64,000 nucleotides of DNA from Apostichopus japonicus (Eukaryota > Echinodermata > Holothuroidea > Aspidochirotida > Stichopodidae): assembly GCF_037975245.1 (NCBI RefSeq), contig NC_092574.1, positions 5,076,713 through 5,140,712 of the forward strand. The letters run 5' to 3'. A program made the translations under genes and the position numbers. Under the pieces are notes generated by a model. The model was not told the origin of the DNA. It worked only from the letters and a program-made list of their open reading frames with translations, and did no database searches. The first letter of the stretch is position 1, and every line of letters begins with the position of its first letter. This document shows positions 1 through 64,000 of this stretch, in pieces.

Positions 1-105
1 ATTATTTAGGAATTTTAGGCCTAACTTAGACATATTTGATAACCAAAAGAAAAGGGGGGCGGGTAAGCCGACTGTATCAACTCATAATATATTATATTTT
101 TCCAG

Positions 106-252
106 GAAATCCTGGGGCATGATATTGATGTTGATTTCCCTCCCCTGCTACATGTTGATCGACATCAAGAGTTACCTACAATGCAAGGAGGGTATTTTGA
201 GCAGCTCCCTGTTTTGAGGGCCTCTCCAGGGAGATTGTCTTACAGAGCGTAG
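106..252 (+). CDS. Last coding exon of an unrecognised gene (partial)
   Basis: An AT/T-rich tract ends in a good acceptor (tttttccag, AG at 104-105). It is followed by 48 open codons and TAG at 250-252. The peptide starts EILGHDIDVDFPPLLHVDRH, continues through a GGYFEQLPVLRASPGRLSY stretch and ends in RA. It is of mixed composition, with no repeat or low-complexity character, which makes it look like a genuine C-terminal exon. The rest of the gene would lie to the left of the window. I do not recognise the family, and no domain can be named from 48 residues. The entry phase is assumed to be 0 (147 nt). The call rests on the acceptor plus ORF character only. Confidence 0.4.
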   Translation, partial: EILGHDIDVDFPPLLHVDRHQELPTMQGGYFEQLPVLRASPGRLSYRA

Positions 253-1799
253 GTGGTTATATTTTTCAGACATGGTCAATGCTCAAACTGTGTAGAATAC
301 CTCATCCAGCAACAAACTGTATAAAAATCCAAATGCTTGAAGGTAGCTGAACGTCTTCTTTTGGGCAGGTCCAAGCTATTAGCACTGTGACGTACACGAT
401 ATTTCAAAAGTTTAAATGCGTCTCAATGTTACAAGATGGACAATTGCCAGAATCTTGTTGGGTATTTATAACTGTTATACCTAACACTGTATTACCAACA
501 TATGAAAAAGTTTTACTGTTACACTGATTGGGTTATATCTTAATTAATATGCAGCATGACATACAGGACTTGCAAAAAATGCATTTTTCACAAAGACATT
601 CAAGCTAAAAACGCTCTGATAGTAAAAGTGCAGCAATCATGTCTATATCACTAATGTATAGCCTAACCATATAAGTAGAACGTTGCATAATATCAACAAC
701 AAAAAATCAAGTGATTGCGGTAAAGTGACAACACGACTGATAAAAAAAACCTGTGATGTACAAGGGAAATTTTTCCATACAAATGGACTACAAACATTTG
801 CTTTATTGTTTCTGGGTGTTTACTCTAAAGTTTTTTTTCTTTCATTAAAGACATTAATTTAGCTATATTCGCAGAATGTCAATGTTTGTTGTGTGCACTA
901 ATTTCATAATTTGGGGGTGGGGTAATGGAGGGTGTGCAACTCTAAGGCACCAAAAAATATTTGCAGAAATCTACGTCCATACAGTATATACTTTACATAT
1001 CCATTCATGAATTATAGCTAAGTTTGAGAAAAATAGGTAGTTGCTTGTTTCAAGGTGAAAGATCCATCAGGAAGGCTCCCACAGAGCGACCTATATCTAC
1101 TGATATTCACAAATGTACTACTCTAACTCTACTACCACCTCACTGTGAAACAAGGTTCATGGAAGTCTGTAGCTTCCCTCTAGAACATCATTATAAACTG
1201 TACAAAAAATATTGTCTGTCTATTAAACACTGGTACAAAAACATCAATAACATTGAAACTACTGTATTAAACAACCCTTTAAACATGTTCCCTTATTACG
1301 AAGCTCACTAAAATGAGATGGAGAAACTTTCCAATCATGAACTACATAGCTACTGTACTGTATGTCTACTATGGTGAAGAGTTAGCAGTGGTATTACAGT
1401 TTGCACACATTTAGTATTAAATCTGGATTCCACATGATCATTGAAATCTTCCTCATTTACTGTCAATGTTGCTCAAGATTTAGATGCTGAGATGGAAGCA
1501 TTACGGGCACCTAAAATTTGGTTCCTGGATAGATTACCCACATCTAGATTGGTAATCAGTTGATAGTTTATTTCTTATGATCATCACAATTGGCTTTTCA
1601 GGCATGTAAAGACTTTATCAGACTCTATGCAGTACAGTCCATACACAAAATCAATTTAAACAGTGAACAACGCAGTTGAAGTATCCATTTAAACCATGAA
1701 TCTATAAACCAGAAAAGGAAAATGTTTCCACCAGAAAGCACCATTGAAGCACCTGTCAATTAAATATAATTGTCACATTTTGTCCTGTATGTCACATTT

Positions 1800-1990
1800 T
1801 GTCCCATACGTCACATTTATAATTGATTGTATAATTTGTAGTAAGCCACTGTACTTACAGTAGCATAATTTAAGAAAAATTGGGAGGGTTTGTTTAGTAA
1901 TGTTCAGCATAAATTATAATTTTACAAAAAACATTGTTGTTTACCCCTATTGAACCTAAAAAACATACCGAAATTGTGACGTATGGGACA
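1800..1990. repeat. 16-bp perfect inverted repeat with 159-bp spacer
   Basis: TGTCCCATACGTCACA at 1800-1815 is the exact reverse complement of 1975-1990. Related 'tgtcacattttgtcc' words recur just upstream (1770-1800), and another near 2150. This may be the arms of a small decayed MITE. No target duplication was found. Confidence 0.5.
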
Positions 1991-2433
1991 TCAGTGTTTG
2001 AAATCTACCTAATTGCATAATTAATTAATTAACAATTTAAGTAAACTTCTTTCAAAATTACTGGAAGAAAGTTGTACTGTACACATTCTCATAACAAATA
2101 TTCAATTGATTCATGCTACAGGTACTGGCTGGTAGATCAAATTTCCAATGTTCCGTATGTCACACTGATATTTTAATTATGCAAATAAGCAACCAGCAAT
2201 TGATGGAGAAAAAATAAATAAAAATAATAAAAATTGAAAATTCAAGTTATTCAGCTTTTAAATGATAAGATGTACTCACTATACCAATGAAATTTTACAT
2301 TTGACTTCATGGGATAGAATAACTTGGACTTGTCCTTTTTTATCACTAAGTGCAACATGATGGATTTTACAGGCAAGCCTTTATGAAATTATTTAGCAAT
2401 GGTTGCCTTATCTGTGAGCTAATTAGTCAACAT

Positions 2434-2630
2434 AAAGGCAGTGAAGACTCGCGCACAAAGAAATGTCCGATGCCAGTAATCTGACCTAGTTCCAATGAGG
2501 TGTAATGGTATCTCCTTTCATTACTGTCTGCATTTTGTAGGACAAGAAGAAAACTTCACTTGCAAGCAATGGAAAGTTAACTTTTTTTCAGAGGGAGACA
2601 CATGGTTTGGGGCGAGTCTTCAATGCCTTT
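2434..2630. mobile_element. Short TIR element (MITE), copy 1
   Basis: The ends are inverted: AAAGGCAGTGAAGACTCGC at the left and, read on the other strand, AAAGGCATTGAAGACTCGCC at the right. The 5-bp word AACAT flanks both ends (2429-2433 and 2631-2635), consistent with a target duplication. The internal sequence is shared with the copy at 42632-42968, which carries about 140 bp more in the middle. There is no coding capacity, so it is non-autonomous. Confidence 0.65.
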
Positions 2631-3104
2631 AACATCGGTAGTTTCAAGTTTAATTTCAACCTGGGGACTGCTATATGGAATCTCCAGGGACTATCCCCAG
2701 AAATTGGGACATATGGTCACCTTACCATAACGTAGACATTAACTTCATGTATGCCTGTCTACTAACTTTGCCCATTAAAAGATCAATCAGAGATTATGAA
2801 AACCCCCAAACCCCCTTTGAAAATGTATCTTAGGCCTAGACATATACAGTCATGGGTCATGTCATAGAATGGCCTAGCTTACACACGAAGTAAATCATGC
2901 AACGAAAGATAGCCCCTTAGTCCTTACCTACATCACTTACCCTAATCGATATTGCTTGCAGTAAATAGCTTATAGTAGGCTTTACCATCGCAATTGGTTG
3001 TCGCCTAAACGTATGGTTTCCTATGTAACGGACGCTTAGTATTTTACTAGGCCTTAGTCTTGGACTATACAATAGACATAGGCTAATTCTGCGAAATCAC
3101 TCAC

Positions 3105-3195
3105 CTACTCCGGACTGCAGTAGTGCGAGAAAGAAAATTAACACAATAAGCATTAAGATCAAGATGAACGATCTCTTTGGTCTAAACACAGCCAT
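3105..3195 (-). CDS. First coding exon of a membrane-anchored protein (partial gene)
   Basis: On the - strand an ATG at 3195 opens 30 codons ending at a strong GTGAGT donor (GT at 3104-3103), leaving one extra base (phase 1). The peptide is MAVFRPKRSFILILMLIVLI followed by FFLALLQSGV. It has a short basic cytosolic tail (R5, K7, R8), then about 20 hydrophobic residues. That pattern is typical of signal-anchored type II membrane proteins such as Golgi enzymes, or of an uncleaved signal sequence. Downstream exons should lie at lower coordinates, but I could not identify any in 253-3100, so the family is unknown. Confidence 0.45.
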
Positions 3196-5675
3196 AACTG
3201 TATGGTGTTGCACCTTTATCCCTCTTCTCAAAACGATATACGATTCACATCTGTGTTCTTCTGCTAATTGGAGATAAATACGCGTGAGCAGGTAAAACAG
3301 GACGAACTTCAGTGCAAGTTACAGGCTGATGATAACATTGGAACCAAGTCTCTTCCTACGCCTTACGGAAACTTGTTGTCATGTCTCCATGGCCAAGTAT
3401 CAACCAAAATACTCTGCAACAGACCGGTCACCACACCAAACAAGCACACAGGGACCAAGCTGTAATCTCAATTCCCCTTCCCGGTCCTAGTCTTTCCACC
3501 TTGCAGTTTCCGGAAACCAAACGGTGTTAACAGTAAAATTTAAGTGTAAGTTCACTTCCTGACCTCTACATGTTCCATGACTGAGTGCAGTAAAGCATAG
3601 CGTTGCGACCACATCTTTCACCAGTACCAATGCCTTACACATGTTTACATATCAGCGGGTCTGTAAATATTATCTCATCTCCCTACATATAATGTATAGG
3701 TGATATGAGATATCGTTCTCACATCAAATATGAGTGTGTGTGAGTACTGTGACTGAGCAGAACAGTGTCGAGAACTCCTCCTTCACCGTACGTCTATCAA
3801 GTTCAAACTTGGTGGTTAGGTGCCTGACAATGTAAACTTGTGCCTGCGTGTTTCATGACGTGTAACATTAGAGGTCAAATGTCGAAAAACCTAAGTTGAG
3901 GGTTAGGTTGAACTTGAAAGGACAATGTAGGTCAGAGGTGAAATCTACCCAAATCTGATTCCTTGCATAAAACAATATTGATGGTAAGGAAATACCGTTA
4001 TGGCCCTTTACCCTTTCCTGCGCATGGTCCAGATTGTTAATACAGCATTTTGTGACTAATGAATTTAGAAACGTTCAAACCTGAAGAAAAATACTGCATA
4101 TGAGCTTGATGACTAATTCATAACTCAAGCATTCTGGTTTGTAACACTTAAAACTAATTCTACTATCACTGACGTGCCCCAAATACGCTTGTAGGCTACT
4201 GAGAATACATAGCCTCTATGCCGAAAAATCACTTCCGTCATGGAGGAGATGAGATCCGCAACACCGTGGATTGCCCTCTTGTTCCTATTGGAGAATGCAT
4301 GTCTGGTGTGTGATCTCTGCAGGTATACTCGCAGTTAAACTCATTTAAGAGTATATTGAAGCACGCCCCCATTTAGTAAGGACTGCAGACAGCTAATGTA
4401 CAAGAGGTGCTGATGTTTGTTCTTTTATCGCTCCGTTTAAACACTTGTCCAATATTTGGAGAAGTCGAAGTAAAAATAAATGGGAATGGATATTGCCCCA
4501 TTTGTTCATGGGTAAGGAACCCTGATTTTAATTATTTGTCTTTCTTCACTCTCCACCTCTCTCCACCTCCCCCTCTCTCTCTCACTCTCTTTGACGTGTG
4601 AAAAGTGGGTGGAATCTGATCGAACTGGGCTCCTGCAGAACTTGGGAATGAAACTATGTAACAATCAGTGGGGGAAGCGCCCATACAGTCGGGGGGGGGG
4701 GGGTGACGGACTCAAATGGACTGCTGGCGCCCTTTTCAGCTTTTTACCACTTTTTACTTATTCGCGATTATTGGCTTTTGTATTGCGCTCTCATCTACCT
4801 ATTGACATTTGTCACATTTTGTTGGTGTAATTTTCTGACAAAATGCTCTAACGGCGGTCTTTAATCTATCGGCACTTCCGTTGTACGAAACTATTCCAAG
4901 AACTGTACGGGGTTTTCGATCTATTTTTAGACGATACGCCACGCGCAGTTGCTGAAATAGTAATAAACACCAAACTGTAAGTCTGTTTATAGCTCCATGG
5001 TTATACGCCGCTCCATGATCGGTGTGTTGGAAAGGGTAATTTCCGGCGATCTATATAGGGAGTATCTTTACTCAAAAAATTTCTGTACGCTCCGCGCCAA
5101 CCTGTGGTGGCGCTCCGCTTAAAAAGCTTCGAAAGCGCCCTTACAGACCATTCTCGCCCCCTGACCATTACCCCTAGTTCTGCCTAGGAATGCTAAGCAA
5201 AAAGGAAAGAGTTTGTGTATAAGACGAGCCATGTTTTTTTTAAAGTAATAAAAAGAGAAATTGTGGGAAGGCGGAAGTGGAAGGCTGCCCCTCAGTGCTC
5301 TGGCTGGAGAACTTTAAAGAGAAGGAGCATTCAGAACCCACCCGCAGTGGCTGTGCTGTATAGTTTACAAGCATTCTAGCTACCGGGTTCCTAGTTTCCT
5401 ATAGGGCTGAGGGGCCACCAGCCCCCCCCCCCAAGCCCCCTCTGCTAAGGCCGAGGCCTCCATCCACGAGTTTAACTTATGGATATCCAGGGTATTTATG
5501 ATACTGTTTGATTTAAGCTTAGAGTGGGTAGTTGATATTATATAATCAAGGAGCAGATTTTTGATTAGAGGGTGATGTATTAAGTTACTTTTGAGAGGTT
5601 TGGTGTTAAAGTTTTTGATAGTAATATGAATGCTGGATGTTTTGCCAATTTCATAAAGTTGTTTATTGGAAGTAA

Positions 5676-5709
5676 ATATATATATATATATATAATATAT
5701 ATATATATA

Positions 5710-5746
<37 letters not shown>
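5676..5746. repeat. (TA)n microsatellite
   Basis: About 70 bases of almost pure alternating TA with a few AA/TT interruptions. The long - strand reading frame that crosses it (poly-Ile/Tyr) is an artefact of the repeat. Confidence 0.9.
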
Positions 5747-5748
<2 letters not shown>

Positions 5749-5802
5749 GAATGTGTAGTAAGTGGTATGACAGATGTATAGTAAATAAATAAAGAACAAC
5801 AC

Positions 5803-5945
5803 ACCGGAAAAATTCCACTTCATGACCGGTTACATCCTTTTTTAGGACTCATCAGACGAAGGTAGGAATCGAACCCCCGAATCTTGTGTCAAAGACCGAA
5901 GTCCGTCATACTCGACCACAGTGTGAATGCGTATAAATTTGATTA
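5803..5945 (-). mobile_element. tRNA-derived SINE with hammerhead-like tail
   Basis: On the - strand, a tRNA-like head contains an exact B-box consensus, GGTTCGATTCC (complement of 5865-5875). An A-box-like TGGTCGAGTATG lies upstream (about 5920). Directly downstream is CTGATGAGTCC (5845-5855), then a loop, then GGATGTAACC. This matches the hammerhead ribozyme layout CUGAUGA / stem II / GAAA apart from one core change (GAAA to GUAA). ACCGG (5826-5830) and CCGGT (5803-5807) can pair as a third stem. The SINE's outer limits are approximate. Confidence 0.55.
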
Positions 5946-6004
5946 CCCAAGTGTTATGATTGTACAGAGTGCACCCCTGGTGCTTTTGAATCTGACAATT
6001 TTAC

Positions 6005-6044
6005 ACAGAATAACCACTCTTGATAGACTGGGTGGTTATTCTGT
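6005..6044. repeat. Perfect 13-bp hairpin
   Basis: ACAGAATAACCAC at 6005-6017 pairs exactly with GTGGTTATTCTGT at 6032-6044, with a 14-nt loop. It is not part of a gene I can see. It could be the fused ends of a short TIR element or a folded RNA element. Confidence 0.6.
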
Positions 6045-6618
6045 ATAAAAGGATGAAAACCATGGAACAGTTGGTTCTTGTCTTACAGTCAGTGTCTAAA
6101 AGCCATTTCTTGCAACTTGATGAATATTAATGACATAAAGATGGAAATGTGCTTATTTTGTACCAACATAACCATACCAGCATGAACCTAATTTTACGTT
6201 AAGCTGTGCCCATTTAATTACATTCATGGATGGGAACAAAAACAAAAACTACTCAGGACAGGGCATCTACCTACCAAGTTTGACATTGATTCGACTGTTT
6301 AAAAGCTGTTTTTGAAGATTTTCCATTAAGCCCCACCCACTCATGAATATTTATGAGGTAAATTTGTTGTTGCAAAGAACATGTCCTTACTATGTACTTA
6401 CATCACAATAGGCAGTATGAACTAAATCGGACATTGGGTTGAAGAGATATTGACATTTTCATAACTTTATATTGAGCCTGCCCACTCATTAATATGCCAG
6501 ATAGCCATACCAAACACAATAGGGATCATCTACTGACCTGACTGACATATATATATACAAAGTATGACATCAATCCCATATTTCCTTCTTGAGATAGTGC
6601 TTAGGAGCTAGGGCCTCA

Positions 6619-6672
6619 CATACAAACACACACATACAAACACACGCATACATACAAACACACACACACCAA
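6619..6672. repeat. (CA)n-rich microsatellite
   Basis: Interrupted ACACAC/CATACAAACACA tract. It gives a spurious Cys/Val-rich reading frame on the - strand. Confidence 0.75.
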
Positions 6673-8892
6673 CTTGACTGCATAGGTCCAATGGAAAAGC
6701 ATCGGAACGAATAAAACGGCTAACTGAATATTACACGGCAAGTAACTGTTACACAATTTGAATTCTGGTAGAGGACTCGGGATGGTAACCAGATGGGAAG
6801 CTGGCAAAAAACACGACAGGCTGCAAGCCACTGGTGACGACGTGAGTATCACATTACATCATCAGTGTGGTTCAATGGTCATTGTTAGTCAAGAGTTTTA
6901 ACGTTAGTTCTGGTAGTTGGTGTATGACTTGCCTGGATTCCATATTTGAGTAAAACAATGTATCAAATACAGCAAATTACTGTTTCTATAGTAAAATTCT
7001 CATTGAACACATGCACAGACACAAACACGCATGCACAAACACACAAAATGTCAGTAGAGTTAATGTGTTTTTCAGTTCATCACTACTAAACTTTATTTCT
7101 TCATATTCAGAACACACAAAAATTGATTATTTATTGCCTTTGTAATAAAATCAAATTCAACATTATCCAAAAAAGATTCACCACGAGATACATTCACCTT
7201 TAGCATTAATGATAATTAAAAGATCTAGTTATGTATGGGAGAGTAAAAGACAATCAGTATAGGCCACAAATATGCTAGAGACAGGCCACAAATATGCTAG
7301 CAAGTCTAATAATGGTCACCCATGCACCAAATTCAACCAGTAGTTTGCCTCTCTGAGACAATTGATTTTCATATTTTCCACTTATCGAATGTCTGAAAAT
7401 AAATATGGAGATTTATAAACATCCAAAACTCCATCTTAAAAACATTTAAGCGATTGTTGGCATGCATAACTTTAGGCCAATACTGATCCCCTTTCAAGGA
7501 TAAGATTCAAGACCTACTCTTCAAAAAGATAGAATGTTAGTTAATATTTCTCAACAACAATTCAAGGGTTACTACAGCATAAACAATTGATCAACTTGAA
7601 CTTTACCTTTGTCTTGCTACTTAGCCCCCGTAATTGCAACATTCAATTTTCATCATTTATTTAATCTTGCACAATTACCAAACGTTGTTAACTTGCATTA
7701 CAATGAAGCATTCCTTCCCATATAATTAGAATAACTTACTGAAGTATAATAATAGCCACTTCCTATCATTATAATATAATGGTATAAGTGGTGTTACCAT
7801 GACGATGTCAGCCGGGTAACCCTCAGTTTTCACAAGTACTAAGACAGCCAAGCGTAAAGCATTTAGTGTTACAGTTTATCATCCAAAACTTGCCAAAATA
7901 CAGTCTGTAGTCCTCTTAGATGACATCAAAAGATGAAACTGAAGGATGATTGGTCAGTAACCAATCATGTGATCAAAATCATTTGGATTTACTACAAAAC
8001 CTATTATAAATTCAATGGAAGGGGACAGAAGTGCCAGCAGTTTCACAAGAGACTCAAAACCATGACTAGAATATCATCAAGACTGGGTTCGACCAAAAAC
8101 TAAAAACATCAAGAGAATAAAAAAAAAAATTTAAAAAAATCTTTTAATTTAGACAATTCAACATTTTGACTATGGGGGTCATTTATGGGTATAAGGTCTC
8201 CTATGTCGTTATTATGGATTTCCATAAAAGACAGATCACATGTTCATTTCGAGCTTAAGACTCTAAAATCTCTAAAAATCACTTTCCTACACAACTTGGT
8301 ATGTTGTCCACCCACTTATTGATCCAACATTAATTCATGGGTACAGTGTTACACTTAGTTCAGCAAGGACTATTTATGAACGAAGTAAGATAGTAACTTA
8401 TTTACTTGAATACAAGCTATAAATCAGTACAAAAGTAACCAAGAAATGATATTAACGAGCATTTCATAGTAAGTGAAAAAAAGAAAATCAAAAGGAGTAC
8501 AGAACATACCCAAGACATTTTTGTGCATACCTTGAGATATATTCTTGAAGATGAAACAAAAGTAAAACATTCAAAATAAAAGGGAAACCATAGGAAAGGT
8601 TTGAATATCAAAACCATCAAGGAACATTAAACACCAGTTTAATTTATTATTTTCCCATTTCTACTAACACATCTAAAAATTATTACATTACAAGACTGAA
8701 CATAACAGTTCATATATTACCTCAAAATTACTTTCATTACCTGAAATACTCCCACAAAAGTTTAAAATCATGACAAATGTTCTTACAAAATCCCAAGGAA
8801 CAACACTCTCAATATTTTTATAATTACTATATCCAGCACAAAGTCACCACTGCTCATATATATATCAATCATGCGTTTACACAAGCACATGG

Positions 8893-9215
8893 AATTAACT
8901 AGAGATTAGCTCAGGCTGTGCCTCCTGGGATTAACTAGAGATTAGCTCAGGTATTACATCATGGGAATAACTAGAGCTTAGCTCAGGCTATGCATCATGG
9001 GATTAACTAGAGATTAGCTCAGCTATTACATCATGGATTAACTAGAGCTTAGCTCATGTATTACATCATGGGATTAACTAGAGCTTAGCCCAGCCTATGC
9101 ATCCTTGGATTAACTAGAGATTAGCTCAGGTATTACATCATGAAAATAACGAGAGAGTATCTCAGGTTTTGCATCATGGGATTACCTGAAGATCGGCTCA
9201 AGCAATTTCACCTGG
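8893..9215. repeat. 36-bp tandem repeat, about 8.5 copies
   Basis: The unit begins attaactagagattagctca (the first 20 bases) and ends in a variable ~16-base half. That half takes two forms (…tatgcatcatggg and …tattacatcatggg), which partly alternate, so the array has a hint of a 72-bp higher-order unit. Copies decay at the right end. It lies about 1.1-1.4 kb downstream of the calnexin stop. Confidence 0.85.
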
Positions 9216-10272
9216 TATATAGCCTAATGAATGAAAGCAAATTAGTATGACAATAAGGTAGAGGGAAGTTACCTTAAAATCAGCAAACATCAACACACTA
9301 TTACTTCAATAATAACTGAGACTGGCAACAGATATTGCTCAGAGTTTAACAATACTACCTCCTTTTTAATTTTCAAATTTTCCAATTTTAATGACTTCAA
9401 TTTTTCCGGGTTTAGGACTGAAAACATCCTGATGTTAATATATCAGCACTCCATTGGACTGCAATTCAATGCACTCATCCATTACTATCAATATTGAATT
9501 TTGTTGGTTGGAAATAGCAAAAGTTTTCCAATAAATATTAGAGAAACCGATATTGGTTTTTGCCTATAGTCTGTGCAACAATGACATGTAAGCCTTCAAA
9601 TTCTGCACGTAATGCAATTTTTAACTATTCCCCAAGGCTCCTTACTCTGTTCTGAATTGATTCTGGTATGGGTGGTTGCACTCAAAGAGTGGTACTAATG
9701 ATGAATGGTAAATAAGCCCTACAATATGTACCCAACAAAATCCAACATACCCCAGCAAAGACATCTATCTTTGTACCAATCCCTCTGGTACTTTCTTGAT
9801 ATTTACACAAAGTGATTCTATCTTACTGCAGGCACAAGACAGAGAGCTGATCACAGCAAAGTGTACTGGAAATCGTCAAAATCGTTGTAAAACTTCCAAA
9901 TGGAAAGGGTGCATGAAACTATTACGTTATCTCTTGCTTCATTCAAATCAAGTGCATCAAGTAGCCAAAGTGCAAGGAAAAAGAAGCAAATATGTCACCA
10001 GACTACCGAAGACCTATTGCACCATCGTTAATAATCCAACAACAATACGGAGCAGGTTTATCCTAAATGATATAATATTGTTATATAGAACATAATCAAA
10101 GAAAAAAATGTCTTTACATTTCTGACCCAAATGTTTCTTTGTGATAATTTTTTGCTTTTAAAAATTGACATTGCTAGGATGAATAAATTCCCTTGCACTG
10201 AACACACCCGATAGAGCAGGAGGCGGATGCGACCAGGGGCCGATTTCTCACTAGGAGGACCGCTGGAGGGCC

Positions 10273-13200
10273 TCAATCTTTTCTTGATTTCTGCCGTGGT
10301 GATTTCCTGCAGGTGAGACATGTAGAGTTTTGGATGAGACATTAGAATCTCCAAAGCACATGAATTGATGAAATACTTTCACAGCGAGAGCTATTTTAAA
10401 TGATAACCAGATCTGCTGATACCAATAAAAAAGGGGGGGGGGGGGGAAAGTCAGTATTAGCTCATATTCATCCATTTTAGCACCTACATTTGCAAATACA
10501 TCTCGATCATTTGAAACTACCTAGTCGAGACTAAGCAGTATTGGTTCTGTGATTCAATTTTTAGACTTCTTAAAGTTTCAGTCTAGAAGATGAAAAGGGG
10601 TTATTTTAAGACAAGTGATCCTTCAATGAAATTTGTTATCTTCTCTGTACCTTCTTGAGGGGGATGTTTATTATAACCATCTTTATAGGATTAATGTCTA
10701 TGTGTGGGTTTTAGTTCACTCGATCCAATAAGACCTTCATATATTGTCAATGTGTGGGTTTAAGTTCACTTTGTCCAATGAGACCTTCATATATTGTCAA
10801 TGTGTGGGTTTTTGTTCACTCGATCCAATAAGACCTTCATATATTGTCAATGTGTGGGTTTAAGTTCACTCTGTCCAATGAGACCTTCATATATTGTCTA
10901 TGTGTGGGCTTTAGTTCACTCTGTCCAATGAGACCTTCATATATTGTCTATGTGTGGGTCTTAGTTCACTTTGTCCAATGAGACATTCATATATTGTCTT
11001 TGTGTGAATTTTGGCTCACTCTGTCCAATAAGACCTTCATATATTGTCAATGTGTGGGTTTTAGTTCACTCTGTCCAATGAAACCTTCATATATTGTCAA
11101 TGTGTGGGTTTTAGTTCACTCTGTCCAATGAGACCTTCATATATTGTCAATGTGTGGGTTTTAGTTCACTCTGACCGATGAGACCTTCATATATTGTCTA
11201 TGTGTGGGTCTTAGTTCACTTTGTCCAAGGAGACCTTCATATATTGTCAATGTGTGGGTTTTAGTTCACTCTGACCAATGAGACCTTCATATATTGTCTA
11301 TGTGTGGGTCTTAGTTCACTTTGTCCAAGGAGACCTTCATATATTGTCAATATGTGGGTTTTAGTTCACTCTGACCAATGAGACCTTCATATATTGTCAA
11401 TGTGGGTTTTAGTTCACTCTGTCCAATGAGACCTTCATATATTGTCTATGTGTGGGTTTTAGTTCATTCTGACCTATGAGACCTTCATATATTGTCTATG
11501 TGTGGGTCTTAGTTCACTTTGTCCAATGAGACCTTCATATATTGTCTATGTGTTGGTTTTAGTTCACTCTGTCCAATGAGACCTTCATTTATTGTCCATG
11601 TGTGGGTTTTAGTTCACTCTGTCCAATGAGACCTTCACATATTGTCTTTGTGTGGGTTTTAGTTCACTCTGGCAAATGAGACCTTCATATATTGTCTGTG
11701 TGGGTTTTAGTTCACTCTGTCCAATGAGACCTTCATATATTGCCCATGTGTGGGTCTTAGTTCACTCTGTTCAATGAGACCTTCATATATTGTCTATGTG
11801 TGGGTTTTAGTTCACTCTGGCCAATGAGACCTTCATATATTGTCAATGTGTGGGTTTTAGTTCACTCTGTCCAATGAGACCTTCATATATTGTCCATGTG
11901 TGGGTTTTAGTTCACTCTGTCCAATGAGACCTTCATATATTGTCTATGTGTGGGTTTTAGTTCACTCTGTCCAATGTGACCTTCATATATTGCCCATGTG
12001 TGGGTCTTAGTTCACTCTGTCCAATGAGACCTTCATACATTGGCTTTGTGTGGGTTTTAGTTCACTCTGGCCAATGAGACCTTCATATATTGTCTATGTG
12101 TGGGTTTTAGTTCACTCTGTCCAATGAGACCTTCATATATTGTCCATGTGTGGGTTTTAGTTCACTCTGTCCAATGAGACCTTCATATATTGTTTATGTG
12201 TGGGTTTTAGTTCACTCTGGTCAATGAGACCTTCATATATTGCCTATGTGTGGGTCTTAGTTCACTCTGTCCAATGAGACCTTCATATATTGTCTATGTG
12301 TGGGTTTTAGTTCACTCTGTCCAATGAGACGTTCATATACTGTCTGTTCTTTCAATGCTTCCAGATGCTGTCCTATTGGCATACCTGAGTTTTGGACTTT
12401 CTCCCTTCTTTTCTTCTTCTGTCTTCTCCTCCTTTGCAGCTGCATCTGCTTCATCTTCTTCTTGCTAAATGACAAAAATTTAAAACCAAACCATAAATCT
12501 CAAATACGAAGTCAACTAAAGACAAAGGCAGGAAGTTAAAGCAAAACAAATATATCACAGATGCAACTATATAGATAGTTTGCTTGCAAGAAAAGATTTT
12601 CCAAATTCTTAATTAATATTAAACGAAAATTGTGACAATGACAAAAGGGTGAAAATACTTTGAAAATGAACTCAGACAGCTGTAGAATGGAATTTAATTT
12701 CTTTCAGATTCAAAGTAACTCTAAAAAGCAAAGTCGTCAAACCAAACGAGTGAGTGGTCCCGTACTTAGGTTGACGGGAAGGATACATTACCCAAAGATC
12801 TGATGCTTGAAATATATCTTTGTGTAACATATTCGCTTCTTCATCAGCTGTGTGTACTTACCGACGCTTCCTCTAGATCAGCCTTGGATGGCTTCTTCCT
12901 CTGCCGTACTCCTTCATCTTCTTCCTTCCCATCCTCCTCCTCCTCCTTCTTCTCCTCATCTTTGCCTCCATCCTCCTGCTTTCCTTTCTCCTCCTCATCA
13001 TCTGGAGTAGGCTCGTCTGTCTTCTTAGCATCAGTATCTTCCTCCTCCTCCTCGGAAGAACCACCCTGAAAGAGAAGGAGAGCCGAACACAATTAACATT
13101 TGACAATATCTAAGAAAGAATTGACCGAAAGAAACTATGAGCTGCAACCACCTTTTGATATTTCGATTTGGAATTTTTCAAAACATACACATTATCCTAG

Positions 13201-16200
13201 GCGGTTAAACATGAAGCATGCAACTGATTATGGCTCATAGGGCAAAGGAATAAGAATACCATAAACTGTTGTATTATTGATGCTTTCACAATCATAGGAG
13301 TGTTAGCTCAGTGGTTAACGCTGGTGCCTTTCAATCATAAGGTCCGGAGTTCGAGTCACTCCAAGATTAATGTATGTCCTCCAGTTACAGAGTTGTTGAC
13401 AATTGACAATTCATAATCATGGATGTTAAATATGAGTCTAAGAGACTGACTTCGGTCAGCTTGCGGCTTTGATAAGCCAATGATTGCTTCTTCGCAAGTT
13501 CCTGCTTGCAGGAGGATCTAAAAAACATACATACAACCTATCGATCCATGGTTCTTATCTGGTTAAGTCACTGATGGGCTTGCTCAAGCCACAAATTGCT
13601 CCATTAGAGATGCCAAAAACTATCTACAAGTACATAAAACAGCGTTCACATATCTCTTTCTCTTGTTTTGTAGACAGATCTGTTTGAGTTTCTATTAAAA
13701 TGTTTCAAGTGCAACTTGTCAAAATAATACTGCATTAATGGAAACAAGGTGAAGGGAGTATATTATTGTACTTCAGAAGTATGACCATAACAGATTCTGC
13801 ACAACCATGAAATCCAATAGCGATCGAATCTTTCGAAGAATCATTATTTTGAAATGAATTTGTAGAAATGATTCTAGCTATTGCAAATAACTGTTACTCA
13901 TGCATGACCTCCACAGACTGATTTTTCTCATTATATTTCACATCTTGATGATGACATTATATCATGTTTCAATTTTACTTACACTTCTGAGGCATATCCT
14001 AATACAGAGGAAGAGAGGTATGATGACCACGAGGCCAACCACCACCCACAACCACGGTTTCTCTTCTGTGGCATTCATGAAAGAGGTGACAACACTATCC
14101 TGTGAAGGAAAAATCAACAACAATTGAATGAATAATTCCATATCAATCATTCATAAACGTCTTCCAGTGGAAATGGAAACATTGAGAGTCATTTAGTCGT
14201 AAGTAGTTGAGATCTGATGTCCGCCTTTGTTTCATGTCTGCTACAGACAAAAGTGAAGAGGATCAGTACAGTGTAACGTACAGGACACCAGCAGCAGGGT
14301 CACACACATTCACAATCTGACAAAACTAATTGAACAATACTTCCAAATATCCTAGCAATGAAACTCTCATTATGATGCAAAAACAGACAGATAAACAAAC
14401 AACAACAACAACAAGCTTTTCCTTCGGTAGTAAACTTTCATGACCAATAGAGTAGCCCCTTTCTGATGTTGTTTTCTAATATTCCACTTAACTTATAATT
14501 ATTATTATTATTATTATGTGAGAGTGATTACCCCTGATGAGCCTCCTCCCTCCGCACGCTGGCGAATCTTCCAGGTGTCGGCCGCCCAGTTATCCGCTAC
14601 CTCTCTATCGGATGTGATGATAAAATTATCAAAGTATATATCGTCAGTCATTGACCACAGTTCTAGACCAATGGCTCCCTGCAAAGAAAATCAATTAAAA
14701 TATAAAAATATATAATATAAATACAATAAAATGAGACTAGTATTGCCTTCTAAAACCAAATGGAAGTTCTCAAAACAACAGGAAAAGAAGAAGAAAATTA
14801 ACAGTCTTAAAAACTAGATTTGGATGCACCCTTTATTAGAAATTTAATAATATTATAGGTCACAAAATTGACTGTAAATGGGTTAGAGTTAACAGGTTGC
14901 TAAGTAGGAGCAGTAATGTTGTTGATATAACCATAAAGATATCTTTAATGATACTGAGGGCAGGCTTTCCAATTATATTTACATATTTATATGGTGCAGT
15001 CAGGTGACAACTCAATGCCAAATACACCATCCCTTCTACAAGCCATTCAAAGTTTTCGCTGTTTGTAACTTAACACTAACTATATAAGAGACTGTAGTCT
15101 TCTCTGTATTACGATGATTCTTAACGTTACAACTGTTATCAACTTACTATACTGCTCATCCTGAAAGGCTCTAAATCTTCAAAGAAATCAGGGTTTGGTA
15201 TAATTTTAGCTGTCCATTCTCCTGAATAATCAGGATTATCAATCAACGCTGGCTTCCATTTGCCCTTAAAGTCGGGGTTATTGATCATGGGCGGTTCCCA
15301 CTCCCCGCATCCTGCCTCTTCGCAGAGAGGGTTACCTGTTTAAGAGGTGCAGAGAAGAAATAAAGAGGAGGGCCATCTTCTCCCTTTCACTGGGAAGAGG
15401 CAGCTATCTGCACGAGACTTTCTCCAGCGTCTGCCACTTGAAAATTCTACTAGCATCTTATATATTATCCAAATTCTTGACATGAAAAAAATGTCAAAAG
15501 AGATAAGCTTATGGTCACATATTGGGGGAGGGCTTATGACACATTCTAGAATGTTCTTTTTTTACCATCATCCAAGGTAACGTTTCCCGATAATCCATAT
15601 TAAAACATACCGTGTGATTGCTGAAGTAATGAGATGGGACCCAGTAAGCATAATAAGGTCCACATAATGAGATGGGACCCAGTAAGCATAATAAGGTCCA
15701 CATAATGAGATGGAACCCAGTAAGGTCCACATAAAGAGATGGTTCTCAAAAGGAACACTAGTTTCCATGTACTGAGGATGGTGCTCCCTGATAATGGTAA
15801 CTTCCAATTGAGATGGTGCTCTCAACAAAATGTAAATTTCACATGAGATGTTGCTTTATACAATTCCATGATGAGATGGTGACGTATAAAATCGTAACGA
15901 TAGCAAGATGATACTTACTTAGCTGTGGAGGTTCCCATTCACCATCCAATTCATCATCCCTACAGGAGAAAAAGGAACAATTTGTTACATCAATCATGAG
16001 AGCAAGTATATATAAATTCATTTCAATATGTGCATGTTCTGAAGTTGATGAAACTCAACAACATACGACATAGCTGGTTGCAGACCGACTCTGTATATTG
16101 TACAAGGCCTAACTGGAAATCTTAGGATCCTTCTAGTGAATTAAAGACTCACATCCAACAACACCAAAAAAATGTGGAAAAAAATGTAATTAGTTTCCTA

Positions 16201-19200
16201 CTTAGAAATGAGAAACGATTGATCCTACTAAGTTCAAGTAATAAAAGATTGTTGATATAAACAAGATACAGGTAAGCAGGTTGGACAGGTTTGATTCATG
16301 TTAATTTGATGTTACAATGTTAATTTCAATATGTGCATCCTCTGTACAAGCTCTCCCCCCCCCCTATGGATGGGGGGGAGAAAAATATAATTTGCAGCAC
16401 ATTCCCACCACAAAGCTAGCTGCAGACAGAAATGACATCTAGTGAAGACTTTAAAGGGAATACATCGACAGTTCTTTCGGGAAACCTCATAGGGTTGTTT
16501 CTTTCTCTCCTTGTGCCACAAAGAGAGAGAATAGAACACAAAAAAAATGCACAACCTGCTTTTCAACTAAGGAAGGATCATGTAGATGAAATGATTAAAT
16601 TAGCAGGCCTAAGCATACTGTGATACATAAGATGCAAGCACTCACCAATCATCTGGTTTCTCTGCATCAGGGTCATCAATAAACTCAGGTTCATGATCCA
16701 GCCAGCCATCCGGTTTGACAGCATCAGGGTCAGGGATCCTAGCAGGAGCATCCTCATCCCAGTCATCAGGTTTAACTGCATCAGGGTCAGGGATTCTGTG
16801 GAAAAACAAACAACACTGTAACGGAGTGCACTAGTATGCACCCCCTGCTGGGAAGCTTCCCCCTCCCTTCCCTCCCACCTATCACTCTTGGAGATGGAAT
16901 GGGAGACTGGACTGTACCTGATGCAAGAATAGTACAGCAACAATAACCAAATACTGTACATACAAATACACATTTCAGCGATGTGATGAAAGTTTTGTGT
17001 ATATAGAAAGGGGGGGGGGTTGGAGAATGAATGAAAAAGACAACCTAAGAATCAAAGATGCTTTCAGTTATTGTAAAACCTCCCCAAGGCCACCTATCAC
17101 AGCACAAAACAACAAGACAAATAACAGGATACTGGCACAGAAACGATGCTGGCAAGGAGATACTGGAGAACAAAAAGCAACACCGGTGAAAGAACAGTTA
17201 CTGAACTTGTACTTGAGACCAAGTTAGCCGTTGGGCAAGTCTTACGTAAATACCTGTTTGCTTCAATTTCCTTGTGTCTGTTTGAGAAACAGACAACATT
17301 TGTTGTTATATTGCGGAAAGTATATTGAAATAAATGTTGGCCAAAAAATTTTAAAAAATAAAATAGTCTTACGTAAATACTCATTCACAGATTTTAGTCA
17401 AACTTACTTCTTTCTGTCATCCCAGTCATCTGGTTTCCTATCATTTGGGTCAGCGATTTCAGCCGGTGGGTTGACTGGTGGGCTAAATGATTAAATACAA
17501 GCAGGGATGAATAATGTTTAAGTGCAAAGGTTTCCATTACTAAAACTATAAATCCTATTGAACTTTCAACTTGACACTCTGACCCTCCGAACTATACATC
17601 AGACATCAAGAAGTATCAAGTCAGACAAATTCAAAAATGAGGGCAGCAATAATAAATGAATAATCAATTTTTCACTGTCTGACAATTATATGGAGCAATG
17701 GATGTCGATGACCTTTGAACCCCGAATTTGCTTCCAAAAGGTGCTAATGTGATAACTAAGAAATGCCATCCAATTTATTTCAGGTCTGAGAGGCATTAAC
17801 AGAAACTGGCAACAAGCTGAACTCAATAATGGAAAAAAAAAAAAAAAAAAAAAATTCTCTTACGTGAAATCCGTCAGCAAGCTGCCCGAGCTGACACTCT
17901 TCTGATCAACCAGAATCTCGTAGCTGTTGTCTGGTCGAATAACTATCAAAGAAAGGGAAGACACAAAATAACCACCAAATAATAAATGGTTTTTCCCCCA
18001 TTTTTGTGCTTACTTTTTATGAGAGGTAGTGAGTGCAAAACTGGTATATGGGCGGTGGACAAGTTATTTACCTCAAATACAACAAAGGAGAGTGTTATTT
18101 TTGATGGGCACGGCATTATCATTTAATTTATTGCTCAATTTAAAGTGTGTCAACTTTAATCCCTTAAAAGGATTGTCTGGTGGCCCAAAGAAGTTACCTT
18201 AAAAGATATTAAATAATTTTCCAAACAAGTTGTCAAAGTATGAGAACGCTAATGTTGCGTTTGACAGAGAAACAATTTTTTAATCATTATGGATAGAGAT
18301 TTCAAATATGATTTGAACAGTACAATACGTGACGTCAGCTCTGCCATAGCAGATTGCGTCATAACCCACCCTCCCCACAGTACCTATACGGTAATCACAA
18401 CAAAAACCGCGTTTGTATACAGATAATTTTCTTCTTTAATTTGAGGTGAAATTTCTTAGAAATTAGATATGTTTTCAAAAACTCCTTAAGCCACCATGTA
18501 TTAGATCGGTGGTTCCGTGGTCTTTGTGTAACACAAGGTTAATTTTAACAGCAGACTCTTCGTTGTTTAGGCTTTACATCGCGCTATCCAGCTCCAATGC
18601 GAAGAATGTTCGCATGTAGGCTATACTCAAACCTTGACAATCGGACAGTTCTGCGAAGCCTAAGCTTCTCAGTGCTACATTCTGCTCTGACAACGATTCC
18701 GATAAATTTCTTCTATAATTTCTGGTGAAATTTCTTATAAATTAGATATGATTTAAAAAACTCCTTAAGCCACCATATGTAGTAGATCGGTGGTTTCGCG
18801 GTCTTTGTGTAACGGGTAAGTTTTAACAGCAGACTCTTCGTTGTTTATGCATTGAGATATCCAGCTCCAGCGCAGAGAATGTTCGCGTGTATAGGCTACT
18901 CTAACGTTTACAATCGGATAGTACTGCGGAGCCTAAGCATCTCGGTGCTACATTCTGCTCTTTCGGTGTAAACTAATACTCTTCAAGTTTCATTTTACTG
19001 TTTTTGATCTATGAATTTTATTTCAGCGATTTCAAAGAACAGTTTATGAACTGAGGTTTGAGTGTACTATGTGCAACGCTATAGAAGTACACCAACTGGG
19101 CATCGTATAATATACGTTCGCGAGTATGTACGTTATATATCTTAGGCAATCCAATGTCCTTACACGTGAGTTTATTTGCTGCGGAAATGGGAGTGCTAAC

Positions 19201-22200
19201 TTCAAGTCACCTGTTTTGCCTATTTGCAAGCACTACGTCAATCACCATATTGAAGCGTTCGAACAAACGGTACTTTTGGTGAGAAACTGGTGAATTTGAA
19301 AACCAGAACAAGAAGAAAACGACGAATGGGGACAATTTTTACATGGTTTGAAAGAGAAATATAATAACTACAAGGACAATGTATCAAATTCTTTCACCAT
19401 ACAATTCCTTTAATTTGTTCTTGTGTTTCATATAAACAATTAACTGCAAAATATAATATTAGTAGCAACATACAGGAGGGAAGTGCAACTGGCTCCCTTC
19501 AAAGATTCACCACTCCCATACAGAAATAACAACAGAGGGAACGGAAAAAACAAAACAAGAAAACAAAAACTTACTCAAGGTGAACAAATGACTCTTCTTG
19601 TCAGTAAATACATGGCTGAATCCAGTTGGTTTCTTGGCATGTTTCTCCTGCAAATTCAATATCAAATAGTAACTAACTATGATAGGTTCATATGGACAGG
19701 TAACTAATATGAAGTTAGGTGCACACTTCCCTTCATACTTAAAATTTGAATGTCTGTTTATACTGAACATGCTGCTCCTGCTGAGACAGGGTGGAAATGG
19801 AGCGGGGAGCGGAGGGAAGAGGGGGGGGTACTGCATTTACTTTCATTTCATGTTACCAGATTCCTATGGTAGTGGACTTTCAGTGCTACTGATATTTGTG
19901 GTAGGTTTATATCAAACTGGGGAAAGATTTGTCAAAGATCCAACAAAGTCAAAGATATCAAACATACTTGGTGAGATTTCTGTGTTAGATGTTATAAGCT
20001 TCAGTATTATCCAACTTTGTGATATATACATTGAACAATTAACCTTTTTTTGTCATCATTAACATGTTTTTGCACTGAATCTTAAGAATATAAGTACATA
20101 CATCAACAATCTGGTAATTCCTGTCAATATTTGTGGGTTGCATCAGATTTGTTTTATGTTTTGCATTTTCATTGTTGTCTGTTTGTTGTTGTTTACAACA
20201 TCTCCATGGTTACAATGCACACTTTCGCTGGGTCAAAGGTCAACATTAAAATTTGACATGAGTGATGACATACAGAGTAATGACATACAGAGGTCACATG
20301 GCCTTGACCGACTTATTTACTGATAGAATACAAATTTCCTGGCCTGTTTGCTAAGATAGCAAACATTACACCACAGTCGAGAAATAATGAAAAATCAAAT
20401 ACTCTACCTCATATTTTCCACTGGTGGGGTTCTTGTGTTGGAAAATGAAGTGAAGCTGCAAAATATAATGAAAAGTGACAAAGAGTCATGTAAAGTGACC
20501 ACATACGAAGGACAACGAATTTAGATTTTTCGAAAGGAGACGTCCTACACTTGCGGTTTGAAGAGTTTCATACTCACCACCTATGGGGACTGAGCTACGA
20601 CACACAAGACCACCTTTCAGCAGAATTTGGCTCATAATGCACAAAGGTTACTCGTGACTATGGACTTGATGTCAACAAAAGGAACTTAATATTATATTTG
20701 TCCGTAAGCTCCATAAACTATTGGTAGATTTTTCCGACATAGGATAAAAAGGTGCGACACACCAAAAAGTGTTTATGTTGTCTTTATTCACTTGCAGTTT
20801 CAGATCTATTTTGATGTACAATAATTCTTGTACTGCTTTACTGAGTAAATCTTTTCTTTTTGTAAATGACCAACTTCCCTGTTCAGACTTCAAATACTTC
20901 AAGGAAAATAAAAATATCCACTCAAGTTTTGTTCTTAATGTAGCTGTTTGTACTATTTCTGCCTACATTTTAATAATATAATCTCACTTCAACACATTTC
21001 AATAGCAGGACCAAAAAAGTTTTGACATCAACTTTTTTTTTTCCACAGTATTAATTTAAAGTACCGTAACACATAATACAAAAGAATCAGCAAAAAACTT
21101 ACATAAGAAGCTGACATAAAAAAATTATAATAGTTGTTAAGGTTACTCAAATTGTTGTTTTGCTTAGATATAAAATAGTGAAGGTCAAGTCGAAAGCGAA
21201 ACTTAAAATAAAATTCGTGCGCATCTGGTATTTTGTTATTCAACCTAGTATAAATATATTTTTTAGCATGCAAAATTAAAAAGTTCACAGGATTACCCAT
21301 ATCATCAAAATCACCAAAACAAATATTGGTCAAATTAAAAGTTTTGACATCAACTAATCATGAGAATTTCAAATTTGCATTGCAGCATGTGACTAACACT
21401 AGGATGAAGGGCCTTAAAGAATGGAGCTGAATTAATTACTTGCATACATCTCCATTTTGTTACACAAACTCAGGAGAGGATACTCTAATCTGCTGAAGAC
21501 TTTTAAAATCTTCTAAGAAATATTCAAGAGAGTTTCTAAAATATATCTGCACATTCAAGACCAAAACGAGAACAGATGCTCTAATTTTTACTTTACCTTC
21601 GAATCGGCACCACACTTGTCTGGTCCAAACATGATAGAATATCTAGTCTTGTCTTGAAATGAGTCCTGTGAAGATATGATATTCACACAGAATGCATTTT
21701 AGCCAGAAGTTACAGTAGAGGCTAACAGGTTTGAGTTTCTTGTTAACTTATAAGCTGCATTCAAGACAATATATCCACCAGTCAAATGATTAGTCAACTT
21801 GATAAGTCATATTATACTATACAGTAACCACCCAAGCTGTTTCTGCCAAAGTTGGGCCCTTTTCTGTAAAAGTTTATCTTCATTTCTTGAGTTTCCCTCA
21901 TACAGTTCAAGATTCCAATGGCTGAATTGTCTCTGACTTAATCTCCACTGATAAAGAAACCTTACACTCCTTCCCATCCGACACCACTGTCAATGTAGTC
22001 TTATAGGCACAAAAGCAACATTGTTAAATATTTTGTATCATTCTAACGTAGTATATCATTCTACCCATCTCCTGCTGCCCAATGGCCCCCCCCCCCTCCC
22101 CTCCCTTCTGACCTCATACTTGGTTGATCTCATTAGCCCCTAAATCTGAAAAGGTATAAAATACACCAATATTCCACAATCCTTTGGGTTACATGAGTTT

Positions 22201-25200
22201 TCAGTTTCACAATTTTTCCAATAATATTTTATACTAAAAGCCCTTTAACATTGTAGGTTACAAGATTGAATAGTCAATTTTCAATTCCATAAGCAAGTTA
22301 CAGGAGACACAAACCAACTATCAAATGATACTTTAAATGTAGAGATCTTTGTTATATACAACTTCCCCAAACAGCTAATGAAAGTCTCGTTCTTCTGTCT
22401 GGGAAATCTTATAGTTTAAAAGTTGTGTCATAGTGCCGCCACTAGGACCTGAAATCTTGCACTTCTCTCTGCTTTGCATTTACATATTGTCATAAAATAT
22501 CAATCTAGAATATTACCAGTATTGACACTGAAACCAATCACATTATTGGGTCATGTTTACGGGCTTCAAAGTTTTTTAGATTTATCATTTGTAAAACCCA
22601 CCCAACTCAATTACAGAAAGTAAAAGATTTTAATAAATTAGAGAGATTCCTAAGCCAGTTTTAAAGACAGGTGGACGGATGAGTTCATGTTTAGACTTGC
22701 TCAAGTCTCCAGCCTGTTGTGTGAAGGAACATTAAACCTGTGATATCTCCCTAAGTGGAATAAGAATTTACAAAGCTGTCACCACTGACACATAGACCAA
22801 TGATGAATGGTTGGGTTTGTGTCTCCTTTGTTGAAAAGTTGAAATTTTTCAATGTGCATTTTGGCTTACATATGTAACACAAGCAGGGTTGTAGCTAGGA
22901 TTTTGCAGGTGGCGGTTGAATTTTCTGGAATGGCGGTTGCCTGCGAATTCCGCTTCCTGGGGGAGGGGTATAAGGAGGGGGTGTCCTCCTCCCAATTTGA
23001 ATTTTTTTCCCTTATGTACAGTGCTCAAATGCAAAATGGTGACTTATATGGCCATAATTTGAGGCATACACATTCCACTACTTCAGACCATTATTTTCAT
23101 GACACTATTTACTGAATTTTGTACCGGTCGATCACAAGCGCGAGTGCCGGTCGGTATTAGAAAATTTTACTGGGAGTACCGGTCGGCAAACGTTAGTGCT
23201 GGCCAAATCCGACCGGCGTAGCTACAACACTGAACACAAGTAAGGGAAAGGTGTTTACATGAGGATATGTTGAAGAATCGAATCAACTTCACTTGTTCTT
23301 TGAGAGTGAACATTCATTTGATGAAAAAGTCTTGGATGCTGTCTTAGTAATTAATTAGTTAATATTAATTATTTAATAAATTAGTTAATTAATTGCAAAC
23401 CCATGTTGGATAATGATCAGTCAGTTTGGTAAAACTTAACAATTAAATGCAAAGAGGCTGCTTTAAAACCTAAGTATAGAGTGAAACTCACAACTACACA
23501 AACATACTTTTATTCATATGATCTATCATCGTTTTACCCTTTGATCTCATTCGATCTAATCCTGATTTCTTCCGAAAATTATCCTGACAGAAACAGGGGT
23601 ATCCCGTGGTTAAAACGAATCATCCTATCCTCTCCCCTCCCCCTCCCATCCTATCCCCATTCAGACATCATGCCACTGGAATCATATTAAACCTACCAGG
23701 TCTGGTTGTCCAGCCAAGAGTTTAAGGTATGCTCCACCACATTCCATGCCATTCTGAAACTTGACTTCATACCTAAGGAAAGTAAAAACAATATCGATGA
23801 AATTAAAAACAATTCAACAGAATTCATCAATCATCCCTCCCCCTCCCCCAACAAAAAAATACAACAACATTTTGCATTGAGTTAAATAGTTTGAAGTCAG
23901 AGTAAAATAATCTTTTGAACTTTGAACAACATTGGTATAATCTATTGCAAGTGCTGAGCAAGGTAAATGGAAGATGGCCAAGTGATTACTTCACATTGCT
24001 TTCAAAGCTATGACAATTTCTTTGACCAGTGCGAAAACTATATACATGATTTAATGTTACTTGTGGCTAAAATATAACGCTTGGAATATTTTATTTCAAA
24101 AATTGTCTGTCTGATTTCAATTCATTTGATCAGTTACAGACAGCCCAAGAAAACCAATAGTATGATATTCTTGCCAGATACTCAAACTAGAATACAACTA
24201 TATATATTTCAGATCAGAGTATACATCAATAGTTCTATACATGCAATCATGACCTAGGTGTACTCTAATAAAACAGAAAGCATACCACACCCCACCTCAT
24301 GGACCACTATTCTTCGGATTAAGCATTTATTTTGTAATCGTCTTAGTCTTAAACACTAAGACAAGAAGTACACAGAACCATTTCATCAGAATGGCAATGC
24401 TTGGAGGTTCTTCTGTGCTGATGTAAGGACTAAATATCTTACCTTGGAAATAAATTTGTTTTTCTTTCTTCATATAAAATCATTTTGACCGTACATGTTC
24501 CAGCAAAGTAATAAATCTTCATACGATGGTCACCCTGAGTATTAACCAGCCTGCACCCTTTGAATTCAATTCTTAGTTTACAACCCAAGGCATTACATAC
24601 ACAAACACGCACTGTAAACACAGACACACATATATAATCCGCCATGATTCCATTAACTATTGTCATATGCTGAAGGAACAAATTTGTACTTCTGGTTCTA
24701 AATCCTCTGTTAGTTAGAACTTATCCAATACATCCTCAACTTACTGTGCAATCAGAGGTTCCTCTTCAAATTCAAACAGAGTGTCCAGGTTCACTGCAAT
24801 AGCATGATGCTTCGCTTTAGACTGGAAAAGAATGGGAGAAGTTTCTTCTCATTTTAGCCTCTAATCAGGACAGCAGTAAGATTATGAACTCATAAGATTA
24901 ATTGAAGAGAAAAAGATGATAATCAACATTACACGGATCACAAATTCTGTTTTACCAGTTTTGAAGGTTCTCAATTTTGTCTCATAAATGATATGGTTCC
25001 AGTGTAATGACGTACATTTTTACACTTGTATAGCAACTTGCCTTTGCCCATTTTGTATAGCATTCTAAATTATTCCTTGTTTAAGGAGAATATTAGTTCA
25101 AACTACAGTACCGCTTTTAAGTAAATTGGAAGAGATTAGCGCGATTCAGCGCAAAACGCAGCTTAACTGTACTTAACCGCGCTCCAAATAAAGGAACGCG

Positions 25201-28200
25201 ATTTCCCCGCGTTCCAAACAAAGGAACGCGAATTCCCCTCGCTCGCTATTCACCACCGACACAATGGGAGTGAACCGATCGATACAACGCTATTCATGGC
25301 GTGGAGGTAGTGTAAACCTATCGCTTGTAACCAACACCCGTTATAAACATCACAATTTTAAACGAAGTTTACCAACTTTGACGGAAAGAAAGTTTTAATC
25401 GAGAATAATTTCGTGTTGAAGGGCAAAACCTTTTTATACGTGTTTATTTTATTCCCCGATATGTTCTGGTAACCAGAAGTAATAAAAAGCAAGAAGGAAA
25501 CTTCGTGCCTTATCCTTTCGGGGTAACATATCATTTTTAGTAGTAACATTAGGTCCCGCGTTTTGTGTGAACTTTAGGCACATTAGGCCAGGAAACGTTG
25601 CACTGATTTTATTTTATTTTTTATAGAGTTCTGTTCATAGGCTTACGAATGCGAAGGTTGTCACTAACTGAAAGGAGTTGTAAAGAGAATAATTGTAATT
25701 ATATCCTGGAAACCAAAATGAAAAAATTCTAAGCACAAATGCTTGTTTAAAAAAAAAGCAAATTATTATAAAATAAGAATAATCATGCAACAGTGTTAAA
25801 GCTTAGAAATGCAAACTAAAAAGAAACAAACAGTCTGTATTTTCTGTAAATCTTTTAAAAATTCTAAAAGTAAAGTTAGGCACACATTAGGCTAGGAAGC
25901 TTTGCACTCACGAAGCAAATAAATTAAAGGAGGATAAGTTTACTTTAAATAGTTGGCAACATTTTGAAGAAATAATAAAGTGTTACTAAGCGTTTCTTGT
26001 GTGAATTTTTTATATAAATTACCATTGGTTCCAGCAGAATGAAAAGAAAAAAGAATTTCCACCCAACAAATTTGAAGCAGGGCCGGTTAAATTCAAAACA
26101 TGTTTCTAGTCCGCGCAATTGATGGGCCTCCTTTTTTCCTGATTCCCGAGTTTCTTTTCGGATTACAAGAAATCTAAACTATCCTTAAAAATTATTTTGT
26201 AAAGGTTGGAACATATTCCAAACTAGTAGCAGCGCATAAAAAGAAGAAAAATGGCCGCCCGTTTTTTTTCAGATCTCAGTACGAGAAACATGTATTTTAT
26301 TTGGATACTATAGAACAGCTTTCGTTCCCTAGCTGTAAGTCGATTTTTTATAAAACCTTCATGAAAATTAACAGACTTGTTTGAAAATGGATTTTGAAGC
26401 TCAGTCAACAATTTAAGAAATGCTTACCGTTAAATACTGGCGTCAAGCAATACATTTCGAATTTATTCCAATAAAGATCCGCAAAGGATAAAAATGATGA
26501 TTAGAGCTTACTAAAGAGAAATAGAAACTGCATGTAGCCTACATGGTCATTTTAAGTATCCAAGTACTCTACAAAGAGATCGAGTTCACCGAAACACCCC
26601 TTTTCCCTATCGCCTGAGGAAAACCGTCTTTTATAAATTATAGTAGGCCTACCATACAGTACTTTACATTTGATACAAAAGTTACTTCTACAACACACAT
26701 AATTTGTGTGTCTCGCAATAGTTTAAGTTTTAACCGTGCAGTACACTACCATTCATAATTTGCATATTACACCAAAAGTTATAACTTGGCGTCCAGATGG
26801 CGGGAAAATGTACAATCATGTACAATTTGTTGTGTCGTTCCCATGGTGCAATGAACTTGGGCAAGTTGCCAAGTTCGAATGTCGATGACCTACTTATGTT
26901 CCGTGACCAATGTCAATGGGAATTATGTGTGCAAAAACTCGGGTTTTCCACGTGCAATATATATAGAAGTTTTACGTAAGCGGAGCGAACATTATACTGT
27001 ACTGTTCTAGCCCCGAGAAATGATCAATTCGGTTTTCTCACTTAATCTGTGGTAGGAAAAATCATGATTCCTGAATAATTTTCAGAAATATTGTTATTTC
27101 CGAACGGACGTTGAGAACTGTTTGAATATTAAACGGCAATTTTTATTGTTCGCAGCAATCGCGGGAATTCTGTTTGCTAACGTTTCACTCATCAAACCAA
27201 CTGTTTTGCTCCCACTTGAACATTTGTATTGTACGTTGAATTTAAACAGTATAAGATACGTGCTTATACACTATCCCTTCCTTTGACCGAGTATAAACCC
27301 TCGGTCTTCTTTCTACCGGCGACGATCGATATTCTTTTGTTACCGGATTGGAAGGAATTAAGTAGGATTACAGCCATTGACCATCTGACGGTAACAATGA
27401 ACTTCACACTTTTAGCTGGCATGAATAGAATTAGGGAAGCCTTCCGACGGAATCTGCGCTCTGATAAACAGTTCCCCGCAATTAACTGCATTTCAATGCG
27501 GGTTTTAACAAAAGATAGAGCGCGGTTTAAACGCACAGAGCGCGATTAAGAGCGCGGTTTTCCAATTTACTTAAAAGCGGTACTGTAGCATCATAATTCC
27601 TCATAGAGTGTTCACATTACAAAATTGTAATGAAGACACAAGAGAAAAAGGTTTTTTTTTTTGTAAAAATAGTCCTGTCACACTAATCATTTATACATAC
27701 AGTAGCTGTTCTTAACATAGATCTTGTAGTAAAATCTGTGATAACATGTTCCCTATATTATTAGACAAATGCAGAGAAATAAGATATGACTAATCAAATG
27801 ACATGTATATGCATTTGCCATGTGGCATTACAATTAGCTCTATAGTTTACAAACATCACGCAACAGTACTACATTATAGATAACCTTTGTTTCCTTGAGA
27901 AGGAAAAAATAAATCATGAAATCCAGCAAATGAAGTTTACCTTCAGAACCAAGCCTAAGTCTCCCTCCAAACTTCCTTCTGCAGATTCAACTTCCCACTT
28001 TCCATCGTATTTGGCGATCTCATCTTCCACGCCATCTTTCTTGGCGTCAGACTTCTTCCATCTGTATTGGACGAAAACATAAAGAGCGAAAGTGAGGATG
28101 CAATGTCTGGCTTGGCATTGCAGCAGCAGCAGGAACTATTATCCAAAGTCCACATTTCGGTATCCTCATTGTCTTTTCTTTCTCTTTGTAGAAATTTCCA

Positions 28201-28728
28201 AAGCAAAACAAGCTTCTACAACCCACTAGAATGAAATTGTGCACACCCCCTTAATACTCCATGTCTTCATCTATACAGCCTCTGCCTTTGACCTCTTTAA
28301 AAGAAAAATTTAAAGTTGGTATTTCTCAGTTCATTACTATAAATTCCTTTCTAATTAAAAGCATTTCTTGCTCTTTCAAGCGTTGCTTTTGCAGTTTCTA
28401 GATTAATCACACAAACTATTTGATAGCTCTCCGACAAGTGAAGCTTGGTAGGACTTAACTTTAATGGATCATATTGTAACAAAGCATTTCCAATAGGCCT
28501 CATGTCCTGAATAATAGTACTGTACCTCTTCCAAAAGTCCTTTTCAGTCAGGATTGCATCATGGAAGTAAGTTGGTCCTGACGGTGTTGGTGGTTGAAAA
28601 ACCTCCAACGGCTCCTCATCCTGCTCAACCTCTACTACTTCATCTTCTCCCTCAATATCGACATCATCAGCTCTTATCGTCACCATGGCAGTAGCCAGTA
28701 GCAGCATCAAGGCCCAATAAAACTGCAT
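10273..28728 (-). CDS. CANX: Calnexin, ER lectin chaperone (17 coding exons)
   Basis: Type I ER membrane chaperone that binds monoglucosylated N-glycoproteins. Exons on the - strand: 28526-28728, 27941-28061, 24745-24821, 23697-23772, 21597-21665, 20408-20455, 19575-19647, 17864-17942, 17408-17482, 16646-16795, 15919-15959, 15148-15335, 14532-14678, 13983-14099, 12862-13065, 12385-12464, 10273-10306. All have GT-AG borders and matching phases; the sum is 1782 nt, 593 aa (human calnexin is 592). Visible parts: signal peptide 1-20; lectin domain with [23 protein letters not shown] and FGPDKCG (disulfide cysteines); P-domain about 255-390 with four IPDPDAxKPDDWD-type and four GEWEPP-type repeats (calreticulin has three plus three); [17 protein letters not shown]; membrane span about 465-486; acidic Glu/Lys tail ending [15 protein letters not shown], like the basic calnexin C-terminus. 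The last two exons are the least certain: ignoring the last donor gives an alternative end (see findings). Confidence 0.95.
10694..12346. repeat. 50-bp minisatellite, about 33 copies
   Basis: Near-perfect tandem array with a period of exactly 50 bp for most units. The unit begins tatgtgtgggttttagttca and ends atatattgtc. Two units lack 2 bp. Variants (ggtcttag, tttgtccaagg, ctgaccaatg, ctggccaatg) recur together, suggesting dimer or larger duplications inside the array. In the preferred model it fills about 80% of the last calnexin intron (10307-12384). Confidence 0.95.
13297..13510 (+). mobile_element. tRNA-derived SINE in a calnexin intron
   Basis: The head resembles a tRNA: GGAGTGTTAGCTCAGTGG with an A-box, GGAGTTCGAGTCACTCC with a B-box, and 5-bp pairing between GGAGT and ACTCC. 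A non-tRNA body follows, with the words ACTTCGGTCAGCTTGCGG and GCTTCTTCGCAAGTTCCTGC. The anticodon arm is irregular (8-nt loop), so I call it a SINE and not a working tRNA gene. The 3' limit is approximate. Confidence 0.6.
15629..15895. repeat. 38-bp tandem repeat grading into degenerate copies
   Basis: The word gagatgggacccagtaagca recurs every 38 bp (starts 15631, 15669, 15707), about 2.8 clean copies. It is followed by decayed units that keep only 'gagatggt' (about 15738-15880). It lies in the calnexin intron between coding exons 11 and 12. Confidence 0.8.
18164..19413. mobile_element. Probable TIR element with an internal 280-bp duplication
   Basis: The left end TTAAAAGGATTGTCTGGTGG resembles the reverse complement of the right end, TTAAAGGAATTGTATGGTG. 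Both are followed by AAAGAA. Inside, 18429-18689 and 18708-18961 are diverged direct copies sharing words such as actccttaagccaccat, cagcagactcttcgttgttt and gtgctacattctgctct. No transposase frame was seen. It lies in the calnexin intron between exons 7 and 8. Target duplication is unclear. Confidence 0.45.
21034..21336 (-). mobile_element. 5'-truncated LINE (reverse transcriptase C-terminus) with 19-bp target duplication
   Basis: Flanked by identical AAAAGTTTTGACATCAACT words (21015-21033 and 21337-21355). On the - strand the insert ends in a poly(A) run (poly-T at 21034-21042), the signature of target-primed reverse transcription. The frame reads [20 protein letters not shown] and resembles the C-terminal tail of non-LTR retrotransposon ORF2 proteins. 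It is only about 300 bp long, so it was truncated on insertion. It lies in the calnexin intron between exons 5 and 6. Confidence 0.75.
22884..23232. mobile_element. hAT-like MITE, family 2
   Basis: The ends are inverted (CAGGGTTGTAGCTAGG at the left, CAGTGTTGTAGCTACG read inward from the right). It is bounded by a perfect 8-bp target duplication, AACACAAG (22876-22883 and 23233-23240). CAGNG-type termini with 8-bp duplications are characteristic of the hAT superfamily. At 349 bp and without a transposase it must be mobilised in trans. The right half has repeated 'taccggtcgg' words. It lies in the calnexin intron between exons 4 and 5. Confidence 0.8.
25106..27585. mobile_element. 2.48-kb TA-flanked TIR element in a calnexin intron
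   Basis: The termini CAGTACCGCTTTTAAGTAAA… at 25106 and, inverted, at 27585 match over about 26 bp (through …TTGGAA). They are flanked by TA on each side (25104-25105, 27586-27587), the target of Tc1/mariner-like elements. Subterminal GCGCG-rich words (ggaacgcg repeated at the left; agcgcggtt, agagcgcgatt at the right) decorate both ends. Internal direct repeats (taggcacattaggcc… near 25575 and 25878) suggest nested insertions. No open transposase frame is visible, so it is probably non-autonomous. Confidence 0.65.
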
Positions 28729-28753
28729 TTTGAAGCCTAGAATAATTTCAATT
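28729..28753 (-). other. CANX: 5' UTR part of the calnexin start-codon exon
   Basis: An acceptor (ccttttttag-like, AG at 28755-28754) precedes a 25-nt leader ending CTTCAAAATG. This indicates an upstream noncoding exon spliced to the exon that holds the start codon. Confidence 0.6.
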
Positions 28754-28879
28754 CTAAAAAGGAAAATGATAGAAACAGTTTTTTTGGAGAGCCTAGCAGT
28801 GCTGATATGAATGCATAGTATATTTTGTTATACAAAAGATGATAGCTTAACTCTATGATACAATTTTCAATCAATTGCT

Positions 28880-29690
28880 CTCAAAATTGACTAAGCCTAC
28901 TGTAACATGGGTAGTGTGGTTGAAAACAGTGGGGAAGGGGAGAAGTCAAATGGAAGAAAGGTATTGTGTAAGGATGCACTGGTGTGGTATGTGGACTGAC
29001 AGTTCTTCAGGGTGGATAAAGCAGAGAGGGTCAGGGTATATTTGCCAGGTGCCAAAATCCAGGATGTCAGTAAAAGGGTTAACAAAATTGTGTCAAATGA
29101 GGAGGTGGTTGTGGTCCAGGTAGGGACCAATAATGTGCAGAAGGAATCACTCGATATAATTCAGTCCAGGTATTACAAATTGTTGTTGCATCAACTCGTG
29201 CTAAAGTTGTCATCTGCGGTCTATTGCATAGATTTGACAAGGTTCAGTCACATAAGTTGGTAAGTTTGAATGGTTTCCTGAGCAGGTTGTGTATTGACTA
29301 ATTTGACTTCTCCTTGTTGACATGTGGTCATGTTTCCAAGATAGAAGTGTTACTGTTCTTCTTGAGGATATTAAGCCAGATGTGTTTGGTATCACAGAAA
29401 TCTTGGTTAGGGGAGGTCATTCATAGTGCTGAGGTTTCTTACCTAGGGTATGTTGTATATCGTCAGGACAGGAGGGATTCTCATAATGGTATTGGTGGGT
29501 GAGTTTTACTGTATGTTAAGGATGATATTGTAAGTGTTGAGAGGTCTCAGTTGCAAGGTTCTTTTGTCAATTCTGTCTGGTGTGAGTTGTCCACAGGCAA
29601 CTCCAAGAGGTCCAGTAGTGTAAATACTATTGTTGTCTGTTTTTTTTGTGTTTTCTGTTTTTTTTTCTATCCTATAGGGTCCTTGATAAG
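28880..29690 (+). mobile_element. Decayed LINE fragment: SGNH-like region and AP endonuclease
   Basis: Broken + strand frames within calnexin intron 1 keep recognisable pieces. One is VYLPGAKIQDVSKRVNKIVS followed by EEVVVVQVGTNNV, resembling the SGNH/esterase-like segment found upstream of endonuclease in some CR1/L2-type LINEs. After a gap comes DIKPDVFGITEI and SYLGYVVYRQDRRD, resembling the LINE AP-endonuclease domain. Stops and frame changes interrupt it, so it is a fossil. The reverse transcriptase is absent. Confidence 0.6.
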
Positions 29691-30606
29691 GACCTTGAGT
29701 GTCCTTCCTGATCCTCTTTTTCTACTAAACTTAACTAATAACCTGCTTCAAGAGTTAGAAACCAAAATACCTTGTCAGTGAGCTAACTTATGCACCACGC
29801 ATGAAGTTTCAGGTCTTCACTGTGTAGTTTACGCAGAGTAGTATCAGCATCTTTGTGTGTATTCGATAAGATGCAGATGCATTAAAAATGTTAAAAATAC
29901 CTCTGACCCACCTATCATTTAATGTTTACGAAAGTTAAATGCAACTTCAATCGAGAACTCACATGGATTCACAAATGAGCTCTGGCAATTGGAAATAGAT
30001 GTCTCCTGATGATCGATTTAATAAAATCGAGGCCACTGCAATACAACCATTCGTTGAAATAGGTATATTCTACTGCTAGGCCTAGCATTATACTTACTTA
30101 CCCTACAACCAGTAGCCTAAATAAGCAAGATTTGGATCCATGTTTAACCAAAGGTCAGGGTAAAGGACTCCCACCTTTTTGTTTGTGGAAAGTTAAAAGA
30201 CCTGTATAGCCTAGGCCTACCCAATTCTTCCTGAGTCACTGAAGCTTTCACCAAAACACCTCTTTACATCAGTGGAATCCACCCAGCGTAATAATACTTG
30301 TGACTATACCACTTACTTCTACTAGTTTGGGTTTATATAGTACTGACAGTTTTGTAATGTATTTGCCTAACATTGACACTGTGCACTGAACATTACACTT
30401 ATCACATTAGCCTATATGTAAGTATGAACGCACAGTGAAGTAGTCTTACTGTAGTGTAGGCCGAACGTTAGACTCAAGAGTCAGGAACAATGGTCAACTG
30501 ATAACTCTTGTTTTTAGGATTTTGCGAAAAAGTAACAAATGTTTTTTTTAATCATGTTATGACTATAAACAACCTTCAAAATGGGAAAGTATATTCCTGT
30601 ACTTAC

Positions 30607-30660
30607 CTCCAGAAGAAAGCAAGTTATTCCTGCAGGAAACGTATACAATCTGCAGTCCTT
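30607..30660 (-). other. CANX: Predicted noncoding first exon of calnexin (start unknown)
   Basis: On the - strand CTGGAG is followed by a consensus GTAAGT donor (GT at 30606-30605). It lies upstream of the acceptor at 28754 and in the right orientation, giving an intron of about 1.85 kb. The transcription start was not determined; the upper coordinate is arbitrary. Transcript data would decide it. Confidence 0.4.
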
Positions 30661-30799
30661 GGAAGGCTGTAAACTTGTATTTTGCTGTGTAATTTACATT
30701 GGGTGTAATACGCGAAATAGATATTGATACTACGTACAATCACAGCACCATAGGACGGTTTCTACACACTACTTGAGATGCTAACACATGGAGTTTCAG

Positions 30800-30818
30800 C
30801 GTGGAGCACGCTGACTGG
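30800..30818 (-). promoter_or_regulatory. ER stress response element-like site (ERSE)
   Basis: On the - strand the sequence reads CCAGT, nine bases, CCACG. The established ERSE is CCAAT-N9-CCACG (NF-Y plus ATF6/XBP1), so spacing and the CCACG half are exact and the CCAAT half has one mismatch. It sits about 190 bp upstream of the predicted calnexin first-exon donor and points the same way as the gene. Calnexin is a known unfolded-protein-response target in other animals. Function here is inferred. Confidence 0.45.
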
Positions 30819-32249
30819 TTACAATTACATGTCAAGGGTCAAACATGTTTTAAGACAGCGTGCGAAGTTTGACTGCAATATCAGCCTGGGATGCCGGTTT
30901 GGCGTTTTGTTCACCCAAAATTGACAAATGTTGCCGTTTTTCAAATTTCATTTGGCGAGGGGTAATGAAAGGTCCGGTCAAACACCTATTTGTCCGTTTT
31001 TGTATTTTCCATGGCCTACCCACTTAAAAAGTAAGTAGTTGAAAACTCCCCAAAGATCAGCGATTTCCGAGCGTGAGCGGTAAAAACATTGGATTCTATA
31101 AATCATGTTTTCATTCCCTAATCATGTTCAGCTGTATAACCCCAATTGCAACGAATTGGCAACCAACACATACTCATATGCAAGGTCAATTTTCATATAA
31201 TAACAGCAAATACGTATCTGTTGTTTCTTCACCTTATTTTGGCCACCAATTTGGCCGGTTGCGTCACGAAAAATAGCAACTCTGGATTGCACATCATGGT
31301 ATGAGATTGGGGGGGGGGGGCGTGACGCCAAAATAAATGGCTACGGGCTTGGCCGTTAATTCAACAATACCAGACCACTCTCACAGCACCAATGTAACTT
31401 CACAATTTACACTTCATCACTTTACAAGACGACTTAATTAGGCCTATATTCCAACCTTGGAAAGTGTCCGTCTGGCACAATTAATGTTGGTTACCACGAG
31501 TTGGAGAGTATATATGGAGGGGTATCCACTTTTTTGTTGGCATACTTGAAATTCCCCCTTTTTAATGAATCATATAAGAGCCCCATCTGGTCATTTAATT
31601 ATTTAGTGCCATCTTGTTATTTAGTCTGATTTGTTGGTGGCCAATTGCTAAACTGAAAATTAAGTGTCCATTGTTGAAAAAATATGGAAAATGTGAATTG
31701 TTAGGCTTCCAGCCTAAAGCGTCCATTCTGCATGTTACGACCCACCTGGGATCCCACTTTTTCCAAAGTACATTTCCTTCTTATATAGTTCACGATAACC
31801 CTCATTATAAATTAGGACCCACAAGATCGGAGCTCTCCTGATTGGGTCCATATGTTTTGTCCAAACTGAGCTAGGTTCAGTTTGGACCAAATTGGACAAG
31901 ATTAGAGCCCCATCTGGTACTATATATATTGAGGTTTTTTTTTAAACAACTTTTTTTCCAAAATAGCAAATGTGCCCCACTGGCAAATAAAAGTTGCCCC
32001 TTTGAGGAAGAACAGTCTTTTGGATATTTTAAGCCTTTGTTAATTTTAATATTTTATTTTAATTATTAACTTTTAGTCTGTACATGCTATTTTTAAAATG
32101 GCACCCCATATATTTTTGTAGAACGGTTAACTAATCTCAATAAATAATATTAATATATAGCATACTTACAAATACTAACGCATACTAACACAAATTTAAT
32201 GTATATCCAAATTTGAAGGTGTTTTATAAAAGAAATAGTGAATGGTTTT

Positions 32250-32388
32250 CATTCGTGCAATAGTGCAAATATTTCATTCTTTGAAAGATTTAATTTGTTC
32301 CATTCAACTCGGCTGCGCCACGTTGAATGGAACATTCCATCTTTCAACTCATGAAATATTTGCAATTGCACAATTGCACTCATAACAA
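32250..32388. repeat. Fold-back (long imperfect hairpin)
   Basis: Arms of about 55-60 bp pair imperfectly around a 13-nt loop. The innermost GTTCCATTCAAC / GTTGAATGGAAC is perfect. Outward, the words gcaaatatttca / tgaaatatttgc and attcgtgcaatagtgca / tgcacaattgcactcat also pair. Likely a fold-back transposable element end or MITE in the calnexin-ZFAND2B intergenic region. Confidence 0.65.
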
Positions 32389-33228
32389 GTTATTTGTATA
32401 TTATCACAGGTCAAAGAGACCTTTCTGAATGGCCCTCCAAGAGAATGTTCCAGAAAGATGTAGAATACAGCGCTAAATATAGAAATGCTACGTCACGGTA
32501 AGAATCCCCACTGCACTATATGTAATTGCGTTCGGCGATCGGACGTACAGTACTAACTTCATACATATTGCCATCATAACACTTCTGTCTAACAACACAG
32601 TTAGACAGTTCTGTCTAACAACTCAGTCACTTATCAGTTGCACAAGCAAGAGTGAAGGTTACCAATCAGTACAATTTCGTTAGTTATCCATCTCAAAATA
32701 GGAATTAACAACTAGAAGAAAACGAAAATAAGTGTATGTTAATCTGCATTGCTTGGTCGACTTCAACTCCCAAAACTTGCCTTCAAGTGAAAGCGCCTTA
32801 CTGGTTGTTTTACCCGCCAGTGCTAATGTTAGGCTACAGGCTAGGCTAACACTGAGTAACAGACCTAACGATAACAAGACCAACGTAAGGCCCCTTGCAG
32901 GATCTTAAAGTAGGGCTTGTGTAGTAAATCTTGTGCCGACGTTTTTTTTAATATCCTTCGAGCAAAACTACAGGCAGTACCCCACACCAGTACGAAGACA
33001 CTGTTGTTTACAAAGCACAAATGGGAAAAGTTCTAGCTCTATGATTTGTGTTTGATTTGTTCAAGGACATTAAGTTGGGTTAAATCAAAACCTTTTCATT
33101 CCACTGCCAGTAGTACCACTTACTCAAGAGTCAAAGTTACAATACAATACCAATAAAGCAGAGCCGATAGGGTAATAATATATACAAGATACTCCTAAAC
33201 CCATCATTTGTTTCTTTACGACTTGAAA

Positions 33229-36200
33229 ATGGAGTTTCCAGATCTTGGCCAACATTGTTCAAATTCATCATGCAAGCAGCTTGGTAAGTATACCTTTCTT
33301 CTGCCTTGTTTATTAAAGTATGACTAAGTATGAGAAGCAATTGTAGCATTAAACAATGGCAATCTTTTGTCGCTCATAGAGAAAGCTACATCATTGACTC
33401 AGAGATGGCTTGCCAGGTTCAAATTAAAGAAACAACAAAGTGGCTAATGGCTATTCTTACGACTAGTCGTAACAATAATGACCTTTTGCGCATGCGCAGT
33501 TGCTATTTTTACGACTAGGAGTACTATTTTTAAGACCAGGAGTAACAATAATTTTCGGTTAGGGTTAGGTTCAGGGTTAGGGTTGGGTTGGATTGAGGGT
33601 TAGAGTTAGGGTTACCCCTACTACATGCGCAGTTGCTTTATTTACGATGAATTCGCCGATGTCGTAAGAATAGTTTATAAATAATTGTTACGACTAGTCG
33701 TAAGAATAGCCACGGCCAAGACACAAACTGTGTTGCTCTTTGGAACTGATTAAATGGTGTACCTATGCTTGTTCTGCCAACTTTTGTATTGGATTATTTA
33801 ATTCATGTTTATGCTTTCAACATAACTTTTTAATGGGGAAACAGACACTGGAACTTTAAGACTGTCATTTTTTTTTTTTTATGATCATCAATGGTAATAA
33901 GATTATTATGACATTAATATTATACACCACAACTCCTCCTTTCTCATTTTTAGATTTCCTTCCAATGAAATGTGATGCTTGCTCTAAAATTTTCTGGTAA
34001 GTATACTTAAAAGGATCGAATATTTTCCTCTGGCTCATAAGTATGTTTTAATGTTTTATTGATTTATGTAGAAAATATCTCAGAACTTTTGAAACAAATA
34101 TCATATAGTATTCTATTATGCTATTTAGGACATAATTATGAAACATGCCATCAATAGAAAATTGATTTCCTTTGTGTAATTTAGTTCATTCAAAGTATTG
34201 AGAATGACTTAAAGATTGAGTGTAGCCCTTAAGGGATATTTCTGTGGCAGAAGTGTGACATTTAGACGGAAAAGAAAAACATTCCAGACTGTTAGTCGTA
34301 AACCCCAATATTGTGTCCCTAACTCAAGATATGATTGATTTAATCATGAGTGGAACCTATTTTGAGTCCACAATTCTACCCTGGAGTGGATCAAAGCTAA
34401 TTGTCTGTGATGTCACAACTGCTACTGTTCTTCTACAGTTTTCTTATCTTTATTATTTCTGATACCTATCCTTAAGGTATAGATAATATGAAATCTGGAA
34501 CGAGTCATGCTACTTAAAGTTCCATGCAAAACAGCGATCTTCAGGCAAGTGATTCCGTTAAACCTGAAAACTCCCTTTCGATCAACCTCACAGTTTTCTC
34601 CTTCCACGGTTCAGTGACCCTCTATGTCTGTATTTGGACACAAGCTCGCTTCTTTCGTTGAGTAGGTTTTCTTTCTGCAAAGTGAGCAGTGATAATCACT
34701 AGCATTCTTCTGGGCACAAGTTGAACTGCGCAGTGATCTTGAACATTGACACAGACACAGGTTTGTTACTAAACAAACAGTATGGAATTTCTATGATTCC
34801 TTTCATGGGTTGGAATGAGGACCTAAAGTAGTTGAGCTTGACCAACAAACACTATGAGAAATAGCAACTGAAATATGTTAATTAGTAGTTTCTGTTTTCT
34901 CAATAGCAAACAACATATCAAGTATGACACGCATGGATGTGAAGAAGGTTACAAGAAAGTAAGTAATAGGTCAACATTTTAGTAAATTCATTGCCAAGGG
35001 ACCTATCAAGGGACCAAATCTAATTGTGTCTGTTACCATATCATGAGAAAATACTGTGAACTGTAAAACTTGAGTCTTTTTTCATAAGCCCTGTAGATCA
35101 TTTTTCACTTAGCTGATGTTCTTTGTGATATCTCTGACAGGATGTCCAAGTCCCTGTGTGTCCATTGTGTAACAAACCCGTTCCAGGTCGCAGAGATGAG
35201 GCACCAGATATTAGAGTCTCGGAGCACATTGACAGAGATTGTCAGTCTGACCGAGCGGTCAAAAAGAGAAAGGTCTTTGCTAACAAATGTTCAAAAAAAG
35301 GATGTAAACAAAAGGAGGTAAGTTGTCACTTGCTGGAAAAGTGCCATCTAACTTCAAAATGTCAAAACTTGAGTCTATGACTGTAAACATTAATGCTTTG
35401 TAAAGAATATGTAAGTAACTTCTATTTGCCACTTGAGTAACTGTAGGAAAATTTTCATATTTAGATTGCAAAATATAAGAAATCCTCACTGATGAAGAGA
35501 GCTGCATAAAGAATTTGAGGCACAAGATCTTGCTACTTTTGGCAATGCATACATGACAACAAAATTGATAAATACCTGTTCAAGTTTTCAGTCAATGTTT
35601 ATTTTAAATCGACAAAGTAAGACCTGAAAATTTTCAAAATATGTATCGTTTTTTTACGAAACATTGCATTAGTTATGCAAGTGAGTACAGTATGCTAGAA
35701 ATGAACTTATTCAAGTTTGGTTTGTGACTTATTAATGAAATGTAGTCACATACTGTATAATTTAATGTTATTGACATAATCACAAAATTGACAAAATTAT
35801 ATCTATTGATGGCCATTCATATGCCATATCTTCTAAGAGAAATCAAAGAATTATGAATTTGCCAAATAATTATGACAGTAATATGTCATGTACTTTATAC
35901 TCCCATTAGTTTCTGAGTTCTAATTTTAGCTTGTTAATGAGTTACTGTGTGGGTGGGACCATCAAACCATCTTTGTTCTCTCTCAACAGTTAATGCCTAT
36001 AGTATGCGACTCCTGCAGACTTAACTTTTGCCTCAAGCATCGCCATGCATTAGACCATGCCTGCAAAGGACACCAGGGTAATCACGGCTCAGGCATCACT
36101 AACTCAGGGTATGTTCCATCAAATATCAGCATATCACATCTCTTCCTTTTCAGTCTGATTATCATAACAATATTATCAGAATTTTCACATAAGAAGCCTG

Positions 36201-39200
36201 TTGACCTCATAGTTTAAAGAATTTTTTATAAAAAACAATTGACTGGGACATCCATATTTGGCTGGGGAGGGGGGCTGGGGGGGGGAGGAAACATTTATGT
36301 GTGGTCAGGGGCAGACTAGGACACAAATTGACAATGTCTCAGTGATCCAACTGGTGGTGCTAGGTAATTTAAGAAGTGGTGGCTCTGTGACTTATTCAAA
36401 TCTTCAGTCTACTGAAAGGAAAGACACACTACCCAAGTTGAATAAGTTTGTTGTAGCTGCTTTGGGGATCTCTATATACCTAGGTTAGTATTGATGGTTG
36501 GGTTTGCTTCTTCTTCTTCTTCTTCAATGTATTGTTGCTTTGGTCAAGTTCATGATTTTATCATTTTATACTAATGACACAAAAATTCATTTGTTAGATG
36601 CCAATAAAGGAGCCTCAATAGTCTTGTGGTAGGCCATTGAACTAGATTTTTGGCATTTTATGACCATTGACCACATATTCCATAGGAAGGTACTGGTTTC
36701 TTTGTAGTCAGAGTGAAAATATTGACACAGGGTAAAGCTCTCGTCACCAAATTTAAGATTTTTACAGTACAATATATAAACAATTATAAGTTGCAAGTTT
36801 TTGGTATTGCCTGTACCATAATCACTCGCCTATCTAAAGTGTTTTAGTTCCAGAGAATAAGTACAAGAAGATGGCCGGCATTCATAAAAAAGCTTATTCA
36901 TTTGATGTTTATTACATTGTTTTGCTTACGTTAAGGTTTGCTGCAGTGAATAGAGCTCAGTCTTCTTCCAACAAAACCAATAGTAAACAACAGCTACCGA
37001 AATCCAAGAGGGAGCCTCAAAAGACTACTTTAGTGAACATTGGAGCAGATTTAGCACGGTAAGATCATTCAATTCTGATGATTTAGTTTAGCAAATAGCA
37101 CACTGGACGTGTTACGACATGATCATGAAGAGGCCTTGTAGTTCTACTTAATGTGATTCTAGGATATGGTTGATATCAGAAGAAAATTTGTTTGTTTTAT
37201 TGGTCAAACTCTATATAAATGCCTTACTTTGATATGTAATTGCAAAGTGCATACATGCATAGCAGATTAGAATAATAGCTTGGATGGTAAATGATATCAA
37301 TATAGTATAAATGCCATTCGTAATTCAAAACTTGACTGAGTCACTAAACACCACCAGATGTGGATATCATCTCTAAAGGAATGGAATCTTTGATGTTTTT
37401 TCTCTGTAGTGAGCGAAGAGAAAGAGAGATGTCTCGGCAGAGAACGACTCCACCTGTGTCCAACGCGTACAGCATGCAGGCTGGAATGGTAGGTCATTCT
37501 TACTTTGTTGTACAGGTTATTTGGGTTGACAAGGGTGTTATGTACTTCTAGTAAAGTGATGTCTGTGAATTCTTAGCTTACAATTTTGCACACTGAACTA
37601 CACAGTCCAGCTGCTTTGAATTAATGGTTTGCTAATCAGTAAGTGGAAAATTCCCCAGCTTGCAGTTATCTTTCTTAACTTTATAGTAAAATTTTATTTA
37701 AGTATGTTGTAAGTAACTGTATGACAAGTCTAATTACAACTTACAGAATGAATACATTGTTACTCAGAGATAACATGGCTGATAGTATATGGAAGCTGCA
37801 ATAGTTTCTAACTTTGATATACATAATGCCTTATGAACTCACTCATTTTGCCTGTTTTAGGAGTGAAATCCCAAATTGTCTATAAACAAATGGAATATAT
37901 ACATTTAGGCATAACTTACCCATGGTGACAGTTTCACAGTCAATTAATGTCATTTCAACATGTAAGTAAAATTCAAAATTGTTACATATATACCTTAAAT
38001 GACTGCAAACTCACAACAGCAATACAGCATATCTTTTGTCAGTGTTCCACAAAATTAACTTGCACAGATATTCAAACCTCTGCTGGAATGGTTGCATTGA
38101 AAATGCCATTGAAGTCGTACAGGTTAATTAACAGGAGCCCTTTTTGTTGCATCTCAGTACCGTTTAATACATCAATTTGTAAAATGATTATCTTTCTCGT
38201 TGAGTAAAGTTATTTCCTTCTCTTAATAATATAGTCGGAAGATGAAGCAATGGCCAGGGCTCTGCAGCTTTCTCTAGCCTCAGATGCGGGTCCTCCATCT
38301 GACAACGTACCACCAACACAGACGCAACAAGAGGAGGCAGATCTGGCACTAGCGAGGGCACTAGCACAGAGTGAGGACGAACAGAGGAGGCAACAAAACC
38401 AAGTGAGATCAAGTACTGTCCTTCTGAATGTTTTTGCAACCATTCAGGTTTTTTGATTGATATGATTAAGTCATCTCTCACTCACTCTCTGTCTTCCCCT
38501 TCCTGTCATTCCTAAAACTTGATTAAATGTTTCTGAAGTAGCGCTTTAACTGTGGAACACTGTAAGTGGTCCTCCCAACATGTGGTTATCCAACCTTACA
38601 TATTTAAGCCGGGTATCACTTTGGGGTGATTTAATAGTAGGTTTATTTTATTCCCATAATCATCCTTATTCCACACAGTTGATCAAAGCTTCTCTCAAAG
38701 CTGGACAACTTGTACTCGCAGGCTAATCTGCTTGTCCACAATTATGTTATTTTCTGAATTGACATGTAGTTAAGTCTCATCTCTCTTGTTCTTCTGCAAA
38801 AGCTGTTCCACTCAAATAACATCACAGGGAATAATTTAGTGTTCAAATTTTGTGTAGCAGTTTTCAAAGGCTCTGAATTTTATTCTCTTGTTGAATACTA
38901 TATAGTTCCTGTGTAGAATACATCAATGTATCTATACACTTGTATAGCACTCTTTACCATTTTGTTTGGCATTTTGTGAATGCTATACTCGATAAATTAT
39001 TCCCCGCATCAACCATACTGTAGGATTAACATTGTTCTCTCAGAGAGAATTCTCTATGTCTAGGGCCAGTTAATATATTTAGCCTCGCCTTTCGCTTTCT
39101 GTCTGCCATACTTGTCCTCTTTCCCATTTTAAATCTGTATTTGTAAACTTTGTACACTTCGACTGTTGACTAGTGAATGCCCTGCAGAATACAGTCATAG

Positions 39201-39919
39201 ACAGTGTATATGTTCCTTTGTTGTTCCACACAAACATCTGTGCCAATGCAAAATGAATGTCAAAAATGTGACTCAACAAACTGAACCTTTCACATAATTT
39301 GTTCTTGTTGGGGAAACTTTGAAGTCTGTTTCATAAGTGACTTATGTCAGTTTGAAGTGTAAACTAATAGATGGTAGCTATCTCCATAGAACACAAATGG
39401 AAACAAAATTTGGAAGATAGTAAGTGACAAGAATTACCTGCTTCTTTTCATAAGAATTCTGCAAAGAAACTCATCTTTAGACCTAAAAGCAATAACCCCT
39501 GAGTTTTATTATATCCAAAACATTTTAGAATAACTCCAAGTTTTAAAATATCCTACATTTGTGATATGTGTTTATTTTAAAACTTGTGATAGCTTTCTGC
39601 AAACTTTTTGGTAAAAGTCAGATGGAATCTTCGTTAAGGCTTGGACAAGTCTGATGTATCGCAATTGATTCTGTGGTACTTGTAATTTGATCAGTTTCAG
39701 ATTATCGATAACAATGTTTTGAAATCTGGTGAGTCTGTTATCTTGAGTTAATCTCTCATGGTTTGCTCGTGGAATGCTATCGTTTTCCCCTAGTACACAA
39801 ATTGCACAAACTGTAATGTTAAATATGATTTTAGAATGACAACATTCTTGTTGGTTTCCTCTCTGCAGGGTACGCAGCGACAGCAGAGCTCAGGTAGTTC
39901 AAAATGTGCCGTGTCCTAA
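33229..39919 (+). CDS. ZFAND2B: AN1-type zinc finger protein 2B (AIRAPL), 9 exons
   Basis: Ubiquitin-binding, membrane-anchored adaptor that links the proteasome/p97 machinery to proteins at the ER. Exons: 33229-33283, 33954-33996, 34907-34958, 35141-35317, 35990-36108, 36936-37058, 37410-37488, 38235-38402, 39869-39919 (stop TAA 39917-39919). All phases agree; the sum is 867 nt, 288 aa (human ZFAND2B is about 257). AN1 finger 1 has ligands C10, C15, C25, C28, C33, H36, H42, C44. Finger 2 repeats exactly the same spacing at C100, C105, C115, C118, C123, H126, H132, C134. Two ubiquitin-interacting motifs follow in exon 8: SEDEAMARALQLSLAS (about 217-232) and EEADLALARALAQSEDEQ. The protein ends SSKCAVS, a CAAX box. 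UIMs plus CAAX distinguish ZFAND2B from the shorter ZFAND2A. The least certain border is the acceptor at 36935. Confidence 0.93.
33449..33711. mobile_element. TIR element with telomere-like TTAGGG core
   Basis: The ends GGCTATTCTTACGACTAGTC…GTAACAAT are inverted copies over about 27 bp, and each contains the palindrome ACGACTAGTCGT. Between them lies a degenerate (TTAGGG)n stretch (33558-33623: ggttagggttaggttcaggg and so on), flanked by two 'catgcgcagttgct' words (33491-33504, 33626-33639). It lies in ZFAND2B intron 1. No clear target duplication. Confidence 0.65.
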
Positions 39920-42144
39920 CTGGCATCTTTCAACTCGATGCCGCAGAGAGGGGGTTACTCAACGACATCTTTTTTCATCTGTTACATGAACATGATTATT
40001 TCTACGAGAAGCAACATATAACCAAGGATATTTAATTAAACATAATATTTGTGACTATGTCTGTTTTAACAGTTATTGTTAATTTGTCTAAGAACCATTC
40101 TAAATGTGATATTTTGAAACTGCAGTATTTTTCTGTACCTGCATAATATTATCATCAACATAACGGTTATCGGTAGTTGGTGGAAATGGCACAAAATTGC
40201 CAACAGAATGCAAACCGCTGCTCTAACAGCCGAAGAGAAATGCATTGTCAAATGGTTTGTATCTGACAAAATTGTACCATCGGAAAACATAGGAAAAGTA
40301 TATAATTAAGCCAGTGTGTTGTTTCGTCTTTTAATATACTTCTATATTTTATCTATCGTATATTTATCATGAGAAATACAGTTTAAAAATGTTTAACATT
40401 GTGTTGTGTTCATTTTTATACAATAAGAGTTTTAATACACAATATTTTGTAAAGAATTTTTGTCCTTTTTATAAGAACCAAAAAGTATGTATGATTGGAA
40501 TTCTTTGAATATTTGATACTAGAATACTCTTCAACTCTGTGGTAAGCATATCAATCTTCAGATATGTGTATACTAAAAGGTAGGAAAACAATATTAGCTG
40601 TCGTCCGATCATCCGAAGCAACCAAGTTTCTGATTGGACAACCGAAATGCTTTGCAGCTTGCCTGGCAGACAACTAACTTTATCTACATCAAAGTCAGGT
40701 TGCTTTGTAATTTAATATACCCCAAATAAATCAATTAATATTGCTCTTTATAACTTTGGAGATACTGAAATAGTACAAAATTAGTGGTAGGCCTATGATC
40801 CACCCAAAGGGGAGTTTTATTAGCCCAAGGCTGATTTCTATTCACCAAACTACACATCTCTCCAATAATGTACATATTGGTCATATTTTTGGTTAATTGT
40901 CTCACTCTTTGGGACAACCAAATTCACTGCTTGGACAACCAAAGAGAATGACCTGGGAAGACTAGGTAGAAATCCTTAAAAATTTGCCCTCAACGGTAAA
41001 AAAATGCATTATGTATTGGCATTACTCTACCATCTTCGGTATCATATTCATAACTGAAATTGCAAATCTCCACCAATATTTAACCTAATGGCATGTGAGT
41101 CCCACCAAAACAAATTCCATGAGCAATATGCTAAAATGATCTTAAAGTAACATGTAACCAGTAAATATCCAGTTAATGGTTCAGCCCTGATTCTAATGTA
41201 CATACTAGACTGTGGTAGATGTTCAGTAAATGTGGTTTGTCTAGCCTACCTATAGATTTTCTCAAGACTTAAAACGACTTTATACTACAAATCATGTAAT
41301 CAAATCTGAGAGAAATTCAGTGTTTAACACGCTAATTTTTCTTTAAATTAATTTTCTATTTATTGCATTGTAAAACGATTCCTTTATTAATCAGTAAACA
41401 AACTTGCCAGTTGATATCAAACAGCTGCCTCAATACAGATGGTATGATTGTATGCAGAACCCAGATAATACTTAATAAGTGGTTGCTGATTGGCTAAGAG
41501 CCAATTAAAATTCACTTTGTCCTATATCTGTATAAAGATAACATAGCAGACATAACATTTTCTAATGAACATCTTACAATTGACTTTCTTATTGGAATAT
41601 CACTGTTGTTCATGATCAGGTGGATACAGTAGCAAAGAAACATTAATTATTTGATATCTAGGGATTAAATATTTTAAGTCTAGGATGTAGTTCAAGTAAC
41701 ACATAGGCATTGATACTAGAAGAATGTATACAAACTAATCCCTACATAAACCATCACAAGTATTTATTTTACATTCAGAATTAAAATGAACTCGCTATGA
41801 ATGCTTCTCGATTATAAAACGTCATGAAATAATCTTACTGTCCTTCTGATCAAAATGCATGTTCTACTCTTAGTCTTAGTTAAACCTGCAAGTTATTTAA
41901 GGTAGCATTACAACATTAGATTTCTTTATCCTGTATGCATGGTAATCACTGATGGCAAATTATTTTCCTTTGAAGGGATTTTCATCAGAAAGTTCACGTT
42001 GTGAAAGGTAGCATCCCAGGTATTGTATGCAGTCAGAACACATACTTGATAGATATAAACCGCTACATCGTACAATATTCTCAAGCAATATGGTGAATGG
42101 ATTTGGCTCCATGTATATCTTCTGATAAATTGCCTTCTTCAACT
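39920..42144. other. ZFAND2B 3' UTR and intergenic DNA
   Basis: After the ZFAND2B stop there is AT-rich sequence with an ATTAAA near 40035 that could serve as a poly(A) signal. The rest, up to the SMIM20 stop at 42145, shows no exon. The frame at 41960-42148 on the - strand is SMIM20 3' UTR. Confidence 0.5.
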
Positions 42145-44423
42145 TCATTTGTCTGTTCTTGGCTGAAAAGGATCACTCCATACTCTCATTCCTGCAAACA
42201 CAAAACACATTGAAAGGATGAAACTTCAATATTGTCAACAAAGGAGGGATTTATCATTTTTCTCTTCTATTCTCCAGGCAACCTCTGCCAAATAAGTGTC
42301 ATGGTTGTTTGCATTGCCCAGCTCTGTGTTAAAAACCACACAAGCCTTTCATAGATAACATATAGATCAACTTTCCAAAGTATGAATATGTATAGATTTA
42401 CCAATCACAGCGACAGCTATTGGTTGCTAACAGATCCATATCTCAGCTCCTTGTCTATGTGCCATCCAGTTTCTTTGTAAAACATTTAACATTTCTTTGT
42501 AAACTTTTATATTTCTTTTATGTCAAAGAATCAAAGCACTTGTATACTGACAGTTTGAATATCCTTCCATCTGCCAAAAACCTACGACAACTGCCAATAA
42601 AACAATATGACAAATGCCTTCATCAAACTTTAAAGGTGTGAAGACTCGCGTACAAAGAAATGTCTCATGCCGGTAATCTGACCTAGTTTCAAATGAGGTG
42701 TAACAGAAGTGTTAGACACCACCATCGATCCCAGTAAATACACATACAGCTTGCTACTGTCGGTACATACAGCAATAGGGTCAATACCCACAACGCAGCA
42801 TACATAGCAGGGATGGACATCTCAGGTCTAGATAAAAGATAATAAGGTATCACGTTTCATAACTGTGTGTATTTTATAGCAACAAGAAGAAAACATCACT
42901 TGCAAACAACGGAAAGTTAACTTTTCCAGAGCGCAGCAGACGGTTTTGGGCGAGTCTTCAATGCCTTTAAATTCTGGTAGTCTAATCTTTCCATTAAAAT
43001 GGAAAAGATTGTAAGGAGTTGTAACCAAATCTGAGGTCATTCTGAAGTACCAAACTGACTGCCACCTTCACTCAAAATTATAATTCCCACTTGCTAAAGA
43101 ACTTGGTTAGGCTGTTGAATTTTAGCAATAGCTTTGACTGTGTGATGTTTGGACCAGCAGATTGCAGAAGTTATACCTTTCCCACTACAGCAAAATGACA
43201 CCTTAGAAAACATGAGTAACTAATGAACAAAATGTAGTCCAATTTCTGGCAAAGGGTTGAAATTATGGTTTGAGAATAATTTGCTGAGGGAGTTGTTACT
43301 AAGGAAGCTCAATCCCAAATTATTGCCACAGATATTTGGATGAAACCCCCCCACCCGCCCCCGATCCCTCCGCAACCAAGCCTGTGCATTTCAGATACTT
43401 GATACATTGTTTGCTTAACCTTTGCTCTGGGACTAAATGCAAATTATCATTTTCTCACAATCAAGACTAGTCAAGTTGTTTCTCTAAGCTGAAAAACGAG
43501 CAAGGCTGCTTGATTCAAGCTAGTAAAAATGAAATTAAGACATTGATGTTAATTTCTGATATATTTTGGCAACGAGAAAGATTAATACATACCACCTGGC
43601 TGGACAGAAGATTGATTTATATCCTTCCTTGCCTCTTTCTGGATTTCCTCTTTGAAATAAAGAAAAGCATAACAAACACATGATGTTTAAAGAATGGCAG
43701 TAGAGTGTCATTCATGATATGTTCAAGTACTTTTTAATCTCAATTGGGCAATGATGTAACCAGCACATTTGGCTTATCCAAGCCATAAGGGATACAAGTG
43801 TGGTAACAGTGTTGTGTGTGAGAGGTGTGGAGGGGGGGGGGGGTTGTGCATAATGGAAATGGAAAAAAAGTGGAAGACATAAGATACATATCATTGTAAG
43901 AATAATTCAGATTTTTTCATGTTTGGAATAGCTAAATATACAACATTAATAACAGGAAATACTACAATGTAGAAGGATTCATAGTGGATTATCTTCAAGC
44001 AGAGATTGATTATTTACCTTCCATCCAATTGCTGCAGATACATTTTGAACAGTTCAAGAAGTCACTACTGGTAAGCATCATGTGATAAATGTGTGCTGTT
44101 TTGTACAGATACCTTTGGTTAACAGCACCATGTGTGTGTGTGTGCATTGGATAATAATAAATTTACTTTTTGTATTGTTTGATACAAAAAAAAAACTACA
44201 TTTGCACCTCTGCATTTAGATAGCAATTGAAGGGATACAAGATTTACTCCCTTTAATGAATGACTGGTAAATCTTTATAATTTTCTTGTCATGTTTGTCT
44301 TAAAAATAACTTACTCCATGGCTTTGGGTTGATCATTGGTGAAAACACAACAGGGTACAAAGCTGCTCCAATGCAAGCAACAAATCCACCAATCAGAAGT
44401 GTTGTCTTTCTTTTAGCAGACAT
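42145..44423 (-). CDS. SMIM20: Small integral membrane protein 20 / MITRAC7 (3 exons)
   Basis: Mitochondrial inner-membrane protein that stabilises newly made COX1 in the MITRAC intermediate of complex IV assembly. Exons on the - strand: 44315-44423, 43593-43649, 42145-42191. Phases 1 and 1 match; the sum is 213 nt, 70 aa (human 67). The protein begins MSAKRKTTLLIGGFVACIGA, with a single membrane span at about residues 8-30 (GGF…IGAALYPVVFSP, as in the vertebrate protein). A charged stretch KEIQKEARKDINQ follows, then VQPGGMRVWSDPF and QPRTDK. The VWSDPF block is the hallmark of the family and is the source of the peptide hormone phoenixin in vertebrates. It is too short per exon to be found by ORF length, and is recognised by homology plus splice phase. 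An extra 5' noncoding exon is possible. Confidence 0.92.
42632..42968. mobile_element. Short TIR element (MITE), copy 2
   Basis: The same family as 2434-2630. The left end is AAAGGTGTGAAGACTCGC, the right end inverted AAAGGCATTGAAGACTCGCC. Shared inner words are acaaagaaatgtc, gtaatctgacctagtt and gaaagttaactttt. It carries about 140 bp absent from copy 1. It lies in SMIM20 intron 2. No convincing target duplication. Confidence 0.65.
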
Positions 44424-44939
44424 CACAGCACAGAACCTTGAAAAACTAATATGATCGGGATCTGTGGGAAATAATGTTTAAAGTTACAGCATCTAGTGAC
44501 AATATTTTAGGACGTTCAAACTCACATAACAACATGGAGATATTACATTATATGAGAGATGAAAGATTGGAAAATTGAACGTTGGCATTTGACTTTGAAA
44601 TGCAGATACACATCATCAGATCCATCGCAAGTCCTGAAATCCTGAATAAGGCAGTGTCTTTGTCTACATGTGATAATAAAATTTGTGTAGATATTGATAC
44701 CATTAAATTTTCATCCACTAAATATCAACCTGTAATGAAACAACATTTTTTTTTCGTATCATCTCTCCAAATTGTATCTGAACTGTTTTGTTGAACAGAT
44801 ATGTAACTTTCACCAATATTTCTTGCCAATTTACTTAGATTTTGACTGATCAAAAAACATGTGATACTTTTCATAACCAGGACACTTCTACTGTTTACCA
44901 TAACCTTTACTGTGCCTTTTACCTGGCAACAGGGTACAC

Positions 44940-45470
44940 CAAGGGCGTAGGAACCTAGGGGGCTGGGGGGGGCAGCCCCCGGTGAAATATATGGGGGGGC
45001 GGAAGTATCATTCCGCCCCCCTCCCCCCGCTCTGCAAGTCAGAAAATCCCTCTTCCTTTACTGTGCCTTTTACCTGGCAACAGGGTACACCAAGGGCGTA
45101 GGAACCTAGGGGGCTGGGGGGGCAGCCCCCCGGTGAAATATATGGGGGGGGGGCGGAAGTATCATTCCGCCCCCCCCCCCCCCCCCCCCCCCCCGCTCTG
45201 CAAGTCAGAAAACCCCTCTTCCATTTCCAAATAGCATCTAAGGCCAGGTGAAAATGCAAAATTATTTATAAAATGGAGTGAGATGTTGAAGTGTGCTATA
45301 GATATTGCACCAAATTGCATCTGAGGCCACCTGGAAATGCAAACAAATTCCAAAGGAGAGAGGGACACCCCCTCCCCTTAGACCCGGGGGACACCCCTCC
45401 CTTAGACCCCTCCCCCAGGGCGGCCATCAGTCTTCAGCCCGCCATTCAAAAGTACCTTCCTATACCACTG
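44940..45470. mobile_element. hAT-like MITE family 1, copy A (internally duplicated)
   Basis: Starts CAAGGGCGTAGGAACC and ends, inverted, like CAGTGGTATAGGAAGG. It is flanked by a perfect 8-bp duplication GGGTACAC (44932-44939 and 45471-45478). A 151-bp tandem duplication (44941 equals 45092 in register) covers the left end, the left target duplication and some host flank, so a second internal start is present at 45091. Long C and G runs (45173-45194) are included. No coding capacity. Confidence 0.8.
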
Positions 45471-45727
45471 GGGTACACAAAGAAATGCATGAAGTTCAGT
45501 ATTCCAGAGCTACCAGACAAGGAAGGACTAATGCCAGCACTATTGGTCGTGCTGCCAAGGGAATAATCGAACATGAAAATGTTGATAACATGACGGCTAG
45601 ATAAATAAGCACTAACACAATACTGTACCTAAACGTCTGTCCGCCGGCAAAGAAAATGACACTCATTTAAAGAACCTATTTGTGTTTCTAGCTTTGTAAG
45701 ACTGTAACCTATTCCATCAGGTGTGGT

Positions 45728-46066
45728 CAAGGGCGTAGGAACCCCCCCAGTGAAAAATATGGGGGGTGGAAGTATCATTCCGCCTCTCCGCAAGTCAGAA
45801 AACCACTTTTCCATTTCCAAATGAGACAAAAATCTCATTTGGAGCACCAACTTGCATCTAAAGCCAGGTAAAAATGCAAAATTATTTACAAAATGGAGTG
45901 GGTGTTGAAGTGTGCTACTGTATATTGCACCAAATTGCATCTGAGGCCACCTGGAAATGCAAACAAATTCCAAGGAGAGAGGGACACCCCCTCCCCTTAG
46001 ACCGCTCCCCCAGATCGGCCATCAGTCTTCAACCCCCCCACTCAAAAGTACCTTCCTACGCCACTG
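45728..46066. mobile_element. hAT-like MITE family 1, copy B
   Basis: Begins CAAGGGCGTAGGAACC and ends, inverted, CAGTGGCGTAGGAAGG. It is flanked by a perfect 8-bp duplication GGTGTGGT (45720-45727 and 46067-46074). Body shared with copies A and C: ccaaattgcatctgaggcca, ggaaatgcaaa, cggccatcagtcttca. Confidence 0.85.
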
Positions 46067-47167
46067 GGTGTGGTGGAGAAGAAAGTGCAGTACCATAACA
46101 TTGTTAAAATTCTAGTTCTAAGGATTAAATTATAGAAATACTTACATGATCTAAAAAATGTCTGTTTCTCAAAGTAAACATGGATTGCTATGGCTAATTA
46201 GCATACAGATGAAAGCCTAGCCTACTTTACATAACAACGCACTGTTAACACATAAGCTAATGCTGTAAATTGGATAGCCATCTGACCTGAAGTGTAACTT
46301 ATAAATGTAAGCCATTCAACTTCTCCCAAAAACACACATGGCTGTTTAACATCAGCTCAAATTGCTACAGTGTTATAGAAACATCGATTCTATATTTTGT
46401 AGCCCTGTCAGGAATTATTGCACCCATTAAATAGATGATACAATTATTAGTGAAATTTATCCTTCAGTCCTTGGGGTCAGGATATTGACATAGCCTAACA
46501 ATATTATGACAGAATCTAATCAATCCATCTATGAAACCACAAATAGAAAAACGTTTGTCTTTACAGTTATCCTTTAAAGAATGTGTAGCATGGTGGGCTC
46601 ATAATTGATGCACTTAAGGATTTGATTAACGATGTCTATCAACGAAAAATCCAAATCACTCAAGTGTATTTGTTTTTCATATGTGTAGTTCCTCAGAAAT
46701 GTAATGATCTCATAATAGTTATTGTTCTGTGCATATATGCAACGTACAAATGATCGGAATTTAACCACAAAATGTCTGCCGTGTCAAATTCTTTCATACC
46801 CCTAATGTGACACATTTTTCTATATAATAACTGCAGTGTTACCTCTAGCCTTTGTAGGCCTACAGTAACTTATGCTGTTTGCTATGCTCTGAGCCTCTAA
46901 GCTATGTTTGGTCAGGTCCCAGAAAGTAGTGGTATTATATTTTGCTAAGTTTGGCTATTTTTAGGGAGTAAGATTTCTAAATGCCCAAAAATGTGCAAAA
47001 GTGGGGGGATGGTTTAAAAGAAAAACACAATTTGATCAGTATATACCTGAAATGGATTAAAACTCATCAAATGTGCAACTCTGCTTGACTGCAAAAAGTT
47101 TAGGTTACCTGCTGTATTGTTGCTGGTAATATTTGAAGGTGTGTCAATTATGAAGCCTTCACTATAC

Positions 47168-47899
47168 TGTAATATTGTGACGAGCCCGCTTCCTCCGATA
47201 GTAAAACTATATCGGGACTCGCGATAGAAAGGTACTGGGATATCTTGATGCCGTATTTATGCTTCTTCAGGAGATGTCTCGAACGGGCGAAAACAATGAG
47301 TTCACAGAAAAACAATTTGACAAGATCGGATTTGATTAGTGATTCGGTATAATTTCTTCTCTGTCGATTCTCTTTACAAATAAAACTAAATTACAATGAT
47401 TTGACTTGACTCCGTCAATTAAAAGGAGTGATGAAATAGTAACGAAGCAATGACGAACTGATCACGGAGCGCTGACGGAGTCATAAATTTCTTGACCGAG
47501 TGATAAACTTTCGGCCCCATGCCTTTTTATACCTTACTTCTATAAAATTCCACTGCGCACAATCAGTAGGCAGCCAATAACCTGACCATCCTGTATTAAC
47601 TTAACGATATAAAAATAAGTGCGCTGGCACTGATCTGCCCTGATTGGTTGGGAGTTTGGAAGTCCCTCCCCTTTCTATGGAAACTTCCATACCACGTGAG
47701 AGAACCTTCTCGAATGTTCCACAGACATAATGGAATCTATTTTGGAAAAAGGCTCTGTACCAAGATTCAATAAGATAGTTAAAAAACTTCTCGTGGGAAA
47801 ACTGAATCCATGACCTAGATAAATACATAAGAGGCCTGTAAGGTGTCTCGATGGAGTTTTTCGGTAACATCAAAGAGATGGTATCACTATTTCATAACA
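47168..47899 (-). repeat. 3' LTR of the Ty3/gypsy element
   Basis: 732 bp, almost identical to 55688-56419. On the - strand it starts TGTTATGAAATAG and ends CAATATTACA. It contains a TATAAAAA box (complement of 47524-47531). The 90-codon frame inside (47601-47873) appears in both LTRs but has no protein character beyond chance. Confidence 0.95.
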
Positions 47900-47912
47900 T
47901 CCCCCTCAATCT
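47900..47912 (-). other. Polypurine tract before the 3' LTR
   Basis: The - strand reads AGATTGAGGGGGA directly adjoining the 3' LTR start, the expected place and composition for the plus-strand primer. Confidence 0.65.
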
Positions 47913-49173
47913 TTTTAAAATTTTTGGATACTCCAAAATTTTAACATCATACCGCTTTAACTTATCATTATCTCAAGAAGGTAGAGTACTGTAAGCACAT
48001 TCACTAATATTCATCGACTTCAATAAATGGTCTTCATATATCTCAAAGGTTAACATCTTGGTTACGAATTATTAAAAATGATCATATGGTATATACATTG
48101 ACACTACTGTATCTCCATGAAATTTTTGTGTACCTCTTCATCAATACTGATGACATCATATGATGTAATCTTAAAAAAAATATCATTAAGTTATCTTAAA
48201 GTTACATGACACAGCAAAATATGCAGTATCTCTTTGAAAATACATTTATGCATTTCATACATCAATAATACATTTATATCAAAAGTGAAATCATGCCGTG
48301 ATTGGGGAGAGATCAGAGAATACTAGACTTACTTATCTTTTAACTGAATAGAACACCTTGGCGTTCCCTAAAAAAAATTTGTATATATAAAAAAAAGAAC
48401 CTTAAAATATTACAAACTCATTTACAAAATACCTCCTCTTTAATGAAGGCATAGTTTCAAAACTGCTTTGAAACCTTGTTAATCATATACATCCACTTCA
48501 AGAAAATCAACAAAATGTGACTCGATAGCATGGTGACCCTAGGTATGCACTCCGAAATGATCTAGTAAAGTACCAAAGTACTAGATATTCGATACCATAA
48601 AAGAGACTTCATAGACTGTGACATCAACAAATCTTTCTTCAAATTAACATATTACTTAACATCTTGTCTTTTCAACTTCTTGCTTCATCATTAAACAAAT
48701 TTACTTTTGCATGAATAATTGAGGAAAAGAAAATATATACATAATTTCCTCGAAAGATCTATACTTTCATTTGCTTCGATAACTGTTGCTGTAAGCAAAA
48801 GTTGCACATCTTCAATGCTGTCTCTGAATCGCCTTCAACATAACATCAATGATGCAATGTAAATATCCTTAAAATATTTCTCAATATATGAAAACCCATG
48901 TTGCTAATATTCCGGATATGTTCTAATTGCCGGGTAAACGTTTGAACGAATTCATAAGGAGAAATAAGGTATACTCATTACACATTTGTTACAAAAGATG
49001 AAACTAGGTCACTTGGTGGCGTTGTTAACAATAAAGCTTATATTGTTACACCATACAATACAATGACTTCCACTTAATAGGTATGCAGGTAAATGCCATG
49101 ACGCATTCCATTCATACAATCGTGGGTAAAACACCTGTTCATCTGAACTTAAAGCAATATGCAGTTATACATT
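47913..49173. other. Noncoding 3' region of the Ty3/gypsy element
   Basis: About 1.26 kb of AT-rich sequence between the integrase stop and the polypurine tract, with no open frame of note. It is part of the element because it lies between its LTRs. Confidence 0.7.
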
Positions 49174-50868
49174 CTAACCATATAATGTTTGCAACATCCT
49201 GCCTGGATTGCCTGTAATGTTCAATCCCTTTTCATGGAGAAAATTCATTATTTCCCCTGTGTTGGAATATTTTCCTACATTCCACCAAAAATCATGACTC
49301 TTAAAGCCTGATGGAAAACATGGTGTCTGATAGGTGACCAGAACCTGTAATTCACCCAATTTGTATCGAGCATGTTGGACTTTCATGTCTCCTTGTGGAG
49401 CATTCGCAAAAACTTTCTTTTGCCTTAATATGCTATCTTTGATGGAAGGATATGGAATTGCTAATCCTTCATTATGTGCTCTATTCTCTAAAAAGGATGC
49501 AACATTCATTGGCTTAGTGCTCACAAGACACATGATGTGATCTGAAGTTACCCCTGGCAAAATGTTACCAAACTCATCATGAAACTCAATATGTGCATCT
49601 TGCATGACATTAACATTTTCTGCATTAGAAGTGTTACTACTCAAAACATTTCGCATTCGTGCAAGCTTTTCACTTGATGGACGTTTTGTTTTCAAGACCT
49701 GACGCAATTTCTGAATGTTGGTGATATTCTTAGTTTCAGAAGATGCTCTTACAAAACATGGTTTAAGCCTGTTATAATTGAATACATCACTAAGAATTTC
49801 TCCTTTGAGAGTGGCCAACAAATAATGAGTCCTATCCAAAACTTGATGGATCACTAATGGTCCACACCATTCTGCAGCAATTTTGCGAGAGTTCACAGTC
49901 AAGGAGGAAGACGTTGGCTTATATAGATACACTAATTGACCCGTTGAATAAATTGCACCTTTGTCTAGTTTTGCACTTATCTTAACATTTTGAGCATCTT
50001 GTTGCTTCTTTTGCAAGACTAACATTACCCTTGACAAATGATCAAATCGTTTCTTTAACAATGCAGCATATTCTCCATGAGATTGTGATAATCCTGCCAT
50101 TGGATTGAACGATAAATTTGTAAGATTTGGTGGCTTACGTCCAAATGCAAGTTCAAATGGGCTATAGCTACCTAACTGAGGAGAGGAAAATGTGTTATAT
50201 GCATAGGCTGATGTTGGGACAAATCGTACCCAATCCGTACCGAACTGATTTAAGTTCACTTTGAGGAAATTTGAAAGAGTCTGAATGTGTCTTTCAACCT
50301 GTAAGCTTCCATGATTGCTTACACTGATGAACTTTTGTTCAATGCCTAAAGCTTTACTTAAGAGCTCCACTAATTTTCCTGTAAGAGAAGCTGCCGCATC
50401 ACTTATGATACAAGACGGTGGACCAAAAGTTGTGACTACCCTCTGCAATAATGCTTCACATATTGTTTCAGCATCAAGAGTCTTAAGAGAAACACATACA
50501 ACAAATCTAGTGATCTCATCACAAACAACCATCAAATGTTTAAATCCTGTAGCCGTTGTGGGCATAGTCTTGAAATCCAGACTAAGTCTGTCAAAAGGAC
50601 GATAAGAATCAGGAATGCGAGCATGATATTGTCTCAATTTGTCCGGTTTCTTACGGAATTCTTGACAACGGAGACATGCCTGAATATAATTACTGATGCG
50701 TTGAAACATATTGCGCAGATAGAAATGCTGTCTAATGGTCAAATATGTACGCATTACACCCTGATGATTACTTAACAAGTCATCATGATATCGAGATATT
50801 ATCTGTTCTACCATAGTCTCAGGTACGACTAACTGAAGAGTCATCTTAGCATCATTAGTCTCATGCAA
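49174..50868 (-). CDS. pol: Pol C-terminal part: integrase (behind an in-frame stop)
   Basis: Same frame as the RNase H segment but separated from it by one TAG. Zinc-binding HHCC region (YHDDLLSNHQGVMRTY, then CLRCQ). DDE core: LSLDFKTM (first Asp), IISDAAASLTGK (second Asp), QVERHIQTLSNFLK (Glu). Downstream comes a GPY/F-type module (EWCGPLVIHQVL, RLKPCFV) and a long C-terminal extension of unknown role ending at 49174. No chromodomain is evident. Confidence 0.88.
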   Translation of the reverse strand: MHETNDAKMTLQLVVPETMVEQIISRYHDDLLSNHQGVMRTYLTIRQHFYLRNMFQRISNYIQACLRCQEFRKKPDKLRQYHARIPDSYRPFDRLSLDFKTMPTTATGFKHLMVVCDEITRFVVCVSLKTLDAETICEALLQRVVTTFGPPSCIISDAAASLTGKLVELLSKALGIEQKFISVSNHGSLQVERHIQTLSNFLKVNLNQFGTDWVRFVPTSAYAYNTFSSPQLGSYSPFELAFGRKPPNLTNLSFNPMAGLSQSHGEYAALLKKRFDHLSRVMLVLQKKQQDAQNVKISAKLDKGAIYSTGQLVYLYKPTSSSLTVNSRKIAAEWCGPLVIHQVLDRTHYLLATLKGEILSDVFNYNRLKPCFVRASSETKNITNIQKLRQVLKTKRPSSEKLARMRNVLSSNTSNAENVNVMQDAHIEFHDEFGNILPGVTSDHIMCLVSTKPMNVASFLENRAHNEGLAIPYPSIKDSILRQKKVFANAPQGDMKVQHARYKLGELQVLVTYQTPCFPSGFKSHDFWWNVGKYSNTGEIMNFLHEKGLNITGNPGRMLQTLYG

Positions 50869-50883
50869 AAATATCCTGAATAA

Positions 50884-52107
50884 CTAACTATTACATAACA
50901 AATAATCCTCTGCTTGAGAACGAACAGTTCTAGCATGCTTAACATTACTTGGAATAATGTCATGTGCAAGAAAATCATAAATTGGTTTGTAATAAGGACA
51001 AGTTTGTTGTTGAATTTGCAACTCAAATGGCAGATCATAGTTTTTGATCAGCTTTCCTTGAATTGCCTTCATGACTTTATTCAATTCCTTTTGTTTTGGA
51101 ATGTGCCCTGTAACCAAATGATCAATGTTTGTTATGACTGGCTTTGGCTGAACAAATAATTCTGGTGGTGGTTCTCTGACTACCTCTCGCACTCTATGTC
51201 TACTCTGATCCACTAATCTTGGCTCTGAAGGTGGAGAAACACTTGTAAAATTTGGCACAACTAACATGTCAGGGCTAAATGTATGTCGATTTTCACTCGG
51301 CATAGTAATAGTAGGCCTTTGAATATATGTTTCTCTCTTGTCAGTAGAAATTACTGGTGTAGTCGTCTTTTGTGACTCAGATTGTGGTCTCTGTGTAACA
51401 TGCTCATTAGAATGTGTTGCCTTAGGAACGGATGTCCTTTTAACTCTATTTGTTGATTCTTTGGCTGGGGAATCCTGCTTGAACTCCTTTGTGACTTTAT
51501 TCGGAAATAAATCTGGAACTTTGACTCCCATTGACCTTGCCTTTGACCTTGTCATGATTGGATTAAATGTCTCCTTTGGTGGAGTTGAAAAATCCTCATA
51601 AGAACTGACCTCTTGAGCAACCTGATCTATTTCAGAGTGAAATTCCTGTGGTGCTCTAGACAAATAATCTGCCAAAACCAATTCTGAGCCCTTTTTGTAA
51701 CCAACCTGAAATGTATATTCTGACAATTTGAACAGAAGCTTACGTAAGCGTGAAGTTGCTGGTTCTTGTTTTGATTTGAACAATTCAACAATGGCAGAGT
51801 GATCAACATATGCCTCAAATTCTACATTTTGCAATAAATGTTTGAATGCTGTCACATTAATAAATAGACCCATCATTTCTAATTCAGTGACACTATACCT
51901 CTGACATGCTGGTGGTAATATCTTAGAGTAATATGCAATAATATTCTCTTTGCCATTAACTCTTTGGGTCAAGTATGATCCTGTTGCTACTCGTGATGTG
52001 TCGCTATATAATACAAAACGACCATATTTCTGTGGCATATGCAGTATAGGTGGATTACACAACAACTCTTTAATATTTGAAATGCACACTGATGTTCCTC
52101 TGTCCAT
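50884..52107 (-). CDS. pol: Pol middle part: RNase H and linker (frameshifted from RT)
   Basis: Continues the family order in a different frame from RT. It opens with the connection and an RNase H start (FVLYSDTSRVATGSYLTQ; then EAYVDHSAIVELF and GYKKGSELVLADYLSRAPQE, typical of Ty3/gypsy RNase H). A Pro/Ser/Thr-rich linker follows, then the beginning of the integrase region. It ends at TAG 50884-50886, which lies in frame with the integrase reading frame that resumes immediately afterwards. The break from RT looks like a single small indel near 52080. Confidence 0.85.
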   Translation of the reverse strand: MDRGTSVCISNIKELLCNPPILHMPQKYGRFVLYSDTSRVATGSYLTQRVNGKENIIAYYSKILPPACQRYSVTELEMMGLFINVTAFKHLLQNVEFEAYVDHSAIVELFKSKQEPATSRLRKLLFKLSEYTFQVGYKKGSELVLADYLSRAPQEFHSEIDQVAQEVSSYEDFSTPPKETFNPIMTRSKARSMGVKVPDLFPNKVTKEFKQDSPAKESTNRVKRTSVPKATHSNEHVTQRPQSESQKTTTPVISTDKRETYIQRPTITMPSENRHTFSPDMLVVPNFTSVSPPSEPRLVDQSRHRVREVVREPPPELFVQPKPVITNIDHLVTGHIPKQKELNKVMKAIQGKLIKNYDLPFELQIQQQTCPYYKPIYDFLAHDIIPSNVKHARTVRSQAEDYLLCNS

Positions 52108-54101
52108 TTAAATACCTTTCTCTTACGACTCAAATGATGTAATGGTCTCAATAGTGCTTGAATATTTGGGAAAAATGAAGCCACATAATTAACTGCACCT
52201 ACAAATCGTCTTACTGACTTAACATTGTGTGGTTTCGGTGTGTTCCTGATTGCTGCACATCTGTCATGCAAAGGTTGGATACAAGCCTCACCTTCTGGGG
52301 TTATTGAGAGCAAATGTCCCATATATCGGACTGAATTTTGAAAAATGCTACACTTTTTCGGAGAGATTTTCAATCCGTTGTCCATTAAAACCTTAAAAAT
52401 TGCCTGTAGGTGTTGTTTGTGAGATCGTTTGTCTGCACTGTACACAATAATATCGTCATGATGAGCAATACAGAACTTATTTGAATTTGGGATCGTTGCC
52501 AAAATATCATTAATTTTCGACTGAAAGATAGCTGGAGATAAATTCAATCCCTGTGGTAAGCGTTTATAATAGTAATGCTTTCCTCCATGAAATGAAGCAA
52601 TACCTGTATATTGTTGTGCATGAACACTGAGTGGCAGACAGAAGAATGCAGACTTTAAATCAAGAACACCCAAAATTTTGGCTCCAGAGTACCCTATGGT
52701 ACGGATAGTCTCATTCAGTAATGGAAATGGGTGATTGAGACGTTTTATTCTACTGTTCAAGTAGCGAAAATCTGTGACAACCCTTTTGTCTTTTGTTCCC
52801 TTCTTTGGAATGAGGAAAACTGGTGAGGTATAAGACTGATGTCCTACCGCTAAGATTCCTAATCGCACTAATTTGTCAAGCTCACTGGCGACAATGCCTT
52901 TGTCCTCATCTGAAAGTCTATAGGGACGTATGTAAAATGGCTCATCATTAGTAAGAGCAATATCAGCCTCATAATTTGGACAGTGAGATAATTCACCATA
53001 AAGAGAAAATGCATCTCTATGTGAGTCTAGAAATTCATAAATGCTTTCTGTTTCTGAAGCATTCAGAATACTTTGTTCCAAATGAATGTTATCTCTCATG
53101 ATTTCCTGTTCGGATTTGGAAACCAGGGGATCATCGGCTGTCAAATGTGGATAACGATGTAAATTATATCGTGTAATTGCATCACGATTCTCTTTGGAAT
53201 TGGAATTGTTTTGAAAAAGAGACGGTTTTTCGATGTCTCTCATGACATTCAGAAAATCGAGAGAATCAGTAGGTATGTCTTCTGTGACCGTAATGATATC
53301 TGCTAAATCTAAATGAGCCACTGTGCGAGAAGGATGCAGACAAAATTTCTGGTTACACATGTTCCTTAGTAGAATCTTTGTTCTACCTTTATGCATTTTC
53401 ACTAACATTTGTGAAGGACACATACGAGATATTAAAGGAAACGGTTTAATAACCACATCTGCATTTCGTGCATATAGTGGAAGACGTCCCTGTACAGTAA
53501 TGTATCTTTGCTGACCTGGGTAAATTACAAATCTCTGCACTGGCCTAAGGAAAACTTTGGCTTGTTTAATTCGAAAACAATTTGTGGTAAAGTCCAAAGA
53601 TCCATTCAATTCCTTCAGAGTTTGACTACCTAATATTAAGTCAATACCTGTCAGGTTTGCAGCGATTAAAGCAGAAAGCTGAAATTCATGACCCTGAATT
53701 TTGACCTGAAATGTTATCGTGCTATACGCATGAATAAACTGACCATTACCCAACTTTAGGTTTACTACATCAACTGAGACAGGTTGTATAGAGGATAAAT
53801 ACTTTGAATTTTGCACTGTAGAAGAAGAAATGATAGAGCGTGTCGCTCCACTATCAAACAACAATGAAATTCCTTTACCATCATGTAAAGTACCTCTTAC
53901 AAAATTACGTGTGTCCAGTTGAATATCCACATTACGGTCGTTCCCTGTATATCTAGAACTAGGAATATTACTATTCTTCCAAATATTATTTGCTTTACGT
54001 TTCGATCTTCCTTTACTTGGTACATTGTCTGGAGTCACTGTATGATGAGTGCAATCATAAGTGCTCCCTAATGAAAATTCTGTGTTGGTACTTTCTTTAC
54101 A
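51987..54101 (-). CDS. pol: Pol N-terminal part: protease and reverse transcriptase
   Basis: Open from 54101 (just after an in-frame TAA) in the -1 frame relative to gag, so probably reached by ribosomal frameshifting in the 34-nt overlap; no start codon is needed. Aspartic protease motif LFDSGATRSIIS near the start. Reverse transcriptase blocks: VLDLKSAFFCLPL, PQGLNLSPAIFQSKI, the catalytic segment AHHDDIIVYS (the usual Y/F-x-D-D has His in the first position), and SPKKCSIF with YMGHLLS. After the thumb and connection (FKWTEEHQCAFQ) the true frame is lost near 52071-52085. The next 30 codons to the stop are out of frame relative to RNase H. Confidence 0.9.
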   Translation of the reverse strand, partial: CKESTNTEFSLGSTYDCTHHTVTPDNVPSKGRSKRKANNIWKNSNIPSSRYTGNDRNVDIQLDTRNFVRGTLHDGKGISLLFDSGATRSIISSSTVQNSKYLSSIQPVSVDVVNLKLGNGQFIHAYSTITFQVKIQGHEFQLSALIAANLTGIDLILGSQTLKELNGSLDFTTNCFRIKQAKVFLRPVQRFVIYPGQQRYITVQGRLPLYARNADVVIKPFPLISRMCPSQMLVKMHKGRTKILLRNMCNQKFCLHPSRTVAHLDLADIITVTEDIPTDSLDFLNVMRDIEKPSLFQNNSNSKENRDAITRYNLHRYPHLTADDPLVSKSEQEIMRDNIHLEQSILNASETESIYEFLDSHRDAFSLYGELSHCPNYEADIALTNDEPFYIRPYRLSDEDKGIVASELDKLVRLGILAVGHQSYTSPVFLIPKKGTKDKRVVTDFRYLNSRIKRLNHPFPLLNETIRTIGYSGAKILGVLDLKSAFFCLPLSVHAQQYTGIASFHGGKHYYYKRLPQGLNLSPAIFQSKINDILATIPNSNKFCIAHHDDIIVYSADKRSHKQHLQAIFKVLMDNGLKISPKKCSIFQNSVRYMGHLLSITPEGEACIQPLHDRCAAIRNTPKPHNVKSVRRFVGAVNYVASFFPNIQALLRPLHHLSRKRKVFKWTEEHQCAFQILKSCCVIHLYCICHRNMVVLYYIATHHE

Positions 54102-55018
54102 TTAGCCTCCATTTCATGGCTTAGGCGAATTTGACAATATTGTGCAAAATGACCTCGATTTTGGCAGTAATGACATGTGATTGAAGGATTAAAATATGGT
54201 AACCTTCTCCTGTTATTATTCTGACCTGTCCTAGGACCACGAGAATCACGAGAACTATATCTTTGCCTCATATCTTTTGGATTGTCTTGTGATTCTGACC
54301 TACGTGACTGATCAAACTTGGTCTCTAATTCCTGAATTTTGGTACACAACTCGTGTATCTCAGAAGATGCAGAAATAGTAGGAGTCTGAACAGAAGACGC
54401 TTTGTCGTGCATTGCCATAAATAGTTCGGAAGAAGCTGGGGGTTGACTTTGGATTTGTAAGTCAAAATAGCATTGTACTTTCATGACCAAATCTGCAATT
54501 GTTGCTTTTGGTGATGCAGACATTAACACTGCTGAGCGACATTGCAAAGGCAGGGTCGAGATCAATTTATCTCTAATTTGGTCCTCGTCATAACTTAATT
54601 GTGCTGCAGCTTTGGAAATTTTGGCCAAATGAGCCTGAGCTGTATCACCTGGCGTATAGCTTAATGCGTGAAATGCCTGTGATTTAGCGTAGGAAGAAGT
54701 CCCTGGACTGAAACGAGCAAGGAATTGCTTGCGCAGATCAGCAATAGTTGGAAAATTTTTGTTCTCAATCCAGAGTCTGGCTTGGCCTTTAAGTGTTCGC
54801 TTAAATATGCGACATATTTCATTAAATTCTTCCGCTACAGGGGTGGTTTGGGACGGCAATTTATGCACCTCTAAATAATCCTCAAATCCCAAATAATGAG
54901 CTTCGGCTAAATCTGCATCAATTACATCGCCCTGAAATCGTGATGGCAAAAAATCAGTGGGCCTATGTTTCTGCATAACATTAACAGAGGTCGAAGTTTC
55001 CTGTTCACTGACGGACAT
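54068..55018 (-). CDS. gag: Gag (capsid and nucleocapsid) of the Ty3/gypsy element
   Basis: 316 codons on the - strand, ATG at 55018. The middle third resembles the retrotransposon Gag family (LKGQARLWIENKNFPT, then a DLRKQFLARF segment). A Gln/Ser/Arg-rich linker leads to one CCHC zinc knuckle, CHYCQNRGHFAQYC (C-x2-C-x4-H-x4-C), near the C-terminus. It is intact. The stop TAG is at 54068-54070. The downstream pol frame is open from 54101, so gag and pol overlap by about 34 nt, with pol in the -1 frame relative to gag. Confidence 0.9.
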   Translation of the reverse strand: MSVSEQETSTSVNVMQKHRPTDFLPSRFQGDVIDADLAEAHYLGFEDYLEVHKLPSQTTPVAEEFNEICRIFKRTLKGQARLWIENKNFPTIADLRKQFLARFSPGTSSYAKSQAFHALSYTPGDTAQAHLAKISKAAAQLSYDEDQIRDKLISTLPLQCRSAVLMSASPKATIADLVMKVQCYFDLQIQSQPPASSELFMAMHDKASSVQTPTISASSEIHELCTKIQELETKFDQSRRSESQDNPKDMRQRYSSRDSRGPRTGQNNNRRRLPYFNPSITCHYCQNRGHFAQYCQIRLSHEMEANVKKVPTQNFH

Positions 55019-55670
55019 TATGCCGAATACAATCCTAGGCTAGTTATGAGTATACAACATGAGCCTAGACTTAATTGAACACACTATCGACCGCAATTAA
55101 ATACAAATAACAAATATGCAATACATGGACACGATTAAAATAACTTATCGGTACACTCTGATCTCAAATAGGGGTTGGGATATAAATTGGCATGATTTCA
55201 CTCACCCTTAAGTTTAACTAAGAACTGGTAGTGGAACTGCAAACGATGATTGAAGCCCCTCGGTTAGCAGTAGTAGTAGTAGTAGCAGCAGGTAGTAGCA
55301 GGTAGGCCTACATCTCGTAAGAACTTCAGATTCGTTTGCCGTTAACATCGGGTAGAGCCTAGGCTTACATCGCGAAAATGTTCAGTTCTGATGTTTAGAG
55401 CTGTAGTATTCTACGTACTGGTTGCGCGAATGTTCAAACGCGAACTGCATGCTGGGTTGATTAACGTTAGTGTACAGATCAGTGGTTCCGGTGTACAGAC
55501 TTAGGCTAGTATAGGCTGACTTCCCTCGTAGAGTGTGTATGTTAGGCTAGGTCGTGAACATGCGTCGTGTTCCTCGTTAGGTCTTCGGGCCAAAAAAATC
55601 TCCTGTTCGTTATTGAACGTAACGAACGAAAGTTGTGAAAAGTTCCGTTACCGTTTTGTTCCTGAAGAAA
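55019..55670 (-). other. 5' leader of the Ty3/gypsy element
   Basis: Untranslated leader between the primer site and the gag start. It contains a short AGT/AGC-type microsatellite (55266-55300). The 97-codon frame across 55542-55835 spans the LTR edge and has no recognisable content. Confidence 0.6.
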
Positions 55671-55687
55671 GCAACTGATCTCCACCA
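55671..55687 (-). other. Candidate tRNA primer binding site
   Basis: Immediately inside the 5' LTR the - strand reads TGGTGGAGATCAGTTGC. It begins TGG as expected for pairing with a tRNA 3' CCA end. I could not assign the tRNA by eye. Confidence 0.55.
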
Positions 55688-56419
55688 TGTAATATTGTGA
55701 CGAGCCCGCTTCCTCCGATAGTAAAACTATATCGGGACTCGCGATAGAAAGGTACTGGGATATCTTGATGCCGTATTTATGCTTCTTCAGGAGATGTCTC
55801 GAACGGGCGAAAACAATGAGTTCACAGAAAAACAATTTGACAAGATCGGATTTGATTAGTGATTCGGTATAATTTCTTCTCTGTCGATTCTCTTTACAAA
55901 TAAAACTAAATTACAATGATTTGACTTGACTCCGTCAATTAAAAGGAGTGATGAAATAGTAACGAAGCAATGACGAACTGATCACGGAGCGCTGACGGAG
56001 TCATAAATTTCTTGACCGAGTGATAAACTTTCGGCCCCATGCCTTTTTATACCTTACTTCTATAAAATTCCACTGCGCACAATCAGTAGGCAGCCAATAA
56101 CCTGACCATCCTGTATTAACTTAACGATATAAAAATAAGTGCGCTGGCACTGATCTGCCCTGATTGGTTGGGAGTTTGGAAGTCCCTCCCCTTTCTATGG
56201 AAACTTCCATACCACGTGAGAGAACCTTCTCGAATGTTCCACAGACATAATGGAATCTATTTTGGGAAAAGGCCCTGTACCAAGATTCAATAAGATAGTT
56301 AAAAAACTTCTCGTGGGAAAACTGAATCCATGACCTAGATAAATACATAAGAGGCCTGTAAGGTGTCTCGATGGAGTTTTTCGGTAACATCAAAGAGATG
56401 GTATCACTATTTCATAACA
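55688..56419 (-). repeat. 5' LTR of the Ty3/gypsy element
   Basis: 732 bp promoter LTR. The TATA box TATAAAAA is at the complement of 56044-56051, in the context GGTATAAAAAGGCATGGGG, so transcription should start some 25-30 bp further along the - strand. Confidence 0.95.
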
Positions 56420-56867
56420 ATACTTCTTAAGCCTGGCTTACGGTGAGCCTATGCCTATGCCCTATTAAGTTAGGTTTGTATTAAGTATCCTTCTAGTAAT
56501 ACTAGGCTACATACCACTGAGTGTAGATCAGTGCTACATACATAGGCTAGGCAAAGCCAGTAACTGAGGCCTGGGCTATGTTCCTAACTTCCTAAATCTC
56601 TATAGAGTCTTTGTATTCTTTGCGTTGAATTGTGGCTTATCAGATGCTGATTTACCTTTGTAGATGTATACTGCTGCAAAAAGGTTTAAACTTATTCGTC
56701 TTTCCACATGTATTTTATAATCAATGGTTGGGAGATACCGTTGCCTGTATCAAATGTGTGTTTGATCAGTTCCGCGACCTGAAATTTTGCTTCTGACAGA
56801 TCTGATGTATGGAACGCGGAAAGGTCAGTCAAGCGCCGCCCACTCTCTCTTTACAATTGCTATTTAC

Positions 56868-57140
56868 CAAGGGCGTAGGAACCGGGGGGGGGGGGGGGGC
56901 TGAAAAAAATCTCATTTGGAGCACCAAATTGCATCTAAGGCCAGGTGAAAATGCAAAATTATTTACAAAATCGTGGAGTGGGTGTTGAAGTGTGCTATAT
57001 TGCACCAAATTGCATCTGGGGCCACCTGGAAATGCAAAAAAAATCCAAAGGGAGGGGGACACCCCCTCCCCTTAGACCCCTCCCCCAGGCCGGCCATCAG
57101 TCTTCAGCCCCCCACTCAAAAGTACCTTCCTACGCCACTG
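56868..57140. mobile_element. hAT-like MITE family 1, copy C
   Basis: Starts CAAGGGCGTAGGAACC and ends, inverted, CAGTGGCGTAGGAAGG. It is flanked by a perfect 8-bp duplication CTATTTAC (56860-56867 and 57141-57148). It shares the body of copies A and B and has a long G run near its left end. Confidence 0.85.
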
Positions 57141-57465
57141 CTATTTACGTTTGCATAAAGTTGGCGCTGCCTATTTACCGTATACGGCTGTGCTCCCGTC
57201 CAGTAAAGTACACAGGGCTGTTATAGTAGAACGCTGTTGTCCCACCTGATTCAACTCTTCCCTGCAGCGCCCCTCCCATTTGCACGAAAGTAATTTTGTC
57301 TCGGTACACCGAAGACCACGTGCAGTGAAAGTTTCCAGAATCCAAAAGAAATAAGATGGAAGAAATAATCCACGCGTTTGAGATGAAAATGCCGAAGAAG
57401 TTTCTCTTAACCTCGAAATGGAACAGGTAACTCATAGATAAGCTGAAATAACCAACTTGGAAAGT

Positions 57466-58124
57466 AGTAACATCCGTCGCTAGGGGACAAACTAAAACGA
57501 ATGGCAGCGAATGACCGAATGACAATTGACTTTGTACAGGGTTAATTATCATTTGCGAATGACAGCGAATGACAGAGAATGACAACGAATGACAACGAAG
57601 GACAACGAAGGACAGTGTTGAGAACAGATAGAATGATTAACGGAGTGGAGTAAATGCGATTATTGGTTTTCTGCGCAAAAATTTGAGGAAAATCGCATGT
57701 TACGTGGTTGCAGGGTTTTGGTGTAATTTACGGATAGAAACCACAGGGAAAGTTTGTGTGTGAGAATGCGCTTGAGTGCTGTGCTTTTTACCTCTGTAGA
57801 TTTATATAGAAATATATCTGAAGCCGTTTCAAGATTATAGTATTGTTAGTTTCTAACAATTAATATCGGAAAAATGACGTTAATTTTTTTTTTAAATCAG
57901 ACTTCCAATTTCGCTTACTATAAGGTGCTTTTTCATCTTGTCCGTACTTTACTAGATCTAGACACCCACGAATCTGAACTGTGATATCCGGTTGAAGCAA
58001 ATGTCTGTGCTGTCATTACTGTCATTCGTTTTATAGTCAACGCAATTTTTTAGTGTGTACAACATATTGTCATTCGTTATGTGTAACGCAATTGTCATTC
58101 GTTTTAGTAACACCCGTCGCTAGG
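57466..58124. repeat. Element with inverted ACTAAAACGAATG ends and 19-bp flanking direct repeat
   Basis: 57491 begins ACTAAAACGAATGGCA, and 58093-58108 is its near-exact inverse. The word agtaacaYccgtcgctagg occurs at 57466-57484 and 58106-58124, one mismatch in 19. The left half holds a 10-bp tandem repeat (cgaatgacag-like, about 57555-57614). The same octamer-like 'tgtcattcgt' recurs inverted at the right end. Nature uncertain. Confidence 0.55.
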
Positions 58125-58339
58125 CCCAGTTTTCTTTTTCCATTGGGCTAATAAATTTGACCTAGATTTGACCTTCCATGTGCTCAGCATCTGTGAAAAT
58201 AAAAGAAAGTGATAGCTATGACTTAACATGTATGTCTACAGTGATTGAGCATCACATTTAAAATGTTCTCGGTATTGTGATCTGTATTACGATAACCATA
58301 GATGCTCCTAAATGTTAGCACTGGAAACTACAAATGTTA

Positions 58340-58800
58340 ACATGTGATCTTTAGTTTACAATAATGAATTAATAAATTGTAAGTGTGTAATGCTATTGGC
58401 ATAAATCATGATTACACAATAGTAATTCCACTAGCTGTTACAAATTTACAAAACATTGTAAACGACCCCATATAATGAATTCGTAAATTCAGTTTTACGA
58501 CATAACGTTTCATTATAAATGTAGCCTACTAGTGTTTTTGCAACAAATATGTGGGATTAACAAATTAATAATCATTTAAAAAAATTACAAATCGTTATGA
58601 TGAAAATTTGTATATAATTGCATTTTAAAATTCTTCTTTTGTGGTAGCCTACTTATATAGATATTTATTGTAACAAATTAATAATTCATCATTATGAAAT
58701 AATAACTCATTTTACCAAGTAAATAATAATTCGTACCAACAAATTAATATTTTTGGGGGAAAATAACAACTCGTAATCACGAATTAAGAATTGTAAATTC
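58340..58800. repeat. AT-rich tract of repeated AATTAATAATTC-type palindromes
   Basis: Words such as aacaaattaataatc, gtaacaaattaataattcat, taataattcgtacc and cgaattaagaattg recur every 20-60 bp on both strands. This is too patterned for simple AT richness, but diverged. Confidence 0.45.
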
Positions 58801-59089
58801 TTTTGGGTGGCACTAATGGGCTTTCTTGTACGTCGGCTTAACAAACACAAACTCCCAAAGATTGAGTAAGAACCGATACTGAATGTAATGGGTCAACACA
58901 ACCTAGCATGAGGGTCAGTATAGTATGAGGGATTGGCCGAAGGCTGAGGAATACCAGCACTGTACTCATATACTCATCGTACTAAAGTTTGTCATACTTT
59001 ACTCAACTCTTAAGCCACACAAACACTCCTTACGCCCGTAACGTTAGGCAATTAGCCTACTAATACTAGTATTACTTGCATGCATTGCG

Positions 59090-59430
59090 GCAAGTTAGAC
59101 TGACACTCAAATATATGATCTCTGAGGCAACCATCTCTGAATGAACGATCTCTGGGGTGACCCTCTCTGAATGGACGATTTCTGAATCACGACCATTTTA
59201 AAGTCGCAACAGTTTCTAAGTTAAGACCTTTTCTGAATGGTTGGTTCCTGAAGGTTGACTGTGTTTGCGTAGCGCTCTCCGAGTAGACGGTCTGTGTATA
59301 AAAAACCATCTATGAGTGGGCGGCGTATCACGTTAAACGGCGATTTCTAACTGGACGGCTGCTGCATTTGAGTAGCGATCTCTGAGTGACGGTCTGAGGG
59401 AACGACCATCTTTGAGTGCACAGCGCCTCA
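59090..59430. repeat. Degenerate short repeat, 'acgatctctgaatg' type
   Basis: About ten imperfect copies of a 15-20-bp unit (gatctctgaggc, catctctgaatgaacg, gatctctggggtgac, ctctctgaatggacg, gatttctgaatc, gcgatctctgagtgac and so on). No coding frame. Confidence 0.5.
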
Positions 59431-59634
59431 CGTTGACCCTTTCCGCGTTCCATATTGAAGCACAGAAATTTATTTCTGTGCTCTGTCCACAGAAAGTTAT
59501 GTACCGTATAAACTTATGTGGTGTGAACTTTGTCTTTATAGTTTAGTTCATGACTAGTACTTGTAATACAACACAGGGCCGTAGACTAAATGCGGCTCTA
59601 TGGCAATCTGTATTAACATTTACCTCCCAATTTT

Positions 59635-59946
59635 ACTTAAGTGTAATACACTCTAATTATGTTGAATTCAATTAAACTTAAATGGATGGAATTTGACTTA
59701 AGTAAAATGTATTAAACTTAAGTGAAATAGAATTCCACTTAAGTAGGATATAAATGTTTTAGTTTACTTAAGTGGAATACAATTTCACTTAAGTAGAATT
59801 CAATTATACTTGAGTGAAATGGCATTTACTTAAGTAAACTATGTGCCTATTTTACTTAGGTGAAATTGAATATCTGCTAAAGTGATATAGAAATCCACTT
59901 AAGTAAAATTAAATTCAACTTAAGAGAACTTGAATTTTACTTACGT
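59635..59946. repeat. Array of ACTTAAGT palindromes
   Basis: About nine exact ACTTAAGT octamers and five one-mismatch versions (acttaaat, acttgagt, acttaggt, acttaaga, acttacgt) in 312 bp. They are usually in the context TTTACTTAAGTGRAAT and spaced 15-30 bp apart. The octamer is its own reverse complement, so the array is nearly strand-symmetric. Confidence 0.8.
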
Positions 59947-60921
59947 GCAGTTTAGGACATGAACAGGAAAAGAAGATTCATTCCATGGTCCTGGAATATG
60001 AAGTAAGGGGCGCTGCATTATGCTTCTGTCTAAAGTTATGTTGTTGATCACTTACATGTTGTTCTTTCAATTTATGTTGCTGCCTCAAACCATGTTCTCG
60101 TCTTCATTCGCTTCGTTTCAACACATGTTGTTGCCTTAATCAATGCTGTTGTGTAATATACTGATGTTAGGAACACACACTATATATAAACATGAACGAA
60201 GATACAAAATATGAGATAACTCGAAAATTCAAGTTAGCCTGGTAATTTATTGAATCGTATGTTACAAGAGCAGGTAAACAACTGTAATAGACAATATCTA
60301 TCATAAGAGTAAAGAAAACTGTGCAGAAAGAAAGAAAAACAGGAAGATGAAAGAGAGAAACATGAACACTTTAGCCTTAATTAACCTGCAATTGGACTTG
60401 ATTGTGACTAGAGACCCAATAGTAGGAGGGTCTCTAATTGTGACTATTAGGGAAAGGTAAACAGCGCCGTTTCGGCAAGAAAGAAAGATAACCTTAACTT
60501 CCTCTGTTACTTTGACAAGGGGAATGAAATGGAAAGAAAGAAAAAAGGAAAGACTAAACATACGCCTTTTAATAATATGCAACTCGCCTAAAAAATTGCA
60601 CCTTGACGATTGACCTTATATCGTTGGCTTATTTTAATCATAAACATTTAATTGTACAATAACTGGAAGTTACTAAAGAACAACAATCACAAATATATCG
60701 AACATCACCATGCAACAATTGAGGAGGAGGACCCAATCTACGAGAAGTGCTAGCCCGTGGTTGGAATTGGAATAGCCAAACAATTGGGCAGACCAGAAGT
60801 GCAATAATCGTCCTGCTACCTCATTTATCATTTGGAAAAGGTATTTTAAAAGTCACCGATATTGTCTGATCTGAGTATAGTTGAGTATATTCTCCAAGTG
60901 CTAAGGTCACTCAATCGATAC

Positions 60922-62331
60922 CTAATCATTCAATCCAATCTCTGCTACCCTCCTACGAAGGTTCTGTGCCATAATACCGCCATCGTCTAGTGTTTCATAA
61001 TATTGTTGTAAATTTTTTTGGGCCTTCCTTACAAATTTAGCAGTTTCACAATAAGCAGAAATAGCTACATTTTTCGTTATTTCAAGTGCTGTCTCTATCA
61101 CATCTTCAAACGCCTTTGCGATATTTTCATTTACTTGATTTCTATTAACAATAAACAAGCTATCAGCGCGTCGAAATTGAACTTCGATCAAATAATACGG
61201 AGAGCCTTTGTGCTCCTCAATCATACCGTTGAACATTGCCTGTGCCTCCTCATTACGTCGCGCCTTACCCAACGCAATCGCTTTGCTTAGTTTACCTTGA
61301 AAGTAAGAAGGTTCTAGTTCAAGACATTTATCAATATATATCATTTCCAATCTTTTATATTCGTCCTTATCATTCCTGTCTCTGGCATCGGCTGCTAAAT
61401 ATCGGTACACAATCGATAACTGTAGAAACAACTCGGATCGGGGATGCTGAAGCTCTTCGCCTTTACGTAAAACATCAATGGCTCTTTTATAATCACGCAA
61501 ACGAAGATAAAAGCTACCTTTTTTTATTATAAGTTCACATGTATTTGCGTCAAGGTTGGCCATGAGATCTTTGCCCTCACCGACTCGATCTGGCATTCTC
61601 AGCAAAACCTTTGCTAGGTCACATTGTGCCGACTTGTTTCTTGGTTCCAATTCAATCGCTTTCTCGTAGCACTGAATCTCATCGTCGATGCCATCGTACG
61701 GTTTACTGAACTTATTCGACCCAAGACGAGCATGTCGACCAATAACTGATCCAAGAGCTTGATACCACGCAGATCTAGTCTTGATGGTCTTCAGTGCTTG
61801 CTGATATCTTCTTTCGGCTTCCTTGCATGTATTCGGTCCAAGTCTTGTAAAAGCAAAAGCAGCAGTAGCGTCTATGAAGGCTTGAAGTCTGTCTTGAGAG
61901 AGCTTATCTCGATGTCTGCTCCAGCTTTGTTTTAATTCTGCGAGAAGTCTCAATCGTCTGTCCTCATTCTGGTTTCCCTCGTGGATAGTTTCCAGAACCC
62001 ACAACCTGTTTGCATTTACAATGATGATGTAAGCCTGACGTTCATCGTCGTCTGTTACTCTCATGGCTTCTCTCTCCGCTTCCGCGAAGAACTCTTCTGC
62101 TTTCTGAGAGTTACTTTGCACCCCTTCAAAGTTAGAGACCTCTAGATATCCTCTGAATAGCAGCATATCACAGGCTGTCTCCGTCCATTCTATCTCATTT
62201 CTGGTTTCCAAATCACTATCGAGTTTGTTTGCTATACCCTTTAAATCTAACATAATGTTCTGATCAAGTTTCCAATTGAAATGGCAAGGAACCTCCTTCC
62301 ACCAATCTGGTATAGAATGACAACCGGCCAT
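60922..62331 (-). CDS. IFIT-like tetratricopeptide protein (single coding exon)
   Basis: 469 residues from ATG 62331 (context ACAATGG, A at -3, G at +4). Vertebrate IFIT proteins are interferon-induced, all-helical TPR proteins that bind non-self RNA ends. The N-terminal motif CHFNWKL (about residues 16-22) matches the CHFTWEL-type start that is diagnostic of IFITs. The length fits (human IFITs 472-490). Several TPR helices are visible, for example EIQCYEKAIELEPRNKSAQC, YLRLRDYKRAIDVLRKGEEL and YIDKCLELEPSYFQGKLSKA. An acceptor (ttgttcttctatag, AG at 62341-62340) lies eight bases upstream of the ATG, suggesting a spliced leader exon, as in vertebrate IFITs. If it is not spliced, an ATG at 62376 would add 15 residues. 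Ligand-binding residues cannot be checked here, and antiviral function is inferred. Confidence 0.85.
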   Translation of the reverse strand: MAGCHSIPDWWKEVPCHFNWKLDQNIMLDLKGIANKLDSDLETRNEIEWTETACDMLLFRGYLEVSNFEGVQSNSQKAEEFFAEAEREAMRVTDDDERQAYIIIVNANRLWVLETIHEGNQNEDRRLRLLAELKQSWSRHRDKLSQDRLQAFIDATAAFAFTRLGPNTCKEAERRYQQALKTIKTRSAWYQALGSVIGRHARLGSNKFSKPYDGIDDEIQCYEKAIELEPRNKSAQCDLAKVLLRMPDRVGEGKDLMANLDANTCELIIKKGSFYLRLRDYKRAIDVLRKGEELQHPRSELFLQLSIVYRYLAADARDRNDKDEYKRLEMIYIDKCLELEPSYFQGKLSKAIALGKARRNEEAQAMFNGMIEEHKGSPYYLIEVQFRRADSLFIVNRNQVNENIAKAFEDVIETALEITKNVAISAYCETAKFVRKAQKNLQQYYETLDDGGIMAQNLRRRVAEIGLND

Positions 62332-62339
62332 TGTAGAAT

Positions 62340-64000
62340 CTATAGAAGAACAATATGATAAACAATACACTGGCATATTTTATGTAAACAAACTTGTGAG
62401 GTCCTTGCGATTATGAATGAAAGCATATATCTTATCGGTTTATCTACTGAGCATGAATTTATAACAGAGATATGCAGTGGCGAAGCTAGAGATAGGGGAG
62501 TGTGCATGGTAGAGTCCTTCATAGAATTTTAGGGGACGACAAAATTCAGTGGCAAAGGAAACATAAGTAGCTATGATATATGCTTTACGATATATGCTAC
62601 TTGTTCTTTTAGCACGTCGTGATCTGCTTTTTCTCAGGTTTGCCTCATTAGCCATACTAATCATAATTGAGATTTCTTAGAGAAGTTAACTTTGATTCAG
62701 TATGGCACTGGAATGTCGTCTTCAACATAAAACAAATTTCCGTTTGAGTCATTGTGATATGAGATACCTGGGTATACCTACTCACAAATACTATCTTGTA
62801 ATTGTAAATATGTTACATCTTTAATATATTAAGTTCCGTAGCCACTAGGATCATGGAAACACATGCATTATTCCCTCCCTTTCCCGCAAAGTTGCATGAA
62901 ATGATGAATTATAGCATCATTTTACATCTAAACCTTCTTACCAAATACAATGATTCTGAAAGTGGAAGGGACAAGTACGGACGTCAGTACATTTATAATC
63001 ACTCTTCCTTAAGCTTGAATACGTAATGGAAGGTAGTGTCCATATGGTGTCATGAAAAGTCATGTAAATACAAGCGTTAAGTAAACTTAAATTGCCTGAC
63101 TGGGAATGGCAACATTTTGCATAATTTTGATCCCCTTACCGTAATCAATGTTCACAAAAGGGAGGGGAAGCCCTCCTCTTAGACAACATTTTATATTTTT
63201 GTTCTCATTTATAATTATCTTTAATTTTTATACTGAAATAATGGAATGAATTATGTGACACAAAAATAACCAGTCAGCAAACCTGTTGTGTGTTTTCAAT
63301 GATGCTACATGAATAATCTTATATGAATGTGACACACTAGGCTGTAGCGTTATATAGTCAGGATGACCAACATACTTCAATCCAAGTAGCACATCAAAAG
63401 CATTGACATACGACAAACAATATTCACATTGGCAACTGGTGACCGAGATTGATCTCTACCAAATGCACCAGGCTTCTCCTACTCAAAGTGGTACACCTCC
63501 AAGAGGTACATTTAGCAGGCGCCTGGCTGATTTTACCCCCTGGTCCCCAAGATTTTGATTTTGATTTGCCTCTAAAACACCTAGGCGACAAACTAGGCGT
63601 AAGTTATTTTCGTAAACGGCGTCTGGTCAATTCCCAACGTTACTACATCCAAACCTGAAGTTTTAATTTGGCCCTGAATTTCGAAATACGACGGAAAACT
63701 TCAACAACGGAGGCAAAGAAATCATACTAATTACTCAAAATGATATGATCCTCTCCCGTTTTTTGTGTTTCATTCCCATTCTCTCTCCGTGTATCTCATT
63801 GTGACCGCCCCCTGGCTACGCGCTTGGATATCCCTATCCAAACACATATATAACACTTTTCTATGTTGGCATCGTTCAAATTAATCAATACCCTCCGAAA
63901 TTGTTAAATACATGCAGAGTGAACTGTACTTTTGAGTCTAAGTTGCTGATCTCATTCTTACAGCAGGGATATCATAGAACACGTACATAAATAACTAAAT
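62340..64000. other. Upstream region of the IFIT-like gene, no further gene found
   Basis: It holds a CAGTGGCGAAGCTAG word at 62474, which resembles a hAT-type terminus but has no partner that I could find. No interferon-response-type GAAANNGAAA element was recognised. A short + strand frame near 63449-63658 has no support. Confidence 0.4.

Follow-up and report, generated by a model that had tools for sequence, protein, structure and literature searches.

The SMIM20 gene, whose product is known both as MITRAC7 and as the phoenixin precursor, bears on what phoenixin primarily is, a hormone or the by-product of a mitochondrial protein. Excerpts of PMC5809144 and PMC7582755 describe the human protein as stabilizing COX1 in a late assembly intermediate, an excerpt of PMC10706208 reports amidated PNX-14 detected by mass spectrometry in pig ganglia, and the proposed phoenixin receptor is questioned in the excerpted text of PMC9004410. 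Animals that have the phoenixin block but no capacity for amidation separate the hormonal from the mitochondrial role. Here, we analyze such a case in a 64,000-nt stretch of sea cucumber DNA, referred to below as the window, and set its SMIM20 protein against sequences from across the animals.

A complete SMIM20 gene in the sea cucumber window

A complete three-exon SMIM20 gene was read from the genomic sequence on the minus strand of the window (Table 1). Its introns, 665 and 1401 nt in length, are both GT-AG introns of phase 1, with exon 2 in phase 1 at both ends and followed by the donor GTATGT. The 70-amino-acid product, MSAKRKTTLLIGGFVACIGAALYPVVFSPMINPKPWKEIQKEARKDINQSSVQPGGMRVWSDPFQPRTDK, matched Pfam family PF15061 (DUF4538; 79.1 bits, cut-off 27, E=2e-22), and it covered profile positions 4-57 of 57, which places it within this family. 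When the window protein was used as the sole query, the homologue search returned one match, which is also the nearest relative found in the analysis, the SMIM20 protein of Holothuria leucospilota (P0001), with 81% identity (57/70 residues), no gaps, and a span across both splice junctions. Because this identity extends over all 70 residues and both junctions, chance can be excluded for the gene model. Two crinoids and a sea star in the sample were 51-57% identical to the Holothuria leucospilota protein. Judged by these sequence comparisons, the window gene is an ordinary holothurian ortholog of SMIM20/MITRAC7.

Table 1. Features of the SMIM20 gene, with positions in the window
Feature	Position	Strand	Description	Basis
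SMIM20 exon 1	44315..44423	(-)	encodes MSAKRKTTLLIGGFVACIGAALYPVVFSPMINPKPW plus one base; predicted membrane helix	gene model
SMIM20 exon 2	43593..43649	(-)	linker and start of phoenixin block, ..ARKDINQSSVQPG plus one base	
Arg44-Lys45	43624..43629	(-)	at the position of the PNX-20 N-terminal basic site	sequence
SMIM20 exon 3	42145..42191	(-)	includes stop codon TGA	gene model
End of phoenixin block	42166..42191	(-)	(G)MRVWSDPF	gene model and pattern scan
Tail	42148..42165	(-)	QPRTDK, without Gly donor or dibasic site	x-Pro-Arg form in 5/5 echinoderm sequences

Other stretches of the window were noted in passing. On the plus strand, an AN1 zinc finger (PF01428, E=1.1e-9) lies at 35930-36217, and a further frame at 38235-38456, which had no Pfam match, contains what we take to resemble ubiquitin-interacting motifs; the two possibly form a ZFAND2-type gene beside SMIM20. 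Frames rich in glycine and proline, with repeated segments, lie upstream of SMIM20 exon 1 at about 44900-46100 and have the look of a dispersed repeat. Retrotransposon-like frames occupy 49174-55039 on the minus strand; of these, 49174-50883 contains Integrase_H2C2 and rve domains and 54068-55039 gave no Pfam match, while two more frames lie at 50884-52107 and 51987-54101. Also on the minus strand, a 485-aa open frame at 60922-62379 contains tetratricopeptide repeats (PF13428 and PF13431 above cut-offs), an arrangement that we regard as reminiscent of IFIT-type proteins.

The phoenixin block ends in a tail that lacks the amidation signal

The first-pass annotation of this DNA had read the third exon as the end of the phoenixin block followed by QPRTDK and a stop, and the gene model agrees to the base, with 42191-42145 being exactly exon 3. 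The codons after VWSDPF are CAG CCA AGA ACA GAC AAA TGA, i.e., QPRTDK and stop. A precursor of amidated phoenixin would carry Gly and one or more basic residues right after WSDPF, as well as basic residues for cleavage ahead of the PNX-20 segment; the sea cucumber protein lacks the former, having QPRTDK instead, but has the latter in R44-K45. The annotation's statement that the Gly donor and the dibasic site are absent is thus accurate after the block but not on its N-terminal side.

The tail CAG CCA AGA lies several substitutions away from an amidation signal, and the sea star Gly-Pro-Arg lies closer. A broader proposal, that echinoderm tails are generally more than one substitution from the signal, was dropped, as Asterias has Gly at the first position after the block (+1).

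Amidation signals are scattered across animals

The comparison sample comprised 237 distinct sequences, i.e., the best 120 of 285 matches from each of two profile searches, whose queries included tails in which R-K follows D, E, or G, together with the Holothuria leucospilota match and the window. Among these matches listed, W[STA]DPF was present in 214/237 sequences and absent in 23; the latter, all from the first profile-search list, are alternative C-termini or block-substituted copies. Tails were counted by group in the 120 named non-mammal sequences among the matches listed, including the window, with species assigned to groups on our own general knowledge. Because each search contributed the best 120 of 285 matches, the named rows contain no teleost, amphioxus, tunicate, or sea urchin.

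Among the matches listed, Gly followed by two basic residues was found in no sequence of 10/16 named groups. The echinoderm tails were QPR, KPR, APR, SPR, and GPR, none of the five (window included) having the signal; in Asterias, Gly at +1 is followed by Pro, so no amidation signal results. The signal was likewise absent from the single hemichordate (ERK), two cnidarians (KKQ and KRK), three molluscs (DRT, DRT, and DRK), and all 14 beetles listed. Within vertebrates, the six chondrichthyans (sharks and rays) listed all had NRK (signal in 0/6), and the nine amphibians had SRK (six), ARK (two), or KNK (one), again without the signal (0/9); GRK was present in 32/34 sauropsids listed. Among the arthropods listed, GRK was found in 3/3 ticks, in 1/7 Crustacea (not all seven being decapods), and in one of two Collembola, the other having KRK. 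The 24 Lepidoptera were divided among GRK (11), DRK (11), ERK (1), and DRT (1), and the six Diptera among GRK (2), KPR (3, the three mosquitoes), and DRR (1); a caddisfly and Odonata had DRK, and Hemiptera had GRG (1) and DRK (1).

Overall, G-[KR]-[KR] was present in 18/71 named invertebrates, including the window in the denominator, and in 18/63 named protostomes among the matches listed. In the first list, the 71 remaining mammalian or unnamed sequences comprised 42 with GRK, 5 with another tail, and 24 outside the script's pattern, these being the 23 without W[STA]DPF and P0052, in which Ala precedes WSDPF and the tail is GRK. In the second list, 6 of 46 unnamed sequences among the matches listed had GRK.

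These counts bear on the first-pass annotation, which had taken Gly-Arg-Lys as the vertebrate reference and phoenixin as a later vertebrate addition, and had set confinement of GRK to vertebrates beforehand as a test. The 18 named invertebrates with G-[KR]-[KR] contradict that confinement; the signal in ticks, Lepidoptera, and others, together with its absence from the chondrichthyans and amphibians listed, speaks against a vertebrate addition and rules out GRK as a general vertebrate feature. As far as the sampled sequences tell, some vertebrates lack the capacity for amidation and some invertebrates possess it. The annotation's point that the block is conserved without the signal for amidated release held up, and well beyond the sea cucumber.

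An ancient block and the rarity of deuterostome amidation sites have been in print since 2022 (PMC9004410, in excerpt). With reference to previous studies, the excerpts of that paper describe the precursors of Xenopus, zebrafish, and fugu as lacking the amidation signature, limit its occurrence among deuterostomes to some vertebrates, and name Tribolium as the sole protostome of its set with it; they also report that two sponges and one ctenophore have an amidation site, call the ancestral metazoan state undecided, and infer a non-amidated ancestral bilaterian phoenixin. Amidated peptides are described as possible from decapod phoenixin precursors in an excerpt of PMC6073857. Our protostome count widens the Tribolium-only statement as it stands in the excerpts of PMC9004410. 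By titles and the beginnings of abstracts, none of the papers listed for phoenixin with sea cucumber or echinoderm deals with sea cucumber phoenixin, the 45 metazoan species of PMC9004410 aside. What is new here is the wider count; the sea cucumber result itself is ordinary and largely expected.

The +1 residue is variable ahead of a frequently basic tail

In the 120 named non-mammal sequences listed, nine residues occupied the +1 position after WSDPF (G 52, D 39, K 8, S 7, N 6, A 3, E 3, Q 1, and R 1), with R at +2 in 108/120 and K at +3 in 103/120. Most sequences without Gly also retained the basic tail: among the 68 listed, R was found at +2 in 57, K at +3 in 53, and both in 50. For invertebrates without Gly, Arg-Lys was present in 34/51 and missing in 17/51 among the matches listed, and 0/5 echinoderms had Arg-Lys after +1, with Pro-Arg in its place. 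The basic pair therefore often persists whether or not +1 is Gly, though not always and not in echinoderms.

A separate pairing was observed between the tail and the residue before VWSDPF. Among the matches listed, Arg before VWSDPF occurred in 8/8 sequences with an x-Pro-Arg tail versus 2/206 others. The eight (the window, P0001, P0122-P0124, P0152, P0180, and P0203) are five echinoderms and three mosquitoes, and near-identical Pro-Arg tails, QPRTDK, KPRPDK, and KPRTDKPE, occur in this Arg-bearing set. The pairing probably has only two independent origins; if the change is coupled, it suggests that the tail and the residue before VWSDPF may share a partner.

The history of the amidation state was examined by parsimony on 134 named tips, 64 of them with G-[KR], leaving out unnamed sequences and most mammal copies; the cladogram was drawn by hand from relationships that we take as general knowledge. 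At least 16 changes were required on the 134 tips, and Lepidoptera alone account for at least 6. A non-Gly root required 16 changes versus 18 for a Gly root, and within vertebrates the numbers were 4 versus 5. When labels were shuffled 500 times, the mean was 48.3 changes and the minimum 38, versus 16 with the real labels. Gly was present in 45/48 amniote tips, making it an amniote state among the vertebrates sampled. Because the amidation state is strongly clustered and Gly is steady in amniotes, it does not drift freely everywhere.

On this pattern, Gly changes readily among insects and holds steady among amniotes, where the steadiness would fit selection for amidation. Low entropy at +1 in sauropsids (Gly, 0.38) was weighed as a sign of such selection but not taken up, because Asp is fixed to the same degree in beetles (0.37) and the six chondrichthyans share Asn. 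The +1 residue varies within single lepidopteran families, for example with Gly in Danaus and Asp in Melitaea, which we take to belong to one family. The wider count thus shifts the amidation question from vertebrates versus invertebrates to one residue that varies within lepidopteran families and is steady in the amniotes sampled, and for this reason the question can be tested with paired close species.

A probable mitochondrial constraint on the block

Conservation along the protein was assessed in an alignment of 65 of 236 sequences, which were chosen by us and did not include the window. In these 65 sequences, P24, P29, Q40, and R44 were invariant outside the block, and Q53, P54, W60, D62, P63, and F64 within it. 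In each of five groups, mean entropy was 0-0.22 bits in the block versus 0.49-0.96 in the linker and 0.32-0.94 in the helix region.

The AlphaFold model of the Holothuria leucospilota ortholog contains helices at 3-31 and 34-43 and a short helix turn at 49-52. The first helix, with a mean pLDDT of 91-97 in the first three ten-residue blocks, would span the membrane. The C-terminus is extended, with mean pLDDT values of 70 and 65 in the last two ten-residue blocks, and an extended, less certain end of this kind fits a segment that may be ordered on a partner. Structure searches gave no meaningful match to a solved structure of the family; two proteorhodopsin matches (E 2.3-2.4) extend over the membrane helix only.

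Because the block is conserved in animals without the amidation signal, its maintenance there cannot be due to an amidated hormone. In an excerpt of PMC11087051, the Nematostella phoenixin precursor is broadly expressed, unlike most neuropeptide precursors in that animal, and is not neuroglandular-restricted. The invariant residues along the whole protein, the low entropy of the block, the model of the C-terminus, this expression, and the COX1 role in humans together favor a mitochondrial constraint, and we infer both this constraint and mitochondrial localization for the sea cucumber protein. The COX1-assembly role, to which the first-pass annotation had attributed the retention of the block, appears from our analysis to be the best candidate.

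We consider it likely, taking the reading as a whole, that a conserved mitochondrial block is combined with a variable +1 residue that creates or abolishes an amidation site. The sea cucumber SMIM20/MITRAC7 would be a membrane protein that stabilizes new COX1 in cytochrome c oxidase assembly, a role extended to it from human cells. Its C-terminal block, VQPGGMRVWSDPF, would be kept for part of this job, and it is probably an extended segment ordered only against a partner. The mammalian amidation signal would amount to one variable residue, +1, followed by a basic tail (in most cases Arg-Lys) whose retention has a reason other than amidation. With Gly at +1, as in amniotes, ticks, and many butterflies and moths, an amidatable phoenixin would be possible; with Asp, Asn, Ser, Lys, Gln, or another residue, as in the sea cucumber, it would not. 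Several observations count against this reading: echinoderms and some other invertebrates without Gly do not have the Arg-Lys pair, the amidation state is clustered on the tree, Arg hardly varies at the N-terminal cleavage position, amidated PNX-14 is reported from pig ganglia (PMC10706208, in excerpt), and the block is not confidently folded in the model.

A further proposal is tentative, and on balance we lean against it: the phoenixin amidation signal may be a recurrent accident, in which a tolerant +1 position before a mitochondrial basic tail turns to Gly repeatedly in unrelated animals (amniotes, ticks, and several families of butterflies and moths), every such change giving rise to a potential amidated hormone, with only some lineages, perhaps amniotes, having kept it. 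If true, a mitochondrial assembly factor would have been co-opted repeatedly to yield the hormone phoenixin.

Alternative readings

A conserved non-amidated peptide is argued for in the excerpts of PMC9004410. Applied to the sea cucumber, a cut at the dibasic R44-K45 would free D46 to K70, or a shorter peptide, besides the mitochondrial role of the protein; because the block lies at the C-terminus, no second cut would be needed. The best argument for such a neuropeptide is that the Arg where the N-terminal cut would fall hardly varies, R being found there in 205/214 sequences among the matches listed, an amniote-heavy sample, as a hormone model predicts. The same excerpts report conserved cleavage regions and conflicting predictions of secretion and mitochondrial targeting. 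However, the cut position is dibasic in 73/214 and monobasic RA in 105/214 of the same amniote-heavy matches, and in the 65 chosen sequences residues outside the peptide are just as invariant as those within it. The signal peptide in the excerpts of PMC9004410 was predicted by SignalP 3.0 only, not by versions 4.1 to 6.0, and the broad expression of the Nematostella precursor (PMC11087051, in excerpt) also argues against a neuropeptide. We therefore regard this reading as unlikely.

An ancestral amidated hormone, later lost in echinoderms, would account for Gly-Arg-Lys in groups as distant as ticks, Lepidoptera, and amniotes among the matches listed, and for the sponge and ctenophore sites in the excerpts of PMC9004410. 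Against it stand the zero counts in the listed echinoderms, hemichordate, cnidarians, molluscs, chondrichthyans, and amphibians, the slight preference of parsimony for a non-Gly root, and the non-amidated bilaterian ancestor inferred in the same excerpts, and we consider such a loss very improbable.

A wrong gene model, with G-K/R-K/R supplied by the true third exon or a second gene copy, would be quite surprising: the tail follows the block directly in frame; exon 3 has no GT between block and stop codon, so no canonical donor could splice in another tail; a pattern scan of both strands of the window found no second WSDPF-like stretch, ruling out a second block-encoding exon there that restores the signal; and the Holothuria leucospilota tail is of like kind.

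Comparison with known systems

The sea cucumber protein resembles the SMIM20/MITRAC7 family in its Pfam match, its length of 70 aa, its one predicted membrane helix, and its C-terminal QPGGM[KR]VWSDPF, and the exon number and intron phases of the gene agree with the gene structures in the excerpts of PMC9004410; it differs in having the tail QPRTDK rather than the usual x-R-K and Arg, not Lys, before VWSDPF. Compared to Holothuria leucospilota SMIM20, it has equal length, an identical block, and the same x-P-R-x-D-K form of tail, whereas the Holothuria tail, KPRPDK, has K at +1 and P at +4 where the window has Q and T. With the mammalian phoenixin-14/-20 precursor, it shares a homologous block and a basic residue at the N-terminal cut position; unlike that precursor, it has neither the Gly donor nor Arg-Lys after the block, and it reads VQPGGM where the mammalian protein reads VQPPGL.
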